A stretch of DNA of 64,000 bases, taken from the NCBI GenBank assembly GCA_949286705.1, contig CASEDF010000004.1, positions 124,001 through 188,000 on the forward strand, in the 5' to 3' direction. A model generated the notes under the pieces. The model searched no databases and was not told the origin of the DNA. It worked only from the letters and a program-made list of their open reading frames with translations. This stretch comes from an uncultured bacterium. Its GTDB lineage: Bacteria > Cyanobacteriota > Vampirovibrionia > Gastranaerophilales > Gastranaerophilaceae. A program made the position numbers and the translations under genes. Of the stretch, positions 1-64,000 are shown piece after piece (the first letter of the stretch is position 1; every line of letters begins with the position of its first letter).

Positions 1-671
1 GGGATCAAGAATGTCCACTCTACCTTTTGCAGCTTAAACCATTTAACAATATTGCTCTGATATATTAATAACAAATCAATTAAAGATATTGAAACCGCCA
101 TGCCTAAAAGCATGCCCATAGCCCCGAGATGAAAAAATTTCACAAAAAATACCGAAAGTCCGATTGTCAAAAACTGATTCAAAATAGTTGAAAACGTAAA
201 CGACATTGACTTTAGCTGTGCTCTGATAAGCTGAAATAACAATGCTCTTATAGCAACAGGTATTATTAATAACAAAATTGCAAAGAAATATTTAACAGGA
301 ATATGGAAAAACGAATAAAAATTTTCCCTGAATATATAAGACACAAGAAACATCAACGCAATGTTAAAAGTCAATATAGAAACCAGCGTCGTAAGATATT
401 TCGGCATGTCCTGCATAAGCTGGTGATGCCTGAAAAATCTTAAGCCCGAAAGCCCCACCCAGTCGGAAAACAAAATACACAAGAAAGACAAAAGCGCAAT
501 GGATATTGAATAAAGCCCGTACTGTTCCGGCGGCAAAAGGCTTGTATAAACCGGCACAATCAAGGCATTACCGAGCATGCCGACAATTTTTGACGGAGCA
601 TATTTTGCCATATCACGGAAAATCCCGCGTGTTTGTTCTTCTTCCACTTCCTTATTTTCTACATATTCCAT
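1..671 (-). CDS. Polysaccharide/oligosaccharide flippase (Wzx/MATE-like), partial
   Basis: An open frame begins at the ATG at 671-669 and runs off the left edge of the window, so only about 223 N-terminal residues are visible. After a charged 22-residue start, the protein alternates hydrophobic segments with short basic loops. The first helix region (roughly residues 25-45) has the PSKIVGMLGNALIVPVYTS pattern, followed by a PPEQYGLYSISIALLSFL stretch typical of Wzx/MATE-type exporters that flip lipid-linked sugars across the inner membrane. It lies 35 nt downstream of rimO on the same strand. The family assignment is by pattern, and the substrate cannot be told. Confidence 0.75.
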   Translation of the reverse strand, partial: MEYVENKEVEEEQTRGIFRDMAKYAPSKIVGMLGNALIVPVYTSLLPPEQYGLYSISIALLSFLCILFSDWVGLSGLRFFRHHQLMQDMPKYLTTLVSILTFNIALMFLVSYIFRENFYSFFHIPVKYFFAILLLIIPVAIRALLFQLIRAQLKSMSFTFSTILNQFLTIGLSVFFVKFFHLGAMGMLLGMAVSISLIDLLLIYQSNIVKWFKLQKVEWTFLI

Positions 672-706
672 AAATAATTCCTAAAATATTCTAAACCCCG
701 AAACTA

Positions 707-2020
707 TTATACAACAAATTTTCCAAAAAGGTCATATTCGTCAGCCTTTTCAATTTTAACATTTTCAATATCACCCGGGACAACGGATCTGTCGGATTTA
801 ACATAAACAAGTCCGTCAATTTCCGGTGCGTCATGTTCGGAGCGCAAAATAACGATACCTTCATCCGTAAAGCTTTCAACGATACAGGGAATTGTTTTAC
901 CTATGTAAGATTGATTAATTTCATAGGAAATTTCCTGCTGAAGCGCCATTAACTTTTTATAACGTTCATGCTTAATTTTTGCAGGCACCTGATCGCTCAT
1001 TTCATAAGACGCGGTATTTTTTTCACGTGAATATTCAAAAACCCCCATTTTATCAAACCGCATTTTCTTAACAAATTCATACAAATGTTCAAACTGCTCG
1101 TCGGTTTCTCCGGGATACCCTACGATAAATGCCGTCCTTATTGCAACTCCCGGAATTCTTTCTCTTATTTTATTAATCAATTCTTCGTAATCAAAAGCAG
1201 GTCTGCGCATATTTTCAAGAATTATTTTATCCGAATGCTGGAGCGGAAGATCAATATATTTAACCACTTTATCGCATTTTGCAATTGTATCAATCAATTC
1301 ATCAGTCATCTGGGAAGGATACGCATACATAATCCTAATCCACGAAAGGTTTTCAATTTTGTTAAGCTCTTTCAACAACTCGGGCAGCATTTGTTTTTTA
1401 TACAAATCAAGCCCGTAGCTTGTTGTATCCTGCGCAATTAAAACAATTTCCGCAACACCTTTTGCCACAAGTGATTTAACTTCTTCCACAATATTCTCAA
1501 TCGGACGGGAATGGTAAATCCCTCTGAGATTAGGTATAATACAATAACCGCAATGATAATTGCAGCCGTCGGCAATTTTTACATAAGAACTGGCGCCCAT
1601 GGTAATTTGCTGGCGTTCAACGTTTTCCGGATACACGTACTCGGGCTTTTCGGAAACACATGAAATATATTCCTCATTAGCCTCATCCGCAACCTTATCG
1701 ACGATTCCGACAATTTCTCTTATATTTGAAGTCCCGACCATAGCGCAGATTTCCGGTATGGCATCTTTCAATTCCTCATTGTATTTTTGAGGCAGACATC
1801 CGGTTACAATAACCTTTTTCCCTTTTTCAACCATCTGCAAAATCGATTGCACGGACTCTTTTTCCGCATCATGAATAAATGAACACGTATTAATAATAAC
1901 TATCTGTGCATCATTTTCATCCAGTGTAATCTCATAGCCTTTTGCCGTCAAAAGCCCGAGCATAAGCTCGCTGTCTACCAGATTTTTTGCACAACCGTGA
2001 TTTATAAGCGCTATTTTCAT
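707..2020 (-). CDS. rimO: Ribosomal protein S12 methylthiotransferase RimO
   Basis: This radical-SAM enzyme adds a methylthio group to the conserved Asp of ribosomal protein S12. The 437-residue length is normal for the family. The N-terminal methylthiotransferase domain shows three cysteines at about 10, 46 and 75 (HGCAKN, INTCSF, TGCLP) for one Fe-S cluster. The radical-SAM motif CNYHCGYC at 153-160 binds the second. The C-terminal TRAM domain follows from about residue 370. The short HGC-start and GCAKNLVDSE favour RimO over MiaB/MtaB. The start ATG is preceded by GAGGT. The flippase gene follows 35 nt downstream. Confidence 0.96.
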   Translation of the reverse strand: MKIALINHGCAKNLVDSELMLGLLTAKGYEITLDENDAQIVIINTCSFIHDAEKESVQSILQMVEKGKKVIVTGCLPQKYNEELKDAIPEICAMVGTSNIREIVGIVDKVADEANEEYISCVSEKPEYVYPENVERQQITMGASSYVKIADGCNYHCGYCIIPNLRGIYHSRPIENIVEEVKSLVAKGVAEIVLIAQDTTSYGLDLYKKQMLPELLKELNKIENLSWIRIMYAYPSQMTDELIDTIAKCDKVVKYIDLPLQHSDKIILENMRRPAFDYEELINKIRERIPGVAIRTAFIVGYPGETDEQFEHLYEFVKKMRFDKMGVFEYSREKNTASYEMSDQVPAKIKHERYKKLMALQQEISYEINQSYIGKTIPCIVESFTDEGIVILRSEHDAPEIDGLVYVKSDRSVVPGDIENVKIEKADEYDLFGKFVV

Positions 2021-2084
2021 TACTAAACCTCATTAATGATTGTAGCACAAATAATTTATCAAACTCAATTAATCAAGTCTATTA

Positions 2085-3035
2085 TTATTTTGTCAAACAT
2101 TGCCAATAAGTTTTGTTATTATCCCATGGGCATATGTTATTTAAAGCGTACCAGCTGCAGCCTATTCCGTTGCCCTTCATACTGGAATTCAAATTACAGG
2201 GATAACCGTAGCGATTCTGATTTATCGGAGAATTGGAAAAATCAATTTCTTCAAGCTCTTCATCGGTATATTCACGGGTTTGCCTGATACCCGCAAGGGA
2301 ATCATTTTCCTTATCCACCCGGAACAAAAATATGTCCCAGCCCAATTTGTTAGGACCCTTAGCCCCATTAATATCCACACCGAAATTTATATAAAACTCA
2401 TTAATATTCACGTTCATATAAGTTCCGTCCGGCATAATATCGGTATAAAATAAGGTATAGCTCATTCCTCCGAGATCAGCCGAAGACAGCCCGCTATGCC
2501 TGTTATTAAACGATGAAATATCCGCTCTTTGAAGATCATAACCGCTAACTCCAGACTTTTCAGGCATCATAACCTTATAAAAAGCCTGCATACAATTGTT
2601 CTCATTAATATATGCTGACCCGTTATGCACAGTGCAGTACTGCCCCAAAGAACCTGTTTCCAAATCAGCTTTTGCACGAAGAATAATTTGAGATGCAACG
2701 GCGTAAGTTTTTTTAAATTGAGCTTCCAAAACTTTTTTTTGATAATTACTTACCAATGTCGGAATAGTAAGCGCTGCAACAATTCCGATTATCCCGAGGG
2801 TTATCAGAACTTCAGCCAAAGTAAACGCGACACGACGAATGTTGTCTGACATGTCTACGTACGTAGCACACTCGGCTAACGTGAAGGCGGCTTTTTTAAC
2901 GTGAGTGAAGTGAGTTTTTTTGTCATCCTGAACATAACTATGTTGGGCTACATTACTATTACGAATGTTTCTTCTTACTGCCTTAGTATCAGTCGCCCCC
3001 CCCCCAGCAATTTCAGACTTTTTATAAACCATCAT
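2085..3035 (-). CDS. Type IV pilin-like/pseudopilin precursor with G10 leader tract (frame open)
   Basis: Precursor of a secreted or fibre-forming pseudopilin. The class III signal (VAFTLAEVLITLGIIGIVAALTIPTL) has the usual Glu5 and hydrophobic helix but Ala instead of Gly before the cleaved Phe. The body is a soluble domain with several cysteines and a C-terminal WALNNICPW region, typical of this lineage's prepilins. The leader is unusually long, at 73 residues before the cleavage site. It contains ten consecutive G (coding strand), read as GGGA, and a second FTLAE about 24 residues upstream of the real one. The tandem ATGs at 3035 and 3032 are preceded by AAGGAG. One G more or fewer would close the frame at once. 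Confidence 0.85.
   Translation of the reverse strand: MMVYKKSEIAGGGATDTKAVRRNIRNSNVAQHSYVQDDKKTHFTHVKKAAFTLAECATYVDMSDNIRRVAFTLAEVLITLGIIGIVAALTIPTLVSNYQKKVLEAQFKKTYAVASQIILRAKADLETGSLGQYCTVHNGSAYINENNCMQAFYKVMMPEKSGVSGYDLQRADISSFNNRHSGLSSADLGGMSYTLFYTDIMPDGTYMNVNINEFYINFGVDINGAKGPNKLGWDIFLFRVDKENDSLAGIRQTREYTDEELEEIDFSNSPINQNRYGYPCNLNSSMKGNGIGCSWYALNNICPWDNNKTYWQCLTK
2835..2969 (-). repeat. 126-bp in-frame insertion bounded by 9-bp direct repeats
   Basis: The 9-mer acgaatgtt occurs at 2835-2843 and 2961-2969, exactly 126 bp (42 codons) apart, inside the prepilin leader. The segment between encodes an extra AAFTLAE motif and the 12-bp palindrome CTACGTACGTAG. Compared with the leader at 24.6 kb, where NIR is followed directly by RVAFTLAE, this segment looks inserted. 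Confidence 0.6.
2996..3005 (-). repeat. G10 homopolymer in prepilin leader (phase-variation candidate, open state)
   Basis: Ten C on the plus strand (G10 in the coding strand) lie 10 codons after the start codon. In the present state the frame passes through it. With nine G the reading ends at a TAA 13 codons after the start of the tract, and with eleven G it meets TGA within five codons. Such G/C runs are classic slipped-strand contingency sites. Confidence 0.7.
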
Positions 3036-3120
3036 TTATCTCCTTTTTATAAAAAATAACATATATTTTTTTATTTTGCAATAACTTTACAAGACACCGA
3101 ACAAAGTGTAAAATATTAAT

Positions 3121-3885
3121 ATGAAGAAGTTTCTGCCGGCATTAATTTTAATATTTTTCTTTATGTCCCCCGCTTATGCGAAAAAAGACGACATTCCCGA
3201 GGTCAAATTTCAGCGTATATTTTTAACAGACACATCCGAAGCCGAAGATTATATCGAACCTGAAAATATACCGTTAAAAGGCTACGCGCAATACATTGAA
3301 GATAGTGAAGCCATATACCTTATGGATGACAATAATCAATTTGTATTAAATTTAAAAGTACCGCAAAAAATAACCCAACAGACCTTACATGACAAACACG
3401 AAAAAATATTTGCAAGACAGCCGCAGCTATATTCAAAATACGAAGCAGAAGAATTTCAGGTTATTCCAAAAGAAGGCAGCAGCATAGTAACACAAGGTCC
3501 GATTTCTTTTGGGACAAATATGACAAGAGATGTAGATTACGGACAACTTGAACACGTTGCGACATTTTTTACCCGTTATGACAAAGGCAGGTTTGCAATA
3601 AATACGGCTTACGAACGAACAATAGGCAGTACTTATAATAATTATTATGACAATCTGTATATTGCACCCGAACTAAAATTGAATAAATATATGTCAATAC
3701 GCAATACACTGACAGCTGATATTACAAGAGAACGCAAAAAAAATGAAGTTGTATTGTCGGTAAAACCTCTGGCAAAAAAACATGGCGACAGGCTTAATCT
3801 TGAAGTCGGCGCAAGCCAAACCTATGACGCAACAAATGCGTTGATACGAAAACAAATCAAATTTAACACTAAATTTAAATTGTAA
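3121..3885 (+). CDS. Secreted, probably outer-membrane-associated protein of unknown function
   Basis: A 254-residue protein with a clear Sec signal peptide (residues 1-20, ending SPAYA-KK). No known family was recognised. The second half (about 140-254) is rich in alternating polar/aromatic strands such as TFFTRYDKGRFAINTAYERT and ends in FNTKFKL, a pattern compatible with an incomplete beta-barrel or beta-sandwich in the outer membrane. It begins a plus-strand group and is followed 42 nt later by the FtsB/DivIC-like gene, so it may be co-transcribed with that gene. Function is unknown, and the outer-membrane location is an inference from strand periodicity only. Confidence 0.6.
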   Translation: MKKFLPALILIFFFMSPAYAKKDDIPEVKFQRIFLTDTSEAEDYIEPENIPLKGYAQYIEDSEAIYLMDDNNQFVLNLKVPQKITQQTLHDKHEKIFARQPQLYSKYEAEEFQVIPKEGSSIVTQGPISFGTNMTRDVDYGQLEHVATFFTRYDKGRFAINTAYERTIGSTYNNYYDNLYIAPELKLNKYMSIRNTLTADITRERKKNEVVLSVKPLAKKHGDRLNLEVGASQTYDATNALIRKQIKFNTKFKL

Positions 3886-3927
3886 CATTATTTGTATGCA
3901 AAATTAATTTCTATTATAATTAAAAAG

Positions 3928-4356
3928 ATGGAAAAACGAACAAAAGGTAAAAATAAAAAGTCACAACCGGCATCGCAACAAAATGCCGCCCTTAAAAAAT
4001 CACGAAAAGAATTGCGCAAAACAGGATTTTACTATTCTTTTTTAACAATTGTGCTGTTATTTTGTCTTATACAAATAGGATTCAGCGCGATTTTAAACAT
4101 ATCCAAACTTGTTGCGTATAAGGCAAAAATCATAACCTTAAAAAAGACTTTAAACGATGCTGAAGAACACAACAAAAACCTGAAAGAAGAAATCAAACTT
4201 TATTCCACCACACAAAATCTTGAAGGGATTGCAAGAAACACTCTCAAAATGGCGGGCGAAGATGAAGTTCTGATTATAATTAATAACGCGAATCCGGATC
4301 CGAAAAATAATAACAAAAAACACAACAAAAAATCAGAGGTAAAAAATGCTCAGTGA
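3928..4356 (+). CDS. Septum formation initiator family protein (FtsB/DivIC-like)
   Basis: Small bitopic division protein. The likely start is the ATG at 3928, because the longer frame opens with a TTG at 3892. The basic cytoplasmic N-terminus (MEKRTKGKNKK) is followed by one transmembrane helix (about residues 36-60, FYYSFLTIVLLFCLIQIG). A coiled coil comes next (about 62-105), then the family's ARNTLKMAGEDEVLI motif. Proteins of this type bridge early and late divisome components in the periplasm. The Lys/Asn-rich C-terminus is poorly conserved. The gene overlaps the next TPR gene by 11 nt, which suggests coupled translation. Confidence 0.75.
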   Translation: MEKRTKGKNKKSQPASQQNAALKKSRKELRKTGFYYSFLTIVLLFCLIQIGFSAILNISKLVAYKAKIITLKKTLNDAEEHNKNLKEEIKLYSTTQNLEGIARNTLKMAGEDEVLIIINNANPDPKNNNKKHNKKSEVKNAQ

Positions 4357-5929
4357 AGAAAAAGAAGTTCTTGAATATATAAAGGAAGCATTTTCTCTCA
4401 GATCAAGAGAATTATACAAACCTGCCGTCGAAATGCTTTATAAAGCACTTGCGCTTGACAATGATAATATTGAAGTTCTCTATCAACTGGGCGAATTATA
4501 TGCCTTAATGCAAAACCACACAAGAGCGGCAGGCTATCTGGATCAGGTTATTACAAAAGATCCGGGGCATACCGAAAGCCTTAGACTTTACAAACAAATT
4601 TCAGAGGATTTGAATGATTTTGAAAAAGCCCTTTCCTTTGCTGAAAAATTATTTGAATTAAATAAAAATAGAGAAGATTTAAAAGAAATAATAAGACTGG
4701 CAGGGAAACTTAAATTAACCGATAAAATAAAAGCATATCAAGCGACGGATTTTACGAATTCTGACGTAATTTATGAAATAGCAAAAGCTTTATACGACAA
4801 CGGCGAAATTCAGGAAGCAAAAAAAATTTTAACCGACCGTCAAAATGACGATAGCGAAAATATAAAAGTACTGCTCGGGAAAATTTATTTTGACGAAAAC
4901 GACCTTGAAAAATCGCGGGAAATCTTTGAAAGTTTCGGCAAAAATACGGACAACACAGAGGTTTTAAACTATCAGGGCTTATTTGCACTTGAAGATATGA
5001 ATTTTACGGAGGCCATAAAATGTTTTTCAAAAGCTTCATCAATAAACAAAAACAATCCCGTGTATTTTTACAATCTCGGAAACGCATACTTCTTTAACGG
5101 CTGGATGGAAGAAGCTCAAAATGCCTATTCAAAAGCGATTTATCTGGCTCCCGACAATATGGATTACCGTTATTCACTCTGCTATTTGTACTATGAAACA
5201 AAAGATTTTGACAAATGCAAAAAAGAAGCCGATGCAATACTTTCCACATATCCAAAACATTACTCTACACGGGTTTTAAAGGCATTGTTGCTTGACAACA
5301 ATAACGAATTTATGCAGGCAAAAAACATTCTGGAAGAAAATGTCAAAGAGGGCTGTGATGATGATTTTACATTGCTTTCGCTCGGAAAAACCTACAGCCG
5401 GCTTGACATGTTTGAAAAAGCCGAAAAAACAATTTTAAAAGTAATTGAGCGGAATCCTGATAACTTAAACTATATAACGGATTTAGCGGACATATACATA
5501 AGAGAAAAAAAATACGACAAATCGCTTGAACTTGTCCAAAAGACAATAAATCTGAATCCGAATTACGTATACGGTTATGTGCTTGGCGCCAAAACAGCAT
5601 ATTTAAGCGGTGATTTTGAAACCTGCAAAAGCTATGCACAAGAGGCTCTTGGGCTTGATATGAACTGTGCCGAGGGATATTATTATCTGGCACTTGTAAG
5701 ATTTAATGAAGAAGATTATGAAGAAGCCGTTGAATGTATGAAACGCGCCATAACTTATGACGTTGCAAATCCTAAGTATTATGCAGAGATGAGCAAAATA
5801 TATAAAGCACAGAATAATATTAAAACCGCGCTTGAATACATTGCGGAAGCCGAAAGCATAGACAATTCAACGGAATACAAGCTGATGTATCAGGAGCTTG
5901 CCGCCCTCAACCGCAAGAAAAACTACTAA
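4346..5929 (+). CDS. Tetratricopeptide repeat protein
   Basis: The 527-residue protein is built almost wholly of TPR units of about 34 residues. Examples of the W/L-G-Y-A-F-A-P spacing are ALDNDNIEVLYQLGELYALM, NPVYFYNLGNAYFFNGWMEEA and NPKYYAEMSKIYKAQNN. It has no signal peptide or transmembrane segment, so it probably acts as a cytoplasmic scaffold. It overlaps the FtsB/DivIC-like gene by 11 nt, which hints at a role near cell division or envelope assembly, but nothing in the sequence defines a partner. The TPR assignment is firm and the role is unknown. Confidence 0.85.
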   Translation: MLSEEKEVLEYIKEAFSLRSRELYKPAVEMLYKALALDNDNIEVLYQLGELYALMQNHTRAAGYLDQVITKDPGHTESLRLYKQISEDLNDFEKALSFAEKLFELNKNREDLKEIIRLAGKLKLTDKIKAYQATDFTNSDVIYEIAKALYDNGEIQEAKKILTDRQNDDSENIKVLLGKIYFDENDLEKSREIFESFGKNTDNTEVLNYQGLFALEDMNFTEAIKCFSKASSINKNNPVYFYNLGNAYFFNGWMEEAQNAYSKAIYLAPDNMDYRYSLCYLYYETKDFDKCKKEADAILSTYPKHYSTRVLKALLLDNNNEFMQAKNILEENVKEGCDDDFTLLSLGKTYSRLDMFEKAEKTILKVIERNPDNLNYITDLADIYIREKKYDKSLELVQKTINLNPNYVYGYVLGAKTAYLSGDFETCKSYAQEALGLDMNCAEGYYYLALVRFNEEDYEEAVECMKRAITYDVANPKYYAEMSKIYKAQNNIKTALEYIAEAESIDNSTEYKLMYQELAALNRKKNY

Positions 5930-6018
5930 TCCTCCGGCGACTTTTTAATGTAGATTTGCCTTAAAAAAATATATAAGTATAATATAAAATATAACGAACC
6001 GGAGAGATTAGCGGATAT

Positions 6019-6687
6019 ATGAAAAAATTACTTACTGCAATATTATTAATAGGAATAGGCATAACACCTGCGTTTTCAAAGGAAGAAGACGATGTTGTGC
6101 CGGTAAATTTCCCCAAAAAATACACACGCGAATATATTGAACAAATTAAACCCCAGTACAAATCCGTCGGCAAAGACGAAATTTTTTACGTTGCGCTTGA
6201 TATGCTCAAAAACACAACAGGCGACTTTTCCAGAAAAGCAATTCTGGGGAACAATTTAACAGAACGCCCCGTAAAAATCGAATTCAGAGATTTGGGTTCA
6301 ATAAACAAAGACTATGCCTCTTTTGACGCACTGGGCTGGAAAAAAGGCAAACGTCTTTATATTTTCATCAACCCGCGTCACAAAGACGCACCCCCCGGAG
6401 CTTTAGCCGCGCTTTTATCGCATGAAGCATTGCATCAGGATGAATACAACTCGCTTGCCGAAGAAACTTATGCCTGGACAATGGAAGCCTCTGTCTGGTG
6501 CGAAATTTTAAAAGAATTTCCGGAAAGCGACGACGATAACCTTCATCCGCTCGTTGACAGAGAAAATACCCTCAAACAACTTTTTGAAAAAGGCAATTAC
6601 ACAAATAAATACCTTAAAAAAACCGTAGTCCAAAACGAAGGCTACAAAAATCTTCCGTCAACATCGCCGGGGTTTGAAGATTTATAA
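6019..6687 (+). CDS. Secreted putative zinc metallopeptidase-like protein (HEALH motif)
   Basis: A 222-residue protein with a Sec signal peptide (residues 1-20, ITPAFS). Around residue 135 it has HEALHQDEYNSLAEE. This is an HExxH zinc motif with a Glu eleven residues after the second His, as in minimal gluzincin-type metallopeptidases or anti-bacterial/peptidase-like remnants. No wider family was recognised. Its neighbours are a TPR protein and a CtpA-type protease, so envelope protein turnover is a reasonable guess. Catalytic activity is not shown. The gene starts with ATG after GGAGAG. Confidence 0.6.
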   Translation: MKKLLTAILLIGIGITPAFSKEEDDVVPVNFPKKYTREYIEQIKPQYKSVGKDEIFYVALDMLKNTTGDFSRKAILGNNLTERPVKIEFRDLGSINKDYASFDALGWKKGKRLYIFINPRHKDAPPGALAALLSHEALHQDEYNSLAEETYAWTMEASVWCEILKEFPESDDDNLHPLVDRENTLKQLFEKGNYTNKYLKKTVVQNEGYKNLPSTSPGFEDL

Positions 6688-6737
6688 AATAATTAATCGG
6701 GTTACTTAAAAAGTATATTGATTATAAAAATCCCTTG

Positions 6738-7994
6738 ATGTTAAATATTCGTATGAAGAAAAAACAGTTATTTCTATTTTTAATAATTGTAATTGCGTTA
6801 TTTGCTCTCAACGGACTGTTTTTGAGAGTGCATAACCCCATGTTCGGCGACAACTCGGAAGAAATGATTAACCATGAAAAAGTTTCTTCTCAAAAACTTT
6901 TTGAGAACACCTGGGAAACTATTCGGGAGAATTATTATGACGCGACAATGAACCATCAGGTCTGGAACCGCTGGAAAACACATTATCACGGCAAAATCAA
7001 AACCGATGAAGATGCAAAAGTCGCAATCCAGACAATGCTGGAAAGCCTTGATGATCCGTATTCACGCTATATGAGCAAAACCGAATACGCGGATCAAAAC
7101 ACGTCCATCAATTCAAAAATTACCGGAATAGGCGTAAATATAGCAACAACTTCAGGGAAAGTTCAGATAATAAGCGTTATGGAAGGCACGCCTGCCCAAT
7201 TTGCAAATCTCCAAAACGGTGACATAATTACCTCAATTGACGGCAAAGACGTAAACGGACTTCCGCTATCAGATGTTGCAAATATGGTCAGAGGTCCTGA
7301 AAACACCTTTGTTGAGCTGTCAATATTAAGAGGCAAAGACAAATTCAACAAAAAAGTCATACGAAAAGAAATTAAAATAAAAACCGTCAGAAGCTCAGTT
7401 GACAAAAACATCGGCTACATCCAGATTATGACGTTCATCGGCTCAACCACCCCGAACGAATTTTTGGAAGCTCTGGAAAAGACGAAAAAATCCGACGGTT
7501 TGATTTTGGATTTACGCGGGAATACAGGCGGTTTACTGCCAAACGCAATATTCATCGCGAATCTTTTTATTCCGGAGGGGAATATCGTAAGTATTGTCGG
7601 CAGAAACGGCTTCAAATATGATATTTATGCACAGGACACGGAATTTAACGTGAATAAGCCCATGATAGTTCTTGTTGACGGGGCAAGCGCAAGCGCAAGC
7701 GAAATTCTGTCAGGCGCGCTGAAAGATTACAAAAAAGCAAAACTTTTAGGCTCCCAAACCTACGGCAAAGGTATGGTGCAAAAGATTATTCCGCTGCCGA
7801 ATGAAACAGGGTTAAACCTTACAATCGCAAAATATTTAACTCCCAACGGCACGGATATCAATAAAAAGGGTATAACTCCCGACATTGAAGTCAACTTTAC
7901 TATGGAAGACGTCAAAAAACAAAACGATGTACAGCTTTCAACCGCCAAATCAATCCTTAACGAAATGATAGGTCAAAAGCTTGCCGGTAAATAA
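6738..7994 (+). CDS. C-terminal processing peptidase, S41 family (CtpA-like)
   Basis: Periplasmic serine protease anchored by one N-terminal helix (about residues 10-30). The order is linker, PDZ domain (about 105-190, with TGIGVNI and GDIITSIDGKDV), then the S41 catalytic core with RGNTGG. The catalytic Ser lies in SASASE near residue 321 and the Lys in GSQTYGKGMVQ near 344. The frame can be extended to a TTG at 6735, but the ATG at 6738 or 6753 (MKKKQLF) is more likely. The family trims C-termini of exported proteins such as cyanobacterial D1 or penicillin-binding proteins. The substrate here is unknown. Confidence 0.92.
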   Translation: MLNIRMKKKQLFLFLIIVIALFALNGLFLRVHNPMFGDNSEEMINHEKVSSQKLFENTWETIRENYYDATMNHQVWNRWKTHYHGKIKTDEDAKVAIQTMLESLDDPYSRYMSKTEYADQNTSINSKITGIGVNIATTSGKVQIISVMEGTPAQFANLQNGDIITSIDGKDVNGLPLSDVANMVRGPENTFVELSILRGKDKFNKKVIRKEIKIKTVRSSVDKNIGYIQIMTFIGSTTPNEFLEALEKTKKSDGLILDLRGNTGGLLPNAIFIANLFIPEGNIVSIVGRNGFKYDIYAQDTEFNVNKPMIVLVDGASASASEILSGALKDYKKAKLLGSQTYGKGMVQKIIPLPNETGLNLTIAKYLTPNGTDINKKGITPDIEVNFTMEDVKKQNDVQLSTAKSILNEMIGQKLAGK

Positions 7995-7995
7995 T

Positions 7996-8736
7996 TTACC
8001 AGTCGTAATCGTCGCTTATTTTCCAGCCGTCATATTTGATTAATGCTGCGCATGATCTGCGCCATCCGCTATTGTTGCAATCTTCCAAAAGCGCTGTTCT
8101 TTCGTCCATATTACCGGCACTTGCATTATAAAATTCTATATTCCCTGAGTCAGGAGTGATCTTAACAAGAAAATAATCCTTACCTGCCATATTAGGTTTT
8201 GCTGTTCCGTTTATATCAAGCCAAAACAATATAGATCCGCCGGCCATGCAACCATTTTCATCGCACTTGGATGAATTATACACGGCAGATATAGACGAAC
8301 CATCCTGCAAAATTACATTATATTTATAAGTTGCCATATTCATGTCATTAGACGGACTGTTGTGCGCTTCTCCGAAACACCCTTTATCTGATGATATTCC
8401 ACAGTTTTTAGCAACTTTTAAGTGTGGCAAAAAGTAATTTTCCATGAAATCTGCTACATTTTTGTGTGCAGTTTCAGAATCCATATCAAAATTACCATTA
8501 ATATTATTTAATAATATATTGTCACCGCCGTCGGCTTTTGCAAACAAATAAGCCTGATTTAATATTGAATACATTTTTTGCAATTTAGTAACGGTCTGTT
8601 TTTTCTCATACTTTACAATTAATGTCGGAATTGTCATTGCAGCTACTATACCGATTATGCCGAGGGTGATTAAGATTTCTGCAAGAGTAAATGCGGCTTT
8701 TTGGGAAGATACTAAGTTACTAAGACAGTAAGGCAC
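7996..8736 (-). CDS. Type IV pilin-like/pseudopilin precursor, leader frame interrupted
   Basis: The body is an intact pseudopilin: AAFTLAEILITLGIIGIVAAMTIPTL at the N-terminus, then a soluble cysteine-containing domain. The longest in-frame start is a GTG at 8736 with no ribosome-binding site. A much better start (ATG at 8894-8892 after aaaggag) lies upstream, but it reads through a G9 tract into TAA at 8849-8847 (15-residue peptide). With G10 the frame matches the prepilin but meets a single TAA further on, and with G11 or G8 it meets TAG. This copy is therefore either silent at present, read from the GTG, or decaying. Confidence 0.75.
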   Translation of the reverse strand: MPYCLSNLVSSQKAAFTLAEILITLGIIGIVAAMTIPTLIVKYEKKQTVTKLQKMYSILNQAYLFAKADGGDNILLNNINGNFDMDSETAHKNVADFMENYFLPHLKVAKNCGISSDKGCFGEAHNSPSNDMNMATYKYNVILQDGSSISAVYNSSKCDENGCMAGGSILFWLDINGTAKPNMAGKDYFLVKITPDSGNIEFYNASAGNMDERTALLEDCNNSGWRRSCAALIKYDGWKISDDYDW

Positions 8737-8804
8737 TAAGAAAGTATTTTTGTCATTCTGAGCTTTCTGCCGAGCAAAACAATTGAGTATTTAGTATCTT
8801 AGTA

Positions 8805-8867
8805 TCTTTACACAACCAATACCGCCAAAACCCTTTTCCTGGCTACTTAGGAGAGTCGCCCCCCCCC
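8805..8867 (-). repeat. Shared prepilin leader repeat, copy 1
   Basis: This 63-nt block matches 24665-24727 without gaps, with 5 visible mismatches. It begins with a 38-nt identical stretch and ends in the G9/C9 tract. It encodes the leader region between start codon and prepilin signal. Confidence 0.75.
8859..8867 (-). repeat. G9 homopolymer in prepilin leader (second copy)
   Basis: Nine C on the plus strand (G9 in coding sense) lie nine codons after the ribosome-binding-site-preceded ATG at 8894. The flanks are nearly the same as those of the G9 tract at 24719-24727. Confidence 0.65.
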
Positions 8868-8964
8868 GAGTTCCGAAAATTCATTATTCTTCATGCTTTT
8901 CTCCTTTTTTAATATAATACCATTCTTTGCGAATTCATGCAATACATTACATAAGGTAAAGATT

Positions 8965-8994
8965 TTGGCAAAAAGTGTGTGTTTGTGTTATGAT
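8965..8994 (+). promoter_or_regulatory. Putative sigma-70 promoter of gyrB
   Basis: A -35-like TTGGCA (8965-8970) and a -10-like TATGAT (8989-8994) with an 18-nt spacer lie just upstream of gyrB. Confidence 0.5.
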
Positions 8995-9004
8995 ATTGAT
9001 ATAA

Positions 9005-11556
<2,552 letters not shown>

Positions 11557-11557
<1 letters not shown>

Positions 11558-11580
11558 TAAAGGGCTTTAATGCCCTTTAT
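11557..11580 (+). terminator. Rho-independent terminator after gyrB
   Basis: The stem ATAAAGGGC/GCCCTTTAT with a 6-nt loop is followed by TTTTAT. Confidence 0.75.
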
Positions 11581-11598
11581 TTTATAAAAGGAGAGATT

Positions 11599-12258
11599 AT
11601 GAAAAGAGAATTTATTTTTTTGGGGCCGCCGGCGTGCGGAAAAGGAACACAGACAAACACTTTGTCAGAATATTTAAAACTACCGCATGTGGACACAGGC
11701 TCACTTTTGAGAGCTGAGATTAAAAACGAAACCGAAGCCGGCAAAGAGGCAAAATCATATATTGATAAAGGTCAGCTTGTTCCGGTGGAACTTGTTACAC
11801 GAATTATTAAAAACAGATTATCACAGGATGACTGCAAAAACGGCTATATTCTGGATGGTTTTCCGAGAAGCACCGAGCAGGCCGAACAGCTTACAAAAAT
11901 GAACGAAGAAATTGATAAAGGTATTGAAACCAGATTTTCTGCAATATATTTTGACATAGACACAAACCTGCTTGTCGAAAGGATTGTAAATCGTCGTTCA
12001 TGCCCTGTTTGCGGAGAAATTTATAATCTCCTGTCAAAACCGCCTAAAGTTGAAGGCCACTGCGACAAAGACGGTGCTGAACTTACTCAGAGAAAAGATG
12101 ACACAAGAGAGGTTGCTCAATCAAGATTTGACACCTACAACAAAGAAACAGCACCTCTGGTTGAATACTATACAAAAAAAGGTGTTTTGAAATCAATTGA
12201 TGCAAACGGAACAATTGAAGAAGTTTGGGAAAGGTTATTAAAAGTTATCAATGATTAA
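11599..12258 (+). CDS. adk: Adenylate kinase
   Basis: Catalyses ATP + AMP to 2 ADP. The P-loop is GPPACGKGTQT (residues 8-18), and GFPRSTEQAEQL marks the AMP-binding region. The LID is the long zinc type, with CPVC (near 134-137) and a second half reading CDKD, so the metal site is Cys-Cys-Cys-Asp. Length is 219 residues, as in long-type bacterial enzymes. The start ATG follows AAAAGGAGAG. Its end overlaps map by 8 nt, indicating an adk-map pair like the one normally found next to secY, although here it follows gyrB instead. Confidence 0.97.
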   Translation: MKREFIFLGPPACGKGTQTNTLSEYLKLPHVDTGSLLRAEIKNETEAGKEAKSYIDKGQLVPVELVTRIIKNRLSQDDCKNGYILDGFPRSTEQAEQLTKMNEEIDKGIETRFSAIYFDIDTNLLVERIVNRRSCPVCGEIYNLLSKPPKVEGHCDKDGAELTQRKDDTREVAQSRFDTYNKETAPLVEYYTKKGVLKSIDANGTIEEVWERLLKVIND

Positions 12259-13006
12259 CAGAAAATCAAAAGAAGAAACAAAAAGAATGCGCCATGCCGG
12301 TCACATTGTTGCGCTGGTGCATCAAAAAATGCGTGAAGTAATAGAACCGGGGATTTCCACAAAAGAACTGGACGCGATTGCCGAAAAAATAATCAAAGAA
12401 AACCGTGCGATTCCGACATTTTTGGGATATAACGGATTTCCGGCATCAATCTGCGCCTCAATTAACGAAGAAGTCGTACACGGAATTCCGTCAGAAAAAA
12501 GGATTTTAAAAGAAGGCGACATCATAAGCATTGATGTCGGCGCAACCTATGGCGGGCTTGTCGGGGACGGCGCCTGGACATATCCGGTCGGAAAAATTTC
12601 CGCTGATGTTCAAAGACTTCTTGCAACAACAGAGGAATCACTTTTTGCAGGAATTGAACAGATGAGAGAAGGCAACGTGCTTGATGATGTTTCAGCTGCA
12701 ATTGAACGTGTTGCAAACCGTGAAAAATTCGGGATTGTACGACAATACGGCGGTCACGGTGTCGGACACAGCATGCATGAAGATCCTTTTTTGTTCAACT
12801 ACAGCGTAGGCGACAAAACTCATTTGAAAACCGGTATGGCAATCGCAATTGAGCCGATGCTTAACCTCGGCTGCGATGAAGTTACGGTAAACGAGCTTGA
12901 CGGCTGGACTGTAAGTACGGCTGACAAAAAACCTTCAGCGCACTTTGAACACTCTGTTATGGTAACAGAAGACGGCCCGTTGATTTTAACACAATTAATG
13001 CCGTAG
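12251..13006 (+). CDS. map: Methionine aminopeptidase, type I
   Basis: Removes the initiator Met from nascent proteins. The 251-residue pita-bread fold shows the metal ligands: two Asp in SIDVGATYGGLVGDGAWTY, His in GGHGVGHSMHEDP, Glu in AIEPML and Glu in FEHSVMVTEDGP. The HxxGH-like GHGVGHSMHE motif identifies type I. Translation is probably coupled to adk, as the genes overlap by 8 nt. An unknown gene follows after 8 nt. Confidence 0.97.
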   Translation: MINRKSKEETKRMRHAGHIVALVHQKMREVIEPGISTKELDAIAEKIIKENRAIPTFLGYNGFPASICASINEEVVHGIPSEKRILKEGDIISIDVGATYGGLVGDGAWTYPVGKISADVQRLLATTEESLFAGIEQMREGNVLDDVSAAIERVANREKFGIVRQYGGHGVGHSMHEDPFLFNYSVGDKTHLKTGMAIAIEPMLNLGCDEVTVNELDGWTVSTADKKPSAHFEHSVMVTEDGPLILTQLMP

Positions 13007-13014
13007 GAGAAAAA

Positions 13015-13635
13015 ATGAATTACTATATAGGCTTATCCTTGTCTTCCGGATCGACTGTTGATTCAGGATTGGCAATTATAGATGAATTTGGCAAATTAAT
13101 TCTCGTAGATAAATACTACAAGATGAACGATATTATATTCTTTTTTGAGAATTATTCATCTTTAAAGCAATCAAAAATCTGCGTTTCAATGCCGTGGGAC
13201 AGAACAATGCTTGAAGGCAAATGGCGGGTTTTGTCAAAACCATATCAACTTGTTGCAACAAACCCTCACATGCCGAATCAGGACAACTGGACTCAACGAT
13301 ACGCAACCCGCGGGTCTGATTTTTTCAGAGAACTCAATGAAAAAGGAATTCCCGTTCACCGTTTTGAATTGTATTTGACGCGGCAAAGTATGCATTTGAA
13401 TTCATGCTACAAAGAGCGTTCTCCGGCTGACTGCAAATTTCTGCAGCAGGCTTTGAAATACGAATGGGGTTTTGAAGATTTGCCGAATAACATGATGCCG
13501 ATGTCGCAATTAGAGGCGATTGTAGGTGCAATTTTGGCGAAAGAAGCGGCAAAAAATCCGGATAACATCAAAAAAATCGCGGAATTCAAAGGACTGGACG
13601 TAATTGATGTTATAAAAGTTCTTCAAAGAGTTTAA
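13015..13635 (+). CDS. Unknown protein with RNase H-fold-like N-terminus
   Basis: A 206-residue soluble protein that I do not recognise. The opening YIGLSLSSGSTVDSGLAIIDEFG, followed by a later CVSMPWDRTMLEGKWR strand, looks like the beta-strand start of the RNase H/actin-like fold seen in DUF429-type proteins. That is only a pattern impression. It lies 8 nt after map with a good AGGAG, so it is likely in the adk-map operon. Its 3' end overlaps the convergent tmk by 26 nt. Confidence 0.55.
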   Translation: MNYYIGLSLSSGSTVDSGLAIIDEFGKLILVDKYYKMNDIIFFFENYSSLKQSKICVSMPWDRTMLEGKWRVLSKPYQLVATNPHMPNQDNWTQRYATRGSDFFRELNEKGIPVHRFELYLTRQSMHLNSCYKERSPADCKFLQQALKYEWGFEDLPNNMMPMSQLEAIVGAILAKEAAKNPDNIKKIAEFKGLDVIDVIKVLQRV

Positions 13636-14221
13636 CGACTTCCGTGTGAATTTCTTCAACTGATTTTGACGCATCAAGAACCTTGACCCTTTGAGGTTCC
13701 TGTTTTGCTATTTCAAGATACCCTTCCCGTACACGATTGAAAAACTCCATGCCGGCGGATTCCATTCTGTCCTTAACTTGCCCCACACGGCTCATTGAGG
13801 TTTCCACATCTATATCAAACACAAAAGTCAAATCAGGGTGTCTGCCGTTCACGGCAAGTTCATTGAGCATTTTTATTCTCTCAACCGGCAATCCTCTGCC
13901 ATACCCCTGATAAGCAACGGAGCTGTCCGTATGCCTGTCGCAAAGTACAATTTTTCCGGCACAAACCGCAGGGTTCACAATCATATCAATATGCTGCGCC
14001 CTATCTGCCAGAAACAAAAACGACTCACATCTGTCTGACACATCCCCCTCGTAATTCAAAAGAATTTCCCTGATTTTTTCACCCAGACCCTTAGCTCCGG
14101 GTTCGCGCGTAATCACAACTTCATAACCTTTTTCAGTTAAATATTCTGCCAAAAGCTTCAGCTGTGTTGTCTTTCCGCAGCCGTCCGCGCCCTCAAATGT
14201 TATAAATAATCCTCGTTCCAT
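13610..14221 (-). CDS. tmk: Thymidylate kinase
   Basis: Phosphorylates dTMP to dTDP. The P-loop is GADGCGKTT (residues 10-18), the DR-x-type motif is CDRHTDSSVAYQGYGRG (near 94-110), and a lid-like RVGQVKDRMESAG segment follows. Length is 203 residues, normal for bacterial Tmk. The start codon has only weak Shine-Dalgarno character. Convergent overlap of 26 nt with the preceding plus-strand gene means the two share their 3' ends. The upstream spacer to the divergent prepilin is AT-rich. Confidence 0.96.
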   Translation of the reverse strand: MERGLFITFEGADGCGKTTQLKLLAEYLTEKGYEVVITREPGAKGLGEKIREILLNYEGDVSDRCESFLFLADRAQHIDMIVNPAVCAGKIVLCDRHTDSSVAYQGYGRGLPVERIKMLNELAVNGRHPDLTFVFDIDVETSMSRVGQVKDRMESAGMEFFNRVREGYLEIAKQEPQRVKVLDASKSVEEIHTEVVKLFEELL

Positions 14222-14321
14222 ACACTTAATTATACAACAATTATATTATAAAATGATAAATTATTTGACAAAAATTTAAAATTACGGAATAATAATTATA
14301 TAAAAAATAGGAGATCTAAAA

Positions 14322-15101
14322 ATGAACTATAATAAGGCTTTAAGAGTTACCCCCCCAGCAAACCCACGCATAGCAAAGGTTTTCAACCTTAAGGCTTTCA
14401 CATTAGCGGAAGTTTTGATAACTCTGGGGGTAATAGGCATTGTCGCGGCAATGACTATACCGACTTTAGTTGCCAATTATCAAAAAAAACAATTACTAAC
14501 TCAGAATAAACATGCTTACGCGCTTATTATTAATGCTCTAAACAACGTTAAAATAGATTCACCAAACCTGACATATAATACTTTATTTGACACTTCAAAA
14601 GATGCAAGCGAAGTTATGACAGAATTTTCCAAATACTTTAAAGGTGCAAAAATCAGACCCGCAAATAAGTCCTACAAAATAAAATATATGTCCCCTATCG
14701 AAAGCGAAAACGAGGATAACAAAAATAGCAGTTCTTCTATTGGCAATAACCATTTTCAACTTAACAACGGAATAATAATAGGCATTAAAATGTACGATAG
14801 CTGCGTACGATCTGAAGAATATCCCCGATATAATGCGGATGGTAGTTTGGCTACAGATGCCGACGGGAATGTAATATATTACACCGCGACTGATGAAAGT
14901 TGTGCTGATATAAAAGTTGATGTAAACGGTGAAAAAGCTCCCAACCAATACGGGAAAGATGTTTTTGGTGTCAGAGTAAAACCCGACAAATACAGTTTTC
15001 CATGTACAAGATTTTTCGGATGTGTTGAAAATATTATAAAATATAACGATTTTTATCCTAATATTATTGATTATGAAATTAACGGCGATTTTAGACAATA
15101 A
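14322..15101 (+). CDS. Type IV pilin-like/pseudopilin precursor with C7 leader tract (frame open)
   Basis: 259-residue precursor. The leader MNYNKALRVTPPANPRIAKV precedes NLKAFTLAEVLITLG, so cleavage is expected before Phe, with Ala at -1. After the helix the soluble domain carries paired cysteines (DSC, ESC, PCTRFFGC) and the lineage-typical DVNGEKAPNQYGKDVF motif. The start is ATG after AGGAG. Seven C in a row (14350-14356) are read as ACC CCC CCA. Eight C lead to TAA before the prepilin site and six lead to TAG. The gene stands alone between tmk (divergent) and rplA (convergent) and ends in a strong terminator. Confidence 0.88.
   Translation: MNYNKALRVTPPANPRIAKVFNLKAFTLAEVLITLGVIGIVAAMTIPTLVANYQKKQLLTQNKHAYALIINALNNVKIDSPNLTYNTLFDTSKDASEVMTEFSKYFKGAKIRPANKSYKIKYMSPIESENEDNKNSSSSIGNNHFQLNNGIIIGIKMYDSCVRSEEYPRYNADGSLATDADGNVIYYTATDESCADIKVDVNGEKAPNQYGKDVFGVRVKPDKYSFPCTRFFGCVENIIKYNDFYPNIIDYEINGDFRQ
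14350..14356 (+). repeat. C7 homopolymer in prepilin leader
   Basis: Seven C lie ten codons after the start. The tract has the opposite strand sense to the G tracts in the other prepilin leaders, yet is followed by the same agcaa as the plus-strand C tract at 2996-3005. Confidence 0.5.
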
Positions 15102-15102
15102 T

Positions 15103-15135
15103 AAAAAAGCACTTCCTTTATGGAAGTGCTTTTTT
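15103..15135. terminator. Bidirectional terminator between prepilin and rplA
   Basis: A perfect 14-bp stem AAAAAAGCACTTCC/GGAAGTGCTTTTTT with a 5-nt loop gives U-runs on both strands and serves both convergent genes. Confidence 0.85.
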
Positions 15136-15151
15136 ATTTATCAACTCATCA

Positions 15152-15877
15152 TTAAGCAATAAGTTCTTTAACTTCAGCCGCAAAGTTCTTAGGATCGATT
15201 TTAATACCGGGTCCCATTGTGGTAGACAAGTAAACTGATTTTACATAAGTACCTTTTGCGGATGAGGGTTTTGCTCTCAATATTGCATCAGCTAAAGTTG
15301 CATAGTTTTTAATCAAATCTTCTTCTTTGAATTGGATTTTGCCGATAGGGCAGTGAATCATACCCTGTTTATCGGCTCTGTATTCAACTTTACCTGCTTT
15401 AGCGTCTTTTACGGCACCTGCAATATCCATTGTAACAGTACCTGTTTTCGGGTTCGGCATCAAGCCTTTAGGACCCAAAACACGGCCTAATTTACCGAGC
15501 ATACCCATACAGTCAGGTGTTGCAATAAGTGTATCAAAGTCAAACCAGCCGCCTTCAATTTTTTCGATAATTTCTTCAGCGCCTGCAAAATCAGCTCCTG
15601 CTTCTTTTGCCTCGGTTGCTTTTGCACCTTTTGCTATAACGCAAACCTTAACATCTTTTCCCAAACCTGCCGGTAATACGACGGTTGATCTGATCTGCTG
15701 GTCTGCCTGTCTTACATCAATACCTAATCTCATATGGCATTCAACAGTTTCGTTGAATTTGGAAACTTCTTTTGCTATTTCCTGTAATTTTTTTACTGCA
15801 TCAACTGCTGTGGAAGGCTGTACAAAACCTTCAAGCATTTCCTGCATTTTTTTCTGTTTTTTAGTTAATTTTGACAT
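15152..15877 (-). CDS. rplA: Ribosomal protein L1
   Basis: L1 stalk protein of the 50S subunit; in many bacteria it also represses its own operon. The start is [10 protein letters not shown] at 15877, after AAAGGAAAAT, because the upstream extension of 22 codons covers a repeat-containing spacer. About 241 residues. Typical motifs are [26 protein letters not shown] and [10 protein letters not shown], followed by a PIGKIQF-like segment. It is last of rpmG-trnW-secE-nusG-rplK-rplA. rplJ-rplL do not follow: a terminator and a convergent prepilin do. Confidence 0.96.
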
Positions 15878-15926
15878 TTTATTTTCCTTTCGTGGTATTA
15901 GCGGACTGACGTCCTTCCATACATTC

Positions 15927-16006
15927 TCCGCCTGTGCAATCAAAGATTGCTGCGCTCACTTCATTAACATTCCGTTCGCAACGGCGGCATCGTAGAGCCT
16001 GCTCGC
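15927..16006 (-). repeat. GC-rich 80-nt intergenic repeat (copy A, rplK-rplA spacer)
   Basis: Aligns without gaps to the reverse complement of 62511-62590, about 65 of 80 positions alike, with the first 25 positions identical. Relative to the transcribed strand, both copies have the same orientation. Both keep the hairpin GCAATC-TTT-GATTGC. Confidence 0.75.
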
Positions 16007-16035
16007 CACACTATCGTGTGTCGACACCGCTCCGG

Positions 16036-16464
16036 CTACGCATCTTTCACAGTAACGCCCATAGCTCTGCAGGAACCTTTAATCATTTCAACTGCAGCGT
16101 CCATAGTTGTTGCGTTTAAGTCATTCATCTTTATTTTTGCGATTTCTTCAAGCTGTTCTCTTGTGATTTCAGCAACTTTGTCTTTGTTAGGTGCTGCTGA
16201 ACCTTTTGAAAGGTTAAGAGCTTTCTTGATTAAAACCGGTGCCGGAGGTGATTTTACGATGAATGAAAAACTTCTGTCTTCATATACATCAATAACTACA
16301 GGAATAATATATCCTGCCTGAGATTCTGTTTTAGCATTGAATTGCTTACAGAAATCCATAATGTTCACACCATGCTGACCCAAAGCAGGACCAACCGGCG
16401 GTGACGGATTTGCTTTTCCGGCTTCGATTTGAAGCTTGATTTTTCCTACTACTTTTTTTGCCAT
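16036..16464 (-). CDS. rplK: Ribosomal protein L11
   Basis: GTPase-centre protein of the 50S subunit. The start is [16 protein letters not shown] at 16464 with a GGAG upstream; the longer frame reaching 16518 is spacer. 142 residues, the usual length. [20 protein letters not shown] and the C-terminal SCRAMGVTV are diagnostic. nusG lies upstream and rplA downstream across a 158-nt spacer that contains the GC-rich repeat. That is much longer than usual for rplK-rplA. Confidence 0.97.
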
Positions 16465-16569
16465 TTTTTTCTCCTTTTGTGGTTCTAGCGGTCTTAGGTT
16501 AACAGTTATTCCGTCCACCCTGATCCTTCCACATCTTTGTACTACATTTCGGCACCTTGTGCCACGGGT

Positions 16570-17208
16570 TTATAATTTAGTAATTTGTTTGTATTCCAAT
16601 TCAACAGGCGTTTCACGTCCGAAGATTGAAACATTTGCACGAAGTTTTGATTTGTCAGGATATACTTCAATAATATCCGCAACAAAATCTGAAAACGGAC
16701 CGGAAATAATTCTGACTTTATCACCTGCTTTAACATCCAATTCGATTTTTTCCGTTTGAGAAGATGAGCGGTGAATAATCTTTTTGATTTCGCTGTCGCG
16801 TGCAGGAATCGGTTTTTTGGCAGAGCCTACAAACTTTGTAACTCCTGCGGTGTGTCTTACAACATACCAGCTGTCTTCGTCCATAATCATTTCGACTAAA
16901 ACATAGCCCGGGAAGATTTTTTCTTCACGTTCCTGTTTTTTGCCGCCTTTCATCTGGGTAACTGTTTTTTGAGGAACTTCTACCCTGAAGATTTTTTCTC
17001 CCATATTCATATATTCAATACGTTTTTCAAGGTTTACTTTAACCTTATTTTCGTGACCTGAATATGTGTGGACAATATACCAGCGTTTTTGATTTTTCTT
17101 TGCCTGCTTTTCTGCGTTATCAGCTTCTTCTTGTGCTGCTGCTTCCGCTCTTTCTGCCTGCAAATCTTCGTTTAATTCTTCTTCCATTGATTTTTGTTTT
17201 TTAGTCAT
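16570..17208 (-). CDS. nusG: Transcription termination/antitermination protein NusG
   Basis: Binds RNA polymerase and links it to Rho or ribosomes. After an acidic, Ala/Glu-rich extension of about 40 residues comes the NGN domain (KRWYIVHTYSGHENKVKVNLEKR). The C-terminal KOW domain (KAGDKVRIISGPFSDFVADI) follows. FPGYVLVEM and TPVELEY are family marks. Length is 212 residues, with the extra N-terminal extension as in cyanobacterial NusG. It follows secE by 9 nt. Confidence 0.97.
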   Translation of the reverse strand: MTKKQKSMEEELNEDLQAERAEAAAQEEADNAEKQAKKNQKRWYIVHTYSGHENKVKVNLEKRIEYMNMGEKIFRVEVPQKTVTQMKGGKKQEREEKIFPGYVLVEMIMDEDSWYVVRHTAGVTKFVGSAKKPIPARDSEIKKIIHRSSSQTEKIELDVKAGDKVRIISGPFSDFVADIIEVYPDKSKLRANVSIFGRETPVELEYKQITKL

Positions 17209-17217
17209 AAGCCACCT

Positions 17218-17409
17218 TTATTTTATAAGACCGAAAAGTCCTTTGAAAATAATATCCATTAAATAAATTGCAACGGTAAATACAAATACGATAATAATTA
17301 CGAATACGGTTTCAGTGACGACCTGACGTTTTTCAGGCCAGCTTATCTTGCCCCATTCGGTTTTTACACCTCTGAAATATGTTTGTAAAGAGTTAATAAA
17401 TTTATCCAT
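17218..17409 (-). CDS. secE: Preprotein translocase subunit SecE
   Basis: Small single-span SecE of 63 residues. An amphipathic N-terminal helix contains the conserved GVKTEWGKISWPEKRQVVTET. A single transmembrane helix follows (about 33-53). It completes the SecYEG channel in the inner membrane; secG lies at 54.8 kb. The tRNA-Trp gene is 24 nt upstream and nusG follows after 9 nt, the usual bacterial order. Confidence 0.95.
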   Translation of the reverse strand: MDKFINSLQTYFRGVKTEWGKISWPEKRQVVTETVFVIIIVFVFTVAIYLMDIIFKGLFGLIK

Positions 17410-17433
17410 TTTGTATTTCCTTTTTAGTTAAAT

Positions 17434-17506
17434 CGCGCCCTGAAGGACTCGAACCCTCGACATCCGGTTTTGGAGACCGACGTTCTACCAACTGAACTAA
17501 GGACGC
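17434..17506 (-). tRNA. tRNA-Trp (CCA)
   Basis: On the minus strand a 73-nt cloverleaf begins GCGTCCT and ends AGGGCGC plus discriminator G. The D-arm is TAGTTCAGTTGGTAGAAC, the anticodon loop CTCCAAA gives anticodon CCA, and the T-arm has GGTTCGAGTC. CCA is not encoded. Its position between rpmG and secE is the usual one. Confidence 0.95.
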
Positions 17507-17560
17507 TTATCGGGGATATAATCCCCCGGACTCCGCTGTTATCGGCGTCCTCAGTCCGAC

Positions 17561-17728
17561 CTATTTTGTTTCTTTGTGAGTGGTGTGTTTTTTACAAGTC
17601 GGACAGTATTTTGAAAGTTCCAATCTGTCTTTAGTATTTTTTTTGTTTTTTACTGTTGTGTAGTTTCTTTCTTTGCAGTCTTCACATGCAAGAACTACCA
17701 TTCTGTCATTTTTTCCTTTGATACCCAT
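17561..17728 (-). CDS. rpmG: Ribosomal protein L33
   Basis: A 55-residue gene too short for usual ORF cut-offs. It begins [18 protein letters not shown] and has two Cys pairs (CEDC at 15-18 and CPTC at 42-45) that bind zinc. Residues [11 protein letters not shown] and RLELSKYCP are typical of L33. It starts the rpmG-trnW-secE-nusG-rplK-rplA unit. Confidence 0.93.
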
Positions 17729-17766
17729 TTTTATATTCCTTTTTGTTATCTGATTTTTGACCTTTT

Positions 17767-17803
17767 AAAAATAGAATGTGAGAGAATTCCACATTCTATT
17801 TTT
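17767..17803. terminator. Perfect inverted repeat upstream of rpmG (terminator-like)
   Basis: Two perfect 14-bp arms AAAAATAGAATGTG/CACATTCTATTTTT surround a 9-nt loop, with U-runs on both sides. It is about 40 nt before the rpmG start, so it may be an attenuator-like or processing hairpin rather than a simple terminator. Confidence 0.5.
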
Positions 17804-17869
17804 CGGCTTATGATTTAATAATAACGCAAACAAAATAAAAAGCAAACAAATTGTAACAATTCATACATA

Positions 17870-17892
17870 AAAAAATACCGGCATGCGCCGGC
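17870..17892 (-). terminator. Terminator of the coiled-coil gene
   Basis: On the minus strand, CCGGC-GCAT-GCCGG is followed by TATTTTTTT directly after the stop of the 17901-18491 gene. Confidence 0.6.
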
Positions 17893-17900
17893 TGTTACTC

Positions 17901-18491
17901 TTAGAATTCAATCGGTCGTCTGTCACCAGACATCTTAGAAGGAGGAACATCATAAGAACCGAGTGAATCCGTTCTGAGTTTTTCCATATAAACCTGTCCG
18001 TTCTTAACAACCTGTTGAAGCTGTGTCAGATTGCCTTCGAGATTTGTAAGAACCTGCTCAACATAAAGCTCGGCGCCTTCGCGTGTTTTCATAGCTTCTT
18101 CTCTTGCCTGATGGCGGACGCTTTCGGCTTCTTCAAAAGCTTTACGTTTGATTTCTTCACATTCTTCCTGAACTTGCGCTCTGATTCTGTTGCCTTCTCT
18201 TTCAAGCGCTTTGATAAAATCGGCTTCGGACAATTTTCTGTCAGCCTCTTTTTGTGCGTCGCTTATAATTTTTTCGGCTTTTTGCTGAGCTTCTATTTGA
18301 AGTTCATCCCGTCTGCGCAAAAATGCTCTTGCCTCTTGAACTTCAACAGGAAGTGACGCGTATATTCTGTCAATTAATGTTTCTATTTCGCGTGTTTTTA
18401 CTATTGTATATTTTCTCGGGATTATCGGAAACCCTTCTTCCAGAGAAATTTCTAACATTTTAAGTAAATCGTATACTCCGTTTTGCTGCAT
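17901..18491 (-). CDS. Coiled-coil protein of unknown function (ATP-synthase b/DivIVA-like helix)
   Basis: A 196-residue soluble protein. Residues 1-55 look ordered (LLKMLEISLEEGFPIIPRKYTIVK). Then about 100 residues of continuous, highly charged coiled coil rich in Glu, Lys, Arg and Ala resemble the stalk of F0 subunit b or DivIVA-like proteins. No membrane helix is present. Resemblance to a conserved cyanobacterial coiled-coil family is an impression only. It is separated from coaD by about 93 nt and ends in its own terminator. Confidence 0.6.
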   Translation of the reverse strand: MQQNGVYDLLKMLEISLEEGFPIIPRKYTIVKTREIETLIDRIYASLPVEVQEARAFLRRRDELQIEAQQKAEKIISDAQKEADRKLSEADFIKALEREGNRIRAQVQEECEEIKRKAFEEAESVRHQAREEAMKTREGAELYVEQVLTNLEGNLTQLQQVVKNGQVYMEKLRTDSLGSYDVPPSKMSGDRRPIEF

Positions 18492-18584
18492 GATCTCCCC
18501 AACTTTCTATAACATGAATTCTAACCCGAGAGCATAGCCCTTGTCAAATAATTCAAGAAATTTTAAAACACATATTTTAACATA

Positions 18585-19055
18585 TCAACGATTTGTCAAA
18601 TATTCAAACACCGGTTTCGGAACAAACTTTGAAATATCGCCGTTGTTCTGCAAAATTTCGCGCACCGTGCTTGATGATATAAAGTTATATTCCGGTTTTG
18701 TAATCAAAAATACAGTCTGAATGTCGGGCGCCAGAGCACTATTGGTTTGAGAAAGCTGCATTTCATATTCAAAATCCGATACTGCCCGCAAGCCTCTTAT
18801 CAAAACTTCCGCACCTTTTTCACGGGCATATTCTATTGTTAAACCGTCAAAAGCATCAACTTCTACATTTCCTATATGTCCGACACTGTCTTTTATAAGT
18901 TTTACACGCTCGTCTACAGTCAAAAAAGCATTCTTTTCGGAATTTCTTGCAACGGCAATTATAACCTTGTCAAAAATTCCCGCACTTGTCTTTAAAACAT
19001 CCAGATGTCCGTTTGTTATAGGGTCAAAACTGCCAGGATATATCGCTATTTTCAT
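18585..19055 (-). CDS. coaD: Phosphopantetheine adenylyltransferase
   Basis: Transfers AMP to 4'-phosphopantetheine, the fourth step of CoA synthesis. The start is taken at MKIAIYPGSFDP (19055), preceded by AAAGGACG; the 8 extra upstream codons lack family similarity. The nucleotidyltransferase TxGH-type motif DPITNGHLD and the C-terminal ISSSTVRE are present. 156 residues is normal. It lies on the same strand as panC, panB and yvcK, forming a pantothenate/CoA neighbourhood. Confidence 0.96.
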   Translation of the reverse strand: MKIAIYPGSFDPITNGHLDVLKTSAGIFDKVIIAVARNSEKNAFLTVDERVKLIKDSVGHIGNVEVDAFDGLTIEYAREKGAEVLIRGLRAVSDFEYEMQLSQTNSALAPDIQTVFLITKPEYNFISSSTVREILQNNGDISKFVPKPVFEYLTNR

Positions 19056-19250
19056 ATTTTCGTCCTTTCGCTTATACATTATAACCCAAAAAGAACAGTC
19101 TTTTGTTAATTTTTGTTACAATAGACCGTCATTGTTGCAATTAATTATATCTGTTATATTTTAATAATATATAAGAAATATATAATCAAAAGATTTTATA
19201 CACACTACCTACTAACCTTTTACACGAGGAATTTGACACAAGATTCCAGG

Positions 19251-19278
19251 AGGCTTCTCAAAAAGAAGTCTTTTTTTT
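19251..19278 (+). terminator. Orphan plus-strand intrinsic terminator
   Basis: An 8-9 bp stem (aggcttct/agaagtct with one GU pair) and 5-nt loop are followed by eight T. No plus-strand gene precedes it. The 19080-19250 stretch is AT-rich and could hold a small RNA. Confidence 0.55.
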
Positions 19279-19330
19279 GCGCAAACAAACATTACCAATA
19301 TTAACACAATAAGATATAGTCTTCACCGCA

Positions 19331-20182
19331 TCAAAGCATAATATTATCAATCAATCTTACACTGCCGATTTTAACCGCTATGAAAACTCTTGTATTGTTA
19401 TCCGCTGCAGATTTTTCATCTAATGTATCCGCATCCAAAAATTCGAGATATTCCAAATAATGATGTTCATTCAAATATGAATATGCTGTTTCTTTCAAAG
19501 CCTCAATATCTTTTATGCCTTTGTCGTAGCAGGCTTTTATATTAAACAAAATTTTGCTCAATGCGAGTGCATCAATTTTTGCCTCATCAGATAAATATTT
19601 ATTTCTGGAACTCAGCGCAAGACCGGAGTCTTCTCGCACAATCGGACACGGAACAATTTCAACGGGAATATTCAAATCTTTAACCATTTTTTTAATTATA
19701 ACAAGCTGCTGGGCATCTTTTTGCCCGAAAAAGGCAAAATCCGGCTGAACTATATTGAATAATTTATTCACAACGGTGCAAACTCCGTCAAAATGTCCGA
19801 CACGGGACTTGCCGCACAATTTATTTACATAAAAATACGGCGGAATTACATATGTTAAAAAATCATTTGACAAAATATGCCCTTCTCCGTACATTTCTTT
19901 CGGACTCGGTGCAAAAACTATATCCGCGCCGATTTCATCACAAAGCTTGTTATCCTCGTCAAGAGTTCGCGGGTACTTTTCCAAATCTTCTCCCGGACAA
20001 AACTGTATAGGGTTCACAAAAACGGACACAACAGTTTTGTCGCATTTGTCAACGGATTTTTCTATCAAACTTTTGTGTCCTGCATGAAGCGCACCCATTG
20101 TCGGCACCAAACCTATTGTCAAACCATCTTTTTTCCATTTTTTAACTTGCTCTCTTACTTCAGCTATTGTGTGTAAAATCAT
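19331..20182 (-). CDS. panC: Pantothenate synthetase
   Basis: Joins pantoate and beta-alanine using ATP. The start is MILHTIAEVREQ at 20182; the 10-codon extension is leader. Typical motifs are VPTMGALHAGHKSLI, VFVNPIQF, GQKDAQQL and ALSSRNKYLS. 283 residues. It sits 57 nt downstream of a small unknown gene and in the same direction as panB, so pantoate made by PanB can feed PanC. panD was not seen. Confidence 0.96.
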   Translation of the reverse strand: MILHTIAEVREQVKKWKKDGLTIGLVPTMGALHAGHKSLIEKSVDKCDKTVVSVFVNPIQFCPGEDLEKYPRTLDEDNKLCDEIGADIVFAPSPKEMYGEGHILSNDFLTYVIPPYFYVNKLCGKSRVGHFDGVCTVVNKLFNIVQPDFAFFGQKDAQQLVIIKKMVKDLNIPVEIVPCPIVREDSGLALSSRNKYLSDEAKIDALALSKILFNIKACYDKGIKDIEALKETAYSYLNEHHYLEYLEFLDADTLDEKSAADNNTRVFIAVKIGSVRLIDNIML

Positions 20183-20239
20183 AATAATCCACCTCTTTTT
20201 TAATATTAACACATAAAGGACTTTTTCAAGAAAGTCTTT

Positions 20240-20728
20240 TTAACCCAAGACATACAATCTGAGCCCGTTTAGCTTTTCCAATGTTTCTCCGCACGCGTAA
20301 GATTCTTCTTTATGAAGCCTGTTCCTGACATTATGAAGATTTTGCATAATTTCAAGCTCATCTTCATTCAGCCGCTTAATGTTGTCAGCAATTTTTTTAT
20401 TAATTACGGGGCTGTTAATATCAACACCTAAAGTATTTCTGACGTATTCATTAACCAGAACGGAAGCATTTACATTACCTTTTGCCACCGCGTTATTATT
20501 TTTATATAAAATTGCGTTATAATCTTTGTAATCAAGCTCATATATATCATCAGTGCCGTCGTTTAACAGATAATTAACCGAATTTATAAATTTCCCTGTT
20601 GCTTTATAATTATATTTACTGTGCGTATCAAAATAAGCCTCATTAAATGCCATATCCAATGCAGGTGTATGTTCAAACTTTGCGGTAAAATTTGTATTTG
20701 AATTCACGCAACTAATTTTGGGTATCAT
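20240..20728 (-). CDS. Small lineage-type protein with N-terminal NFTAKF motif
   Basis: 162 residues, not recognised. The N-terminus (MIPKISCVNSNTNFTAKF) resembles the openings of three other unknown proteins in this window, which carry NFTGR, SFTSR or SFGSTR. The rest is soluble, acidic and Asn-rich, and probably alpha-helical. It lies between panB and panC (spacers 41 and 57 nt), which looks like co-transcription but need not reflect function. Confidence 0.55.
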   Translation of the reverse strand: MIPKISCVNSNTNFTAKFEHTPALDMAFNEAYFDTHSKYNYKATGKFINSVNYLLNDGTDDIYELDYKDYNAILYKNNNAVAKGNVNASVLVNEYVRNTLGVDINSPVINKKIADNIKRLNEDELEIMQNLHNVRNRLHKEESYACGETLEKLNGLRLYVLG

Positions 20729-20769
20729 AAAATATCTCCTTTAAGTCTTTTAAAATTTAAACATTCTAA

Positions 20770-21615
20770 TTATGCGGAATGCGTTTGTAATTGTTTTAAT
20801 TCATCTTCTGCGAGTTTAAATACTTCATCTTCAGAAGGGTAAAGTCCGTGTTTAACGTCATAATCATACTGTTTTGCACAATCTAAAATCAAATTGCGCA
20901 TATCAGCGTATTCACGGGCAAATTTCGGTTTAAATTCGGAAAATTTTCCGAGCATATCATCAGACACCATAACCTGCCCCGTACAATATCTTCCGGCGCC
21001 GCAGGATATCGTCGGAACCGTTAAATTCTCGGTAATATACTGTGCGCTTTCTTCCGGAACCATTTCCAAAACTATTGAAAATACACCTGCCTGTTCAAGT
21101 TTTTTTGCCTGTTCAAGAATTTTCAATGTTGCATCAAAAGATTTGCCCTGAATATTATATCCGCCGATTGTATTCAAAAACTGAGGAGTAAAACCTAAAT
21201 GCCCCATTACAGGAACACCGGATTCTACACACCTTTTTATAACATTTAATATATAATCGCTGTAACCCTCAATTTTTACGGCATTTGCACCGTATTTAAC
21301 CATATTACAAACATTTGTCAGGGCAGATTCAATATCAATATTATAGCTCATAAAAGGCATATCCGTTACAACCATTGCACGGCTAACCCCGCGCGCAACA
21401 GCTTTTGTAAAAATCGACATCTCATCAACACCGACTTTATGGGTTGTATCATACCCTAGCGCAACCATTGCAAGGCTGTCGCCGATTAATATTATGTCAA
21501 TTCCGGCTTCGTCGAGATATTTTGCGGTTGAATAGTCATAAGCCGTTAAAACAGAAAATTTTTCACCGTTATTTTTAATTTTTTGAATTGTATTTACGGA
21601 AACTTTTTTAATCAT
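20770..21615 (-). CDS. panB: 3-methyl-2-oxobutanoate hydroxymethyltransferase
   Basis: Forms ketopantoate from 2-oxoisovalerate, the first committed step of pantothenate synthesis. The TIM-barrel shows SVLTAYDYSTAKYLDEAG, IGDSLAMVALGYDTT, VVTDMPFMSY, GHLGFTPQ and ISCGAGRYCTGQVMVSDD. The length of 281 is somewhat longer than E. coli PanB. The start codon overlaps the yvcK stop by one base (TAATG), so translation is probably coupled. Confidence 0.96.
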   Translation of the reverse strand: MIKKVSVNTIQKIKNNGEKFSVLTAYDYSTAKYLDEAGIDIILIGDSLAMVALGYDTTHKVGVDEMSIFTKAVARGVSRAMVVTDMPFMSYNIDIESALTNVCNMVKYGANAVKIEGYSDYILNVIKRCVESGVPVMGHLGFTPQFLNTIGGYNIQGKSFDATLKILEQAKKLEQAGVFSIVLEMVPEESAQYITENLTVPTISCGAGRYCTGQVMVSDDMLGKFSEFKPKFAREYADMRNLILDCAKQYDYDVKHGLYPSEDEVFKLAEDELKQLQTHSA

Positions 21616-22973
21616 TATACATTACATTCCTGTTTTTCTTCGTCCTCAATTGAAAAACATCCGCAGCCGTCCCTGAGAACTTTTTTATACCAGTAAAGAA
21701 TTGCTCTTGCTACACGGTGAGAACTGTGTCTTACAAGCCCTTCTCTGCTGTCCTCTATCAATTTTTTGTGACATAAAGTTACACCGAGTCTTTTAAGATT
21801 ACTTCTGTCGAGTTTAACCGGATATGAACCTGCCTGCTCGTATTTTTCAGCCATATTAGAAGGGAGATAATCATTCACAAGAACCGCATCAATAATTCTT
21901 CTGCTGTTGGCATGCTGCATCAATGCTTTAACATGATCAGATACCGAATAGCCGTCAGTTTCCCCTGGCTGTGTCATAATATTACAAACATAAATCTTTT
22001 TAGCCTTTGATTGAACGATTTCCTGAGCGATTTCCTCGACTAACAAATTCGGAATAACGCTTGTATATAAACTTCCGGGACCTAAAATTATTAAATCCGC
22101 ATCTTTAATTGCGGCAATAACATCCACTAAAGCTTTACAGTGTTTCGGATCCGTAAAAAGTCTTTTAATACGACCGTGAGCTTCGGGGATATTGGATTCA
22201 CCCTTTATAATTCTGCCGTCTTCCATTTCCGCAACAAGCTTCATATCATCCAGTGTGGCGGGCAAAACACGGCCCCTGATTGACAAAACGTTTGACGATT
22301 CCTTCACCGCGCGAACCATATCGCCCGTGATAGAACATAATGCCGTCAGGAACAAATTGCCAAAGCTGTGACCTTCCAGCCCTTCACCTGTTTTAAATCT
22401 GTATTGAAAAAGCTTTGTAACCAAATCTTCGTCATCAGCAAGCGCCGCAATACAGTTTCTTATATCTCCGGGAGGCAGGATTCCCATTTCTTCACGAAGT
22501 CTGCCGGAACTTCCGCCGTCATCGCCGACAGTTACAACAGCGGTAATATTATTTGTTATATGTTTAATCCCTTTCAGCAGCATGGAAAGCCCTGTTCCGC
22601 CTCCAACCGCAACAATTTTCGGGCCTCTGTTGAGCTTTCTTCTTCTGTATAAATGTTCCAATAAAGAATTATCGCCTTTTGTATCGTCCAAATCCATTAT
22701 TGAAAGATTAGTTTTCTGCCAGCCTTTAAAAAATATAGCAGCGCCGAACATACAAATCGCAAACGCAAGCCATTCCGTTGAAACTGTATTAGCAATCCTT
22801 CTTATAAATTCCATTGTATAAAATATAGGTTTTATATCAATAAGAATTAATATCCCTACCGTAATCAATACCGCACCGAACAAAATAAGAGCGAACCATC
22901 TTTTGACCTGCAATCCGGGAATTAACCACCCTGCATCTTTCGGTATTCTTACATTTGCTTTAAATCTATTCAT
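21615..22973 (-). CDS. YvcK/CofD-like gluconeogenesis factor with N-terminal membrane anchor
   Basis: The cytoplasmic part (from about residue 118) has VAVGGGTGLSMLLKGIK, VGDDGGSSGRLREEMG and GPGSLYTSV, the marks of the YvcK branch of the CofD fold. That branch binds UDP-GlcNAc-type ligands and affects carbon use and cell shape. Residues 25-45 and 65-85 form two membrane helices, an arrangement common in cyanobacterial-type YvcK. The C-terminus ends in a Cys-rich GCGCF. It overlaps panB by one base and follows pxpA by 15 nt. Confidence 0.9.
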   Translation of the reverse strand: MNRFKANVRIPKDAGWLIPGLQVKRWFALILFGAVLITVGILILIDIKPIFYTMEFIRRIANTVSTEWLAFAICMFGAAIFFKGWQKTNLSIMDLDDTKGDNSLLEHLYRRRKLNRGPKIVAVGGGTGLSMLLKGIKHITNNITAVVTVGDDGGSSGRLREEMGILPPGDIRNCIAALADDEDLVTKLFQYRFKTGEGLEGHSFGNLFLTALCSITGDMVRAVKESSNVLSIRGRVLPATLDDMKLVAEMEDGRIIKGESNIPEAHGRIKRLFTDPKHCKALVDVIAAIKDADLIILGPGSLYTSVIPNLLVEEIAQEIVQSKAKKIYVCNIMTQPGETDGYSVSDHVKALMQHANSRRIIDAVLVNDYLPSNMAEKYEQAGSYPVKLDRSNLKRLGVTLCHKKLIEDSREGLVRHSSHRVARAILYWYKKVLRDGCGCFSIEDEEKQECNV

Positions 22974-22988
22974 TATCGTTAACCTTCT

Positions 22989-23783
22989 TTACTCAACCCA
23001 ACCTGACGCACAAGCATTTTTGTAATTAACCGGAAGCGGTGTTACAATTTCTCTTGCCTGTGTTATTAATTCAAGTGCGTTTGGTATTCTGTTTGTAAAA
23101 TGTATTGTATCGGCCTGAACAATTGTTCTGCCGCACTCGTTATTCATTACCTGAGAATTATTCAATAATTCTTTTAATCGGCCTATTGAAACATTAGTAT
23201 TTTCAATATCGTTTGCGGAAAAATCAACCGTGCCGTCAACATTATAAGATTTTTCCAGTGAAATTTCATGTGCAACCGGAATGTTAACGTACTCTCCGAC
23301 TTTTGCGGTAACATCACCCGATGCGCCGTAATATATAAGCCATTCGGAACATTTTTTAATTGCTTTTGCAACAGCACAAGCAAACCCGAAATCTTCCGCA
23401 GCCATTTTGTACATAGCTCCATGGGGTCTTACATGTTCAATTTCCAAACCGTAAGATTTTGCAAATGACATCAAAGCTCCTACCTGATAAACGACAAGTG
23501 CTTCAATTTCATCGTCGGAAAGTTTCATCGGTCTGTAACCGAACCCCTGAATATCATCAAAACCTATGTGCGCACCGACTACAACATTTTTTTCTTTAGC
23601 ACGCAACAAGGCTTCTTTTATACTCATCGGGTCACCCGCATGAAATCCGCAAGAGATATTCACGGAGCTGACGTAATCCAGCAATTGATATTCAGAACAG
23701 TTTTTATAAACGCCGAAGCTCTGAGCCAGATCACAATTAAAATCTATATTTTTTATCTGCTTTCTTTCAAGTGTTTCCTGCAT
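22989..23783 (-). CDS. pxpA: LamB/YcsF family protein (5-oxoprolinase subunit A)
   Basis: PxpA works with PxpB and PxpC to open 5-oxoproline using ATP. Family motifs are DFNCDLAQSFG, NISCGFHAGDP, GAHIGFDD and RPHGAMYKMA; 264 residues. PxpB/PxpC genes are not beside it, which is unusual, so they either lie elsewhere or the protein has another partner. yvcK follows 15 nt downstream. Confidence 0.85.
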   Translation of the reverse strand: MQETLERKQIKNIDFNCDLAQSFGVYKNCSEYQLLDYVSSVNISCGFHAGDPMSIKEALLRAKEKNVVVGAHIGFDDIQGFGYRPMKLSDDEIEALVVYQVGALMSFAKSYGLEIEHVRPHGAMYKMAAEDFGFACAVAKAIKKCSEWLIYYGASGDVTAKVGEYVNIPVAHEISLEKSYNVDGTVDFSANDIENTNVSIGRLKELLNNSQVMNNECGRTIVQADTIHFTNRIPNALELITQAREIVTPLPVNYKNACASGWVE

Positions 23784-23861
23784 AATAATTTCCTCTTTGA
23801 AAATAATTATACTACATAAACACTATAAAAACACATCTTTATAAAATATTAATTTACAAAA

Positions 23862-24754
23862 TCACTTTTCATGCAAATATTTGTAACTGCATCCCGCACC
23901 GGGAGCTTTAAATATGTAATCAACAGTTCCGTTTACATTTACGCTGCCTATACTTTCGTCACAGCCTGCATAACCCTCTTTTTCTGTTCTTGTTCCTTCA
24001 TCTCCTGACGGCTTGAAATATAAATCTTCTATGTATTGTATTCTGCTATTTATTAATGCGCTTGTCATACTTATCACATATACATCTTTACCGATAATAT
24101 TCGGTCCGCCATTAAAATTGTTTACATCTACCAGTATTGTTGAACCACTATGTGAGCCTCCAAAATATATTGAGGCTCCGTTTTTTAATAATGCTGCTTT
24201 ATTACTAAAATCATATGCATTTAATTTGCCGCCGGACAATGTTTTATATCTTGAATACATATTTGCAGTCCCTGACCATTTGTATTTTATCTGGCTGTCT
24301 TTATAATGCGAATAATTATCGCAAAGATTTTTATCATAACTTGTCAATGCAGCACAAGTATCCACTACTTGAAGATGGGACAACATTGCATCTATAAATT
24401 CTTTTGAAGGATTATAATTTTCAGGAGTCGTGACCACCATCCGCGGATTTTCCGCAACAGTCATTTTGAATGCATTATTTAATATTGCATAACACTCTTT
24501 CCACTTTGCATGAAAATGGGCTTCCTGTATCTTGCTTACAAGCGTCGGTATTGTCATTGCTGCCACTATACCGATGATGCCAAGGGTGATCAGAACTTCA
24601 GCCAAAGTAAACGCGACACGACGAATGTTTCTTCTTATTGCCTTAGTATCATAGTATCTTAGTGTCTTTACACAACCAATACCGCCAAAACCCTTTTCCT
24701 GGTTACCTGGAGGAGTCGCCCCCCCCCGACAATATCTTTTTTCATATTTTTCAT
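23862..24754 (-). CDS. Type IV pilin-like/pseudopilin precursor, frame OFF by one G
   Basis: The body (from 24611) begins AFTLAEVLITLGIIGIVAAMTIPTLV and continues as a cysteine-containing pseudopilin ending at 23862. The proper start is ATG at 24754-24752 after GAAGGAG. From it the present G9 tract leads to TAA at 24670-24668 (28-residue peptide). Adding one G gives an unbroken leader of about 50 residues (GGGATPPGNQEKG and so on) joining straight to RVAFTLAE. Ordinary gene callers would start inside the signal at TTG 24605. I read it as a phase-OFF gene; a sequencing error in G9 is the alternative. Confidence 0.8.
24665..24727 (-). repeat. Shared prepilin leader repeat, copy 2
   Basis: Gap-free partner of 8805-8867 (63 nt, 5 visible mismatches). 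The neighbouring 24593-24633 segment is also almost identical to 2805-2843 of the first prepilin. Confidence 0.75.
24719..24727 (-). repeat. G9 homopolymer switching the 23.9-kb prepilin
   Basis: Nine C on the plus strand lie nine codons after the ATG at 24754. G10 restores the full frame; G9 gives an early stop. Confidence 0.75.
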
Positions 24755-24808
24755 TAGCTTTCTCCTTCTTTTGGGTTTATTATATCAAAAATTTTAATCT
24801 TGTGCAAC

Positions 24809-24838
24809 AAAAAACACCTCCTTACGGAAGTGTTTTTT
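24809..24838. terminator. Bidirectional terminator upstream of the prepilin/after rpsT side
   Basis: The hairpin AAAAAACACCTCC-TTAC-GGAAGTGTTTTTT has one internal mismatch and U-runs on both strands, directly after the rpsT stop on the minus strand. Confidence 0.75.
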
Positions 24839-24854
24839 ATTTAGGCTTTTAATC

Positions 24855-25121
24855 TTATTTTGCTAATTTGTTAACTGCAAGTGTTAATCTTGATTTTTTT
24901 CTTGCTGCGGTATTTTTGTGCAAGATGCCTTTTGAAACAGCTTTGTCGCATAATTGATATGCTCTTGACATTGCCTTGTTCAAAGCGTCTTTGTCATCGC
25001 CTTTTGCAAGTTCTAACACTTTTTTAACCGCTGTTTTGATTGATGTTTTGAAAGCAACATTTCTTACTCTGTTTTTTTCAGCGATTAATACTCTTTTTTT
25101 AGCAGATTTAATATTTGCCAT
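24855..25121 (-). CDS. rpsT: Ribosomal protein S20
   Basis: 30S assembly protein of 88 residues made of basic helices. MANIKSAKKRVLIAEKNRVRN, the LHKNTAARKKSRL segment and the C-terminal LAVNKLAK are diagnostic. It stands alone with a terminator behind it, as is common for rpsT. The ATG follows GAAAGGAAAG. Confidence 0.96.
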   Translation of the reverse strand: MANIKSAKKRVLIAEKNRVRNVAFKTSIKTAVKKVLELAKGDDKDALNKAMSRAYQLCDKAVSKGILHKNTAARKKSRLTLAVNKLAK

Positions 25122-25354
25122 TTTTCTTTCCTTTCACATTTTGCGGCAAGTAATGACTTTGCCATTTGAGGATGTGAGTAATTTTTATTTTATGCGAAAA
25201 AACTTAATTTGCAAGTGTTAAAATAACAATATATTAATATTTGTAAAATTATTCATCAGAACTAATTCTAAAGGGTTATATTTTATAATCATTTGTGCTA
25301 TATATATAATATATAAAATTAGGTTATATTGGAAGTAACTTATAGGAGGCATAA

Positions 25355-27076
25355 ATGTCAGTCGGACAATTCGTATTCATGTTACACAGCCATCTTCCTT
25401 ACTACAGAAAAGCCGGTATGTGGCCTTTCGGGGAAGAAAATCTTTATGAATGCATGGCGGAAACTTATGTACCGCTTTTAAATGCAATTTCTGAATTATA
25501 TGATGAAGGTGTTAAAGCAAAATTAACCGTAGGTATTACGCCTATTTTAGCGGAACAGCTTAATGACGAATATCTGAAGCATGGTTTTGTTAAATATCTT
25601 GATTCAAGAATTGAAAAAGTTGCAAAGGATCTTGAAAGATATCCCGATCCGAATGTCGCACACTCACAGCATTTAAAATATCTGGCCAAATATTATTTTG
25701 ACTGGTTTAACCACATTAAAGATTCGTTTGTGAACAAATACGGAATGGATTTAATCGGAGCCTTCAAAAAATATCAGGATTTAGGATGTATAGAAATCAC
25801 GACCTCCGGTGCAACTCACGGTTTTTCACCGTTATTGGCAACTGACAACAACCTGAATGCCCAATTCAAAGTCGGCTCAGACACTACAAAAAGATTATTC
25901 GGCAAAAAAGCAAAAGGCTGCTGGCTTCCGGAATGTGCTTACAGACAAGGTTACGAATACACCGGCAAAGACGGACAAAAACACTGGCGTCCGGCGATTG
26001 AAGTTACGCTGCAAAATAACGGAATTGAATACTTCTTTACGGAATCACATGTAATTGAAGGCGGAAACTCTATCGGAAACAGACGTGTAATAGGTGTTTA
26101 CGGAAACATTGAATACATACCTTTGCCCGAACGTGCCGCAACCGGCTATGACACATACTCAGCATACTGGCTGCCCGATGCGCAGGTTGCAGTTATGGGA
26201 AGAAATGACCGTGCAGGTTATCAGGTTTGGTCTGCTGCAGACGGATATCCGGGCGACGGATGCTTCAGAGAATTTCACAGAAAAGATGACAAATCCGGTA
26301 TGCATTATTGGAGAATAACTTCTCCGACGACCGATTTGGGTGACAAAATGCTTTACGATCCGGTTTTAGCTTTGAATAAAGTAAACGAAAATTCAGACCA
26401 CTATACAACTTTGATTTACCACCTGCTGAACGATTACAAAATGGCGCATAACGGTAAAGAAGGACTTGTAATGGTGTCTTTTGATACGGAATTATTCGGA
26501 CACTGGTGGTTTGAAGGCGTTGAATTTATCAAACAGGTTATAAAAAAATTCAACCAGTATTTACCTGAAGTTGAAAGAATGACAGCGGGTGAATATATCC
26601 ACGCACACCCGCCGACAGAAGCTATTCAAATTCCTGAAAGTTCATGGGGACAGGGCGGACACTTCTACGTATGGAATAACCATCTGACAGAATGGATGTG
26701 GCCGATTATCCACTCCTGCGAAAAACGAGCAACGGAAATTGCGTCAAAATACGAAGAAATTCCGCAGGATAATCTTTTGCACCGCGCACTAAATCAAATG
26801 GCGAGAGAGAATTTGTTGTTACAAAGTTCAGATTGGCCATTCCTGATAACCACATGGCAGGCAAAAGATTACGCAACAGACCGTTTCAGAGAACACGTTG
26901 ACAGATTTGAAAAAATCTGCGATATGATTGAAAGCGGAAACATCAATGAAGAAGTACTAAGAAACATTGAGAGCATTGACAACTGCTTCTGCGAAATTGA
27001 TTACAGGGTATATCTTCCGATAGAAGAAGGTGTAATCCCGCAGCAGGCCAAAAAACTTGCTCCGTTATATAAATAA
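25355..27076 (+). CDS. GH57 glycoside hydrolase, probable 1,4-alpha-glucan branching enzyme
   Basis: 573 residues. The GH57 signature blocks are HSHLPYYRKAGMWPFGEE (block 1), the Gly-Cys-Trp-Leu-Pro-Glu-Cys block with the nucleophile Glu near residue 190, and VSFDTELFGHWWFEG near 375 with the acid/base Asp. A C-terminal helical domain contains WPFLITTWQAKDYATDRFREH, typical of the TTHA1902/TK1436 branching-enzyme group. It probably introduces alpha-1,6 branches into glycogen. It has a strong AGGAGGC ribosome site and its own terminator, so it looks monocistronic. No other glg gene is near. Confidence 0.88.
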   Translation: MSVGQFVFMLHSHLPYYRKAGMWPFGEENLYECMAETYVPLLNAISELYDEGVKAKLTVGITPILAEQLNDEYLKHGFVKYLDSRIEKVAKDLERYPDPNVAHSQHLKYLAKYYFDWFNHIKDSFVNKYGMDLIGAFKKYQDLGCIEITTSGATHGFSPLLATDNNLNAQFKVGSDTTKRLFGKKAKGCWLPECAYRQGYEYTGKDGQKHWRPAIEVTLQNNGIEYFFTESHVIEGGNSIGNRRVIGVYGNIEYIPLPERAATGYDTYSAYWLPDAQVAVMGRNDRAGYQVWSAADGYPGDGCFREFHRKDDKSGMHYWRITSPTTDLGDKMLYDPVLALNKVNENSDHYTTLIYHLLNDYKMAHNGKEGLVMVSFDTELFGHWWFEGVEFIKQVIKKFNQYLPEVERMTAGEYIHAHPPTEAIQIPESSWGQGGHFYVWNNHLTEWMWPIIHSCEKRATEIASKYEEIPQDNLLHRALNQMARENLLLQSSDWPFLITTWQAKDYATDRFREHVDRFEKICDMIESGNINEEVLRNIESIDNCFCEIDYRVYLPIEEGVIPQQAKKLAPLYK

Positions 27077-27100
27077 AAAGAAGCCTTCGGGCTTCTTTTT
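27075..27100 (+). terminator. Terminator after the GH57 gene
   Basis: An 11-bp stem AAAAAGAAGCC/GGCTTCTTTTT closed by a TTCG tetraloop. It is also usable for the convergent gene, whose stop it overlaps. Confidence 0.85.
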
Positions 27101-27818
27101 ATTTGAGAAATAATAATTCCGGATAAGTTTCTTTTAGTTGAGTTAATTCATTTTCCGAAAACTTCAAAGACTTTACGTGATTGAAACCAAATTTACCGTC
27201 CCGCGGGATGTAGAAATAATCTTTAAACATGTTTTCATATTTTTTAAACATATTACCCGCAAAATCACAAATACCTGCCCAAGAATCTAAAATTATAGTA
27301 TTTTTATTCCATTTACCATTGAATGGGCTTCCGTCTTTATTAAACAAACAAATCATATGATCAATCTTTTCATCGCCGCGTTTAAGATGAGCAGTATAAA
27401 CATTATTAAATCCGTTAATTTTCATGACAGCGGCAGAAACATCTGCATTTTCCATACAATTACCTAATCCGGCGAATTTCAACTGGGAAATTGTATTATT
27501 AATCCTTTCAAAATCCGTTTTACATTTTGTAGAAAAACAATCCCTTACATTATTCATTCTTCTTACCAGTTCTTTTTGACAGAGCATTAAATTAAAAAAC
27601 TTTTTTTCTGCAGGCGAAGAACAACTAAGCGGAAAAAGCGGATTTTGATTTAAAAATTTATCATAACTATCAATAAAATTCCACTTCATTTTTTCAAACA
27701 TGGGAGAAACTTTTGTTGATGAAATATGCGGGAGTTGTTCATTGATAATATGACAAACTTTATATGCAGTTTTTATTTCCGGACATCTGCCGGTGAAATT
27801 TATCTGAGGCGATTTCAT
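27099..27818 (-). CDS. Unknown protein with N-terminal INFTGR motif
   Basis: 239 residues, no recognised family. The start MKSPQINFTGRCPEIK carries the F-T-G-R motif shared with other small proteins here. The middle contains KFAGLGNCMENADVSAAVM and DEKIDHMICLFNKDG, followed by NTIILDSWAG. This Cys...His...Asp order with spacing like a transglutaminase/papain-type triad is suggestive: Cys near 122, His near 156 and Asp near 177. Protease-like activity is an inference. It stands alone, convergent with the GH57 gene. Confidence 0.55.
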   Translation of the reverse strand: MKSPQINFTGRCPEIKTAYKVCHIINEQLPHISSTKVSPMFEKMKWNFIDSYDKFLNQNPLFPLSCSSPAEKKFFNLMLCQKELVRRMNNVRDCFSTKCKTDFERINNTISQLKFAGLGNCMENADVSAAVMKINGFNNVYTAHLKRGDEKIDHMICLFNKDGSPFNGKWNKNTIILDSWAGICDFAGNMFKKYENMFKDYFYIPRDGKFGFNHVKSLKFSENELTQLKETYPELLFLK

Positions 27819-27962
27819 ACTGATACAAGTAAACTAAAAATTAAAATTGCTGTTAAAGTGGAAATTTTTTAAGATTTATTAATATTTTAAAAAAGCAACA
27901 ATTAATTCAAAAATAATTATTGCATTTTTTTTTTCAGCATTTTATAATAATAAATGTCAAAT

Positions 27963-28039
27963 GGGAGCGTAGCTCAGTTGGTTAGAGCGCATGCCTGTCA
28001 CGCATGAGGTCGCGAGTTCGAGCCTCGTCGTTCCCGCCA
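27963..28039 (+). tRNA. tRNA-Asp (GTC)
   Basis: A 77-nt cloverleaf including encoded CCA. Acceptor GGGAGCG pairs with CGTTCCC, the anticodon loop CTGTCAC gives GTC, and the T-arm has GAGTTCGAGCCTC. The discriminator is G. Confidence 0.95.
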
Positions 28040-28044
28040 TTAAG

Positions 28045-28070
28045 AAAAGCCGCCTAGTGTGGCTTTTTTT
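28045..28070 (+). terminator. Terminator after tRNA-Asp
   Basis: Stem AAAAGCCGC/GTGGCTTTT (one GU pair) with a run of seven T. Confidence 0.75.
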
Positions 28071-28233
28071 AATGGCTGAATGCCAGTGGCGAGAAACGCA
28101 TATTGCGAGTTCGGCGGATTTGCGGACGGACGACTCGAACGATAGTGAATTAGTCCGGATAGCGAGCAGATTGAGCCGACTAAGCCGTTAGGCTTTAAGG
28201 CGAAACTCTGTGAGCGTGGAGCAAATCCAAGAC

Positions 28234-28260
28234 AGCCTCATCGTTCCCGACATTAAAAAA
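28234..28260 (+). repeat. Imperfect duplicate of the tRNA-Asp 3' end
   Basis: 27 nt here match 28021-28047, the last 19 nt of the tRNA plus its trailer, with three mismatches, 213 bp downstream. The 28071-28233 interval is GC-rich and shows no gene. It may be an att-like remnant or a repeat element. Confidence 0.55.
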
Positions 28261-28282
28261 ATTCAATCAGGATTTCAAATCC

Positions 28283-28765
28283 TTAAAATTTCCAAGGAGT
28301 AAACCTTGGTATCCATCTAGGTACATTTTTTTTATAATTTTTGTACTGTCCGCCAAATTTTTTTTCCAGTTGTTTTTCTTCAAACGCACGGAAATAAATA
28401 TTATTTATTACAAAAAATAATACCGTCCAAGATAATATCTGAACAGAATTTAAAAAGAAATATTCGGAAAGTAAAATCAATAGAATACCGGTAATCATAG
28501 GGTTTCGAACATAGCAATAAGGTCCTTCGACAACAAGATTTTTAGGAGGATCCCACGGTGCTAAAGTGCCTTTTCCGACATTATTAAATAACAACATCGT
28601 ACTGGATGCGAGGAATATACCTGCAATTAGCATGACAATTCCGATAATCAGAAAAACTCCAGAAGGGGCTTTGTAGTGATAATCCGAAAAAAACAATATT
28701 AAAACAGGAATTATTACTGACACATTAAACGGTAATATTAATATACTTATAAACCACCTCAGCAT
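28283..28765 (-). CDS. Isoprenylcysteine carboxyl methyltransferase-family membrane protein
   Basis: 160 residues with four hydrophobic segments. The C-terminal half has GPYCYVRNPMITG and FEEKQLEKKFGGQYKNYKKNVPRWIPR, the conserved pattern of the ICMT/phospholipid methyltransferase-like family that binds S-adenosylmethionine at the membrane. Bacterial members act on small molecules or lipids and the substrate here is unknown. It is divergent from the iron alcohol dehydrogenase gene. Confidence 0.8.
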   Translation of the reverse strand: MLRWFISILILPFNVSVIIPVLILFFSDYHYKAPSGVFLIIGIVMLIAGIFLASSTMLLFNNVGKGTLAPWDPPKNLVVEGPYCYVRNPMITGILLILLSEYFFLNSVQILSWTVLFFVINNIYFRAFEEKQLEKKFGGQYKNYKKNVPRWIPRFTPWKF

Positions 28766-28863
28766 TATATTATTATATCATAAAACAGAACAGATTTTTA
28801 AGGAAAATTTATATTCAAAATTTAAAATTTCTGATATAATGAAATGGAATAAGGAGGGTTTAT

Positions 28864-30021
28864 ATGAATAATTTTGAATATTGTTGTCCGACGCACGTTG
28901 TATTTGGCAAAGGCACAATTTCCAGACTGCCTGAATTGATTGACAAAAACAAAAAAGTTTTAATGATTTACGGCGGCGGTTCAATAAAGAAAAACGGAGT
29001 TTACGATCAGGTAAAAAAAGCACTTGAAGGTTATAATTTGATTGAATTCGGCGGGATTGAACCAAATCCCAAGTATGAAACCTGCAAAAAAGCTATTGAT
29101 TTAATAAAAAATGAAGGGGCTGATTTTCTTCTTTCTGTAGGTGGAGGTTCCACACTTGATGCTACTAAATTCATTTCTCTTGCAGCCAAGTATCAAGGTG
29201 ATGACGCCTATGACGCAATCATGGTTAGAGGAGAAACCGTAGGTGATGCTATTGCGCTGGGCGATGTTATAACCCTGCCGGCAACCGGTTCAGAGATGAA
29301 CAACGGAGGTGTTATATCAAGACTTGCAACAGATGAAAAATTACCGTTTCACAGTGATTTAGTATACCCGAAATTTTCAATTATTGATCCGGAAGTGACA
29401 TACAGCCTGCCGACACGTCAAACAATCAACGGAATTGTCGACACATTTGTACATGTAATGGAACAATACTGCACTTATGATGTTAATTCACCGCTGCAAG
29501 ACGGCTGGGCTCTCACAATATTAAAAACACTTACGGAAGAAGCACCCAGAGTTTTGGCTAATCCGACAGACTATGATACACGCGCAAATATATTCTGGTG
29601 CGCCACATGCGGATTAAATTACTGGATAGCACCGGGGGTCGTTCAGGATTGGTCAACACACATGATAGGTCATGAACTTACTGCCTTCTACGGAATTGAC
29701 CACGGTCAAAGCCTTGCTATTGTAATGCCGCGGCTTTTGAAAAATCAAAAAGTATCTAAAGCAAAAAAACTCGCAAAACTAGCACGAGAAGTATTTGGTG
29801 CAAATGAACCCGTTGATTTAAAAGCAGCAGATATTGCAATCGAAAAAATAGAAGAATTTTTCAATTCAATAGGAATGAAAACAAGACTTGCAGATTACGG
29901 AATAGATTCGCATGAAGCAGCACAAAAAATCAAAGAACGATTTATGAAAAGAAATGTTGCCCTCGGGGAAAAAGGTACCATTACAGCAGACACAGCATAC
30001 GATATAATTATTGAATGCTAA
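28864..30021 (+). CDS. Iron-containing alcohol dehydrogenase (YqhD/butanol dehydrogenase type)
   Basis: Reduces aldehydes with NAD(P)H. 385 residues. The nucleotide-binding half has GGGSIKKNGVYDQV and SVGGGSTLDATKF. The metal half has DTFVHVMEQY, GHELTAFYGIDHGQSLAIVMP and the His residues expected for the Fe/Zn site. The GGGS and LPATGSEMNN features match the BDH/YqhD group. A strong AAGGAGGG precedes the ATG, and a perfect terminator follows. Confidence 0.92.
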   Translation: MNNFEYCCPTHVVFGKGTISRLPELIDKNKKVLMIYGGGSIKKNGVYDQVKKALEGYNLIEFGGIEPNPKYETCKKAIDLIKNEGADFLLSVGGGSTLDATKFISLAAKYQGDDAYDAIMVRGETVGDAIALGDVITLPATGSEMNNGGVISRLATDEKLPFHSDLVYPKFSIIDPEVTYSLPTRQTINGIVDTFVHVMEQYCTYDVNSPLQDGWALTILKTLTEEAPRVLANPTDYDTRANIFWCATCGLNYWIAPGVVQDWSTHMIGHELTAFYGIDHGQSLAIVMPRLLKNQKVSKAKKLAKLAREVFGANEPVDLKAADIAIEKIEEFFNSIGMKTRLADYGIDSHEAAQKIKERFMKRNVALGEKGTITADTAYDIIIEC

Positions 30022-30042
30022 AATATTTGATTTTCTGGAACT

Positions 30043-30074
30043 AAAGAAGCGATAGAAAGATCTATCGCTTCTTT
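30043..30074. terminator. Terminator between the alcohol dehydrogenase and flavodoxin genes
   Basis: A perfect 14-bp stem AAAGAAGCGATAGA/TCTATCGCTTCTTT, 4-nt loop, T-rich after it on the plus strand; the minus-strand flavodoxin gene ends 5 nt further on. Confidence 0.85.
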
Positions 30075-30079
30075 TATTT

Positions 30080-30652
30080 TTATAATTTATTAATCCAGTT
30101 TGTAAGATCCATATCCGCACTTGAACCGCCTTTACCATAAACAACAAATGGAGCAAGCACTCTGGAACCTTTTGCGATCTCAGCCATATCCTTGTCTATA
30201 GTATAACCTCCGCCCCCGCCATGGGTTACGAATGGAACAATTGTTTTGCCTTCAAAGTTATTCTCTGCTAAAAATGTCATAACAGGCGGCGCCATTGTAT
30301 ACCACCATGCCGGTGTGCCGACAAAAATTACATCATAGGATGAAACATCCGTATTTTTTATTGGCGGATGAATTCCTTTGTCTTTTTGTTCTTTTGCAAC
30401 ACCGTATGCTGTTTCATTGTAATCTTCAGGATACGGGGTTACAGGTTCAATTCTGAATATATCTCCACCCACCTGATTGTGGATTTTTTCAGCAATTGAT
30501 TTTGTGTTGCCGCTCCAGGAAAAATAAGCTACTAAAATCTTTTTATCCATAAGTCCTCCTTTTTTTATTTGTGTGGAAGCATTAGCTATCTCATAAACCG
30601 CAACCATCGCTATCAAAATTACAGGTAAAATTATCAATAATATTTTTTTCAT
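30080..30652 (-). CDS. Flavodoxin family protein with two possible starts
   Basis: FMN-binding redox protein. The phosphate loop is FSWSGNTKSIAEKI and the second flavin loop is TPAWWYTMAPPVMTF. The short form starts at MDKKILVAYFSWSGN (ATG 30550) with a perfect AGGAGG, giving a cytosolic 156-residue flavodoxin. The long form starts at 30652 (after AAGGA) and adds a 34-residue hydrophobic signal-like leader, which would place the protein at the membrane or periplasm. Both are in frame. It follows the aldo/keto reductase by 46 nt in a TetR-led operon. Confidence 0.85.
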   Translation of the reverse strand: MKKILLIILPVILIAMVAVYEIANASTQIKKGGLMDKKILVAYFSWSGNTKSIAEKIHNQVGGDIFRIEPVTPYPEDYNETAYGVAKEQKDKGIHPPIKNTDVSSYDVIFVGTPAWWYTMAPPVMTFLAENNFEGKTIVPFVTHGGGGGYTIDKDMAEIAKGSRVLAPFVVYGKGGSSADMDLTNWINKL

Positions 30653-30698
30653 AGTTTTTCCTTTTTTCTAATTTCTTTTGACAACTATGTCTAAAATG

Positions 30699-31535
30699 TC
30701 AATAATTTATAATTGACTGAACGAATTCCGGATCATAGTGATTTACAAAGATACTTTCGCCTTTGTCCAGACTTCTCAATGTTTGCATATCAACGTGGGA
30801 GAGTTCAAAATCAAATATTTCAAAATTTTCTTTCATCCGTTCTTTATGCGTAGACTTAGGAATAACAATGACATTTTCCTGAATTAAAAATCTCAACGCA
30901 ACCTGTGCAACTGTTTTGTTGTATTTATCTCCGATAGATTTCAAAACTTCGTTGTTAAAGAAATTGTTTTCGCCTCTTGCCATAGGACTCCACGACATAA
31001 GCTGTGTATTAAATTTATCCATATATTTACGCAAAGTTTTTTCCTGCTGGAATACGTGTGTTTCCATCTGATTTATCATTGGCTTTATTTCAACAAAATT
31101 ACACAAATCAACAAATCTGTCAGGGAAAAAGTTGCTGACGCCGATAGCTCTTGTCTTTCCCTCTTTATAGGCTTTTTCCATAGCTCTATAGGTTCCGTAA
31201 TAATCGCCGAACGGCTGGTGGATTAAAAGCAAGTCCACATAATCTGTTTGTAATTTTTTAAGAGATTCTTCAATGGATTTTGAAGCTTTTTCTTCACCGG
31301 AATTTGTTATCCAGACTTTTGTTACAAGAAAAAATTCATCTCTATTTATTCCTGATTTTTTGATGGCAGCGCCGACACCTTCTTCGTTGTAATAAGCCTG
31401 TGCCGTATCAATCATTCTGTAACCAACGTCAATAGCATCAGTTACGCATCTTTCGCATTCTTTAGGGTCAACAAGAAAAACCCCGTAGCCTAAAATAGGC
31501 ATTTCAACACCGTTATTCAATTTTACTGTCTGCAT
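30699..31535 (-). CDS. Aldo/keto reductase
   Basis: NADPH-dependent carbonyl reductase. The 278-residue barrel holds the catalytic tetrad: Asp in MIDTAQAYYNEE, Tyr four residues later, Lys in FLVTKVWI and His in LLLIHQPFG. The C-terminal IPKSTHKERMKENFEIFDFEL binds the cofactor phosphate. It overlaps the upstream TetR gene by 23 nt and precedes the flavodoxin, so the three genes probably form one operon responding to a reactive small molecule. Confidence 0.92.
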   Translation of the reverse strand: MQTVKLNNGVEMPILGYGVFLVDPKECERCVTDAIDVGYRMIDTAQAYYNEEGVGAAIKKSGINRDEFFLVTKVWITNSGEEKASKSIEESLKKLQTDYVDLLLIHQPFGDYYGTYRAMEKAYKEGKTRAIGVSNFFPDRFVDLCNFVEIKPMINQMETHVFQQEKTLRKYMDKFNTQLMSWSPMARGENNFFNNEVLKSIGDKYNKTVAQVALRFLIQENVIVIPKSTHKERMKENFEIFDFELSHVDMQTLRSLDKGESIFVNHYDPEFVQSIINY

Positions 31536-32142
31536 AATTTATTCTCCTTTCTTTCAAATAAGGCTCAAATATAGCCGTGAGTTGAACATCGCAAAATCTG
31601 TCTGTCCAGTCCAACGGTTCAAATTTTCCGTCTGACATGCACCAGCTAATCATCATGCCGTAAAGTTCGCTGATTATAATGTGGGTTAACAACTCAATAG
31701 GAGTATCTTTTTTAAGCTCCTTTGAATTTTTCAGGATACTTTCAAGCATTTCGTAATCATAGAACCATTTTTTGCTGTCCATTGTTTCCGGTACATTATT
31801 AGGATCAATTACATTTCTTATCCATTCACGGCAGATTTGAATTCCGCAAAACTCAACCTGCTCCATAAAACGACGAAAATAATGCCTGAATTTTTCAAAC
31901 AATTCAGCATTTTCCATTTGCTCAAGTTCATCAGCAATTTCACCAAACGGTGTTCTGCTTATCTCCATAACAATATCTTCTTTGCGTTTGAAATAAACAT
32001 AGAAGGTACCTTTTGCAACTCCGGCTTTTTTTGTAATATCTTCGACATTTATTGCACAAAAACCTTTTTCTTTAATAAGCTCCAACCCTGCGGATATAAG
32101 TTTCCGTTTCGTTTCAACGGCGGATTTTTGTCTTTTATTCAT
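31513..32142 (-). CDS. TetR/AcrR family transcriptional regulator
   Basis: The N-terminal helix-turn-helix (about residues 9-55) has KRKLISAGLELIKEKGFCAINVEDITKKAGVAKGTFYVYFKRKEDI, a classic TetR pattern. The C-terminal ligand-binding domain is variable. The start is taken at MNKRQKS (32142), four codons inside the longest frame. A perfect palindrome overlaps its promoter, so it is probably autorepressed and controls the downstream aldo/keto reductase and flavodoxin. Confidence 0.9.
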   Translation of the reverse strand: MNKRQKSAVETKRKLISAGLELIKEKGFCAINVEDITKKAGVAKGTFYVYFKRKEDIVMEISRTPFGEIADELEQMENAELFEKFRHYFRRFMEQVEFCGIQICREWIRNVIDPNNVPETMDSKKWFYDYEMLESILKNSKELKKDTPIELLTHIIISELYGMMISWCMSDGKFEPLDWTDRFCDVQLTAIFEPYLKERRINYADSKIE

Positions 32143-32164
32143 AAAATACTCCATTTATAAATTA

Positions 32165-32208
32165 AGTATAACACATTATTGACCAAAAGTCAATGACTTT
32201 TGGTCAAT
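32165..32208 (-). promoter_or_regulatory. TetR operator overlapping a sigma-70 promoter
   Basis: A perfect 31-nt palindrome, 15-bp arms ATTGACCAAAAGTCA and its complement around one base, covers 32178-32208. On the minus strand, -35 TTGACT (32193-32188) and -10 TATACT (32170-32165) have a 17-nt spacer, so repressor binding would cover the -35. Confidence 0.85.
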
Positions 32209-32228
32209 AAAATTATGATTATCTCAAT

Positions 32229-32813
32229 TTACAAACAAATCTCGTCCAAATCGGAAACTTCGACTTTATCAAATATTCTGTTAAACAGAGTTTGAGGATT
32301 ATTCTTATAAATTTCTCTCAAACCGTCCGTCACAACGCAGTTTCCAATAAGCCATTCATCATGTTTTGATGAATATGCCACATGATTTTCAAACAAACCG
32401 CCTTTAAACTGCGAAAACGGAATTTGATATTTCTCCATAAATTCCACAAATTTGTCAAACAATTTCGTACTGTTAGGGCTGTTTATATTATTTGGCTTGG
32501 AACCTAAAATAAACCCCTGCAAATTTTTATCTGCAAGATTAATTTTATTTTTTATAAATTCCTCAATCTTACTAAAACTTTTATTTTTTGGATTGGTAGG
32601 ACAAATATGAGTTAATAAAACCTTCTGCCCGTCAGTAAAACCGCATACCGTACAGTCTAAAATATCAGATGTATACGCACTGTCGGATAAAACACTTTCT
32701 TTAATTGTCCATGGCTCACTTACAAATTTTTTACCGTCAATTTGAAAAGCAGCCCTTCTGAATTCCTGCAAAGGAACCATACGTATTCTTGAGGTAAATG
32801 AAACTTTATCCAT
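32229..32813 (-). CDS. Unknown protein with N-terminal VSFTSR motif
   Basis: About 194 residues from the ATG at 32813 (MDKVSFTSRIRMVPLQEF); a TTG at 32834 gives seven more. Not recognised. The soluble alpha/beta body has DCTVCGFTDGQKVLLTHICPTNPKN and DKNLQGFILGSKPNN. This looks like a small CheD/deamidase-like or GAF-sized sensor domain, but I cannot assign a family. Its N-terminal motif resembles those at 20.2, 27.1 and 49.6 kb. It is the only gene between the TetR operator and a minus-strand terminator. Confidence 0.5.
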   Translation of the reverse strand: MDKVSFTSRIRMVPLQEFRRAAFQIDGKKFVSEPWTIKESVLSDSAYTSDILDCTVCGFTDGQKVLLTHICPTNPKNKSFSKIEEFIKNKINLADKNLQGFILGSKPNNINSPNSTKLFDKFVEFMEKYQIPFSQFKGGLFENHVAYSSKHDEWLIGNCVVTDGLREIYKNNPQTLFNRIFDKVEVSDLDEICL

Positions 32814-32860
32814 ACTGCCTGTAAAACATGTCAAGATAAAAAATTGCCCCCAAAAAAATA

Positions 32861-32880
32861 AAAGCGGCTTAAAGCCGCTT
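32861..32880 (-). terminator. Terminator of the small 32.9-kb gene
   Basis: Hairpin AAGCGGCTTTAAGCCGCTT followed on the minus strand by TTTTATTTTTTT. Confidence 0.75.
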
Positions 32881-32917
32881 ATTCCTTTATTCCCAAATCC
32901 TATATTTCCAATAGCTT

Positions 32918-33094
32918 TTATGCAATAAAATTTGTTCCGAATCTGTTTGCACCGTGAAAAAATGATTGCTTCATCAATTCGGTTAAAGATTTTCTTATAA
33001 TCAATTTATCATTGAGTTTAACATCCTTAATTGCATCGGATGTTGTTTTATATGTATCAGAAACTGCATTAGAAAATAACAGCATAGTTGCCAT
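32918..33094 (-). CDS. Small unknown protein
   Basis: 58 residues from MATMLLFSNAVSD, with GAGAGG before the ATG at 33094; an ATG 21 nt further upstream gives MKERGKI in front. No family was recognised. It is helical and mildly basic and ends NRFGTNFIA. It has its own terminator. Confidence 0.45.
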   Translation of the reverse strand: MATMLLFSNAVSDTYKTTSDAIKDVKLNDKLIIRKSLTELMKQSFFHGANRFGTNFIA

Positions 33095-33280
33095 AATTTT
33101 ACCTCTCTCTTTCAAATTTGCTTTATTTATCTCTCGTACTTATATAAAAAATTTCTATAAAAAATTATTGACTTTTTATATTCACTTTATATAAAAACTG
33201 TTACATAACTTAACAATGCAAGATTAAAGTTTTTAAAAAGATATGCCGATAACTAAAATGTTGTACAAAAGGAGAAGTAT

Positions 33281-33733
33281 ATGGACATTCAAAAACTAAA
33301 TGCAAACATCAAATGGCAGCAGTTAACAGCAAAAGAAATTTTAAAATATCAACAACAAGGAGAACAGGTACCGAACGAGTATCAAAAATGGGCAGCGGCA
33401 ATCAGTGCAGTATTGAATGTACCGGATGAAGTAACATATGAAATGACAAACGGCGAAACAGATATTGCGGCACTGGAAGCGACTTTAGGCATGGATATGA
33501 TGAAAACGGAAGTGCAGCCTGCAGACGAGGCGGAAAACAATCTTGGCAGTGAATCGGAAGAAGCACGTGATGAAGCGGAAATAGCCGCACCTTTAGAAGA
33601 AAATAATCAGACGGAAAACCCTGCCGAAACAGCACCTGAAGATAATATAACACTGGCGGATCAAGCAATAACAACAGATCCGAATGAAATAATAAAACGT
33701 AAACAAAGACGCGGTATTCCGCCGTTATCGTAG
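33281..33733 (+). CDS. Acidic protein of unknown function
   Basis: 150 residues. The first 70 look helical (NANIKWQQLTAKEILKYQQQ, EYQKWAAAISAVLNV). The rest is Glu/Ala/Thr-rich and probably disordered before a basic KRKQRRG tail. No signal peptide or known domain was seen. A good AAAAGGAGAAG precedes the ATG, and the 3' end overlaps convergent rpe by 9 nt. Confidence 0.5.
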   Translation: MDIQKLNANIKWQQLTAKEILKYQQQGEQVPNEYQKWAAAISAVLNVPDEVTYEMTNGETDIAALEATLGMDMMKTEVQPADEAENNLGSESEEARDEAEIAAPLEENNQTENPAETAPEDNITLADQAITTDPNEIIKRKQRRGIPPLS

Positions 33734-34363
33734 ACTTAGAATGGCTGATTTAATATTGTCGGATTTATAGATATAATTTCCGGCGACAAGCGAATTTGCA
33801 CCGTAATCGGTGCAAATTTTTGCTGTTTGAGCGTTAATTCCTCCGTCCACCTGTATAATCAAATTTTCCGGAGCATGCCTTTTTATTACCGGAATTTTTT
33901 CAGCGCAATCTTCCATAAAACTTTGCCCGCCAAAACCGGGTTCCACAGTCATAACAAGAAGCAAATCCAAAATTCCCAAATATTTCAAAATCTCATCCGG
34001 AGATGTTTTCGGCTTAATGGACATGCCGGCTTTGATACCGAATGACTTAATCAAATCGACAATTAATTGGATATCTTTAACCGCTTCATAATGAAATGTC
34101 AAAATATCCGCGCCGGCTTTTGCAAAAGGCTCAATGTATTTTTCAGGATTTTCAATCATCAAATGAACATCAAGCGGCAAATTAGTGACTTTTTTAATAG
34201 ATTTGACAACAGGAACACCGATTGTAATATTCGGGACAAAATGTCCGTCCATAACATCCACGTGAAGCCAGTCCGCACCTGCATCCTCAACGCATTTGAT
34301 ATCGCGTTCAAGATTGGCAAAATCTGCAGATAATATTGACGGTGAAATAATTATTTTTGACAT
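33725..34363 (-). CDS. rpe: Ribulose-phosphate 3-epimerase
   Basis: Interconverts ribulose-5-P and xylulose-5-P in the pentose phosphate route. The TIM-barrel motifs are SPSILSADFANLE, HVDVMDGHFVPNITIG, TVEPGFGGQSF and IQVDGGIN; 212 residues. It overlaps rnc by 13 nt and is last in a minus-strand run pyrH-frr-cdsA-rnc-rpe. Confidence 0.96.
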   Translation of the reverse strand: MSKIIISPSILSADFANLERDIKCVEDAGADWLHVDVMDGHFVPNITIGVPVVKSIKKVTNLPLDVHLMIENPEKYIEPFAKAGADILTFHYEAVKDIQLIVDLIKSFGIKAGMSIKPKTSPDEILKYLGILDLLLVMTVEPGFGGQSFMEDCAEKIPVIKRHAPENLIIQVDGGINAQTAKICTDYGANSLVAGNYIYKSDNIKSAILSLR

Positions 34364-35046
34364 TCAGCTATCCCCAATTTTTTACATGCTTCATATGCAC
34401 ACTTTTGCTCCGCATCTTTTTTGGATTTGCCGGATGCGCTTGCTATAAGCTTACCCTCATACCAAACTTCAACCTCAAATGTCTTATTATGCGCAGGACC
34501 TGTTTCATTTATGACACGATATTCGGGAATTGTTTTGGTTTTGCTCTGGGTATATTCCTGCAAAAGCGCTTTTGCATTGTATTTTTCAAAATTTTTATCG
34601 ACTTCTTGAATATACGGTAAAAAAATACGGTTAATAAATTCAATCAGCTCACTGAATTTGCCGTCCAGATAATACGCGCCAAGAACCGCTTCAAAAGCGC
34701 AGGCACAAACTGATTCAAGCTTACGGCACCCTTGTTTTTCCTCATGTTTGCCGAGAATAATCAATTCGGAAAGTCCTATCTTTTCGGCAACTTCAAATAA
34801 CACCGCATCGGAAACAATTACTGAGCGGATTTTTGACATACTGCCTTCCGTATAATCAGGATATTTTTTATACAAAATATCGGATACTGCAAGCTTTAAC
34901 ACGGCATCACCCAAAAACTCAAGCCGCTCGTAACTTTCCGTATAATCCATTTCCTGCTCTTTTGTATAAGAAGGATGAGTTAACGCTTTTTTAAAAAGTT
35001 CCGCGTTTTCAATGTTTATATTAAAAATCTGCTCCAAATTATCCAT
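34351..35046 (-). CDS. rnc: Ribonuclease III
   Basis: Cuts double-stranded RNA. The catalytic helix is ESYERLEFLGDAVLKLAVS (residues about 38-56), with a second acidic site in CACAFEAVLGAYYLD. The C-terminal dsRNA-binding domain (about 160-228) has DAEQKCAYEACKKLGI. 231 residues is normal. It overlaps rpe and starts at the base where cdsA stops. Confidence 0.95.
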   Translation of the reverse strand: MDNLEQIFNINIENAELFKKALTHPSYTKEQEMDYTESYERLEFLGDAVLKLAVSDILYKKYPDYTEGSMSKIRSVIVSDAVLFEVAEKIGLSELIILGKHEEKQGCRKLESVCACAFEAVLGAYYLDGKFSELIEFINRIFLPYIQEVDKNFEKYNAKALLQEYTQSKTKTIPEYRVINETGPAHNKTFEVEVWYEGKLIASASGKSKKDAEQKCAYEACKKLGIAECQK

Positions 35047-35918
35047 TAAAATAAACCTTTAACAAATAATATAAAATTATTCATCAAATCCTGCGAAAAT
35101 ACAAAATATTTGCAGAAATAATACATAACCGGAATTGTAAGAATATAGCTGTCGCATCTGTCTAAAAATCCGCCATGACCCGGCAGGCTGTCACCGGAAT
35201 CTTTAACGCCGGCGTCACGCTTGATTAAAGATTCGCTCAAATCTCCAATCTGTGCAAAAGCCGTACATAAGAGCCCTAATAAAACTGATACATACCATTC
35301 AATTCCGATATACCAGCCGATTACAACAGCCCCTATAACCGCACAAATTGCACCTCCGACAGAACCTTCGATAGTTTTATTCGGACTTATAACAGGCGCA
35401 AGCTTATGTTTTCCGAGATGTCTGCCCGCATAATAACAGCCGGTATCGGTCAGCAAAACAGCCATAAACATTAAAACAACAAACCCTAAGCCGTCATGGA
35501 ATTTTGCGCTTTCCAAGTTTCTCAAAAACAACAAATGCAGCGGAAACCAGCCGCAATATATCATACCCAGCATGGTTGTTGCAACGTTGGCAATATAAGG
35601 CTGACGACCTCTGAATAAAACCCACATGAATGCGCCTATTCCGCAAACAGTTAACGCAAATGCAACCAGATCAAACCTCTGAACATATGCAATCACTGCA
35701 AGCAGGGCTTCCGCTATATAAATCATTTTCAAACTCGGGTAAAAACCTTTGTGATTCAGTATTTTTACATACTCTTTTGATGCAAAATACAAAATAAACA
35801 AAAGCATTGCAAGAAGCGCAATTCTGCCTTCAATAATACAGCCCATTGCAGCCGTACCCATTATAAGCCCCGTGAGCATTCTTGTGGCATTTTTATTGAG
35901 GCCTTTAATCTCCGTCAT
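35046..35918 (-). CDS. cdsA: Phosphatidate cytidylyltransferase
   Basis: Makes CDP-diacylglycerol for phospholipid synthesis in the inner membrane. 290 residues with about eight membrane helices. The family signature lies near residue 225: SLIKRDAGVKDSGDSLPGHGG, then FLDRCDS. SPNKTIEGSVGG is also conserved. It overlaps frr and rnc by single bases, so the block is translated as a tight unit. Confidence 0.95.
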   Translation of the reverse strand: MTEIKGLNKNATRMLTGLIMGTAAMGCIIEGRIALLAMLLFILYFASKEYVKILNHKGFYPSLKMIYIAEALLAVIAYVQRFDLVAFALTVCGIGAFMWVLFRGRQPYIANVATTMLGMIYCGWFPLHLLFLRNLESAKFHDGLGFVVLMFMAVLLTDTGCYYAGRHLGKHKLAPVISPNKTIEGSVGGAICAVIGAVVIGWYIGIEWYVSVLLGLLCTAFAQIGDLSESLIKRDAGVKDSGDSLPGHGGFLDRCDSYILTIPVMYYFCKYFVFSQDLMNNFILFVKGLF

Positions 35919-36484
35919 TATACCGTCATAACCTCTTTTTCTTTTGCCGCAACGTTTGTATCAATTAAACCTGTATATTTATCGGTTAATTTTTGAATTT
36001 TATCCTGATTATCTTTAACCATGTCTTCGGGAAGATTTTCGGATTTTTCAAGTTTTTTCAAATCATCGGACATGTCACGGCGTACGTTTCTTACCGCAAC
36101 TTTTGCTTCTTCGCCGAGTTTTTTCACATCTTTTACGATTTCACGGCGTCTTTCCTCTGTCAAAGGCGGGAATACCAATCTGATACAAATCCCGTCGCTG
36201 TTTGGAGTTATACCGATTTCAGCCTTGATAATGGCTTTTTCAATATCTTTAATTATAGATTTGTCATACGGTGAAATAACAAGAGTGGTACCGTCCTGAA
36301 CAGTCACCTGAGACATTTGTCTTAAAGGTGTCGGAACACCGTAGTAATCTACCAGAACTTTATCCAAAATCCCGGGATTTGCACGTCCTGAACGGATTGA
36401 TGCAAATTCACGGTGCAATTGCGCAATTGCTTTTTCCATTTTTTCTTCACCAAATAAAAATAATTCTTCTAATGCCTCTGACAT
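35918..36484 (-). CDS. frr: Ribosome recycling factor
   Basis: Splits post-termination ribosomes together with EF-G. Typical segments are LHREFASIRSGRANPGILDKV, YYGVPTPLRQMSQV and RREIVKDVKKLGEEAKVAVRNVRRD; 188 residues. Conserved pyrH-frr-cdsA order is seen here, with 16 nt between pyrH and frr. Confidence 0.97.
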   Translation of the reverse strand: MSEALEELFLFGEEKMEKAIAQLHREFASIRSGRANPGILDKVLVDYYGVPTPLRQMSQVTVQDGTTLVISPYDKSIIKDIEKAIIKAEIGITPNSDGICIRLVFPPLTEERRREIVKDVKKLGEEAKVAVRNVRRDMSDDLKKLEKSENLPEDMVKDNQDKIQKLTDKYTGLIDTNVAAKEKEVMTV

Positions 36485-36500
36485 CTCTTACCTCTTTCAA

Positions 36501-37211
36501 TTATTTAATATATGTTCCTATCTGTTCACCGTTTAGAATATCAACTATACCATTTTCAGCTTCAAAATCAAATACCACAATAGGTATATTATTTTGTTTA
36601 CACAAAGCACAGGCGGCCGTGTCCATGACCTTCAAGCCGTTTTTGATAATATCGTCATACGTAATATTTTCAAGTCTTTGAGCCTGCGGGTTAGTATTCG
36701 GATCATCGGTATAAACACCGTCAACGCCGTTTTTCGCCATTAACATTGCCTCTGCATTAATTTCGGAAGCTCTTAATGCTGCTGCGGTATCCGTTGTAAA
36801 GAAAGGGTTGCCGGTACCGGCCGCAAAAATGACAACTCTGCCTTTTTCAAGGTGTCTTATTGCACGGTGGCGAATATATGGTTCTGCAATCTGGTTCATT
36901 GCAATGGCGCTTTGAACGCGGCATGGCACATCCATTTGATTAAGAGCACTTTGAAGTGCAATTGCATTCATAACTGTTGCAAGCATCCCGACATAATCGC
37001 CTGATGCCTGATCCATGCCGAGTTTCGCACTGTTTTTCATCCCGCGGAAAATATTCCCGCCGCCGACAACAACAGCAATTTGAGCACCCATATCAAGTGC
37101 CTTTTTAATCTCACCCGCAATCATTTTGACGGGTTCTTGATCAATTCCGAACTGCTGCGTGCCTAAAAGTGCTTCTCCGCTAATCTTTAATAAAATTCTT
37201 TTATACTTCAT
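36501..37211 (-). CDS. pyrH: UMP kinase
   Basis: Phosphorylates UMP to UDP; amino-acid-kinase fold. The start is [17 protein letters not shown] (37211) after GGAGAG; four extra codons are possible. [38 protein letters not shown] and [10 protein letters not shown] are diagnostic. 236 residues. It heads the frr-cdsA-rnc-rpe unit. Confidence 0.96.
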
Positions 37212-37274
37212 CTTTCTCTCCACAGGATACTATTTTCTTAATGATAGCCTAAAGAAGCAGATTTGTAAAGTGAT

Positions 37275-38081
37275 TTACTTAATTTTAAACTTTGCACCTT
37301 TTTTAATAAGAAAGTTAATCCAATCTTGCGGCAAGCGCGAAAGAATTGAAGCGGCTTTTGCATCCGGACCTACTGTATACGAAGATTTCGGATTTTCAAT
37401 ATCATTAATCTCCGCAATCAAATCCACTACCTTTGACACATCTAAGCCATGGATTTGATTTTTACGGGCATTTTTAACCATAAAATTCATTTCTTTTTCA
37501 AAGCCTTGAGAGTTTTCTATGGACTCTTTATTTCCGGAAATTGATTTTTCCCACAAAGGAGTAGCGATTACACCGGGTTTTACGGAAATAACTTTAATAT
37601 TATGTTTTGTTTCCAGCATCATTGAATTGAATAACATATCCAATGCTCTTTTAGAGGAACAATAAGGCGCAATAAACGGAAAAACCCCGAAGCTTGCCAT
37701 TGAACTTATATTAATAACTCTGCCGCCATCCAATAAATCCCATAGCCTTTGAGAAAAATCAAGATGCGAAAATGTATTTATCTGGAATTGTTCGCGAATT
37801 CTCTCGGGTGAAATACTTTCCATAGCTCCTGCGACAACGCACCCCGCAACATTAATGAGTGTATCAATTTTATCGGTTTGAGATTTTATAAAAGCCGCTG
37901 CAAGCTTTATGGACTCAGGATCCGTCATATTTATATAAAACGGAGTAACACCAAGTTTTTCCAAATCAGACACGTAATTTTCATTACGATAGCCTGCAAA
38001 AACTCTGTTATCTTTTGCAAAATATTGTGTGAGCGCCTTGCCTATTCCTGATGTGGAACCTGTTATGACAATTGTTTTCAT
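37275..38081 (-). CDS. Short-chain dehydrogenase/reductase
   Basis: NAD(P)-dependent oxidoreductase of about 268 residues. The start is MKTIVITGSTSGIGK (38081) after AGAGGAAAA; the longer frame runs into the pilC-like gene. TGSTSGIG is the cofactor motif, NVAGCV the structural motif, and ISSM plus YCSSK give the Ser-Tyr-Lys catalytic set. The substrate is unknown. It is 10 nt after the GspF/PilC gene but looks unrelated to secretion. Confidence 0.88.
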   Translation of the reverse strand: MKTIVITGSTSGIGKALTQYFAKDNRVFAGYRNENYVSDLEKLGVTPFYINMTDPESIKLAAAFIKSQTDKIDTLINVAGCVVAGAMESISPERIREQFQINTFSHLDFSQRLWDLLDGGRVINISSMASFGVFPFIAPYCSSKRALDMLFNSMMLETKHNIKVISVKPGVIATPLWEKSISGNKESIENSQGFEKEMNFMVKNARKNQIHGLDVSKVVDLIAEINDIENPKSSYTVGPDAKAASILSRLPQDWINFLIKKGAKFKIK

Positions 38082-38091
38082 TATTTTTCCT

Positions 38092-39318
38092 CTAGGTTGA
38101 CATATATGATCCGAACAACGGCAGATAAAGTGCCAGTGCCAGAACAAGTACTATACTACCGATTACAATCAACATTATCGGTTCAATCATTTTAGTCATT
38201 ACATCAATAATGTTGTCGAGCTTTTTATCAATAAAGTTTGTTGCCTGCATCAACATATCGCCCAGACGACCTGATTGTTCACCTGTTGCAATCATAAACA
38301 AAATCATCTTCGGCATAACTCTCGTTGACCTTAACGCGGATGACAGGTGCTGACCCTGCTGAACTTTTGTAGTCGCAGCCTCAATTCTGGTCTTTAAAAT
38401 ATAATTTGTAAGAGTTAAATTTGCAAGATACAAACATTCAATAATCGGAACACCCGCATCATATGCCACCTGCAAAACCGCAATAAAGTTTGAAAAATTA
38501 GAAAATTGTATTAAATCCGCAATAACCGGAATCTTTAATACATACTCGTCAATTTTTCTTTTACTTGTCTGCCATCTGAATAAAAATGTTATAAACCCGA
38601 ATGCACCGCCAAGCATTACAGGTACAAAATACCAGTAGGTTTTCAAAAATACACCTATATCCATCAATTTTGCCGTAATCCACGGAAGCTCTTTGCCCAT
38701 CGTGTCAAACATATCTTTGAACACCGGAAATACAAACATCAACATGATTAATACAATAAATACAGCCAAAACAATTACAAATACCGGATACATTAATGTG
38801 CCGATAACCTTGCTTTTAATTGCAGCCTCTTTATTCAAAAGTTCTAACAAACGTTCCAGTGTTTTTTCCAATTCACCGGAATCTTCACCGGCTTTACATA
38901 AGCCTATATAAATCTGACCGAATTGCTGCGGATACTTTGCGATAGTATCGGCAAAAGTACCGCCGTTCATGATTTGTCTTCTTAATTCCTGTGCCACCAG
39001 CCTTATTTTTAATTTAGCAGCATCATTTTCAATAAACAATAAGGATTCAATAATCGGAATACCTGATTGTGCAAGGATTTGAAGAGTTGATGTAAAATCA
39101 ATTCTATCCTGCAGACCGAGCTTGGATATTTTACCTTTTTTAGCGGACTTTACATCTTTGCCGTCATTCTGCCCTTTTATATGTTCTTCTTCCACCTTGG
39201 TCGGTAAAAAACCGAGTTTACGAATATTCTCACGTGCCTCACGCGGATTGCCGGCTTCAATTTTACCTTTTACGATTTCCTTATTATTTTTTAGTGCGGT
39301 ATAGTTATATATAGTCAT
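38092..39318 (-). CDS. Type II secretion/type IV pilus inner-membrane platform protein (GspF/PilC)
   Basis: 408 residues with two GspF domains, each followed by membrane helices (about 170-195, 220-240, 375-400). SLLFIENDAAKLKIRLVAQELRRQI and GEDSGELEKTLERL in the first repeat are echoed by GEQSGRLGDML in the second. It forms the platform on which pseudopilins are assembled. The operon order PilP-like, secretin, GspE/PilB, GspF/PilC is intact upstream. Confidence 0.93.
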   Translation of the reverse strand: MTIYNYTALKNNKEIVKGKIEAGNPREARENIRKLGFLPTKVEEEHIKGQNDGKDVKSAKKGKISKLGLQDRIDFTSTLQILAQSGIPIIESLLFIENDAAKLKIRLVAQELRRQIMNGGTFADTIAKYPQQFGQIYIGLCKAGEDSGELEKTLERLLELLNKEAAIKSKVIGTLMYPVFVIVLAVFIVLIMLMFVFPVFKDMFDTMGKELPWITAKLMDIGVFLKTYWYFVPVMLGGAFGFITFLFRWQTSKRKIDEYVLKIPVIADLIQFSNFSNFIAVLQVAYDAGVPIIECLYLANLTLTNYILKTRIEAATTKVQQGQHLSSALRSTRVMPKMILFMIATGEQSGRLGDMLMQATNFIDKKLDNIIDVMTKMIEPIMLIVIGSIVLVLALALYLPLFGSYMST

Positions 39319-39329
39319 TTTTACACCTG

Positions 39330-41342
39330 TTATTCATTTACAATACCCAATACACGGACAAATTCCTCTATAGTTGTTTCTCCGTTAATTATATGCTGCA
39401 AACACGATTTGTTAAGTGTTGTCATACCGTTTGCCACTGCACATTCTTCAATTTCCAAATCATGCGCCCCCTGAGCAATAAGTTTTTTAATTTCTTTGGT
39501 CATAGGCATAATTTCATATACACCCAATCGTCCCTTATAACCGGAAAAATCACATTTATTACATCCTTTTGCACGATATATAGGAGTCTTCATCAATTTT
39601 TGAATGGATTCTTCATCTGCAGCAACCTGTCTGGCTTCATCATGCGTCGGGAAATACTCTTCTTTACAATCAGGACACAAAGACCTTACAAGACGCTGGG
39701 CAATTACACCGGATAGAGTTGAAGATACCAGATAGTCTTTTGCTCCCATTTCGATCAAACGGGTCACTGTTGCGGCAGCAGAATTTGTGTGGACGGTGCT
39801 TAATACAAGGTGACCTGTCAATGCTGCTGATATCGCGATTTCTAAAGTTTCATAGTCACGAATTTCACCGACAAGTATAATATCAGGGTCCTGTCTTAAA
39901 ATCGCACGCATACATGATGCAAAAGTAATACCGGCTTTCGGGTTAACCTGCGACTGGTTAATACCTTCAAGCTTAATTTCTATCGGGTCCTCAATTGTTG
40001 TGATATTAACGTGTTCATCATTCAAACTTTTCAAAACGGAATAAAGCGTCGTTGTTTTACCGGAACCTGTAGGACCTGAGGTTAAAATAATGCCGTTCGG
40101 GCAGCTTACCATATTTTTAATTTTCACAAGATCACTTTCAGATGCACCGACAAGCATAATTTTTCTGTCTTCTGCTTTCAAACTGACAGCCGGCGCAAGA
40201 ACACGGATAACCATCTTTTCTTTTCCTGATACGGGAAGAGTATTGATACGAAAATCATAAGATTGTTTTTTATATTTAATAGAAAAAGTACCGTCTTGAG
40301 GGCGCCTGTGTTCTGCGATATTCATTCTGGACATAACCTTAAAACGTGCAATTACCGAAGATTCAACTTTTGCCGGCATATCCAAAACCTTTTGCAGCAT
40401 ACCGTCTTTTCTATAACGTACTATATAACCGTTGAGTCTTGGCTCTATATGAATATCGGAAACTTTGTTATCAATTGCGTTTGTTATAATCTGATTTACA
40501 AATTTTGCAACCGAACCCGTTGAATCACGCAATTCGGCATCGACCTGTTCCCACAGAGTTTCTTCGACTTCAATTTCAGCGGCTTCTGTTTCAATCTGTT
40601 GAATAATCTTCTGGGTTTCTTTTTTCTGCGCACTGAAAAACATATCCAAAGAGTTTTGAAACTCATAATGAGTCATCAATAACTGTTTAGGATTTTGCCC
40701 CGTCAAATAAATAATTTCCTTCAAAACATCAGGCTTAACCGGCTTTACCACACCTAATGTAAGAGTTTTGCCGTCAGAAGATATAGGTATAACTTTGTTT
40801 TCTTTAATAAAATCTTCCGGCAATATATTAACAAACTTGTCTTGTTTAGCAAGCTGTTCATTGCTTACCATATCAAAACCGGTTTGCAAATGCAAAATAG
40901 ATTTCAACTGATCAAGTGAAATAAAACCAAGTTTAAACAGGGTTGAACCTATCGGCATCTTTTGACGCTTACTTTCAGCTAATGCTTGGAGTAATTGCAC
41001 ATCAGTAATATAGCCTTTTTGAATTAAAAGCTCACCGAGTTTGATTTGTTTTTCGACATGCCCTTCTTCAATATTCTGTGATGCCGGACCGCGCTTTAAA
41101 CTTGAAATTAATTCATCCAAATCCACATTCGGAACCTGGATGAATTTAATTTGATAAGGAAAATATTCCTTCAAAATCTTATTAACTGTTTCTTTATCGG
41201 ATGATGAATTTACTGCAACAAATAAAAATTTATCCTTAACACTAATAGGAACAAATTTATTTTGTTCCATTAGTGCATCGTCTATGTGATTAAGTATTTC
41301 TTTATTAACACTGTTTTTTAATCTGTTTAGTAATTCATTCAT
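39330..41342 (-). CDS. Type II secretion/type IV pilus assembly ATPase (GspE/PilB)
   Basis: 670-residue cytoplasmic ATPase that powers pseudopilus or pilus extension. N-terminal MshEN-type domains cover about 85-200. The Walker A GPTGSGKTTTLYS lies near 415, followed by the Asp box, Walker B-type DPDIILVGEIRDYETLE and the His box STVHTN. Two CxxC pairs (CPDC and CNKC) form the zinc site found in PilB/GspE. It lies 11 nt from the GspF gene and 18 nt from the secretin gene. Confidence 0.95.
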   Translation of the reverse strand: MNELLNRLKNSVNKEILNHIDDALMEQNKFVPISVKDKFLFVAVNSSSDKETVNKILKEYFPYQIKFIQVPNVDLDELISSLKRGPASQNIEEGHVEKQIKLGELLIQKGYITDVQLLQALAESKRQKMPIGSTLFKLGFISLDQLKSILHLQTGFDMVSNEQLAKQDKFVNILPEDFIKENKVIPISSDGKTLTLGVVKPVKPDVLKEIIYLTGQNPKQLLMTHYEFQNSLDMFFSAQKKETQKIIQQIETEAAEIEVEETLWEQVDAELRDSTGSVAKFVNQIITNAIDNKVSDIHIEPRLNGYIVRYRKDGMLQKVLDMPAKVESSVIARFKVMSRMNIAEHRRPQDGTFSIKYKKQSYDFRINTLPVSGKEKMVIRVLAPAVSLKAEDRKIMLVGASESDLVKIKNMVSCPNGIILTSGPTGSGKTTTLYSVLKSLNDEHVNITTIEDPIEIKLEGINQSQVNPKAGITFASCMRAILRQDPDIILVGEIRDYETLEIAISAALTGHLVLSTVHTNSAAATVTRLIEMGAKDYLVSSTLSGVIAQRLVRSLCPDCKEEYFPTHDEARQVAADEESIQKLMKTPIYRAKGCNKCDFSGYKGRLGVYEIMPMTKEIKKLIAQGAHDLEIEECAVANGMTTLNKSCLQHIINGETTIEEFVRVLGIVNE

Positions 41343-41360
41343 TTTTGTACATTATGATTT

Positions 41361-43178
41361 TTAAAGAGTATTTTCTTTCCTCATAGCATCATCTGTGTCA
41401 ACAACTATTTTGGGGGTAATCATAATAAGCATCTCTTCTTTGGTTTTTGAAGACACTGTAGAGCGGAAGAACATACCCAGTCCCGGAATATCGCCTAAGA
41501 TAGGAATTTTTTGTACTGTTTTTTGGTCTTCTTCGCGTATCATACCGCCAATTACAAGAGTTTCACCGTCTTTTATACGAACGTTTTTCAAATCCAAATT
41601 TCTTCTTTGCAAAAGAGTTGCCTGAATATCGTTCACTTCCGGATTATCCTCACTCGGTGTCATAACCTGACTCGCTATGGTCGCATATTCGGGAGTTATG
41701 TTCAATGTCACATAACCATCCGGACTGATAAACGGGGTGATACTAATTTTGATACCGTTATCATCACCGATTTCGTAATCTCTTTGAACAGCCTGAGTCA
41801 AAGAATCAGATACAACTTGAGATGTAACTGTTTTTACATAATCTGACGTCAGATCGATTACGGATTCCTGACCGTTTGTAATTAAAATACGCGGGTTTGC
41901 AACAACACGCCCTTTTCTGTTTTCCAATATATAGTTAATTGCATATGTCAAAGCTTGAGGTCCGTTATATCTGTGTACATAATAATCCGGACTGTCAACA
42001 TTTTCCGGAGCATCAACGTGAGGATACTGACTGCCGCTGATAAATATAGGATAATAAGGACTTGTTCCGGTTGTGCCGGCAGAAGCATTAAAGCTAAAAT
42101 GCTTGCTTAAGTACTGCCAGGTATTTGTAAGTGTTTTACTGCCGCTTTCATTCAATTCAATTATTGAAAGCTCCAGATAAGCTTGTGGTTGTTTTTTATC
42201 ATTATCGGCAATAAAATCTTTAATCATTTCCAATTGCTGCTCGGAGCCGCCGATTATACCAATTGTACCTTGCTGGGTAAAATAAGAAATAACAAGAGTT
42301 TGCAACGGTAATGATGCCAAAGCGCCGGATGTGCTGCCTTCAATTTGACAGGCAACTTCACCGCCGCCCAATTCAACTTCACTTGAGCTGCCGCCGCCTG
42401 AACTTGCCGCACCGGTCATAACACCGCCTTTAATATTAGCAGCGCCGCCTGTTGATTTGCCGCCCTTACCTCCGCCGGATGATGTCACAGGTATTAACAT
42501 GTCACAAATCAAATTCGCCATTTGTTCAGGTGTTGTATGATTTATTACAATTGAAGCAGTTAACGGCTTTTTATCAAATTTTTCAACTATTTTTTTAACA
42601 ATAGCTACATCATTTTTATTCCCGAAAACCAAAAGCTCATTTGTCATAGGATTTGTCGTAACAATTTCGGAATTTGAGAGTCCGGGCTTTTTCATAGTAA
42701 ATATATTTTTGTTTAAAAATTCTGCCAAAACAGCGGCATCAAGATATTTAACAGGAACAAGCGTAATTTCCTGTTTAGCGGCACTGATTTCAGTACCTGC
42801 TGCAGAAACTATAAGCGTATTATCTTCTACCACATATGCAAGCCCTGCGATACTTAACACAAGATCGAATGCCGAATTCAAAGGTACATCAACAAGATCA
42901 AGTGTCACGGTACCGGATACGCCCGGATCAAAAATAATATTCATACCGGCTTTATCGGCAAACATTCTCAATACCTGCTTGACGTCAGAATCTCTTAAAC
43001 TTAAACTAACCGGCTCATTTGCCTGTGTAATTGATATGTCAGCCTTCAATCTTATGGTATCTTCATTTTTAACCGAAGACTGTTCATTGACCGCCAAAGC
43101 GGATATAGCCGTATTGGAAAATATGAATACAGCCAGTATCAATCCTGCTACAATTTTTTGTGAAATCTTATTTCTCAT
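41361..43178 (-). CDS. Secretin (GspD/PilQ family)
   Basis: 605-residue outer-membrane channel with a Sec signal peptide (residues 1-29). The STN-like domain (about 55-105, VSLSLRDSDVKQVLRMFADKAG) and N-type modules come first. A Gly/Ser-rich linker follows (about 232-270). Then comes the C-terminal secretin core with VIGGMIREED and PILGDIPGLGMFFR. It would let pseudopilins or secreted proteins cross the outer membrane. No lipoprotein pilotin was seen nearby. Confidence 0.93.
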   Translation of the reverse strand: MRNKISQKIVAGLILAVFIFSNTAISALAVNEQSSVKNEDTIRLKADISITQANEPVSLSLRDSDVKQVLRMFADKAGMNIIFDPGVSGTVTLDLVDVPLNSAFDLVLSIAGLAYVVEDNTLIVSAAGTEISAAKQEITLVPVKYLDAAVLAEFLNKNIFTMKKPGLSNSEIVTTNPMTNELLVFGNKNDVAIVKKIVEKFDKKPLTASIVINHTTPEQMANLICDMLIPVTSSGGGKGGKSTGGAANIKGGVMTGAASSGGGSSSEVELGGGEVACQIEGSTSGALASLPLQTLVISYFTQQGTIGIIGGSEQQLEMIKDFIADNDKKQPQAYLELSIIELNESGSKTLTNTWQYLSKHFSFNASAGTTGTSPYYPIFISGSQYPHVDAPENVDSPDYYVHRYNGPQALTYAINYILENRKGRVVANPRILITNGQESVIDLTSDYVKTVTSQVVSDSLTQAVQRDYEIGDDNGIKISITPFISPDGYVTLNITPEYATIASQVMTPSEDNPEVNDIQATLLQRRNLDLKNVRIKDGETLVIGGMIREEDQKTVQKIPILGDIPGLGMFFRSTVSSKTKEEMLIMITPKIVVDTDDAMRKENTL

Positions 43179-43192
43179 ATCTGCTCCTGCTT

Positions 43193-43888
43193 TTATCTTT
43201 TAGCCCCTCCAAATTTTTGCTCTAAATTATATACATTGTTATAATTAATTTCAGCATCCGGAAGCACCTCTCCGACCCGGGCTTTATAAACATTTGCCCC
43301 GAGCTGTACTGTAACCAAATCTTTGCTTATAGCCAAAACCTTATAATTGTTAATATAATCGCCTGAACGCACGAGATAATCCATGCCCTCAATATTTAAA
43401 ATCGCAGACGGATTATTAGGCTCAAACATAATACCCGAGACTTTGGTCGCCATAACCTTAGCCGCCTCGGAATTTGTATCCGCAAGACTTTCCGGCGGCG
43501 CCATAAGCTCAAATCCGTATTTTCTTGTATTTGCATAAGATTCGCTTGACGGCAAGAAAGGATTGGAACGCCCGTATTCCTCTACAGACAATGACACCAT
43601 TTTTTCGGCAGACTTATCAATATCGTCTATTTCGTCATCTATTTCTACTTCCTTCATCTTTTCTTCCGGCATTACCATATCATCTATTGTTGTTTGAATA
43701 TTCTCATTAGCCGGTAATTCGTCTTTTGGTGTACTTTTTTGCGTAAACGTAATACCAAAATACAAAAGAGCGACAACTGCAAGACAAATAATCGATAAAA
43801 ATATTATTTTACCGCTCGGGCTAAAATAGCTGTCCAATCTGGCATTCAGCTCGTTAAATATTTTTTTCAACTCTTCTTCTATGTTCAC
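43193..43888 (-). CDS. PilP/GspC-like assembly protein
   Basis: 231 residues: a cytoplasmic N-terminus, one membrane helix (about 29-48, IIFLSIICLAVVALLYFGITF), an acidic linker and a C-terminal beta domain. That domain reads MDYLVRSGDYINNYKVLAISKDLVTVQLGANVYKARVGEVL and resembles the HR domain of GspC/PilP, which contacts the secretin. Family identity rests on this pattern and the operon position directly upstream of the secretin. Confidence 0.75.
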   Translation of the reverse strand: MNIEEELKKIFNELNARLDSYFSPSGKIIFLSIICLAVVALLYFGITFTQKSTPKDELPANENIQTTIDDMVMPEEKMKEVEIDDEIDDIDKSAEKMVSLSVEEYGRSNPFLPSSESYANTRKYGFELMAPPESLADTNSEAAKVMATKVSGIMFEPNNPSAILNIEGMDYLVRSGDYINNYKVLAISKDLVTVQLGANVYKARVGEVLPDAEINYNNVYNLEQKFGGAKR

Positions 43889-44049
43889 GTGACACCTTTA
43901 CTTTTATCAAAATTATAATTGAATATTACAACTATTGTATCAGTTATTTAATGTATTTAATTCAACTTTTTATCGAAAAAAAATACAATACTACCTGAAT
44001 ATTGTAACATATTTAAAAAAACGTGGCAATAAATCAAAAAATGTTAAGC

Positions 44050-44919
44050 CTATTGAAAATTATTTGTAATCGTATGAATATATTCAAGGATTTGTGCAAA
44101 ATATTTCAAATCAGCTTTGCCGTTAATAATTATATCGGATTCACGCCTGTAGGGTTTAACATATTTTTCTCCTGCGACAGCAATATAATCCCAGTGTTTA
44201 AGTGCATTTTGAATATCCTGATTTCTCTCTTCAACCGCCCTTGTCACAAACCATTTTTTACGGATTTCGTCATCTGTTTCCACATAAATTTTCACGTCAA
44301 AAATATCTTTCACATCTTCATACATTGTTGCTGTACCTTCAACAATAATAATTTTAGAAGATTTCACCTCAATCGCCTGCGGCATGGAAATGCCCGTGCC
44401 GTTCGGAAGATACATCGGACATTTTATATCAAGCCCGTCTGCCAGATCCTGAAGATCACTTTTCAACACATCCAGCTGAAAACTTGTCGGGGCATCAACA
44501 TCATAACCGCTGTCACGCAGTTTATCAAAAGTACCGTATTTCGCAATCAATTGAGATATATCGTTGAAATAATTATCCGTACTTAAAATTGTAACAGGCA
44601 TTGACAATTGCTCGATAACCTTACTGATTTCGCGGCAAATAGTGGATTTGCCTGCGGCGGATTCACCTGTGATACTTATCAAAAATCTTTTTTCGGGATT
44701 ATTAATCAAACGCTTCGAAAACTTATTTATAAAATCAGGATTAACCTCCCTGAAAATCGGCATCGGATATTTTTTATCAAAAGCCAGAATTTGTTTAAAT
44801 TTTGTCTGCAGATAAAATGCCAGAAGTTCACGTCCTGTTTTGGAATTAAAATCAGGCTTTAATATTTTATCTTTTGAAGACAATTCTTTTTCTATAAGTC
44901 CTTGCATAAAATTATCCAT
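44050..44919 (-). CDS. Uridine kinase/phosphoribulokinase-family P-loop kinase
   Basis: 289 residues. Walker A ISITGESAAGKST near residue 83; TILSTDNYFND near 112 and DAPTSFQLDVLKSDL are typical of uridine kinases; VEGTATMYEDVKDIFDVKIYVETDD contains Walker B. The extra 75-residue N-terminal part is not in E. coli Udk. It may salvage uridine or phosphorylate another ribose-type substrate. It is a single gene, divergent from atpD. Confidence 0.82.
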   Translation of the reverse strand: MDNFMQGLIEKELSSKDKILKPDFNSKTGRELLAFYLQTKFKQILAFDKKYPMPIFREVNPDFINKFSKRLINNPEKRFLISITGESAAGKSTICREISKVIEQLSMPVTILSTDNYFNDISQLIAKYGTFDKLRDSGYDVDAPTSFQLDVLKSDLQDLADGLDIKCPMYLPNGTGISMPQAIEVKSSKIIIVEGTATMYEDVKDIFDVKIYVETDDEIRKKWFVTRAVEERNQDIQNALKHWDYIAVAGEKYVKPYRRESDIIINGKADLKYFAQILEYIHTITNNFQ

Positions 44920-44984
44920 AGGTAGTAAGAATATATAAACACAAGAAAAAAAAATTTGCTAGTCTGAAATTAAATTTTTGAAAT

Positions 44985-45016
44985 TTGACATATAAAAATT
45001 TTTTTTGTTATATAAT
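44985..45016 (+). promoter_or_regulatory. Putative promoter of atpD-atpC
   Basis: -35 TTGACA (44985-44990) and an AT-rich -10 region (TTATATAAT, 45008-45016) with 17-20 nt spacing, just before the atpD ribosome site. Confidence 0.55.
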
Positions 45017-45036
45017 TAATTTATAGAAATAAATAA

Positions 45037-46452
<1,416 letters not shown>

Positions 46453-46484
46453 TGCCGCCGCACGGTACATAAAAAGGAAACCAT

Positions 46485-46880
46485 ATGCATTTAAAAATAA
46501 TCACACCTGGAAAAGTTGTTTTTGACGAAGACGTTGATGAAATTTATTCAAAAGGCATTGACGGTGAATTCGGTATATTAAAAGGACACGTGCCTTTTAT
46601 GTCTGCCCTTGATCTGGGTATAACAAAAGTCGTTCAAGGCAGCAATGTTAAACTGTTTACAACCATGGGAGGGGTGTTTCAGTTTAAAAATGAAGAAGCA
46701 CTTATCCTGACGCAATGTGCGGAATGCGGTGATGAGATTGATAAAACCCGTGCTGAAAAAGCCTACGAACGAGCAAAAGCGCGTCTTGAGGAACACAACG
46801 CCCAGTTAGACGCAAAACGTGCGGAAGCAGCTCTTGCACGAGCAATGGTTCGATTAAAAGCTACTATGAATAATAAATAA
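46485..46880 (+). CDS. atpC: F-type ATP synthase subunit epsilon
   Basis: 131-residue regulatory subunit of F1. The N-terminal beta sandwich has FDEDVDEIYSKGIDGEFGILKGHVPFMSAL; the C-terminal Ala/Arg-rich helical hairpin (about 85-131) can inhibit hydrolysis. It follows atpD by 32 nt and ends at a terminator. Confidence 0.95.
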   Translation: MHLKIITPGKVVFDEDVDEIYSKGIDGEFGILKGHVPFMSALDLGITKVVQGSNVKLFTTMGGVFQFKNEEALILTQCAECGDEIDKTRAEKAYERAKARLEEHNAQLDAKRAEAALARAMVRLKATMNNK

Positions 46881-46881
46881 G

Positions 46882-46908
46882 AAAGCGGTCAAATTGACCG
46901 CTTTTTTA
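46882..46908. terminator. Terminator after atpC
   Basis: Stem AAAGCGGTC/GACCGCTTT with a 5-nt loop and T-run on the plus strand, adjoining the convergent gene's stop. Confidence 0.82.
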
Positions 46909-48303
46909 TTCTAAATATTCTTCCGACACTTTATTATCACTCGGCATTCCGTCCGGACCGGGATAGAAAACGCCTTGATCAGTTTTCCATGCTCTTTGAC
47001 CGTTAGATAATGTAATTCTTTCAAGATTTGTCCAACGCATACCATTTCTTTCAACAAGAGACCACTCTGCGGGACCATCTACCCAATTTGCCATCTCTTG
47101 TTCGTAATCAGACAATCCTTCCGTATATGTATTATAAATACGCTTTGCCTCTTTATAGGCTGCAGAAGCTTCTTTATCAGCTTTTGCAAGCCTCAAATCA
47201 CCAAAGATATCACCGCGTTCAAAATTATATTTTGTTTCAATCTCTTTCATTAAATTATCAGCATACTGTAATGTTTTTTTATGTTCTTGATAACTTATAT
47301 CTTTTTCTAAATATTGAGCAAGCTGTTCATCTGACATAGTTTTTGGCTTAGATGGATTATTAGCTGCGTTAAATTCTCCGGCAGTTACCTCTTTACCATT
47401 TAAATAAAATTTTCCGTCCAAAATCTTACCGACATTGCCATCATAATCAAAAGTCGGTGTAACTTTGTCCAACCTGCGTTCTAAACGATTTTCTTGTCTA
47501 ATTTCCTGACGTTCTAAACGATCTTTTCTTCGTTCATCTTGATTAGCCTGTCGAATTTCTTTTCTCATTTCTCGAAGGTCTGCCCGCAATTCTCTATTTT
47601 CAGAACGATTTTCTTTTATTTTATCCTTTAAAATCTCCACAGATTTTACACCATCCGGAACAACTTCATCGGGTTTTATATCCGGAAGAGGATGCATCCC
47701 TGCAGAAGCTGACATTGCCTTTGCTTTTGCCGTATCATAGACATCTTTTGAAACCTCTTTGCCGTTTATATAATATTTACCGTCAGAAATTTTCCCGACC
47801 TGACCGTTTACATCAAAGTCTGCTTCAACTAAAGACAATCTTGATTGTTCATATTCAGGATCATCACTTGGACCGGTAACTACAGGCTCTTCTTGCTGCG
47901 GGGTTACAGTTCCATCGTCAGAAGGCGGCTCAGGCTCAGATGGCTGCTCCGGGGCAGTTGGCGGTGTTTCGGTCAACGGCTGTTCTACAACCTCATAGCC
48001 GGCTGCTTTTGCTAATGCTTTCATCTCATCTGCCGTATAATCAAATTCCTGCCCGACCTGCATTGTTGTATAATTCGTCGCACGTTTTGTTTCCTGATGA
48101 ATTTTATTTAATTCATTATACAAATTCAAGGCATCTTGTTTGGTTAAACCTTTTCCGTCGGTATCTTTTATCAAACCTTGTTTCGCAAGTTCATCAAACA
48201 CTGACTTTAATTCAAACGTTATACCGCTTGATTTTGCGCCTCTGTTTTGAAGTTTTACTTTAAATCCAGCACTTAATGCTTCGTTTATACCATTTGTGCC
48301 CAT
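46906..48303 (-). CDS. Large unknown protein with an internal duplicated module
   Basis: 465 residues without signal peptide. An EF-hand-like loop (DTDGKGLTKQDA, about 48-59) is followed by a helical part and a Pro/Glu/Ser-rich linker (about 105-155). The two modules FDVNGQVGKISDGKYYINGKE (about 165) and FDYDGNVGKILDGKFYLNGKE (about 305) are clear copies. Between them lies a helical Arg/Glu/Asn-rich ENRxxR repeat. The C-terminal third contains NWVDGPAEWSLVERNG. No family was recognised; a cell-surface or structural role is possible. Convergent with atpC, sharing the terminator zone. Confidence 0.6.
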   Translation of the reverse strand: MGTNGINEALSAGFKVKLQNRGAKSSGITFELKSVFDELAKQGLIKDTDGKGLTKQDALNLYNELNKIHQETKRATNYTTMQVGQEFDYTADEMKALAKAAGYEVVEQPLTETPPTAPEQPSEPEPPSDDGTVTPQQEEPVVTGPSDDPEYEQSRLSLVEADFDVNGQVGKISDGKYYINGKEVSKDVYDTAKAKAMSASAGMHPLPDIKPDEVVPDGVKSVEILKDKIKENRSENRELRADLREMRKEIRQANQDERRKDRLERQEIRQENRLERRLDKVTPTFDYDGNVGKILDGKFYLNGKEVTAGEFNAANNPSKPKTMSDEQLAQYLEKDISYQEHKKTLQYADNLMKEIETKYNFERGDIFGDLRLAKADKEASAAYKEAKRIYNTYTEGLSDYEQEMANWVDGPAEWSLVERNGMRWTNLERITLSNGQRAWKTDQGVFYPGPDGMPSDNKVSEEYLE

Positions 48304-48465
48304 AGTAATACCTCTTTTTTATACTCTTATTATTAACTTAAATTATTCAGCTTAATTGTCTTGTTTTAAGATTATTATTCACAAAAATTTACAAACCTTA
48401 ATAACTCAAAAAATTCATTTTATCGAGCAAAATAAAATAAACTTGTTTATGATAAAATAAATACT

Positions 48466-49044
48466 ATGGACAAGTCATTTTACACGATATTCAAAACATT
48501 TTTCAAAGTCGGAACACTTTTACTTGGCGGAGGATATGTAATTTTACCGCTATTGCAGGCTGAACTTGTCGATAAGAAAGGATGGATAGATTCAGATGGA
48601 TTATGTGAGTATTACGCACTGGGGCAGTCTGTTCCGGGAATTATTGCAGCTAATATGTCTATTTTTGTAGGATACAAACTCCGCGGGCAGGTCGGCGCGC
48701 TCGCTGCTGTTCTGGGTATTGTTACTCCGGCATTCTTAGCTATAATTCTGGTTGCAAGCATACTTGAAGAAATTGTCCATTGGAGTTTTATCCAAAGTAT
48801 CTTCTGGGGAGTAGGTATCGGCGTAATTTTGCTTGTATACCTTGCCACAAAAGAAATGTGGACTCGCAGCATTGTAGATAAATTTACCTGCATAATATTT
48901 TTTGCCGCATTTATTCTGTCTTCATGCTTTAAAGTTTCGCCTGCGTTAATAATAATCCTGTCTATTGCTGCAGGAATAATATACAGAAAACGAATTACTA
49001 CGGAAAAAGCCGGAAATAAGGAGTGTGAAAATGATTTATCTTAA
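48466..49044 (+). CDS. Chromate transporter (short ChrA), first half
   Basis: 192 residues with about six membrane helices. FFKVGTLLLGGGYVILPLLQAEL near the start and GQSVPGIIAANMSIFVGYKL are the typical ChrA repeat marks. It overlaps the next gene by 14 nt. Together the two half-size proteins would form one CHR transporter. Chromate is the name-giving substrate, but natural substrates of gut homologues are unclear. Confidence 0.88.
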   Translation: MDKSFYTIFKTFFKVGTLLLGGGYVILPLLQAELVDKKGWIDSDGLCEYYALGQSVPGIIAANMSIFVGYKLRGQVGALAAVLGIVTPAFLAIILVASILEEIVHWSFIQSIFWGVGIGVILLVYLATKEMWTRSIVDKFTCIIFFAAFILSSCFKVSPALIIILSIAAGIIYRKRITTEKAGNKECENDLS

Positions 49045-49561
49045 CCTTTTCATACAATTTTTTCATATAGGTTTATTTTCATTTGGCGGCGGGTATGCGA
49101 CATTACCGTTTTTGTATCATATTGCGGAAAACCAACAATGGTACACAATTAAACAATTAACGGATATGATTGCAATATCTTCAATAACCCCCGGTCCTGT
49201 AGGCGTTAATGTCGCGACATTTGCCGGCTTTGCCACATCGGGTCTTTTAGGGGCACTGGTTGCTACAACATCAGTAATTTTGCCTTCATACATACTTGTC
49301 ATAGTAATTTCAAAATTTTTAGAACAATTTGAAACAAATAAAAACGTAAGAGCGGCAATTTATGCACTAAAGCCTGCAGGATGCGGCCTTTTGGCCGCTG
49401 TTGCGGTCGATATGTTTATGGATAACGCGAATCTCCCCGGAATGTTTTTGCTGGCAATATTATTTTTTATCAGCGTGAAACAAAAACATGATCCTTTGTT
49501 TTATTTATCAGTATCTGCGTTGGTAGGGCTTTTTGCAGGATTTTTACATTTAACTGCTTAA
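49031..49561 (+). CDS. Chromate transporter (short ChrA), second half
   Basis: About 176 residues, starting at the ATG at 49031 with AAGGAG seven nt upstream; a GTG at 49025 is also in frame. FIQFFHIGLFSFGGGYATLPFLYH and ITPGPVGVNVATFAGF are the family repeat. The paired short genes represent the unfused form of ChrA. The reading frame differs from that of the first half, so they are truly separate genes. Confidence 0.88.
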   Translation: MIYLNLFIQFFHIGLFSFGGGYATLPFLYHIAENQQWYTIKQLTDMIAISSITPGPVGVNVATFAGFATSGLLGALVATTSVILPSYILVIVISKFLEQFETNKNVRAAIYALKPAGCGLLAAVAVDMFMDNANLPGMFLLAILFFISVKQKHDPLFYLSVSALVGLFAGFLHLTA

Positions 49562-49635
49562 TAAATTTTAATATTTCTATAAAATCAGGCAATAATTATC
49601 TTGATACCGCTTAAATATAATGAAAGGAGTTAGTA

Positions 49636-49974
49636 ATGGTTAATAAAATAAATAACTGCCCCAGTTTCGGCTCTACAAGAATTCCTTATAATAATGTTCC
49701 GGTGCATAAATATTTAGAACCGTTAAACAAATACTTTGAAGTGAAAGAATTTAATCTTATGAAACCGCAGGAAGCAGCTGATAAGCTTGATTTTGGCAAA
49801 GCTGCAGCCATGTTTGATAAAGACGGTATGATTATTGTCGGCAAAGACGGAGGTCCGGGCGGCGCAGATACATTTATCGGACGGCTTTTGAAAAAAGTAA
49901 GTCCGGATGTTGAATACACAGATGATGTAAAGCCTGTTGAAATTGACGGTCCTGTTATTGATTTGAATATTTAG
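49636..49974 (+). CDS. Small unknown protein with N-terminal SFGSTR motif
   Basis: 112 residues, not recognised. MVNKINNCPSFGSTRIPYNN resembles the F-x-x-R start of other lineage proteins in the window. The middle has MKPQEAADKLDFGKAAAMFDKDG, then IIVGKDGGPGGADTF, with a Gly-rich turn. GAAAGGAG precedes the ATG. The 3' end overlaps the convergent YifB/ComM gene by 20 nt. Confidence 0.5.
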   Translation: MVNKINNCPSFGSTRIPYNNVPVHKYLEPLNKYFEVKEFNLMKPQEAADKLDFGKAAAMFDKDGMIIVGKDGGPGGADTFIGRLLKKVSPDVEYTDDVKPVEIDGPVIDLNI

Positions 49975-51493
49975 GGTCAAACATTTTATATTGCAGTGCC
50001 TGCATCAAATGTGACTGCTGAATATCCCGTGAATTATCCAGATCCGCAATTGTTCTGGCAAGCTTTAAAATCCTGTCATAACGTCTGCCCGATAATTGAT
50101 ATTTTACAATAGCTGTTTTAAATATTGCCTGTGATTGTTCGTCAATCTGGCAATATTTTTTGATTAACTCAGATGTTAATTCTGAATTTGTTAAAATATT
50201 TTCGTTTTTATATCTTTCCGCTTGAATTTGACGGGCTTTTACAACTCTTTTTCTGATTTCGGCAGAGGGTTCGGCATTATTGTCAATATTTAAAAGTTCA
50301 TTTGCGGTTAGTCTTGGAACTTCAATCTGCAAGTCAATTCTGTCCAGAAGCGGACCCGAAAGTTTTGCAAGGTAGCGGCTAACCATAAATTCCGAACACG
50401 TACACTGCTTTTCTCTGTCACCTTTAAAACCGCACGGGCATGGATTCATTGCGCCTAAAAGCATAAATTTTGCCGGATATTTAATTGAGTGTTTTGCCCT
50501 TGATATGACGATTTCACCGTCCTCAAGGGGCTGCCTTAATACCTCCAGAACATTCCTCGGGAATTCAACCATTTCATCCAAAAACAGCACCCCTCGGTGC
50601 GCAAGCGTAATTTCACCCGGCATGGGATTGCTTCCCCCGCCGATAATTCCGTTTGCTGAGGCAGTGTGGTGAACTGCGCGAAAAGGACGTTTTGTCATTA
50701 AAGGCTTATCCGCGGATAAAAGTCCGCAGATACTGTAAATTTTGGTTAATTCCAGTGCTTCCGATAATTCCAAAGGCGGCAGAATTGATGCAAAACATTT
50801 TGCCATAAGTGTTTTGCCGGAGCCGGGAGAACCCGTCATAAGAAGATTATGCCCTCCGGCTGCCGCAATTTCCAGCGCCCGTTTAGCTTTTTGCTGACCT
50901 TTTACGTCTTTAAAATCATATTCAAAATTCTCTTTTGTATCGGAAAGATATGTATTTATATCGATTTTAAATTGTTTTAACGGGGTTTCAATAAAATGGT
51001 TAACCACATCTGCGAGACAGTTTGCGCCAAAAACATTAATCCCGTCGATTAATGCTGCTTCTTTTGCGTTAGCTTCCGGCACAATAACATTTTTCACCCC
51101 GATTTCTTTTAAACCCATGACAATCGGCAAAACTCCTCTTACCCCGCGCAAATCTCCGTTCAGAGAAAGTTCGCCGGCAAAAGCATAATCTTTAAGCTGT
51201 TCTGTTTCCAAAACACCTTCTTCAACTAAAATTCCGACAGCAATAGATAAATCAAAGCTTGTTCCGGCTTTTTTCAAATCAGCAGGCGCAAGGTTGATGA
51301 CGATTTTTCTGTTAGGAAAAGTGAAACCTGAATTTTTAACGGCTGAACGTACTCTGTCGCGGGCTTCATTCACAGCAGCATCAGGCAAACCGACAACCGA
51401 AAATGACGGCAGACCGTTCTGGACGTCTGTTTCAACTGAAACTTCATAAGCGTTTAAACCTATTACTGTTGCGGTTGTAACTTTATTAACCAT
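49955..51493 (-). CDS. YifB/ComM family Mg-chelatase-like ATPase
   Basis: 512 residues from MVNKVTTATVIGLN (51493). An N-terminal Lon-protease-like S5/S16 fold (about 15-165; GLPDAAVNEARDRVRSAVKNSG) is followed by an AAA+ domain with GSPGSGKTLMAKC and the Mg-chelatase lid. A C-terminal part follows with CPCG and CTCSE cysteines and QRARxL-like elements (RYDRILKLARTIADL). ComM homologues help branch migration in natural transformation. Linkage to competence here is inferred from the family only. Confidence 0.92.
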   Translation of the reverse strand: MVNKVTTATVIGLNAYEVSVETDVQNGLPSFSVVGLPDAAVNEARDRVRSAVKNSGFTFPNRKIVINLAPADLKKAGTSFDLSIAVGILVEEGVLETEQLKDYAFAGELSLNGDLRGVRGVLPIVMGLKEIGVKNVIVPEANAKEAALIDGINVFGANCLADVVNHFIETPLKQFKIDINTYLSDTKENFEYDFKDVKGQQKAKRALEIAAAGGHNLLMTGSPGSGKTLMAKCFASILPPLELSEALELTKIYSICGLLSADKPLMTKRPFRAVHHTASANGIIGGGSNPMPGEITLAHRGVLFLDEMVEFPRNVLEVLRQPLEDGEIVISRAKHSIKYPAKFMLLGAMNPCPCGFKGDREKQCTCSEFMVSRYLAKLSGPLLDRIDLQIEVPRLTANELLNIDNNAEPSAEIRKRVVKARQIQAERYKNENILTNSELTSELIKKYCQIDEQSQAIFKTAIVKYQLSGRRYDRILKLARTIADLDNSRDIQQSHLMQALQYKMFDPKYSNQ

Positions 51494-51533
51494 ACGGCTA
51501 TTATACAACAAATTTTTGGGTTATAATTAATTT

Positions 51534-52517
51534 ATGGAAAAAGTTAACAAAATACTTGCGGTAAATTTTGGCGGAATAGGTGATGAGATTTTATTTTTAC
51601 CTGCACTGATTTCGTTGAAAAAAGAATTCCCGAATGCAAAAATCACACTCGCGCTTGAGCCGAGAAGCAAAAGCGTTAAGGATTTGACAGATGTAATTGA
51701 TGATTTAATCCTTGTGGATATAAAAAATAAAAACAAATATTTTGAGCTTATAAAATTTATATTTGCAGCCCGCTCTAGACATTTTGACCTTGCAATAACA
51801 GCAGGCGGGAATAAATTTATGAGTATAATTTTATTTTTAACAGGTGCAAAAAAACGCAACGGGTATGACTGCGGCGCTTTAAGCCAAAAACTTCTGACCC
51901 GTGCGGTGTCGCTAAACAAAAATCAATATGCTGCCAAAATGTATCATGATTTGGTAACTCCGGTTACAAAAAATATTACTGAATTACCCGAAATAAATGT
52001 AGCGGCGCAGGAAAAAATTCCTAATTCCGTGCTCATTCACCCCGGAGTAAGTAAGATGAGTGTTCAAAAAGGAATGATTAAAACTGTTCCGCCTCAAGTT
52101 TGGGCTGAAACTATTGATCTTTTAGTTGCAAAGGGGAAAAAAGTAATCCTTGCAGGCGGTCCGGATGATAAAGAATGTATTGAAACAATTTTGAAAACCG
52201 TTAAAACAAATGATTTTGAGAACTTTTACGGCAAAACTAAAAATCTCAGAGAGCTTGCAGAACTTATAGGTAGAGCTGAAACATTTTTGTGCTCTGATTC
52301 GGCACCTTTGCATGTAGCGGTTGCAATGGGAACGAAAACTTATGCAATATTCGGCCCGACTGATGATAAAAAACTCATACCGCCTATGGTTACGGCAATC
52401 AAAGCGAATGACAATTGCTCTTTAAAACCATGCCTTTGGGAGAAAAGACAAACCACTTGTGGAAGTTTAGACTGTTTAAAAATTACGGCACAGGACATTA
52501 TTAATCAAATAATTTAG
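51534..52517 (+). CDS. Glycosyltransferase family 9 (heptosyltransferase-like)
   Basis: 327 residues of GT-B fold. NFGGIGDEILFLPALISLKKEFP at the start and VIHPGV-like LIHPGVSKMS, VILAGGPDDKE and FLCSDSAPLHVAVAMGTKTYAIFGPTD in the C-terminal half are typical of GT9. It probably adds heptose or a related sugar to lipopolysaccharide core. It starts divergently from YifB. The 41-nt spacer between their starts is short for two promoters. Confidence 0.9.
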   Translation: MEKVNKILAVNFGGIGDEILFLPALISLKKEFPNAKITLALEPRSKSVKDLTDVIDDLILVDIKNKNKYFELIKFIFAARSRHFDLAITAGGNKFMSIILFLTGAKKRNGYDCGALSQKLLTRAVSLNKNQYAAKMYHDLVTPVTKNITELPEINVAAQEKIPNSVLIHPGVSKMSVQKGMIKTVPPQVWAETIDLLVAKGKKVILAGGPDDKECIETILKTVKTNDFENFYGKTKNLRELAELIGRAETFLCSDSAPLHVAVAMGTKTYAIFGPTDDKKLIPPMVTAIKANDNCSLKPCLWEKRQTTCGSLDCLKITAQDIINQII

Positions 52518-52523
52518 CAGATA

Positions 52524-53153
52524 TTATTCTCCGGTATACTCACTGCCTACTTCATAATCCACATAAGGTATGATTTTATTTTGCGTAATCACATAGTTTA
52601 TATCGCAATCTGATTTTGTAGGTTCAAGGGATTGCGCTTTAACGTAAAAAGCAAAGACATCTGAGCCGTAACGATTAGGAGCATTTACACCATTTGTATC
52701 TATCCATATTCTCCCACATATCGGATTTGTTGCCGTTGCCGTACCGTTATTATATGTATAATCATACCCGCAGGCATTTGTTTTTTCATTCATATTTTGC
52801 AGGCTGAATATCATTCCATCTTGTAAAACAACTCTGGCACCCCACAGATTATCCGAGGTATTAATACCATGCCCGTTGTCTCTGGGTTTAGCGTGTTTTA
52901 CCGGATAATTTCCCCCGCATTCATTGTCAGTATATCGTTCACAAGTTTTTTTAACCCGCATATAAGGAACCAATTTTGACAAAACTTCAATATCCGATTC
53001 ACCCGTTACAAATAAATTCCCGTAATTATCCGCAGCGGTGTAATTTGTACTCTTATACATATTTAATGCCTGCATAAGAGTAGTATAACCTCTTTTTGCC
53101 TTATTAACCAATACTTTTTCTTGATAATTTGCAATCAATGTCGGGATTGTCAT
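52524..53153 (-). CDS. Type IV pilin-like/pseudopilin precursor with broken leader frame
   Basis: The prepilin frame is open from before SAFTLAEVLITLGIIGVVAAMTIPTLIANY (Phe of the signal at 53207) to the stop at 52524. The only plausible start with a ribosome site (ATG 53284 after AAGGAG) is in another frame and ends at TAA 53218-53216 after 22 residues. The prepilin frame itself is closed by TAG upstream of the signal. The listed start is an internal ATG inside the helix and cannot give a functional signal. The leader resembles that at 8.8 kb but lacks the G tract. Either decayed or silent. Confidence 0.6.
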   Translation of the reverse strand: MTIPTLIANYQEKVLVNKAKRGYTTLMQALNMYKSTNYTAADNYGNLFVTGESDIEVLSKLVPYMRVKKTCERYTDNECGGNYPVKHAKPRDNGHGINTSDNLWGARVVLQDGMIFSLQNMNEKTNACGYDYTYNNGTATATNPICGRIWIDTNGVNAPNRYGSDVFAFYVKAQSLEPTKSDCDINYVITQNKIIPYVDYEVGSEYTGE

Positions 53154-53333
53154 TGCTGCAACTACACCTATTATTCCAAGGGTGATTAATACTTCTGCCA
53201 GCGTGAAAGCACTATTTAAACAAAACTCTTGCTATTTCTACTTAAGAGAGCCCACCGTTTTTTGAATTTTTCCATCATACTCATTAACTGTTCTCCTTAG
53301 TTTTATTTTAACAAACTTCCGCCTAAAAAGCAA

Positions 53334-54032
53334 TTAAATCCCGACACTCAAACCCGCGCAAAGATTTATTGACTGACCGGTAATTCCCTTTGCATCATCT
53401 GATACAAGGTATTTAACCAGTTTGGCGATTTCTATAGGCTGAACAAATCTCCGCTGCGGAATTGTTTCAATTATTTCATCATGGAAAAATTCCGAAAGTT
53501 CGGCTGATGTCATGCCCATTTCAGTATCGACCCAGCCGGGATTTACGGTATTTACGGTAATATTATATTCCGCGAGTTCAAGCGCCAAAGCTCTTGTTAA
53601 ACCTACAAGCCCTGATTTTGTAGAGGAATACAGGCTTGCGTTTGCTTCACCCATAATTCCGGAAATTGAGCCTATATTGATAATTCTGCCCCATTTTTTC
53701 TTTTTCATATTTACACTTGCTTTTGCAATTAATTTTACCGGCGCCAGAAGGTTTACTTCAAATATTTCTCTTATCTGATCGTCTGTCATTTTGTCTATTG
53801 AGCCGTAAATGTATTCGCCGGCATTATTTATCAAAATATCAATTTTTTTTGCCTCAATATAACTTTCCAAAGTTTCTACATCAGTTGCCAGATCACAAAC
53901 GCAGTAATTTTTATATGCCCTGAGAAGTTCAACATTACGGCCGGTTGCAAATATCGTTCCGACTTCACTTAATTCTTCCGCAATAGCTTTGCCTATTCCT
54001 TGTGTAGCACCTGTAACGAGAATGTTAACCAT
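53334..54032 (-). CDS. Short-chain dehydrogenase/reductase (FabG-like)
   Basis: 232 residues from MVNILVTGATQGIGK (54032). TGATQGIGKA is the cofactor motif, NNAG follows, and INIGSISG with YSSTKSGLVGLTRALA provides Ser-Tyr-Lys. The C-terminal GITGQSINLCAGLSVG is FabG-like. Substrate unknown. It overlaps tcdA by 8 nt, the last of the Nudix-secG-tcdA-SDR run. Confidence 0.9.
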   Translation of the reverse strand: MVNILVTGATQGIGKAIAEELSEVGTIFATGRNVELLRAYKNYCVCDLATDVETLESYIEAKKIDILINNAGEYIYGSIDKMTDDQIREIFEVNLLAPVKLIAKASVNMKKKKWGRIINIGSISGIMGEANASLYSSTKSGLVGLTRALALELAEYNITVNTVNPGWVDTEMGMTSAELSEFFHDEIIETIPQRRFVQPIEIAKLVKYLVSDDAKGITGQSINLCAGLSVGI

Positions 54033-54780
54033 TTTCAAACTCCTTTTTAAATTCCTGTATTATATATGATGCCATAAAAATTCCTGCAGCGCTTGCTACA
54101 AACGGTGTAGATGAAGGCGTTATTTTGGTAAATTCAATTTCTTCACCTGATTTTGTCATCAAATGTTCTGTTTGAGATAATTTTTCCTGAACAAAAGGTT
54201 TTTCACGGCTTGCAACAACAGTAATTCCGCTTTCTATCCCGCGTTTTTTCAACTGATAAATTATGTTAGACACAAATGCGGCATTTTTATCTTCAATATC
54301 TTTGATATCGCAAATATAGAGTTTTGTCGGATCAATACGGTTTCCGGCGCCCATTGAGCTTATCACGGGAATTTGATTTTCAACACAATATTCAAGCAAC
54401 GAAATTTTTGAACGCATTGTGTCTATTGCATCAGCTGCATAATCCGCTTTGAAGTCTTCGCCGGTATAAAAATCGTCAATAATATTTAATTTGATTTCAG
54501 GGTTTATATCTTTCAGTCTTTTTTCAAAAAGGTTTGTCTTTTTTTGTCCTATAGTGGAATGCAGAGCTATAATCTGCCGGTTTATGTTAGATATTGAAAC
54601 ATCGTCAAAATCAACAAGTGTCAATTCCCCGACGCCAGCTCTTGCCAGAGCTTCCGCGCAATATCCGCCGACACCGCCGAGTCCGAAAACAGCAACGTGT
54701 TTCTTGGTTAATACACGCTGAAATTCCGCACCCCAATACAGTTCGTTCCTTGAAAAAATTTCGTCTGCAGCTTCACTCAT
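54025..54780 (-). CDS. tcdA: tRNA threonylcarbamoyladenosine dehydratase (TcdA)
   Basis: Cyclises t6A37 of ANN-decoding tRNAs using ATP; E1-like fold. Marks: FGLGGVGGYCAEALARAGVG (nucleotide loop), DFDDVSISNINRQ, DAIDTMRSKISLLEYC and SSMGAGNRIDPTK. 251 residues, slightly short of the E. coli protein. Five nt from secG. Confidence 0.93.
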   Translation of the reverse strand: MSEAADEIFSRNELYWGAEFQRVLTKKHVAVFGLGGVGGYCAEALARAGVGELTLVDFDDVSISNINRQIIALHSTIGQKKTNLFEKRLKDINPEIKLNIIDDFYTGEDFKADYAADAIDTMRSKISLLEYCVENQIPVISSMGAGNRIDPTKLYICDIKDIEDKNAAFVSNIIYQLKKRGIESGITVVASREKPFVQEKLSQTEHLMTKSGEEIEFTKITPSSTPFVASAAGIFMASYIIQEFKKEFENG

Positions 54781-54785
54781 ATAGT

Positions 54786-55010
54786 CTATTTAACTATACC
54801 ATATCCCAGTAAAAATGTGCAAATTATAAATATAGCAGCAACAATGCCGGTTACTTTATTCAATCCTTTTTCGGCACTTTTTTGCGAAGTAAAAAGATGT
54901 GATGCACCGCCAATACCTGCAATTCCGTCACCTTTTGGTGAATGCAGCAATATTAATATAATCAAAAACAATGCAGCTAAAATCTGAATTGCCCATACAA
55001 ATGTAACCAT
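54786..55010 (-). CDS. secG: Preprotein translocase subunit SecG
   Basis: 74 residues, two membrane helices (about 4-24 and 53-72) with HSPKGDGIAGIGGASHLFTSQKSAEKGL between them, the normal SecG signature. It pairs with secE at 17.2 kb. It overlaps the Nudix gene by one base. Confidence 0.93.
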   Translation of the reverse strand: MVTFVWAIQILAALFLIILILLHSPKGDGIAGIGGASHLFTSQKSAEKGLNKVTGIVAAIFIICTFLLGYGIVK

Positions 55011-55693
55011 TATTTTTTCTCCTTTTTACCAGAAATAAAATGTGCCCGTTTTGAATTCAATTTAATATTTTCAAATGTATAAAGTCTTGCAGGACGCTTA
55101 GAAGATGATTTTGTATATTCATCCAATTCAATAAGCCCCTCTGTGCTTAAAGCTTTTTTCCTAAAATTACGCTTATCAAGTTTTTTATTCATTATAAGTT
55201 CATACGCTTTTTGCATCTCGGTCAGGGTAAACTTTTCATTCAATAATTGATAAGCCACCGGGCAAAGTTCTAACCTTTCGCGGGTTCTTTTAAGAGAATA
55301 CTCAATAATTTCTTTGTGATCAAATGCCAATGGCGGCAAATCCGATACCTTATGCCAGCCCAATTCAGGTGATGTAGTAATATTCAAATCTTCCGCTCTT
55401 ACCAGAGCAAAATAAGCACACGTAATAACTCTTGCATTAGGGTGGCGCAAGGGATCACCGAATGTGTATAATTGTTCAAGATAAATGTTATCAACGTTTG
55501 TACGTTCTTTTAAAACCCTCAGTGCCGCCTGATCAAGATTTTCGGACAATCTCACATAACCGCCGGGAATTGCCCATTTATCTTTAAACGGTTCGTTCAG
55601 ACGTTTTACCAATAACACCTGAATGGCGTTATTTTTCATTGTTAAGATAACTACATCGACTGTAATTTCGTGGGTTTTTGTCTCGTTGAACAT
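55010..55693 (-). CDS. Nudix-domain protein, NrtR-like regulator candidate
   Basis: 227 residues. An N-terminal Nudix fold has a degenerate Nudix box (GGYVRLSENLDQAALRVLKERTNV; the central Arg-Glu pair is not kept), and the C-terminal region (about 135-215) looks like a winged helix. The combination matches NrtR-type regulators of NAD metabolism, which bind ADP-ribose instead of cleaving it. An active hydrolase is less likely but possible. Confidence 0.78.
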   Translation of the reverse strand: MFNETKTHEITVDVVILTMKNNAIQVLLVKRLNEPFKDKWAIPGGYVRLSENLDQAALRVLKERTNVDNIYLEQLYTFGDPLRHPNARVITCAYFALVRAEDLNITTSPELGWHKVSDLPPLAFDHKEIIEYSLKRTRERLELCPVAYQLLNEKFTLTEMQKAYELIMNKKLDKRNFRKKALSTEGLIELDEYTKSSSKRPARLYTFENIKLNSKRAHFISGKKEKK

Positions 55694-55841
55694 AGTAATC
55701 TCTTTCCCTTATATTATATAATACAATAAACAGAGTTATATTTTAAAATTAACCGAAAAAATTTTTAACATATATTAACAAAGAAGACAATTTTTAAGAA
55801 TAAAAAAACTTTATATTAATAGAGGACAAACAGGGGAAATT

Positions 55842-56669
55842 ATGTTTTGGAGTTTTGGATATTTCAATAATCCATTTATGATGAATACCTTTTTTATGCC
55901 GAATTTCTTTTTCAACTTCGGATTTAATAACTTTGGTTTTCAAAATTTATTTATGCCGTCGTTATTTATGTTCGCGAATCCGTATAATTCAAGTATATTC
56001 AATAACACACAAAACAGACCGGCACCGCGGACAAAACCTGAAAGAACTTTTGCAGGTACTGCACCGGCGCGCAGACAAACATCCTCAACCAATACTCAAA
56101 CAAATACCGAACCTGCAAAGGCTGCAGTCACACCGGCAAAAACAAACCCAATACAGACAAACAAAAGAAACAATTCAATAAACAAAGGTGATTCGGCATT
56201 TATAAAAAAGACAAAACAAATTGCAAAAAGCATAAACTGCGACTACAAAGATTTACTTGCATTAATGAACTCAGAATCAAAGATTAATCCAAAGGCAGTG
56301 AACCCTTCAAGCGGAGCAACGGGATTAATCCAATTTATGCCTCAAACCGCAAAAGATCTCGGCACGACAACCGAAGACTTAAAAAACATGACAGCAACCG
56401 AGCAGCTTGATTATGTTGAAAAATATCTAAAAAAATACAAAAAAGCGGCAGGTTTCAAACAAAATGAAAAATTAGACGCAGGAGATTTGTATGCTCTGGT
56501 ATTTTTACCTGGCAGAGCAAAACGCGATATCATAACCGATAAATCGGAAAAATATTATGCTGCAAATGCGCCGGCACTTGATCTTAATAAAGACGGTAAA
56601 ATAACAAAAGATGAACTTTCACAGCGGATGAATTCACACAGGGTAAGTGATTCCATATTCCTTGCATAA
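55842..56669 (+). CDS. SLT-domain lytic transglycosylase-like protein with EF-hand and F/N/M-rich N-terminus
   Basis: 275 residues. The first 55 are extremely rich in Phe, Asn and Met (MFWSFGYFNNPFMMNTFFMP...) with no signal peptide. A Pro/Thr/Asn-rich linker (about 55-120) follows. The SLT-like domain (about 125-215) has the catalytic-type Glu in LMNSESKINPKAVNPSSGATG, then LIQFMPQTAKDLG. An EF-hand loop DLNKDGKITKDEL lies near residue 250. Cell-wall cleavage is inferred; whether and how it leaves the cell is unclear. Confidence 0.75.
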   Translation: MFWSFGYFNNPFMMNTFFMPNFFFNFGFNNFGFQNLFMPSLFMFANPYNSSIFNNTQNRPAPRTKPERTFAGTAPARRQTSSTNTQTNTEPAKAAVTPAKTNPIQTNKRNNSINKGDSAFIKKTKQIAKSINCDYKDLLALMNSESKINPKAVNPSSGATGLIQFMPQTAKDLGTTTEDLKNMTATEQLDYVEKYLKKYKKAAGFKQNEKLDAGDLYALVFLPGRAKRDIITDKSEKYYAANAPALDLNKDGKITKDELSQRMNSHRVSDSIFLA

Positions 56670-56755
56670 AATTATTACAAATCGCAATATTTCATTGCGG
56701 TAAAAATCTTTTTCGTGTAATGTCATGATTATTAACCATGATTGGAAGGGAAAAG

Positions 56756-57598
56756 ATGGATAAGGGATATATTGAAAACGGTTTTATCGTCGATTTAAGC
56801 AATGCAAGAAAAACTTCCGAGATAATTTATGAATTATACAGAATACTTGACATACCCGAAGCAAAAAACAAACAGGTTTGTTTAAAGCTCGGCAGCGTTG
56901 ATTTGTCACAACCCGAATTAACAAGTATCAAAGCACTTGTAGAATCAATGGATTCCGAGATTGAATTTATAAGTACAAATTCACCTGAAACTATGGAATC
57001 CGCCAAATTGTTAAATATTGAAGTATCAGAACTTGAAAACGTTGTGGAAGCTCCGGATTTTGAAATGAAGCCAAATGTAAGCCCTGAAGTTGAAACAGCA
57101 CTTGATAAAATCTTCGGCGATAATGATTTTGACAAAGACGAGGACGAACCTCAAAAAGAAGTCAAAGAAATGGAAGAAAGCTTTGCATATATTGAAGATG
57201 AGGAAGAAGACGAAGAAACCCGTCTAATGAAAAAAGAAGCTGAAAAACTTCCGACGTTGTATATTAAAAAAACAATACGTTCCGGTCAAAGTATTACATC
57301 TGACGGCAATCTGGTAATTGTCGGCGATGTCAATCCCGGAGCCGAAATAATAGCCAAAGGCGATATAACAGTCTGGGGCATTCTTGGCGGAATTGCCCAT
57401 GCAGGTTCCGAAGGCAATACTCAGGCAAGAATAAGAGCCTTGAAAATGAATGCAATTCAATTGAGAATAGCCGATATTTTTGCAAGAAGACCGGACGGAG
57501 TTAATACACCGTTTGTTCAGAAAACAAACGAATTTGTGCCGGAAGAAGCAAAAACGTATAAGAAAAATATTATTATAAACAAATTATTAGAAAACTAA
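56756..57598 (+). CDS. minC: Septum site-determining protein MinC
   Basis: 280 residues from MDKGYIENGF, with GGAAGGG before the ATG at 56756. The N-terminal MinC domain (about 1-110) is followed by a long acidic linker (about 110-160, EDEEEDEETR). The C-terminal beta-helix has IRSGQSITSDGNLVIVGDVNPGAEIIAKGDITVWGILGG, the MinC_C signature that binds MinD and FtsZ. It blocks Z-ring formation near poles. First of minC-minD-minE. Confidence 0.95.
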   Translation: MDKGYIENGFIVDLSNARKTSEIIYELYRILDIPEAKNKQVCLKLGSVDLSQPELTSIKALVESMDSEIEFISTNSPETMESAKLLNIEVSELENVVEAPDFEMKPNVSPEVETALDKIFGDNDFDKDEDEPQKEVKEMEESFAYIEDEEEDEETRLMKKEAEKLPTLYIKKTIRSGQSITSDGNLVIVGDVNPGAEIIAKGDITVWGILGGIAHAGSEGNTQARIRALKMNAIQLRIADIFARRPDGVNTPFVQKTNEFVPEEAKTYKKNIIINKLLEN

Positions 57599-57609
57599 GG
57601 AGAAAATAA

Positions 57610-58425
57610 ATGAGCGGTAGAGTTATCGTAATCACATCCGGTAAAGGCGGAGTCGGAAAAACAACCGCAAGCGCAAACATCGGAACAGCCCTCGCAAAAG
57701 CAGGAAATAAAGTCGTAATGATTGATACCGATTTAGGTTTGAGAAACCTTGATCTGCTTTTAGGCTTAGAAAACAGAATTGTATATACAATTGTAGACGT
57801 AGTTGAAGAACGCTGCAAGTTGAAGCAGGCACTTGTAAAAGATAAGAAAAACCCTAATCTTTGTCTTTTAGCTGCGGCGCAGACAAGAGATAAAAGCGCT
57901 GTTACAGAGGAACAATTAAAAGACATCTGCGAAAAGCTCAAAAAGGATTATGATTTTATTCTTGTAGATTGCCCCGCAGGTATTGAACAAGGTTTCCAAA
58001 ATGCAGTTGCCGGAGCAACGGAAGCTATTGTCGTCACAACTCCCGAGATGTCTGCTGTTCGTGATGCAGATAGAATTATCGGACTTTTGGAAGCAAAAGA
58101 AGAAATTGAATCTTACAGACTGCTTTTAAACAGAGTAAGACCTAATCTCATCAAATCAAAAGATATGATGAGCGTTGAAGATGTTGTGGAAATTTTATCA
58201 GCTGATTTAATCGGGATTATTCCTGAAGACACAGGCATTATTACATCTACCAACAAGGGCGAACCCATTGTCAATGATGAAAAATCACTTGCCGGACGCG
58301 CTTATATGAACGTAGCAAGAAGAATTATGGGTGAAGATGTTGACTTTATGAATCTGGAAGAAGAAACCAGCGTAGTCGCAAAGGTTAAAAAATTCTTCAA
58401 AGGTTTAATGGGTAAGGAGAAGTAG
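57610..58425 (+). CDS. minD: Septum site-determining protein MinD
   Basis: 271-residue membrane-associated ATPase. The deviant Walker A is TSGKGGVGKTTASANIGTALA, with DTDLGLRNLDLLLGLE and DCPAGIEQGF. The C-terminal amphipathic helix KVKKFFKGLMGKEK is the membrane-targeting sequence. It follows minC by 11 nt and precedes minE by 1 nt, so the three are co-expressed. Confidence 0.98.
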   Translation: MSGRVIVITSGKGGVGKTTASANIGTALAKAGNKVVMIDTDLGLRNLDLLLGLENRIVYTIVDVVEERCKLKQALVKDKKNPNLCLLAAAQTRDKSAVTEEQLKDICEKLKKDYDFILVDCPAGIEQGFQNAVAGATEAIVVTTPEMSAVRDADRIIGLLEAKEEIESYRLLLNRVRPNLIKSKDMMSVEDVVEILSADLIGIIPEDTGIITSTNKGEPIVNDEKSLAGRAYMNVARRIMGEDVDFMNLEEETSVVAKVKKFFKGLMGKEK

Positions 58426-58426
58426 A

Positions 58427-59017
58427 ATGAAAGATAATATTTTTGCAGAATTATATAACAAATTATTAGGCTTCTTCCGTCAGGCAGAACAAGAAGAAAG
58501 TGCAAAAGACGTTGCTTGTAACAGACTGCGCGTGGTTTTGATGCAGGACAGAACAAATTTAACCCCGCAACTATTGGAGAGAATGCGCAGCGAGCTTGTT
58601 GAACTTTTATCAAAGTATCTGGAAATGGACAAAGAAGCTCTTGAGCTTAATCTTGATCAGGAAGGTGAACAAATGGCTTTGATGCTTTCAATTCCCGTAA
58701 TCAGAGCTAAAGATGAAGAAGAAATCGAAAAAGCTCTTGCAGAAGCTGAAAAAGCTAAAGAAGAATCTGAAACGGATGATGAAGAAACTGCTCCGGAAGA
58801 TGAACTCTCAGAGGAGGAAACCGAAGAAGCTGATGAGGTAGAAGAAACATCGCCGGAAAGCACGTCCGAACCGGTTGCAGACTCTCAACCCGCGAAAGCT
58901 GCTGCAATGAAATTTCCGAACAAAGAAATCTGCGGAGATTGCAGGGAATGCGAGCTTTCGGATGATATTGAATGCGAGAAAAAACAACAGGCAGCATCCA
59001 AAAAAACAACAAAATAG
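58427..59017 (+). CDS. minE: MinE with a long acidic, four-cysteine C-terminal extension
   Basis: Residues 1-95 are a normal MinE: FAELYNKLLGFFRQAE, then RLRVVLMQDRTNLTPQLLERMRSELVELLSKYL, and the dimerising topological domain. It stimulates MinD ATPase to drive Min oscillation. The remaining 100 residues are unusual: a Glu/Asp/Ala-rich helix (about 96-160), then a CGDCRECELSDDIEC cluster (C-x2-C-x2-C-x7-C) before a Lys-rich end. Most MinE proteins are about 90 residues. Zinc or Fe-S binding by the tail is inference. Confidence 0.9.
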   Translation: MKDNIFAELYNKLLGFFRQAEQEESAKDVACNRLRVVLMQDRTNLTPQLLERMRSELVELLSKYLEMDKEALELNLDQEGEQMALMLSIPVIRAKDEEEIEKALAEAEKAKEESETDDEETAPEDELSEEETEEADEVEETSPESTSEPVADSQPAKAAAMKFPNKEICGDCRECELSDDIECEKKQQAASKKTTK

Positions 59018-59039
59018 GCGGTCAGATGACCGCTTTTTT
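59018..59039 (+). terminator. Terminator after minE
   Basis: Stem GCGGTCA/TGACCGC with a 2-nt loop (or shorter stem with larger loop) and six T. Confidence 0.8.
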
Positions 59040-59090
59040 ATTATATATAATAAATTGTTACAAAATCTAAACATTTGTAAAAATCAGTTA

Positions 59091-59119
59091 TTGACAGTTA
59101 ATTATGTTTGTTTTACTAT
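59091..59119 (+). promoter_or_regulatory. Sigma-70 promoter of the S10 operon
   Basis: -35 TTGACA (59091-59096) and -10 TACTAT (59114-59119) with a 17-nt spacer. About 95 nt of leader follow, including the hairpin AACCC-CAAAA-GGGTT. Confidence 0.7.
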
Positions 59120-59221
59120 CGATATGCTTGAAGAATAGCCGAAATTTAGTTTTTTTCAGGCAGCAGTAACCCCAAAAGGGTTTTCTGTACGTGTAACACA
59201 TAAAAAGAAAAAGGAATACAC

Positions 59222-59542
59222 ATGGCAAGTAGTACAAAAAGACAAAGAATCCGCGTTTGTTTGAAAGCATACGACCACAAACTTATCGATGTATCATCAG
59301 ACAAAATCGTAGAAACAGCAAAAAGAACTGACGCTAAAGTAGCCGGTCCTATTCCTTTACCTACCAAAAGACGTATATATTGCGTTCTTAGATCACCCCA
59401 CGTTGATAAAAAATCACGTGAACACTTTGAATTAAGAACACACAAGCGTATTATCGATATATACGAACCGACTCAACAGACAACTGAAGAGTTAAGCAGA
59501 TTAGATTTACCGGCCGGTGTAGATATTGAAGTAAAACTTTAA
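59222..59542 (+). CDS. rpsJ: Ribosomal protein S10
   Basis: 30S protein, also the antitermination factor NusE. 106 residues with [48 protein letters not shown] and HKRIIDI. First gene of the operon behind a clear promoter. The 189-nt gap to rplC is unusually long. Confidence 0.97.
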
Positions 59543-59731
59543 TCGGCAGAAATTGAAAATTTAATAGCATTATGCATATATAATGTGAACTGCGACTTCC
59601 TTGAGAAGGATGTGAGGTGAAAGCCCTCAAAGGTAAAGAAAGACGAACGTAGCGCTCGCAAGAGAAAATGCAAACCCGAAACGGGGCGGAAAATGTCCGC
59701 ACCAAGTAGGGTGAGCTAGAAAGGTAAAAAT

Positions 59732-60367
59732 ATGACACTAGGTGTAATAGGAAAGAAAGTCGGAATGACTCAAATCTTCGACGAAAACGGTTTGGCAATC
59801 CCGGTAACCGTTATCAAAGTTGACGAAACCGTAGTAACTCAGGTTAAAACTGAAGAAACAGACGGTTACAACGCAATTCAAGTCGGAACAATCGCAGCTA
59901 AAGAAAAGCACTTAACAAAAGCTGAAATGGGTCATTTCAAGAAAAACAATTTGAGCAACTACAGACACTTGCAGGAATTCAGAGTAGACAATCCGCAAGA
60001 TTATAAAGTAGGCGACAAAATTGAATTATCAGTTCTTGATAACGTTGAAAAAGTCGACGTAACAGGAAAATCAATAGGAAAAGGATTCCAGGGTACCGTC
60101 AAAAGATGGAACTTTGGCAGAGGACCGATGGGTCATGGTTCCAAAAACCACAGAGAACCGGGTTCAATCGGTGCCGGTACAACACCGTCCAGAGTTATCA
60201 AAGGCAAAAGAATGGCAGGTAACATGGGCAACGAAAGAGTTACAATTACTAAATTAAAATTAGTAAGAGTAGACTCAGCAAACAATTTAATATTAATCAA
60301 AGGTTCCGTACCGGGCTGCGAAGGCAGATTGGTAACAATCGTTCCGACCAGAACCAAGTGGAACTAG
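59732..60367 (+). CDS. rplC: Ribosomal protein L3
   Basis: 211-residue 50S protein. GVIGKKVGMTQIFDENG at the start and GPMGHGSKNHREPGSIGAGTTPSRVIKGKRMAGNMG in the loop reaching the peptidyl transferase centre are diagnostic. AGAAAGG precedes the ATG. Gaps of 189 nt before and 159 nt after hold GC-rich repeat-like spacers. Confidence 0.97.
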   Translation: MTLGVIGKKVGMTQIFDENGLAIPVTVIKVDETVVTQVKTEETDGYNAIQVGTIAAKEKHLTKAEMGHFKKNNLSNYRHLQEFRVDNPQDYKVGDKIELSVLDNVEKVDVTGKSIGKGFQGTVKRWNFGRGPMGHGSKNHREPGSIGAGTTPSRVIKGKRMAGNMGNERVTITKLKLVRVDSANNLILIKGSVPGCEGRLVTIVPTRTKWN

Positions 60368-60526
60368 CGCTCTCCCCTCTACCTTTGGGAGAGGGTGGCA
60401 CAAAGTGCCGGGTGAGGGTTTAAGACAAGGAAAAGTCTAAACCGGCTGGTCTTGCCAAATAAAGCATAAAGCAAGCGGTAAGCAGTCTTAAACGGTAAGA
60501 ATATTAATTAAAAAGGAAAAACAAAA
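60368..60526 (+). repeat. GC-rich rplC-rplD spacer with hairpins
   Basis: The 159-nt spacer carries CTCTCCC/GGGAGAG and GGCAC/GTGCC inverted repeats, then the rplD leader. It is not coding and resembles a dispersed palindromic element. Confidence 0.5.
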
Positions 60527-61153
60527 ATGTCAAAAGAAATATTAAGCACAAACGGAGAAAAATTAGGCGAAATTACTTTGAATAAAGAAGTATTCGGAGT
60601 AGAACCCAATTTACACGTAATGCACTTAGCATTAAGAAGACAATTAAACAACGCACGTCAGGGTTCAGCTTGTACAAAAACAAGATCTGAAGTTTCAGGC
60701 GGCGGTAAAAAACCGTGGAAACAAAAAGGTACAGGCCGTGCAAGAGCAGGATCTTTAAGATCACCGTTATTTGCAGGCGGCGGCGTTATCTTTGGACCAA
60801 AACCGAGAGATTACGGTTTTTCAATGCCTCAAAAGGCAAGAAAACTCGCTTTGAGATCAGCATTGTCAGCAAAAGAATCTCAACTGGTTGTTGTCAAAGA
60901 TTTCTCAACAATCGCCGAACCTAAAACAAAATTAATGGTAAGCGCATTAAAATCTTTAAAAGTTAGCGGTAAAACATTAATCATTGCGGATGTAAAAGCT
61001 GATGAAAATAAAAATCTTGAATTATCAGCAAGAAATATCCCGAGCGTAAAAATTATTTTACCGTCAAACTTAAACGTAAAAGACTTATTGGAAGCTGATT
61101 TCGTTGTAATGACAGAATCTGCTGTAAATGAAATAACTGAAAGGTTACAATAA
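60527..61153 (+). CDS. rplD: Ribosomal protein L4
   Basis: 208 residues. The basic loop GGGKKPWKQKGTGRARAGS and FGPKPRDYGFSMPQKARKLALRSALS are diagnostic. In many bacteria L4 represses its own operon at the S10 leader. It overlaps rplW by one base (TAATG). Confidence 0.96.
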   Translation: MSKEILSTNGEKLGEITLNKEVFGVEPNLHVMHLALRRQLNNARQGSACTKTRSEVSGGGKKPWKQKGTGRARAGSLRSPLFAGGGVIFGPKPRDYGFSMPQKARKLALRSALSAKESQLVVVKDFSTIAEPKTKLMVSALKSLKVSGKTLIIADVKADENKNLELSARNIPSVKIILPSNLNVKDLLEADFVVMTESAVNEITERLQ

Positions 61154-61461
61154 TGAGTAAAGAAAGAACAAACACAGAAAAGTTATACGACGTAATCAAA
61201 AAACCTTTGATTACTGAAAAATCAGTAGGTGCAACAACTATGGGTCAGTATACTTTTGAAGTAAACAAAGACGCAACAAAAGTTGAAATTGCACAAGCAG
61301 TAGAATTAGCTTTTCCTGGAAGAAAAGTTAAAAAAGTAAGAACAGTTTATATGCCGTCACATTCAAAAAGAATGGGCTACAAATTCGGCAGAACAGACAG
61401 TTCTAAAAAAGCCATCGTAACAATCGAAGGCGATCCGATTGAAGAACTCGTCGGAGCTTAG
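61153..61461 (+). CDS. rplW: Ribosomal protein L23
   Basis: 102-residue tunnel-exit protein: YDVIKKPLITEKSVGATTMGQYTFEV with AFPGRKVKKVRTVYMPSHSKRMG. Overlaps rplD by one base; a 198-nt spacer follows before rplB, much longer than usual. Confidence 0.96.
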   Translation: MSKERTNTEKLYDVIKKPLITEKSVGATTMGQYTFEVNKDATKVEIAQAVELAFPGRKVKKVRTVYMPSHSKRMGYKFGRTDSSKKAIVTIEGDPIEELVGA

Positions 61462-61659
61462 CGGATTTTGGGTAGGGCGCCGTGTGAGCGGCAGCGAACC
61501 CAGCCCGAAGTAGCGAGGACAAAAGCGAATGGCAGTGTAACGAAATGAGCGGCTTGTCCGAGTGAAGCAATAATCCAAGACATTTTATAAATTTACCAAA
61601 AGGGGCGAAAGGCATAAGTCCCAACAAAAGTACAAAGCCAATTAAAGGAGAAAATAAAA
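61462..61659 (+). repeat. GC-rich rplW-rplB spacer
   Basis: 198 nt without a gene. It contains AGCGGCAGCGAA, also in the rplB-rpsS spacer repeat, and AATCCAAGACA, also found near 28224. It is likely a mosaic of the same intergenic repeat family, ending in the rplB ribosome site. Confidence 0.5.
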
Positions 61660-62487
61660 ATGGCAATCAGAAAAATCAATCCGACATCTCCGGGACAAAG
61701 AGGTATGACAAAGAGTGACTACCAGGAAGTCACTTCAACAACTCCTGAAAAATCATTGCTGAAATCTTTGAAAAAAACAGCAGGAAGAAATAATACCGGT
61801 AGAATTACATGTCGTCACAAAGGCGGCGGTGTAAAAAGAGCATACCGTGTAATAGATTTCAAACGTGAAAAGTTCGGCGTACCGGCAACGGTTAAAACTA
61901 TTGAATATGACCCGAACAGAAACGTAAGAATTTCATTAGTATACTATGCAGACGGTGAAAAAAGATATATTTTGACACCTGAAGGTTTAAACGTCGGCGA
62001 CATAATTGTTTCAGGACCTGAAGCACCCGTTCAGACCGGTAACGCACTTCCTCTGGAATTAATTCCGTTAGGTACAATTGTTCATAACATTGAATTAACT
62101 CCGGGCAGAGGCGGCGTTATGGTAAGATCAGCAGGTAACGCAGCTCAGGTTATGGCAAAAGAAGGCAACTATGTTACAATCAAACTTCCTTCATCAGAAA
62201 TGAGAATGGTAAGAAAAGAATGTATGGCAACAATAGGAACCCTTGGCAATGCCGAATTCAAAAACCTTTCATTAGGTAAAGCCGGCAGAAAACGCTATTT
62301 AGGCGTAAGACCGACAGTCCGCGGTGTTACAATGAACCCGTGTGATCACCCGCACGGCGGCGGCGAAGGTAAAACAGGTCCCGGCGGACACCCGAAAACA
62401 CCTTGGGGCAAACCGGCTCTCGGTCATAAGACCAGAAAAGTTGGTAAAGCTTCTGATAAATTAATAGTTAGAAGACGTAAAAAATAG
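61660..62487 (+). CDS. rplB: Ribosomal protein L2
   Basis: 275 residues. [19 protein letters not shown], the [17 protein letters not shown] loop and the C-terminal [17 protein letters not shown] with the catalytic-centre His are diagnostic. AAAGGAG precedes the ATG. Confidence 0.98.
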
Positions 62488-62510
62488 GCGCAAGCCGAGT
62501 TGAGCCCATA

Positions 62511-62590
62511 GCGTACAGGCTCAACGATACCGCCGTTGTGAATGGAGCGGCAGCGAAATGAACGAAGCAATCTTTGATTGCACAGGCGGA
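62511..62590 (+). repeat. GC-rich 80-nt intergenic repeat (copy B, rplB-rpsS spacer)
   Basis: Partner of 15927-16006 in the same orientation relative to transcription; contains the perfect stem-loop GCAATC-TTT-GATTGC. Confidence 0.75.
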
Positions 62591-62627
62591 AAAATAAATA
62601 TACTCAAACAAATTAAAGGAGAAATTA

Positions 62628-62909
62628 ATGGCACGTTCATTAAAAAAAGGTCCATACGTAGAGCAGGCTCTACAGACAAAAATCGAAAAAATGAATGCAA
62701 ACTCTGAACATAAAGTTATAAAAACTTGGTCAAGAGCATCAATGATTATACCTGATATGTTGGGTCATACAATTGCGGTTCATAACGGCAAAACTCACGT
62801 ACCCGTATATGTAACCGAACAAATGATCGGACATAAATTGGGTGAATTTGCACCGACAAGAATGTTTAGAGGACACGCAGGTTCTGATAAAACCGCAAAA
62901 AGAAAATAA
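62628..62909 (+). CDS. rpsS: Ribosomal protein S19
   Basis: 93 residues: [39 protein letters not shown] and [25 protein letters not shown] precedes the ATG; rplV follows after 12 nt. Confidence 0.97.
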
Positions 62910-62921
62910 AGGAAAATAAAA

Positions 62922-63257
62922 ATGGAAGCAAAATCAAGACAAACAGATATCAAAATGACAGCAAGAAAACTTCGCAGAGTAATCAACGAAGTTCGTGGCA
63001 AAGCTGTTAAAGATGCTCAAGATATGTTACGTTTTATGCCTTACTTTGCAGCAAGAGTGGTAGAAAAGAACTTGAAAGCCGCAGTTGCAAACGCACAGGA
63101 AAAATACGGTGTAGGTGCTGAAAATTTGAAGATTTCCGAAATCTATGCTGATGAAAGCGTTACATACAAAAGAGGTAAACCAAGAGCGCAAGGTCGTATC
63201 TACAAAAGACTAAAACGTACATCACACCTTACATTAAAAGTTAGTGATAATAATTAA
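62922..63257 (+). CDS. rplV: Ribosomal protein L22
   Basis: 111 residues with KMTARKLRRVINEVRGK and the tunnel loop YKRGKPRAQGRIYKRLKRTSHLT. Located between rpsS and rpsC as usual (12 and 16 nt). Confidence 0.97.
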   Translation: MEAKSRQTDIKMTARKLRRVINEVRGKAVKDAQDMLRFMPYFAARVVEKNLKAAVANAQEKYGVGAENLKISEIYADESVTYKRGKPRAQGRIYKRLKRTSHLTLKVSDNN

Positions 63258-63273
63258 GTAAAAGGAATAAAAC

Positions 63274-63996
63274 ATGGGACAAAAAACACATCCAACCGGA
63301 TTTAGAGTAGGCATCATTCAACCTTGGGTAAGCACATGGTTTGCAAAGGTTAAAGACTACGGTGAATTTGTAGCAGAAGATGCTAAAATCAGAAAATTCA
63401 TAAAGAAAAAATTATACGCAGCAGGTATTTCTAAAATATTAATTGCGAGAAAAGCCCAGAATACAACAATTACGGTTGTAACCGCAAAACCGGGTATCGT
63501 AGTAGGCCGCGGCGGTCAGGGTATTGAAGAATTAAAACAAGATGTAACAAAATATCTTGGAAAACCTGTGGTAATTAACGTAGTAGAAGTAGCAAGAATT
63601 GACGCGGATGCTCAATTGGTTGCGGAAGCAATTGCACAACAACTTGAAAAACGTGTAGCTTTCAGACGTGCAATGAAACAGGCAATGCAAAGAACAATGA
63701 GAGCAGGCGTTCAAGGTATAAAAGTTATGGTATCAGGTCGTTTGGGCGGTGCTGAAATCGCACGTTCAGAATGGGCGAAAGAAGGAAGAATTCCTCTTCA
63801 AACGTTACGCGCAGACGTAGATTACGGATTTACCGAAGCAGATACCATAATGGGTAAAATAGGTGTTAAGGTATGGATTTTCAAAGGCAACTTGATGCCC
63901 GGCGAAAAAGCAGACCAAAACATTAAAGCAAAAGGCGGCAAAGGCGACGAAAAAGGTATGAGACGCCCCAGACGTAAAGCAATAGAAACTGAATAA
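63274..63996 (+). CDS. rpsC: Ribosomal protein S3
   Basis: 240 residues. [23 protein letters not shown], the KH domain [14 protein letters not shown] and the C-terminal [13 protein letters not shown] are diagnostic. The Lys/Gly/Arg-rich end is ordinary. GGA after the stop at the window edge fits a ribosome site for the next gene, expected to be rplP. Confidence 0.97.
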
Positions 63997-64000
63997 AGGA

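Follow-up and report, generated by a model that had tools for sequence, protein, structure and literature searches.

Introduction

Phase variation is best known in pathogens, for example Neisseria. As far as the portions of the articles cited in this paragraph go, the systems nearest to the one described here are the following. In Neisseria, pilC encodes a pilus-associated protein and is present in two copies, pilC1 and pilC2 (PMC5320596); it shows translational phase variation through a poly-G tract (Jonsson et al. 1991, cited in PMC5320596). The Neisseria phasome comprises up to 54 putative loci per gonococcal genome with many functions, and its modal poly-G length is 9 (PMC5953494). Pilin diversity arises in the Neisseria pilE/pilS system by recombination among related copies (PMC5953494). 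Type IV prepilins have a class III signal peptide, and the known prepilin leaders are 6-26 aa long and end in Gly save in archaea (PMC4471445). The Gastranaerophilales are reported to have partial pilus gene sets, and one single-cell genome to have pilA, pilB, pilC, pilT, and pilD (PMC5877343). In the parts of the open-access literature available to our search, most subscription journals lying outside it, there was no report of phase variation, slipped-strand mispairing or pilin switching in Gastranaerophilales; a Melainabacteria paper that mentions phase variation concerned flagellins, to judge by title and abstract.

The prepilin genes described here have traits of each of these systems, so far as the same portions allow the comparison. 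As in pilC, the length of a run fixes the reading frame and type IV pili are involved, but here the runs lie in the pilin genes themselves, at dozens of loci, and in a leader expected to be cut off by prepilin peptidase. As in the phasome, there would be many repeat-switched genes per genome with a modal poly-G length of 9, whereas the 55 tract-bearing sites here belong to one gene family in one genome of an uncultured cyanobacteria-related lineage. Diversity by recombination among related copies recalls pilE/pilS; however, our tract loci have their own Shine-Dalgarno sequence and start, and the part seen to be swapped is the leader, not the mature domain. The hydrophobic helix beginning with FTLAE, the match to model TIGR02532 and a prepilin peptidase in the genome are those of type IV prepilins, but the leaders are 21-189 aa long and mostly have Ala, not Gly, before the F. 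With a probability of roughly 80%, we think that poly-G/C slippage drives phase variation of this large prepilin set, the cleaved leader serving as a tolerant, recombining switch region.

Results

The window (the whole 64-kb stretch of DNA analyzed) contains the prepilin gene whose features are collected in Table 1. In its product, 70 aa precede FTLAEVLITLG and an earlier AAFTLAE occupies residues 49-55. A leader of 70 aa ending in Ala is unlike the canonical one of 6-26 aa and Gly. The G10 tract, absent from the initial annotation of this leader, turned out to be the key feature of the leader.

The product has the prepilin N-terminal methylation/cleavage domain by TIGR02532 (Table 1); Pfam PF07963 gave 17 bits, below its cut-off of 21.2. 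In a profile search, known pilins were matched only through the N-terminal part of the mature protein (best E 5.9e-06). The AlphaFold2 model, made with 40 relatives, has the helix at 3-55 and a strand-rich head with strands within 136-179. Its best aligned solved chain was 1oqw_A (PAK pilin), a weak match (Z 4.2, rmsd 3.6, 118 aligned). Pilins appeared at Z 3-4 beside unrelated sugar phosphatases, and Foldseek with the predicted model gave no match at E<=0.001. One prepilin peptidase gene was found in the genome, a 327-aa ORF with a PF01478 score of 34.7 bits (cut-off 26.5). The residue before FTLAE is Ala in 54 of the 59 tract genes and in 14 of the 21 other prepilins of this genome. Both the leader length and the Ala before F were counted against phase variation.

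Table 1. Coordinates of the prepilin gene at 2085-3035 and of two further prepilins in the window.
Feature	Position	Strand	Basis or remark
Prepilin gene, 316 aa, ON in the assembly	2085..3035	-	ORF; TIGR02532 18.3 bits vs cut-off 16.3
Shine-Dalgarno AAGGAG	3040..3045	-	sequence
Two neighboring in-frame ATG (3035, 3032)	3030..3035	-	second precedes the G tract by 27 nt, as is usual in the family
Homopolymer tract G10, proposed phase switch	2996..3005	-	at G10, ATG and FTLAE are in one frame
Leader module A (DTKAVRRNIRNSNVAQHSYVQDDKKTHFTHVKKAAFTLAE)	2872..2991	-	common to L003 (98%) and L005 (96%)
Leader module B (KKTHFTHVKKAAFTLAECATYVDMSDNIRRVAFTLAE and helix start)	2780..2933	-	95% to L002; similar in L004 and L006
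9-bp repeat, one copy	2835..2843	.	exact repeat
9-bp repeat, other copy	2961..2969	.	exact repeat
First FTLAE, vestigial	2871..2885	-	followed by hydrophilic CATYVDMSDN
Palindrome CTACGTACGTAG	2855..2866	.	private one-base variant of CTACGCACGTAG
Second FTLAE, predicted prepilin peptidase site	2811..2825	-	cleavage before F71
Mature pilin, a long N-terminal helix (3-55) followed by a head with beta strands	2088..2825	-	AlphaFold2 pLDDT 87.3, pTM 0.83
G9 tract of 24.6-kb prepilin, OFF (one G short)	24719..24727	-	frame count
FTLAE of 24.6-kb prepilin, short-form leader	24597..24611	-	sequence
G9 tract of 8.7-kb prepilin, OFF; stop interrupts leader	8859..8867	-	frame count
FTLAE of 8.7-kb prepilin	8677..8691	-	sequence

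We then describe the whole genome of the window (G000; below, G numbers denote genomes and L numbers loci in the comparison). It has 67 G/C runs of at least 8, of which 55 are found in the 700 nt upstream of a prepilin, against 2.1 expected (P ~5e-71). On the sense strand, 49 of the 55 are poly-G and 6 are poly-C. TIGR02532 matches the genome at 82 prepilin-motif sites, about two thirds of which have a tract; the 27 sites with no run of at least 8 in the 700 nt upstream were counted against phase variation. A poly-G run of at least 7 is carried by 50 of the 80 distinct FTLAE sites collected, with G9 in 34 genes, G10 in 11, G8 in 2, G7 in 2, and G11 in 1. The homopolymer thus stands in the 5' coding region after the start signal, as in phase-variable genes. 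A start could be assigned in 47 of the 50 poly-G genes, and in 34 of these it precedes the run by exactly 27 nt, an arrangement that would speak against silent copies of the pilE/pilS type.

Twelve of the 67 runs were not matched to a prepilin by coordinates, and the eight inspected comprise all of these except C12:7161, C14:30581, and two on C16. No prepilin was seen at five (C2:8834, C2:94823, C3:32660, C3:136167, and C6:46599), and at C1:255410 the leader is truncated by the contig end. L016 (C8:53016) and L187 (C6:78011) have kept the start, G run and leader and have lost the FTLAE helix; they are decayed members of the family and were counted against phase variation. A poly-C run (C9) in the leader, coding SGSDSRPPP, replaces poly-G in L006, L048, L049, L060, L081, and L092, and all six of these prepilins are one base short. 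REP-like repeats are found in many leaders of this genome in both orientations (VILNLFQDL, ILKQVQDD etc.; for example L029, L042, and L083).

Downstream of the run, 43 of the 50 poly-G genes keep the FTLAE frame open as far as FTLAE; the two other frames are open in 0 and 1 of 50. When the poly-C genes are added, 43 of the 51 leaders of at least 60 nt are open as compared to a mean of 0.9 in dinucleotide shuffles. The closed leaders (7 of 50) were counted against phase variation. Among the open-leader tract genes of this genome (n = 50) the median leader length is 99 aa (range 21-189 aa). The 50 poly-G genes were then read from the start. By a start-choice rule on which the ON/OFF assignment depends, 8 of these 50 are ON, including the G10 gene at 2085-3035; 31 with an open leader and 1 more with a closed one have one G too few, 3 with an open leader and 1 more with a closed one have one G too many, 3 are in frame but stopped, and 3 have no start. 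Most OFF frames stop a few codons past the run. The length of the run therefore sets the frame while OFF genes keep an intact ORF, as is the case in phase variation. Because the leaders of OFF genes are open over many codons, these genes are probably expressed at times.

The skew among OFF genes, 31 against 3, weighs most heavily against a simple random switch, as unbiased drift should give similar numbers. It would follow from a stable G9 OFF state or from leaky slippage on G9. The same skew was found in three genomes. Open leaders were present at 38 of 38 loci of G005 and 27 of 28 of G011, figures biased upward since these loci, fetched by position, were picked for long open frames; the numbers for G000 alone are unselected. 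TIGR02532 has 81 matches in G005 and 66 in G011, and 48 and 45 distinct sites, respectively, were read. In a tract table of 83 rows, which includes repeats of the same site, 20 rows have no FTLAE within 1000 nt, several of them at contig ends, and the other 63 are 8 ON, 53 OFF, and 2 in frame with a stop.

Alleles of related species differ in run length. Between -600 and +800 relative to FTLAE, L242 (G005) and L243 (G011) are ~100% identical, and beyond these limits identity is 80-92%; L242 has G10 (ON), L243 has G9 (OFF), and the rest of the leader is identical at 322 of 323 positions. Such length differences between near-identical alleles are a mark of phase variation. In G186, three paralogues whose start sequences are nearly the same carry G12, G9, and G11, and only the G11 gene is ON. 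L245 and L246 are near-identical on both sides and unlike between the run and FTLAE. Near-identity over at least 1 kb within diverged flanks, as in L242/L243 and L245/L246, suggests that the two species have recently exchanged pilin genes.

Leaders are also replaced beside conserved mature parts. Nine pairs among the genes read in G000, G005, and G011 have mature parts at least 93% identical; the leader is at most 64% identical in 6 of them and the run length differs in 3. In G005, the orthologue of the 2085-3035 gene occupies the same position with the same Shine-Dalgarno sequence and a tract (G9, OFF); its mature part is 75% identical and its leader is different. Head similarity was undetectable in 8 of 16 G000 pairs whose leader end and helix are at least 90% identical, which indicates that leaders and heads have partly different histories. 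L325 and L332, both of G005, have mature parts 99.7% identical and different leaders.

The start-plus-poly-G pattern is present in all 16 genomes of the genus, where matches to the reversed pattern number at most 2 per strand in any genome. These counts are of the pattern, and the presence of a prepilin was checked at the loci read. In the order sample the pattern was found in 117 of 286 genomes; 114 of these are among the 264 family members and 3, with 1 to 3 matches each, among the 22 other genomes. The phylum sample comprises 386 genomes, of which we count 216 as lying outside the family; none of the 216 had more than 16 matches, and several of the higher-scoring ones show control matches of similar order. 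The two scans share 124 family genomes. At least 5 pattern matches were found in 46 of the 53 with more than 50 prepilin sites, 6 of the 14 in between, and 5 of the 57 with fewer than 30, a per-genome prepilin count of 54 in the scan standing for at least 54. Five family genomes (G070, G090, G113, G126, and G127) have more than 50 prepilin sites and no start-plus-poly-G match, which we counted against phase variation; these genomes may use other repeats for switching or may have no switch. In genus g20 (G134 and G233; L209, L210, L211, and L222), a short separate ORF with the G run lies upstream of a prepilin that has its own start, possibly another switch arrangement.

The initial annotation had seen in the 2085-3035 leader a discrete 126-bp insertion, bounded by 9-bp repeats and adding a second FTLAE. 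Much of the description is correct. The 9-mer ACGAATGTT is exact at both positions, 126 bp apart, the segment lengthens the leader in frame, and a single minus-strand ORF reads AAFTLAE-CATYVDMSDNIRRVA-FTLAEVLITLG. Only the second FTLAE is followed by the hydrophobic helix, the first being a vestige with a hydrophilic stretch behind it, and deletion of the segment gives the leader type found at 24.6 kb (NIRRVA-FTLAE). The segment is absent from the syntenic G005 orthologue.

What we had to give up is the discrete insertion. A DNA search of G000 (1.85 Mb, 41 contigs) with 2780-3035 as query gave 56 matches, and the segment proved to be the meeting point of two leader modules that are found in other prepilin genes (Table 1). 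The L003 and L005 leaders, which match the 5' part, pass directly into the helix. The 3' part shared with L002 includes both FTLAE motifs, and similar modules are present in L004 and L006; L007 and L008 have the CATHVDMSDNIRRVA part and lack the first FTLAE. Since its halves occur in separate leaders, the 126 bp is the junction product of a mosaic leader and not a unit. The genome search suggested initially found parts of the segment recurring in other leaders, and in the 16 genus genomes the full 126 bp is found nowhere else, the best other matches spanning 98 of 126 bases. The short form NIRRVA-FTLAE is present in three genes, the 24.6-kb gene, L019, and L020. In L019 and L020 the junction homology may be just AACA, and of the three only the 24.6-kb gene would fit an exchange across the full 9-mer.

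As a boundary signal the pair of 9-mers is at chance level. By itself it weighs little because the same 901-bp stretch holds an exact 10-mer pair (D5) and a second exact 9-mer pair (D6). Where 1.03 copies of the 9-mer would be expected the window has 3, a number reached in 7 of 100 shuffles. We therefore rejected the 9-mers as a mobile-element signature. The palindrome noted initially does exist, but it is a point variant of module sequence: five paralogues (L002, L004, L006, L007, and L008) have CTACGCACGTAG at its position. Among 241 loci it has no carrier outside the 2085-3035 gene, which is represented by three overlapping loci, and as a private base change it was rejected as a functional site. 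The literal string AFTLAEVLITLGIIG gave no match in the open-access literature searched. Rickettsia palindromic elements are in-frame palindromic insertions. Their likeness to the present segment is that repeat sequence is tolerated in frame within genes; in contrast, our palindrome is a point variant private to one gene, and the segment around it joins two leaders and is not a hairpin element.

Discussion

In the mechanism we propose, a poly-G run, sometimes poly-C, lies about nine codons past an ATG with a strong Shine-Dalgarno sequence and ahead of the FTLAE cleavage site. Slippage in the run, whose occurrence and rate we postulate, would toggle each pilin individually. At the correct run length the ribosome would pass through the leader into the pilin (ON); with one G fewer, translation would end shortly past the run (OFF). 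Prepilin peptidase would then cut off the leader, even one of 70 aa or more, together with the run, so that the pilin would be unchanged by slippage or recombination there. As all residues ahead of FTLAE should be lost on cleavage by the peptidase, the part from run to FTLAE would be free to vary provided that its frame stays open. Leaders would be swapped and patched by recombination with other leaders, the 126-bp segment with its spare FTLAE being one such patch. Variation of surface filaments in the gut may be the use of the system.

It is conceivable, although unlikely, that G9 rather than G10 is the functional form, a programmed slip site at which RNA polymerase slippage or -1 ribosomal frameshifting gives a constant low level of pilin. 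The strong skew toward poly-G genes that need +1 and the modal length of G9 would follow naturally, as would the stop in the start frame, which in most G9 genes comes very close after the run. However, in-frame G10 alleles exist, one of them in an otherwise near-identical G9/G10 pair, and the OFF states of other genera need both +1 and -1, with runs of 9 to 13. A modal length of 9 is also that of Neisseria phase-variable tracts in the portion of PMC5953494 available. We give less credence still to a start at the internal ATG of MSDNIRRVA-FTLAE, which would leave an ordinary 9-aa leader and make the upstream part untranslated or regulatory. Such a start would bring the leader to ordinary length, and L008, whose long frame is closed, retains the ATG; but a Shine-Dalgarno sequence is absent before this ATG and strong before the tract, most paralogues have no ATG at that place, and the open long frame of the poly-G genes points to translation.

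A true insertion or repeat-mediated duplication of the 126 bp through the 9-bp repeats is highly improbable. The exactness of the 9-mers and the resemblance of the 24.6-kb gene to the product without the segment speak for it; against it, the 9-mer pairs are at chance level, the halves occur apart elsewhere, the module with both FTLAE motifs is repeated in three other genes, and entire leaders are exchanged between loci. Least of all do we believe that the differences in tract length are homopolymer errors of assembly or sequencing. All genomes used are assemblies, and homopolymers are error-prone, but exact length has no bearing on where the runs are placed, on the 27-nt spacing or on the openness of the leader frames, and the skew recurs in three genomes. 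Phase variation by slippage is our preferred reading.

A further idea, to which we give even odds, is that surface diversity in this Candidatus Gastranaerophilales family has two layers. Switches on most of the ~80 prepilin genes would give each cell its own subset of pilins, and the conserved ATG-polyG segment and the FTLAE helix would serve as homology arms for the exchange of leaders, together with their tract states, among loci and species. If true, this would be an exceptionally large contingency repertoire within one pilin family, with a throw-away leader as the housing of the switch.

A non-photosynthetic relative of cyanobacteria living in animal guts appears to switch dozens of pilins singly, which predicts that surface filaments differ between cells. 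Immune pressure, phage pressure or bet-hedging in adhesion become testable as causes in metagenome reads. The removed leader would be a safe place for a hypermutable tract, a possible reason for prepilin leaders of at least 100 aa. For annotation, pilins that are recorded as 'truncated' or frameshifted in these genomes may be OFF alleles and not pseudogenes.

What the first reader, a model, noticed from the sequence alone, without database searches (positions are those of the whole stretch)
23862..24754. A pseudopilin gene switched OFF by a G9 tract; one extra G joins its start codon to the prepilin frame
Seen: ATG 24754 with GAAGGAG; G9 at 24719-24727; TAA at 24670-24668. Read with G10, the whole leader to RVAFTLAE is open with no stop across about 110 nt. 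This is the expected structure of a slipped-strand ON/OFF gene. Ordinary annotation would call a TTG start inside the signal peptide and hide it. Phase variation of type IV pilin-like proteins by leader G tracts is, to my knowledge, not described for this lineage.
Basis: partly seen in the sequence, partly recalled or inferred. Interest (0 to 1): 0.88.

Follow-up and report, generated by a model that had tools for sequence, protein, structure and literature searches.

The report
Gut-bacterium pilin genes behind poly-G switches
The flagged gene is one of about fifty surface-filament (pilin) genes in this gut bacterium that sit behind an identical-looking run of nine or so G's set one letter out of frame, which looks like a large bank of pilin genes that individual cells can switch on by a one-letter DNA slip.

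Summary
With one more G the frame runs 297 aa into a prepilin. It is not an isolated case. The genome, a Candidatus Gastranaerophilales MAG, has about 60 G9+ tracts, and about fifty head prepilin genes in the layout promoter-RBS-ATG-tract-leader-prepilin. In 135 family A copies from the genus, 10,146 leader codons hold 0 stops in the ON frame and 817 and 1,081 in the other two. The modal length is one base from ON: family A G8:4, G9:226, G10:26 (ON=10); C-strand family B 39/39 C9 (ON=10); family C mode G11 (ON=10). Both OFF frames usually stop within a few codons. Pilins are under purifying selection (dN/dS 0.09-0.33 in six of seven pairs); leaders are near-neutral but stop-free. Between two related species, syntenic slots differ in tract state, and in 12 of 18 the best pilin match lies in another slot.

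Best reading: a multigene, mostly-OFF poly-G contingency system for type IV-like pilins, with cassette turnover. Switching among cells was not shown (no reads). Programmed slippage in expression and a silent-donor role remain rivals. Poly-G pilus switching is known in Bifidobacterium; this scale and layout appear undescribed.

The parts
24779..24784 (-). TATAAT -10-like box 24 nt upstream of the start codon
   Evidence: sequence; 90 of 159 family copies have an exact TATAAT 12-45 nt upstream of the start, about 5 expected
24762..24767 (-). ribosome binding site AAGGAG
   Evidence: sequence; AGGAG/GGAGG 4-11 nt before the start in most copies
24752..24754 (-). start codon ATG; its first base lies 27 nt before the tract
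   Evidence: this distance is 27 nt in 92 of 127 copies
24719..24727 (-). G9 tract (OFF length; ON = 10)
24668..24670 (-). TAA that ends the G9 (frame 0) reading after 28 codons
24612..24718 (-). leader between tract and prepilin cleavage site, open only in the G10 frame; near-neutral linker in the family
23865..24611 (-). mature pilin-like protein FTLAEVLITLGIIG... (249 aa): long N-terminal helix then beta strands
2996..3005 (-). second head of the same kind, G10: consensus already ON, 316 aa frame into prepilin 2825-2088
8859..8867 (-). third head, G9 OFF; its ON-frame leader carries a stop, so this copy is also broken downstream; prepilin 8691-7999
14350..14356 (+). C7 tract in frame in the leader of prepilin 14397-15098: short-tract copy that is ON

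Best explanation
The gene is one of about fifty pilin genes in this genome (a Candidatus Gastranaerophilales MAG) built on a shared head: -10 box, RBS, start codon, about 8 codons, a homopolymer G (or C) tract, a weakly constrained in-frame linker, then a prepilin signal and pilin. Shown: the tract is usually one base away from the length that joins the start to the pilin, both wrong frames are usually shut by stops just behind the tract, and most pilins tested are under purifying selection although their assembled state is mostly OFF. Inferred: replication slippage adds or removes one G in a minority of cells, switching single pilins ON, so that each cell shows a few of the fifty pilins (7 ON heads of about 54 in the G000 consensus, my count). 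Prepilin peptidase would then remove the long leader, which would explain why the leader's sequence hardly matters so long as it stays open. In addition, pilin cassettes are exchanged between chromosomal slots over evolutionary time.
For: 0 stops in 10,146 ON-frame leader codons of 135 copies, 817 and 1,081 in the other frames. The ON class is identical (10) in 127 of 127 family A copies. Lengths vary among copies: A 8:4, 9:226, 10:26; C 8:1, 10:4, 11:14, 12:4, with more spread in the longer tracts, as replication slippage predicts. Both OFF frames are closed within 10 codons in 112/134 (A), 6/6 (C), 14/14 (G014), 3/3 (G018), 22% expected. At 18 syntenic slots of G000 and G011, five pairs differ in length and the ON slots are not shared. 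Nearly identical copies in two species (98.7% over 2.25 kb) differ at the tract. Pilin dN/dS is 0.09-0.33 in six of seven pairs while leader dN/dS is 0.6-1.0. 12 of 18 syntenic slots have their best pilin match in another slot. Precedent: poly-G switching of sortase pili in Bifidobacterium, annotated OFF (PMC9187656).
Against: No read-level or isolate data, so cell-to-cell switching is not shown. Lengths are tighter than in C. jejuni (family A 88% G9 and family B 39/39 C9, against G8 257, G9 214, G10 431, G11 77, G12 9 in PMC4965091). The OFF state is far commoner than a free 1/3 ON. MutS is present in all genus members, so there is no sign of mutability raised by loss of mismatch repair. In genome G014, 0 of 43 copies are at the inferred ON length (8 or 11), and there most heads read are not fused to the pilin. 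One of seven pilin pairs gave dN/dS 0.67.
Confidence: 0.68

Rival explanations
1. Programmed slippage in expression: the DNA is kept at the off-by-one length on purpose, and RNA polymerase (or the ribosome) slips on the homopolymer so that a small fixed share of product is full length in every cell.
For: Tight length conservation: 39/39 C9 in ten genomes, 226/256 G9, the same G9 at the window's slot in G002, G010 and G004. Pilins whose consensus is OFF are under purifying selection.
Against: A single-direction ribosomal frameshift cannot serve all families: A and B need +1 nt in the message, C needs -1 (G11 to 10), G014 needs -1 or +2. The homopolymer is G in some families and C in others. About 10% of A copies are already in frame in the DNA. 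Transcriptional slippage in both directions would still fit.
Confidence: 0.17
2. Silent-reservoir model: G9 copies are never expressed in place. They are donors of pilin cassettes that recombine into the few ON slots, as pilS feeds pilE in Neisseria.
For: Slots keep their flanks while the pilin differs: 12 of 18 syntenic slots have their best pilin match elsewhere. Identity between syntenic copies falls from 92% to 51% towards the tract. Few slots are ON per genome.
Against: Unlike pilS, the OFF copies have their own -10 box, RBS and start codon (90/159 exact TATAAT) and a stop-free leader tied to that start. A donor needs neither. Which slots are ON differs between species.
Confidence: 0.1
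3. The functional product is the short frame-0 peptide (M..GGGRLL*), i.e. a leader peptide or attenuator, and the pilin starts further down.
For: Frame-0 peptides of about 12-28 aa are common to the G families, and in G014 most pilins read have their own RBS and start downstream.
Against: A Gly-codon leader would tolerate GGA/GGT, yet the tracts are uninterrupted in nearly all copies (one interrupted family C tract). The leader stays open in the G10 frame over up to 192 codons, which an attenuator would not need.
Confidence: 0.03
4. Assembly or sequencing undercount of G's: the true tract is always G10 and the genes are simply ON.
For: Homopolymers are error-prone, and Illumina runs can fail after G tracts (PMC9187656).
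Against: The same count recurs in 12 genomes from several assemblies, while family C in the same genomes reads 10, 11 and 12. A systematic undercount cannot give 9 in one family and 11 in another with ON=10 in both.
Confidence: 0.02

Closest known systems
Bifidobacterium breve sortase-pilus G-tract switch (bbr_0113, bbr_1889; PMC9187656)
   Same: Gut commensal, intragenic G10-G11 tract in the first gene of a pilus cluster, annotated OFF by one, ON by a one-base slip, minority ON.
   Different: Two sortase-pilus operons there; here about fifty type IV-like prepilin genes in one genome with a shared head, on G and C strands, with cassette turnover. Switching was shown there by deep sequencing, not here.
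Campylobacter jejuni poly-G/poly-C contingency genes (PMC4965091)
   Same: AT-rich genome with tens of G/C tracts of about 8-12 controlling surface genes by frame.
   Different: C. jejuni tracts spread over G8-G12 and lie in many kinds of genes. Here the lengths are tightly modal, MutS is present, and one protein family carries most tracts.
Neisseria pilE/pilS antigenic variation and Opa multigene phase variation (own knowledge; PMC3745409 for the ~11 Opa genes)
   Same: A multigene surface-protein repertoire with independent ON/OFF switching (Opa) and exchange of pilin cassettes (pilS).
   Different: Opa uses pentamer repeats and about 11 genes; pilS copies lack promoter and start. Here each copy has promoter, RBS, start and a homopolymer.

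Membership tests
Simple-sequence-repeat phase-variable (contingency) gene | Repeat tract inside the reading frame whose length sets ON or OFF | tested here: met
   G9 gives 28 aa, G10 297 aa, G11 17 aa; the same pattern in 127 copies
Simple-sequence-repeat phase-variable (contingency) gene | Tract length differs between related genomes or copies | tested here: met
   G8/G9/G10 and G10/G11/G12 among copies; five of eighteen syntenic pairs discordant
Simple-sequence-repeat phase-variable (contingency) gene | Mixed tract lengths among cells of one population and reversible switching | not testable with these tools
   no reads or isolates held
Simple-sequence-repeat phase-variable (contingency) gene | Gene is conserved as functional although often OFF | tested here: met
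   pilin dN/dS 0.09-0.33 in six of seven pairs, 0.67 in the seventh; ON frame stop-free
Type IV pilin / pseudopilin (prepilin) family | Class III signal: [G/A]-F-x-x-x-E plus hydrophobic N-terminal helix | tested here: met
   A^FTLAEVLITLGIIGIVAAM; helix residues 3-54 in the AlphaFold2 model; the -1 residue is Ala, not the canonical Gly
Type IV pilin / pseudopilin (prepilin) family | Curated prepilin profile over cut-off | tested here: inconclusive
   query began at F1, so part of the profile was missing: PF07963 14.8 bits (cut-off 21.2), TIGR02532 15.8 (16.3); 70 other places in the genome pass PF07963
Type IV pilin / pseudopilin (prepilin) family | Globular domain with a known pilin fold | tested here: inconclusive
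   model pLDDT 70, pTM 0.72; no Foldseek match in PDB below E 1
Type IV pilin / pseudopilin (prepilin) family | Processing by prepilin peptidase and assembly into a filament | not testable with these tools
   pilD and pilB/C/T reported in a related Gastranaerophilales genome (PMC5877343); not checked in this genome
Programmed -1 ribosomal frameshifting | One fixed shift direction on a slippery site in all members | tested here: not met
   families A and B need one extra base, C one fewer, G014 one fewer or two extra
Neisseria pilS-type silent cassettes | Silent copies lack promoter and start | tested here: not met
   -10 box, RBS and start present on OFF copies

The most novel reading that the evidence does not exclude
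A whole pilin repertoire of about fifty genes is held one base out of frame in the DNA and expressed by slippage of RNA polymerase on G/C tracts. Every cell would then make a low-level mixture of many pilins through built-in transcript errors, while the cassettes behind the tracts are exchanged between slots.
Probability: 0.17. Interest if true: 0.88.

Novelty: new variant of a known kind. Interest (0 to 1): 0.74.

Why it matters
If true, a little-studied, non-photosynthetic relative of cyanobacteria in animal guts carries a very large homopolymer-switched gene family for one protein type, with a standard head reused at about fifty loci and pilin cassettes that turn over between fixed slots. 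It would mean that pilins in these genomes are routinely mis-annotated (late TTG/ATG starts, or called pseudogenes), that strain comparisons must score tract states, and that immune or phage pressure on commensals may select contingency repertoires like those of pathogens. The off-by-one default also makes a clean test between replication slippage and slippage during expression.

Tried and rejected
Loss of mismatch repair as the cause of tract instability: MutS_I is present in all 16 genus members. Viral contigs as a source of same-species strains: no match. Fold search of the pilin model: no significant PDB match, so no fold-level subfamily is claimed. Pure mutational attractor at length 9: rejected because family C has its mode at 11 in the same genomes, although concerted evolution among copies could contribute. 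-1 ribosomal frameshifting as a common mechanism: rejected because families need opposite shifts. Assembly error: rejected, same counts in 12 genomes. An 8-nt tandem unit in the leaders as a second switch: seen, but a change in unit number does not give an open frame with G9 because stops lie just behind the tract; left as a note. Papers on phase variation or pilin repertoires in Gastranaerophilales: none found in the held library.

Full report
What is there. One search confirms every coordinate in the finding. On the - strand there is an AAGGAG, ATG at 24754, G9 at 24727-24719, and TAA at 24670-24668. The prepilin motif RVA^FTLAEVLITLGIIG has its F at 24611 and the stop is at 23864-23862. G9 gives 28 aa, G10 297 aa, G11 17 aa.

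It is one of many. G000 (1.85 Mb, 41 contigs) has about 60 tracts of G9 or more. Fetching their surroundings shows a standard head: -10 box, RBS, start codon, usually 24 nt, tract, short motif, leader, prepilin. By my count about 54 heads in G000 fall into three families. Family A is G9-CGACTCYYC (the finding). Family B has much the same DNA motif on the other strand, so the message has C9. Family C is ATG..TCA-G10/11-CAGTAGCTTAACCTCC. 42 of 70 prepilins found with PF07963 have a tract within 800 nt upstream, about 1.9 expected. 12 of 16 genomes of the genus share family A. A scan of 84,980 species genomes for the longer motif returned 105 stretches of DNA; every record title I saw was a Candidatus Gastranaerophilales MAG or one 'uncultured bacterium' bin.

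The G10 frame is really translated. In 135 family A copies, 10,146 codons between tract and prepilin motif contain 0 stops in the ON frame, 817 and 1,081 in the other two, about 623 expected by composition. Copies were counted only if one frame reaches the prepilin motif without a stop, and they are not independent, so the nominal probability is not to be taken at face value. An unselected count on 127 copies with an in-frame start gives the same picture: median ORF 307 aa at G10 against 15 at G9 and 17 at G11. Leaders differ widely and contain inserted dispersed repeats, yet stay open. Starts are real: 90 of 159 copies have an exact TATAAT 12-45 nt upstream of the start, about 5 expected, and an AGGAG/GGAGG a few nt before it (copies were chosen with an RBS-like sequence, so the TATAAT count is the independent part). 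Pilins at G000/G011 related loci have dN/dS 0.09-0.33 in six of seven pairs (0.67 in the seventh, a highly diverged pair), while leaders give 0.6-1.0: the pilin is conserved and the leader is a near-neutral linker that has to stay open.

Off by one, whatever the family. Exact counts in 16 genomes: family A G8 4, G9 226, G10 26, ON=10; family B 39 of 39 places exactly C9, ON=C10; family C G8 1, G10 4, G11 14, G12 4 plus one interrupted tract, ON=10. In G014 a diverged head TTA-G9-TAGAAACGC reads G7 2, G9 35, G10 6, with ON=8 or 11; there most heads read are followed by pilins with their own start, so the coupling seems partly lost. In G018, another genus of the family, A-G9-CGTTAGG has ON=10. 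Modal 9 and modal 11 in the same genomes speak against one mutational attractor. Both OFF frames are shut within 10 codons in most copies (112/134 A, 6/6 C, 14/14 G014, 3/3 G018, 8/13 B; 22% expected).

Variation. G000 and G011 (95% identical at ycsF) share 18 slots by upstream flank. Tract lengths are discordant in five, no slot is plainly ON in both, and in 12 of 18 the best pilin match in G000 is in another slot, in several cases with both flanks about 80% identical or more. Identity falls from 92% to 51% between 200 nt upstream and the tract. At the window's own slot (between rpsT and ycsF) G002, G010 and G004 also have a G9 head, but with pilins only distantly related to this one, whose close relatives are six paralogs elsewhere in G000.

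The protein. The mature window protein (249 aa) has a pilin N-terminus and a long helix 3-54 followed by strands (AlphaFold2, pLDDT 70, pTM 0.72). Foldseek gives no PDB match. NCBIfam hits are weak and confined to the N-terminus (GspG, ComGC, PilA), so I call it type IV pilin-like and no more.

Mechanism. I favour mostly-OFF phase variation by replication slippage (0.68). For it: copy-to-copy and species-to-species length changes, greater spread in longer tracts, closed alternative frames, and a close precedent in Bifidobacterium pili, where the annotated tract is OFF and ON tracts are enriched in the mouse gut (PMC9187656). Against it: lengths are much tighter than the C. jejuni spread (PMC4965091) and mismatch repair looks present. 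Slippage in transcription would explain tight lengths and both directions of shift (0.17). A reservoir of silent donors (0.10) fits the cassette turnover but not the intact promoters, starts and open leaders. The deciding data are reads across the tracts in DNA and RNA, which I could not reach.

Limits. Genomes are assembled consensus sequences, mostly MAGs, so minority lengths are hidden. Copies are related by descent and probably by conversion. The choice of start is by RBS and position. The genus is known only from handles and record titles, and the window genome's own name was not shown.

Noticed in passing
window 2996-3005 and 2088-2825 (- strand): Sister head with G10, in frame to its prepilin; the leader contains two successive prepilin-like motifs (AAFTLAECATYVDMSDNIRRVAFTLAEV).
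   Followed up: partly
window 53283-52527 (- strand): Decayed copy of the head: the tract is replaced by CGGTGGG and the start is no longer joined to the prepilin frame.
   Followed up: partly
L024:1525-1533, L039 tract near 1507, L053 tract near 1469: Other coding genes with in-frame G9/G10/C9 tracts: L039 is a GT-D glycosyltransferase, L053 a polysaccharide pyruvyl transferase, L024 a long ORF not identified; classic contingency-gene candidates.
   Followed up: partly
L013, L014 (tracts near 1522, 1539, - strand): Fourth tract context, G10-TACCATACTTTAAGC, upstream of prepilins; frame relation not resolved.
   Followed up: no
leaders of family A, e.g. window 24665-24630: Short 8-nt tandem unit (GATACTAA-like) in the leader; 8 is not a multiple of 3, and L032 has one unit fewer with a broken ON frame. 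A second slippable repeat?
   Followed up: partly
families A and B, e.g. L015 and L066: The DNA motif G9-CGACT is found on both strands relative to the gene (message G9 in A, C9 in B); whether this is chance or a DNA-level signal is unknown.
   Followed up: no
L060:1588-1625: Odd G13/C12 palindromic stretch flanked by an inverted sequence, possibly an assembly artefact.
   Followed up: no
L189-L201 (genome G014): About 43 G9-type heads in that genome with the stop TAG directly behind the tract; pilins behind the heads read mostly have their own RBS and start, so the head persists without being fused to the pilin.
   Followed up: partly
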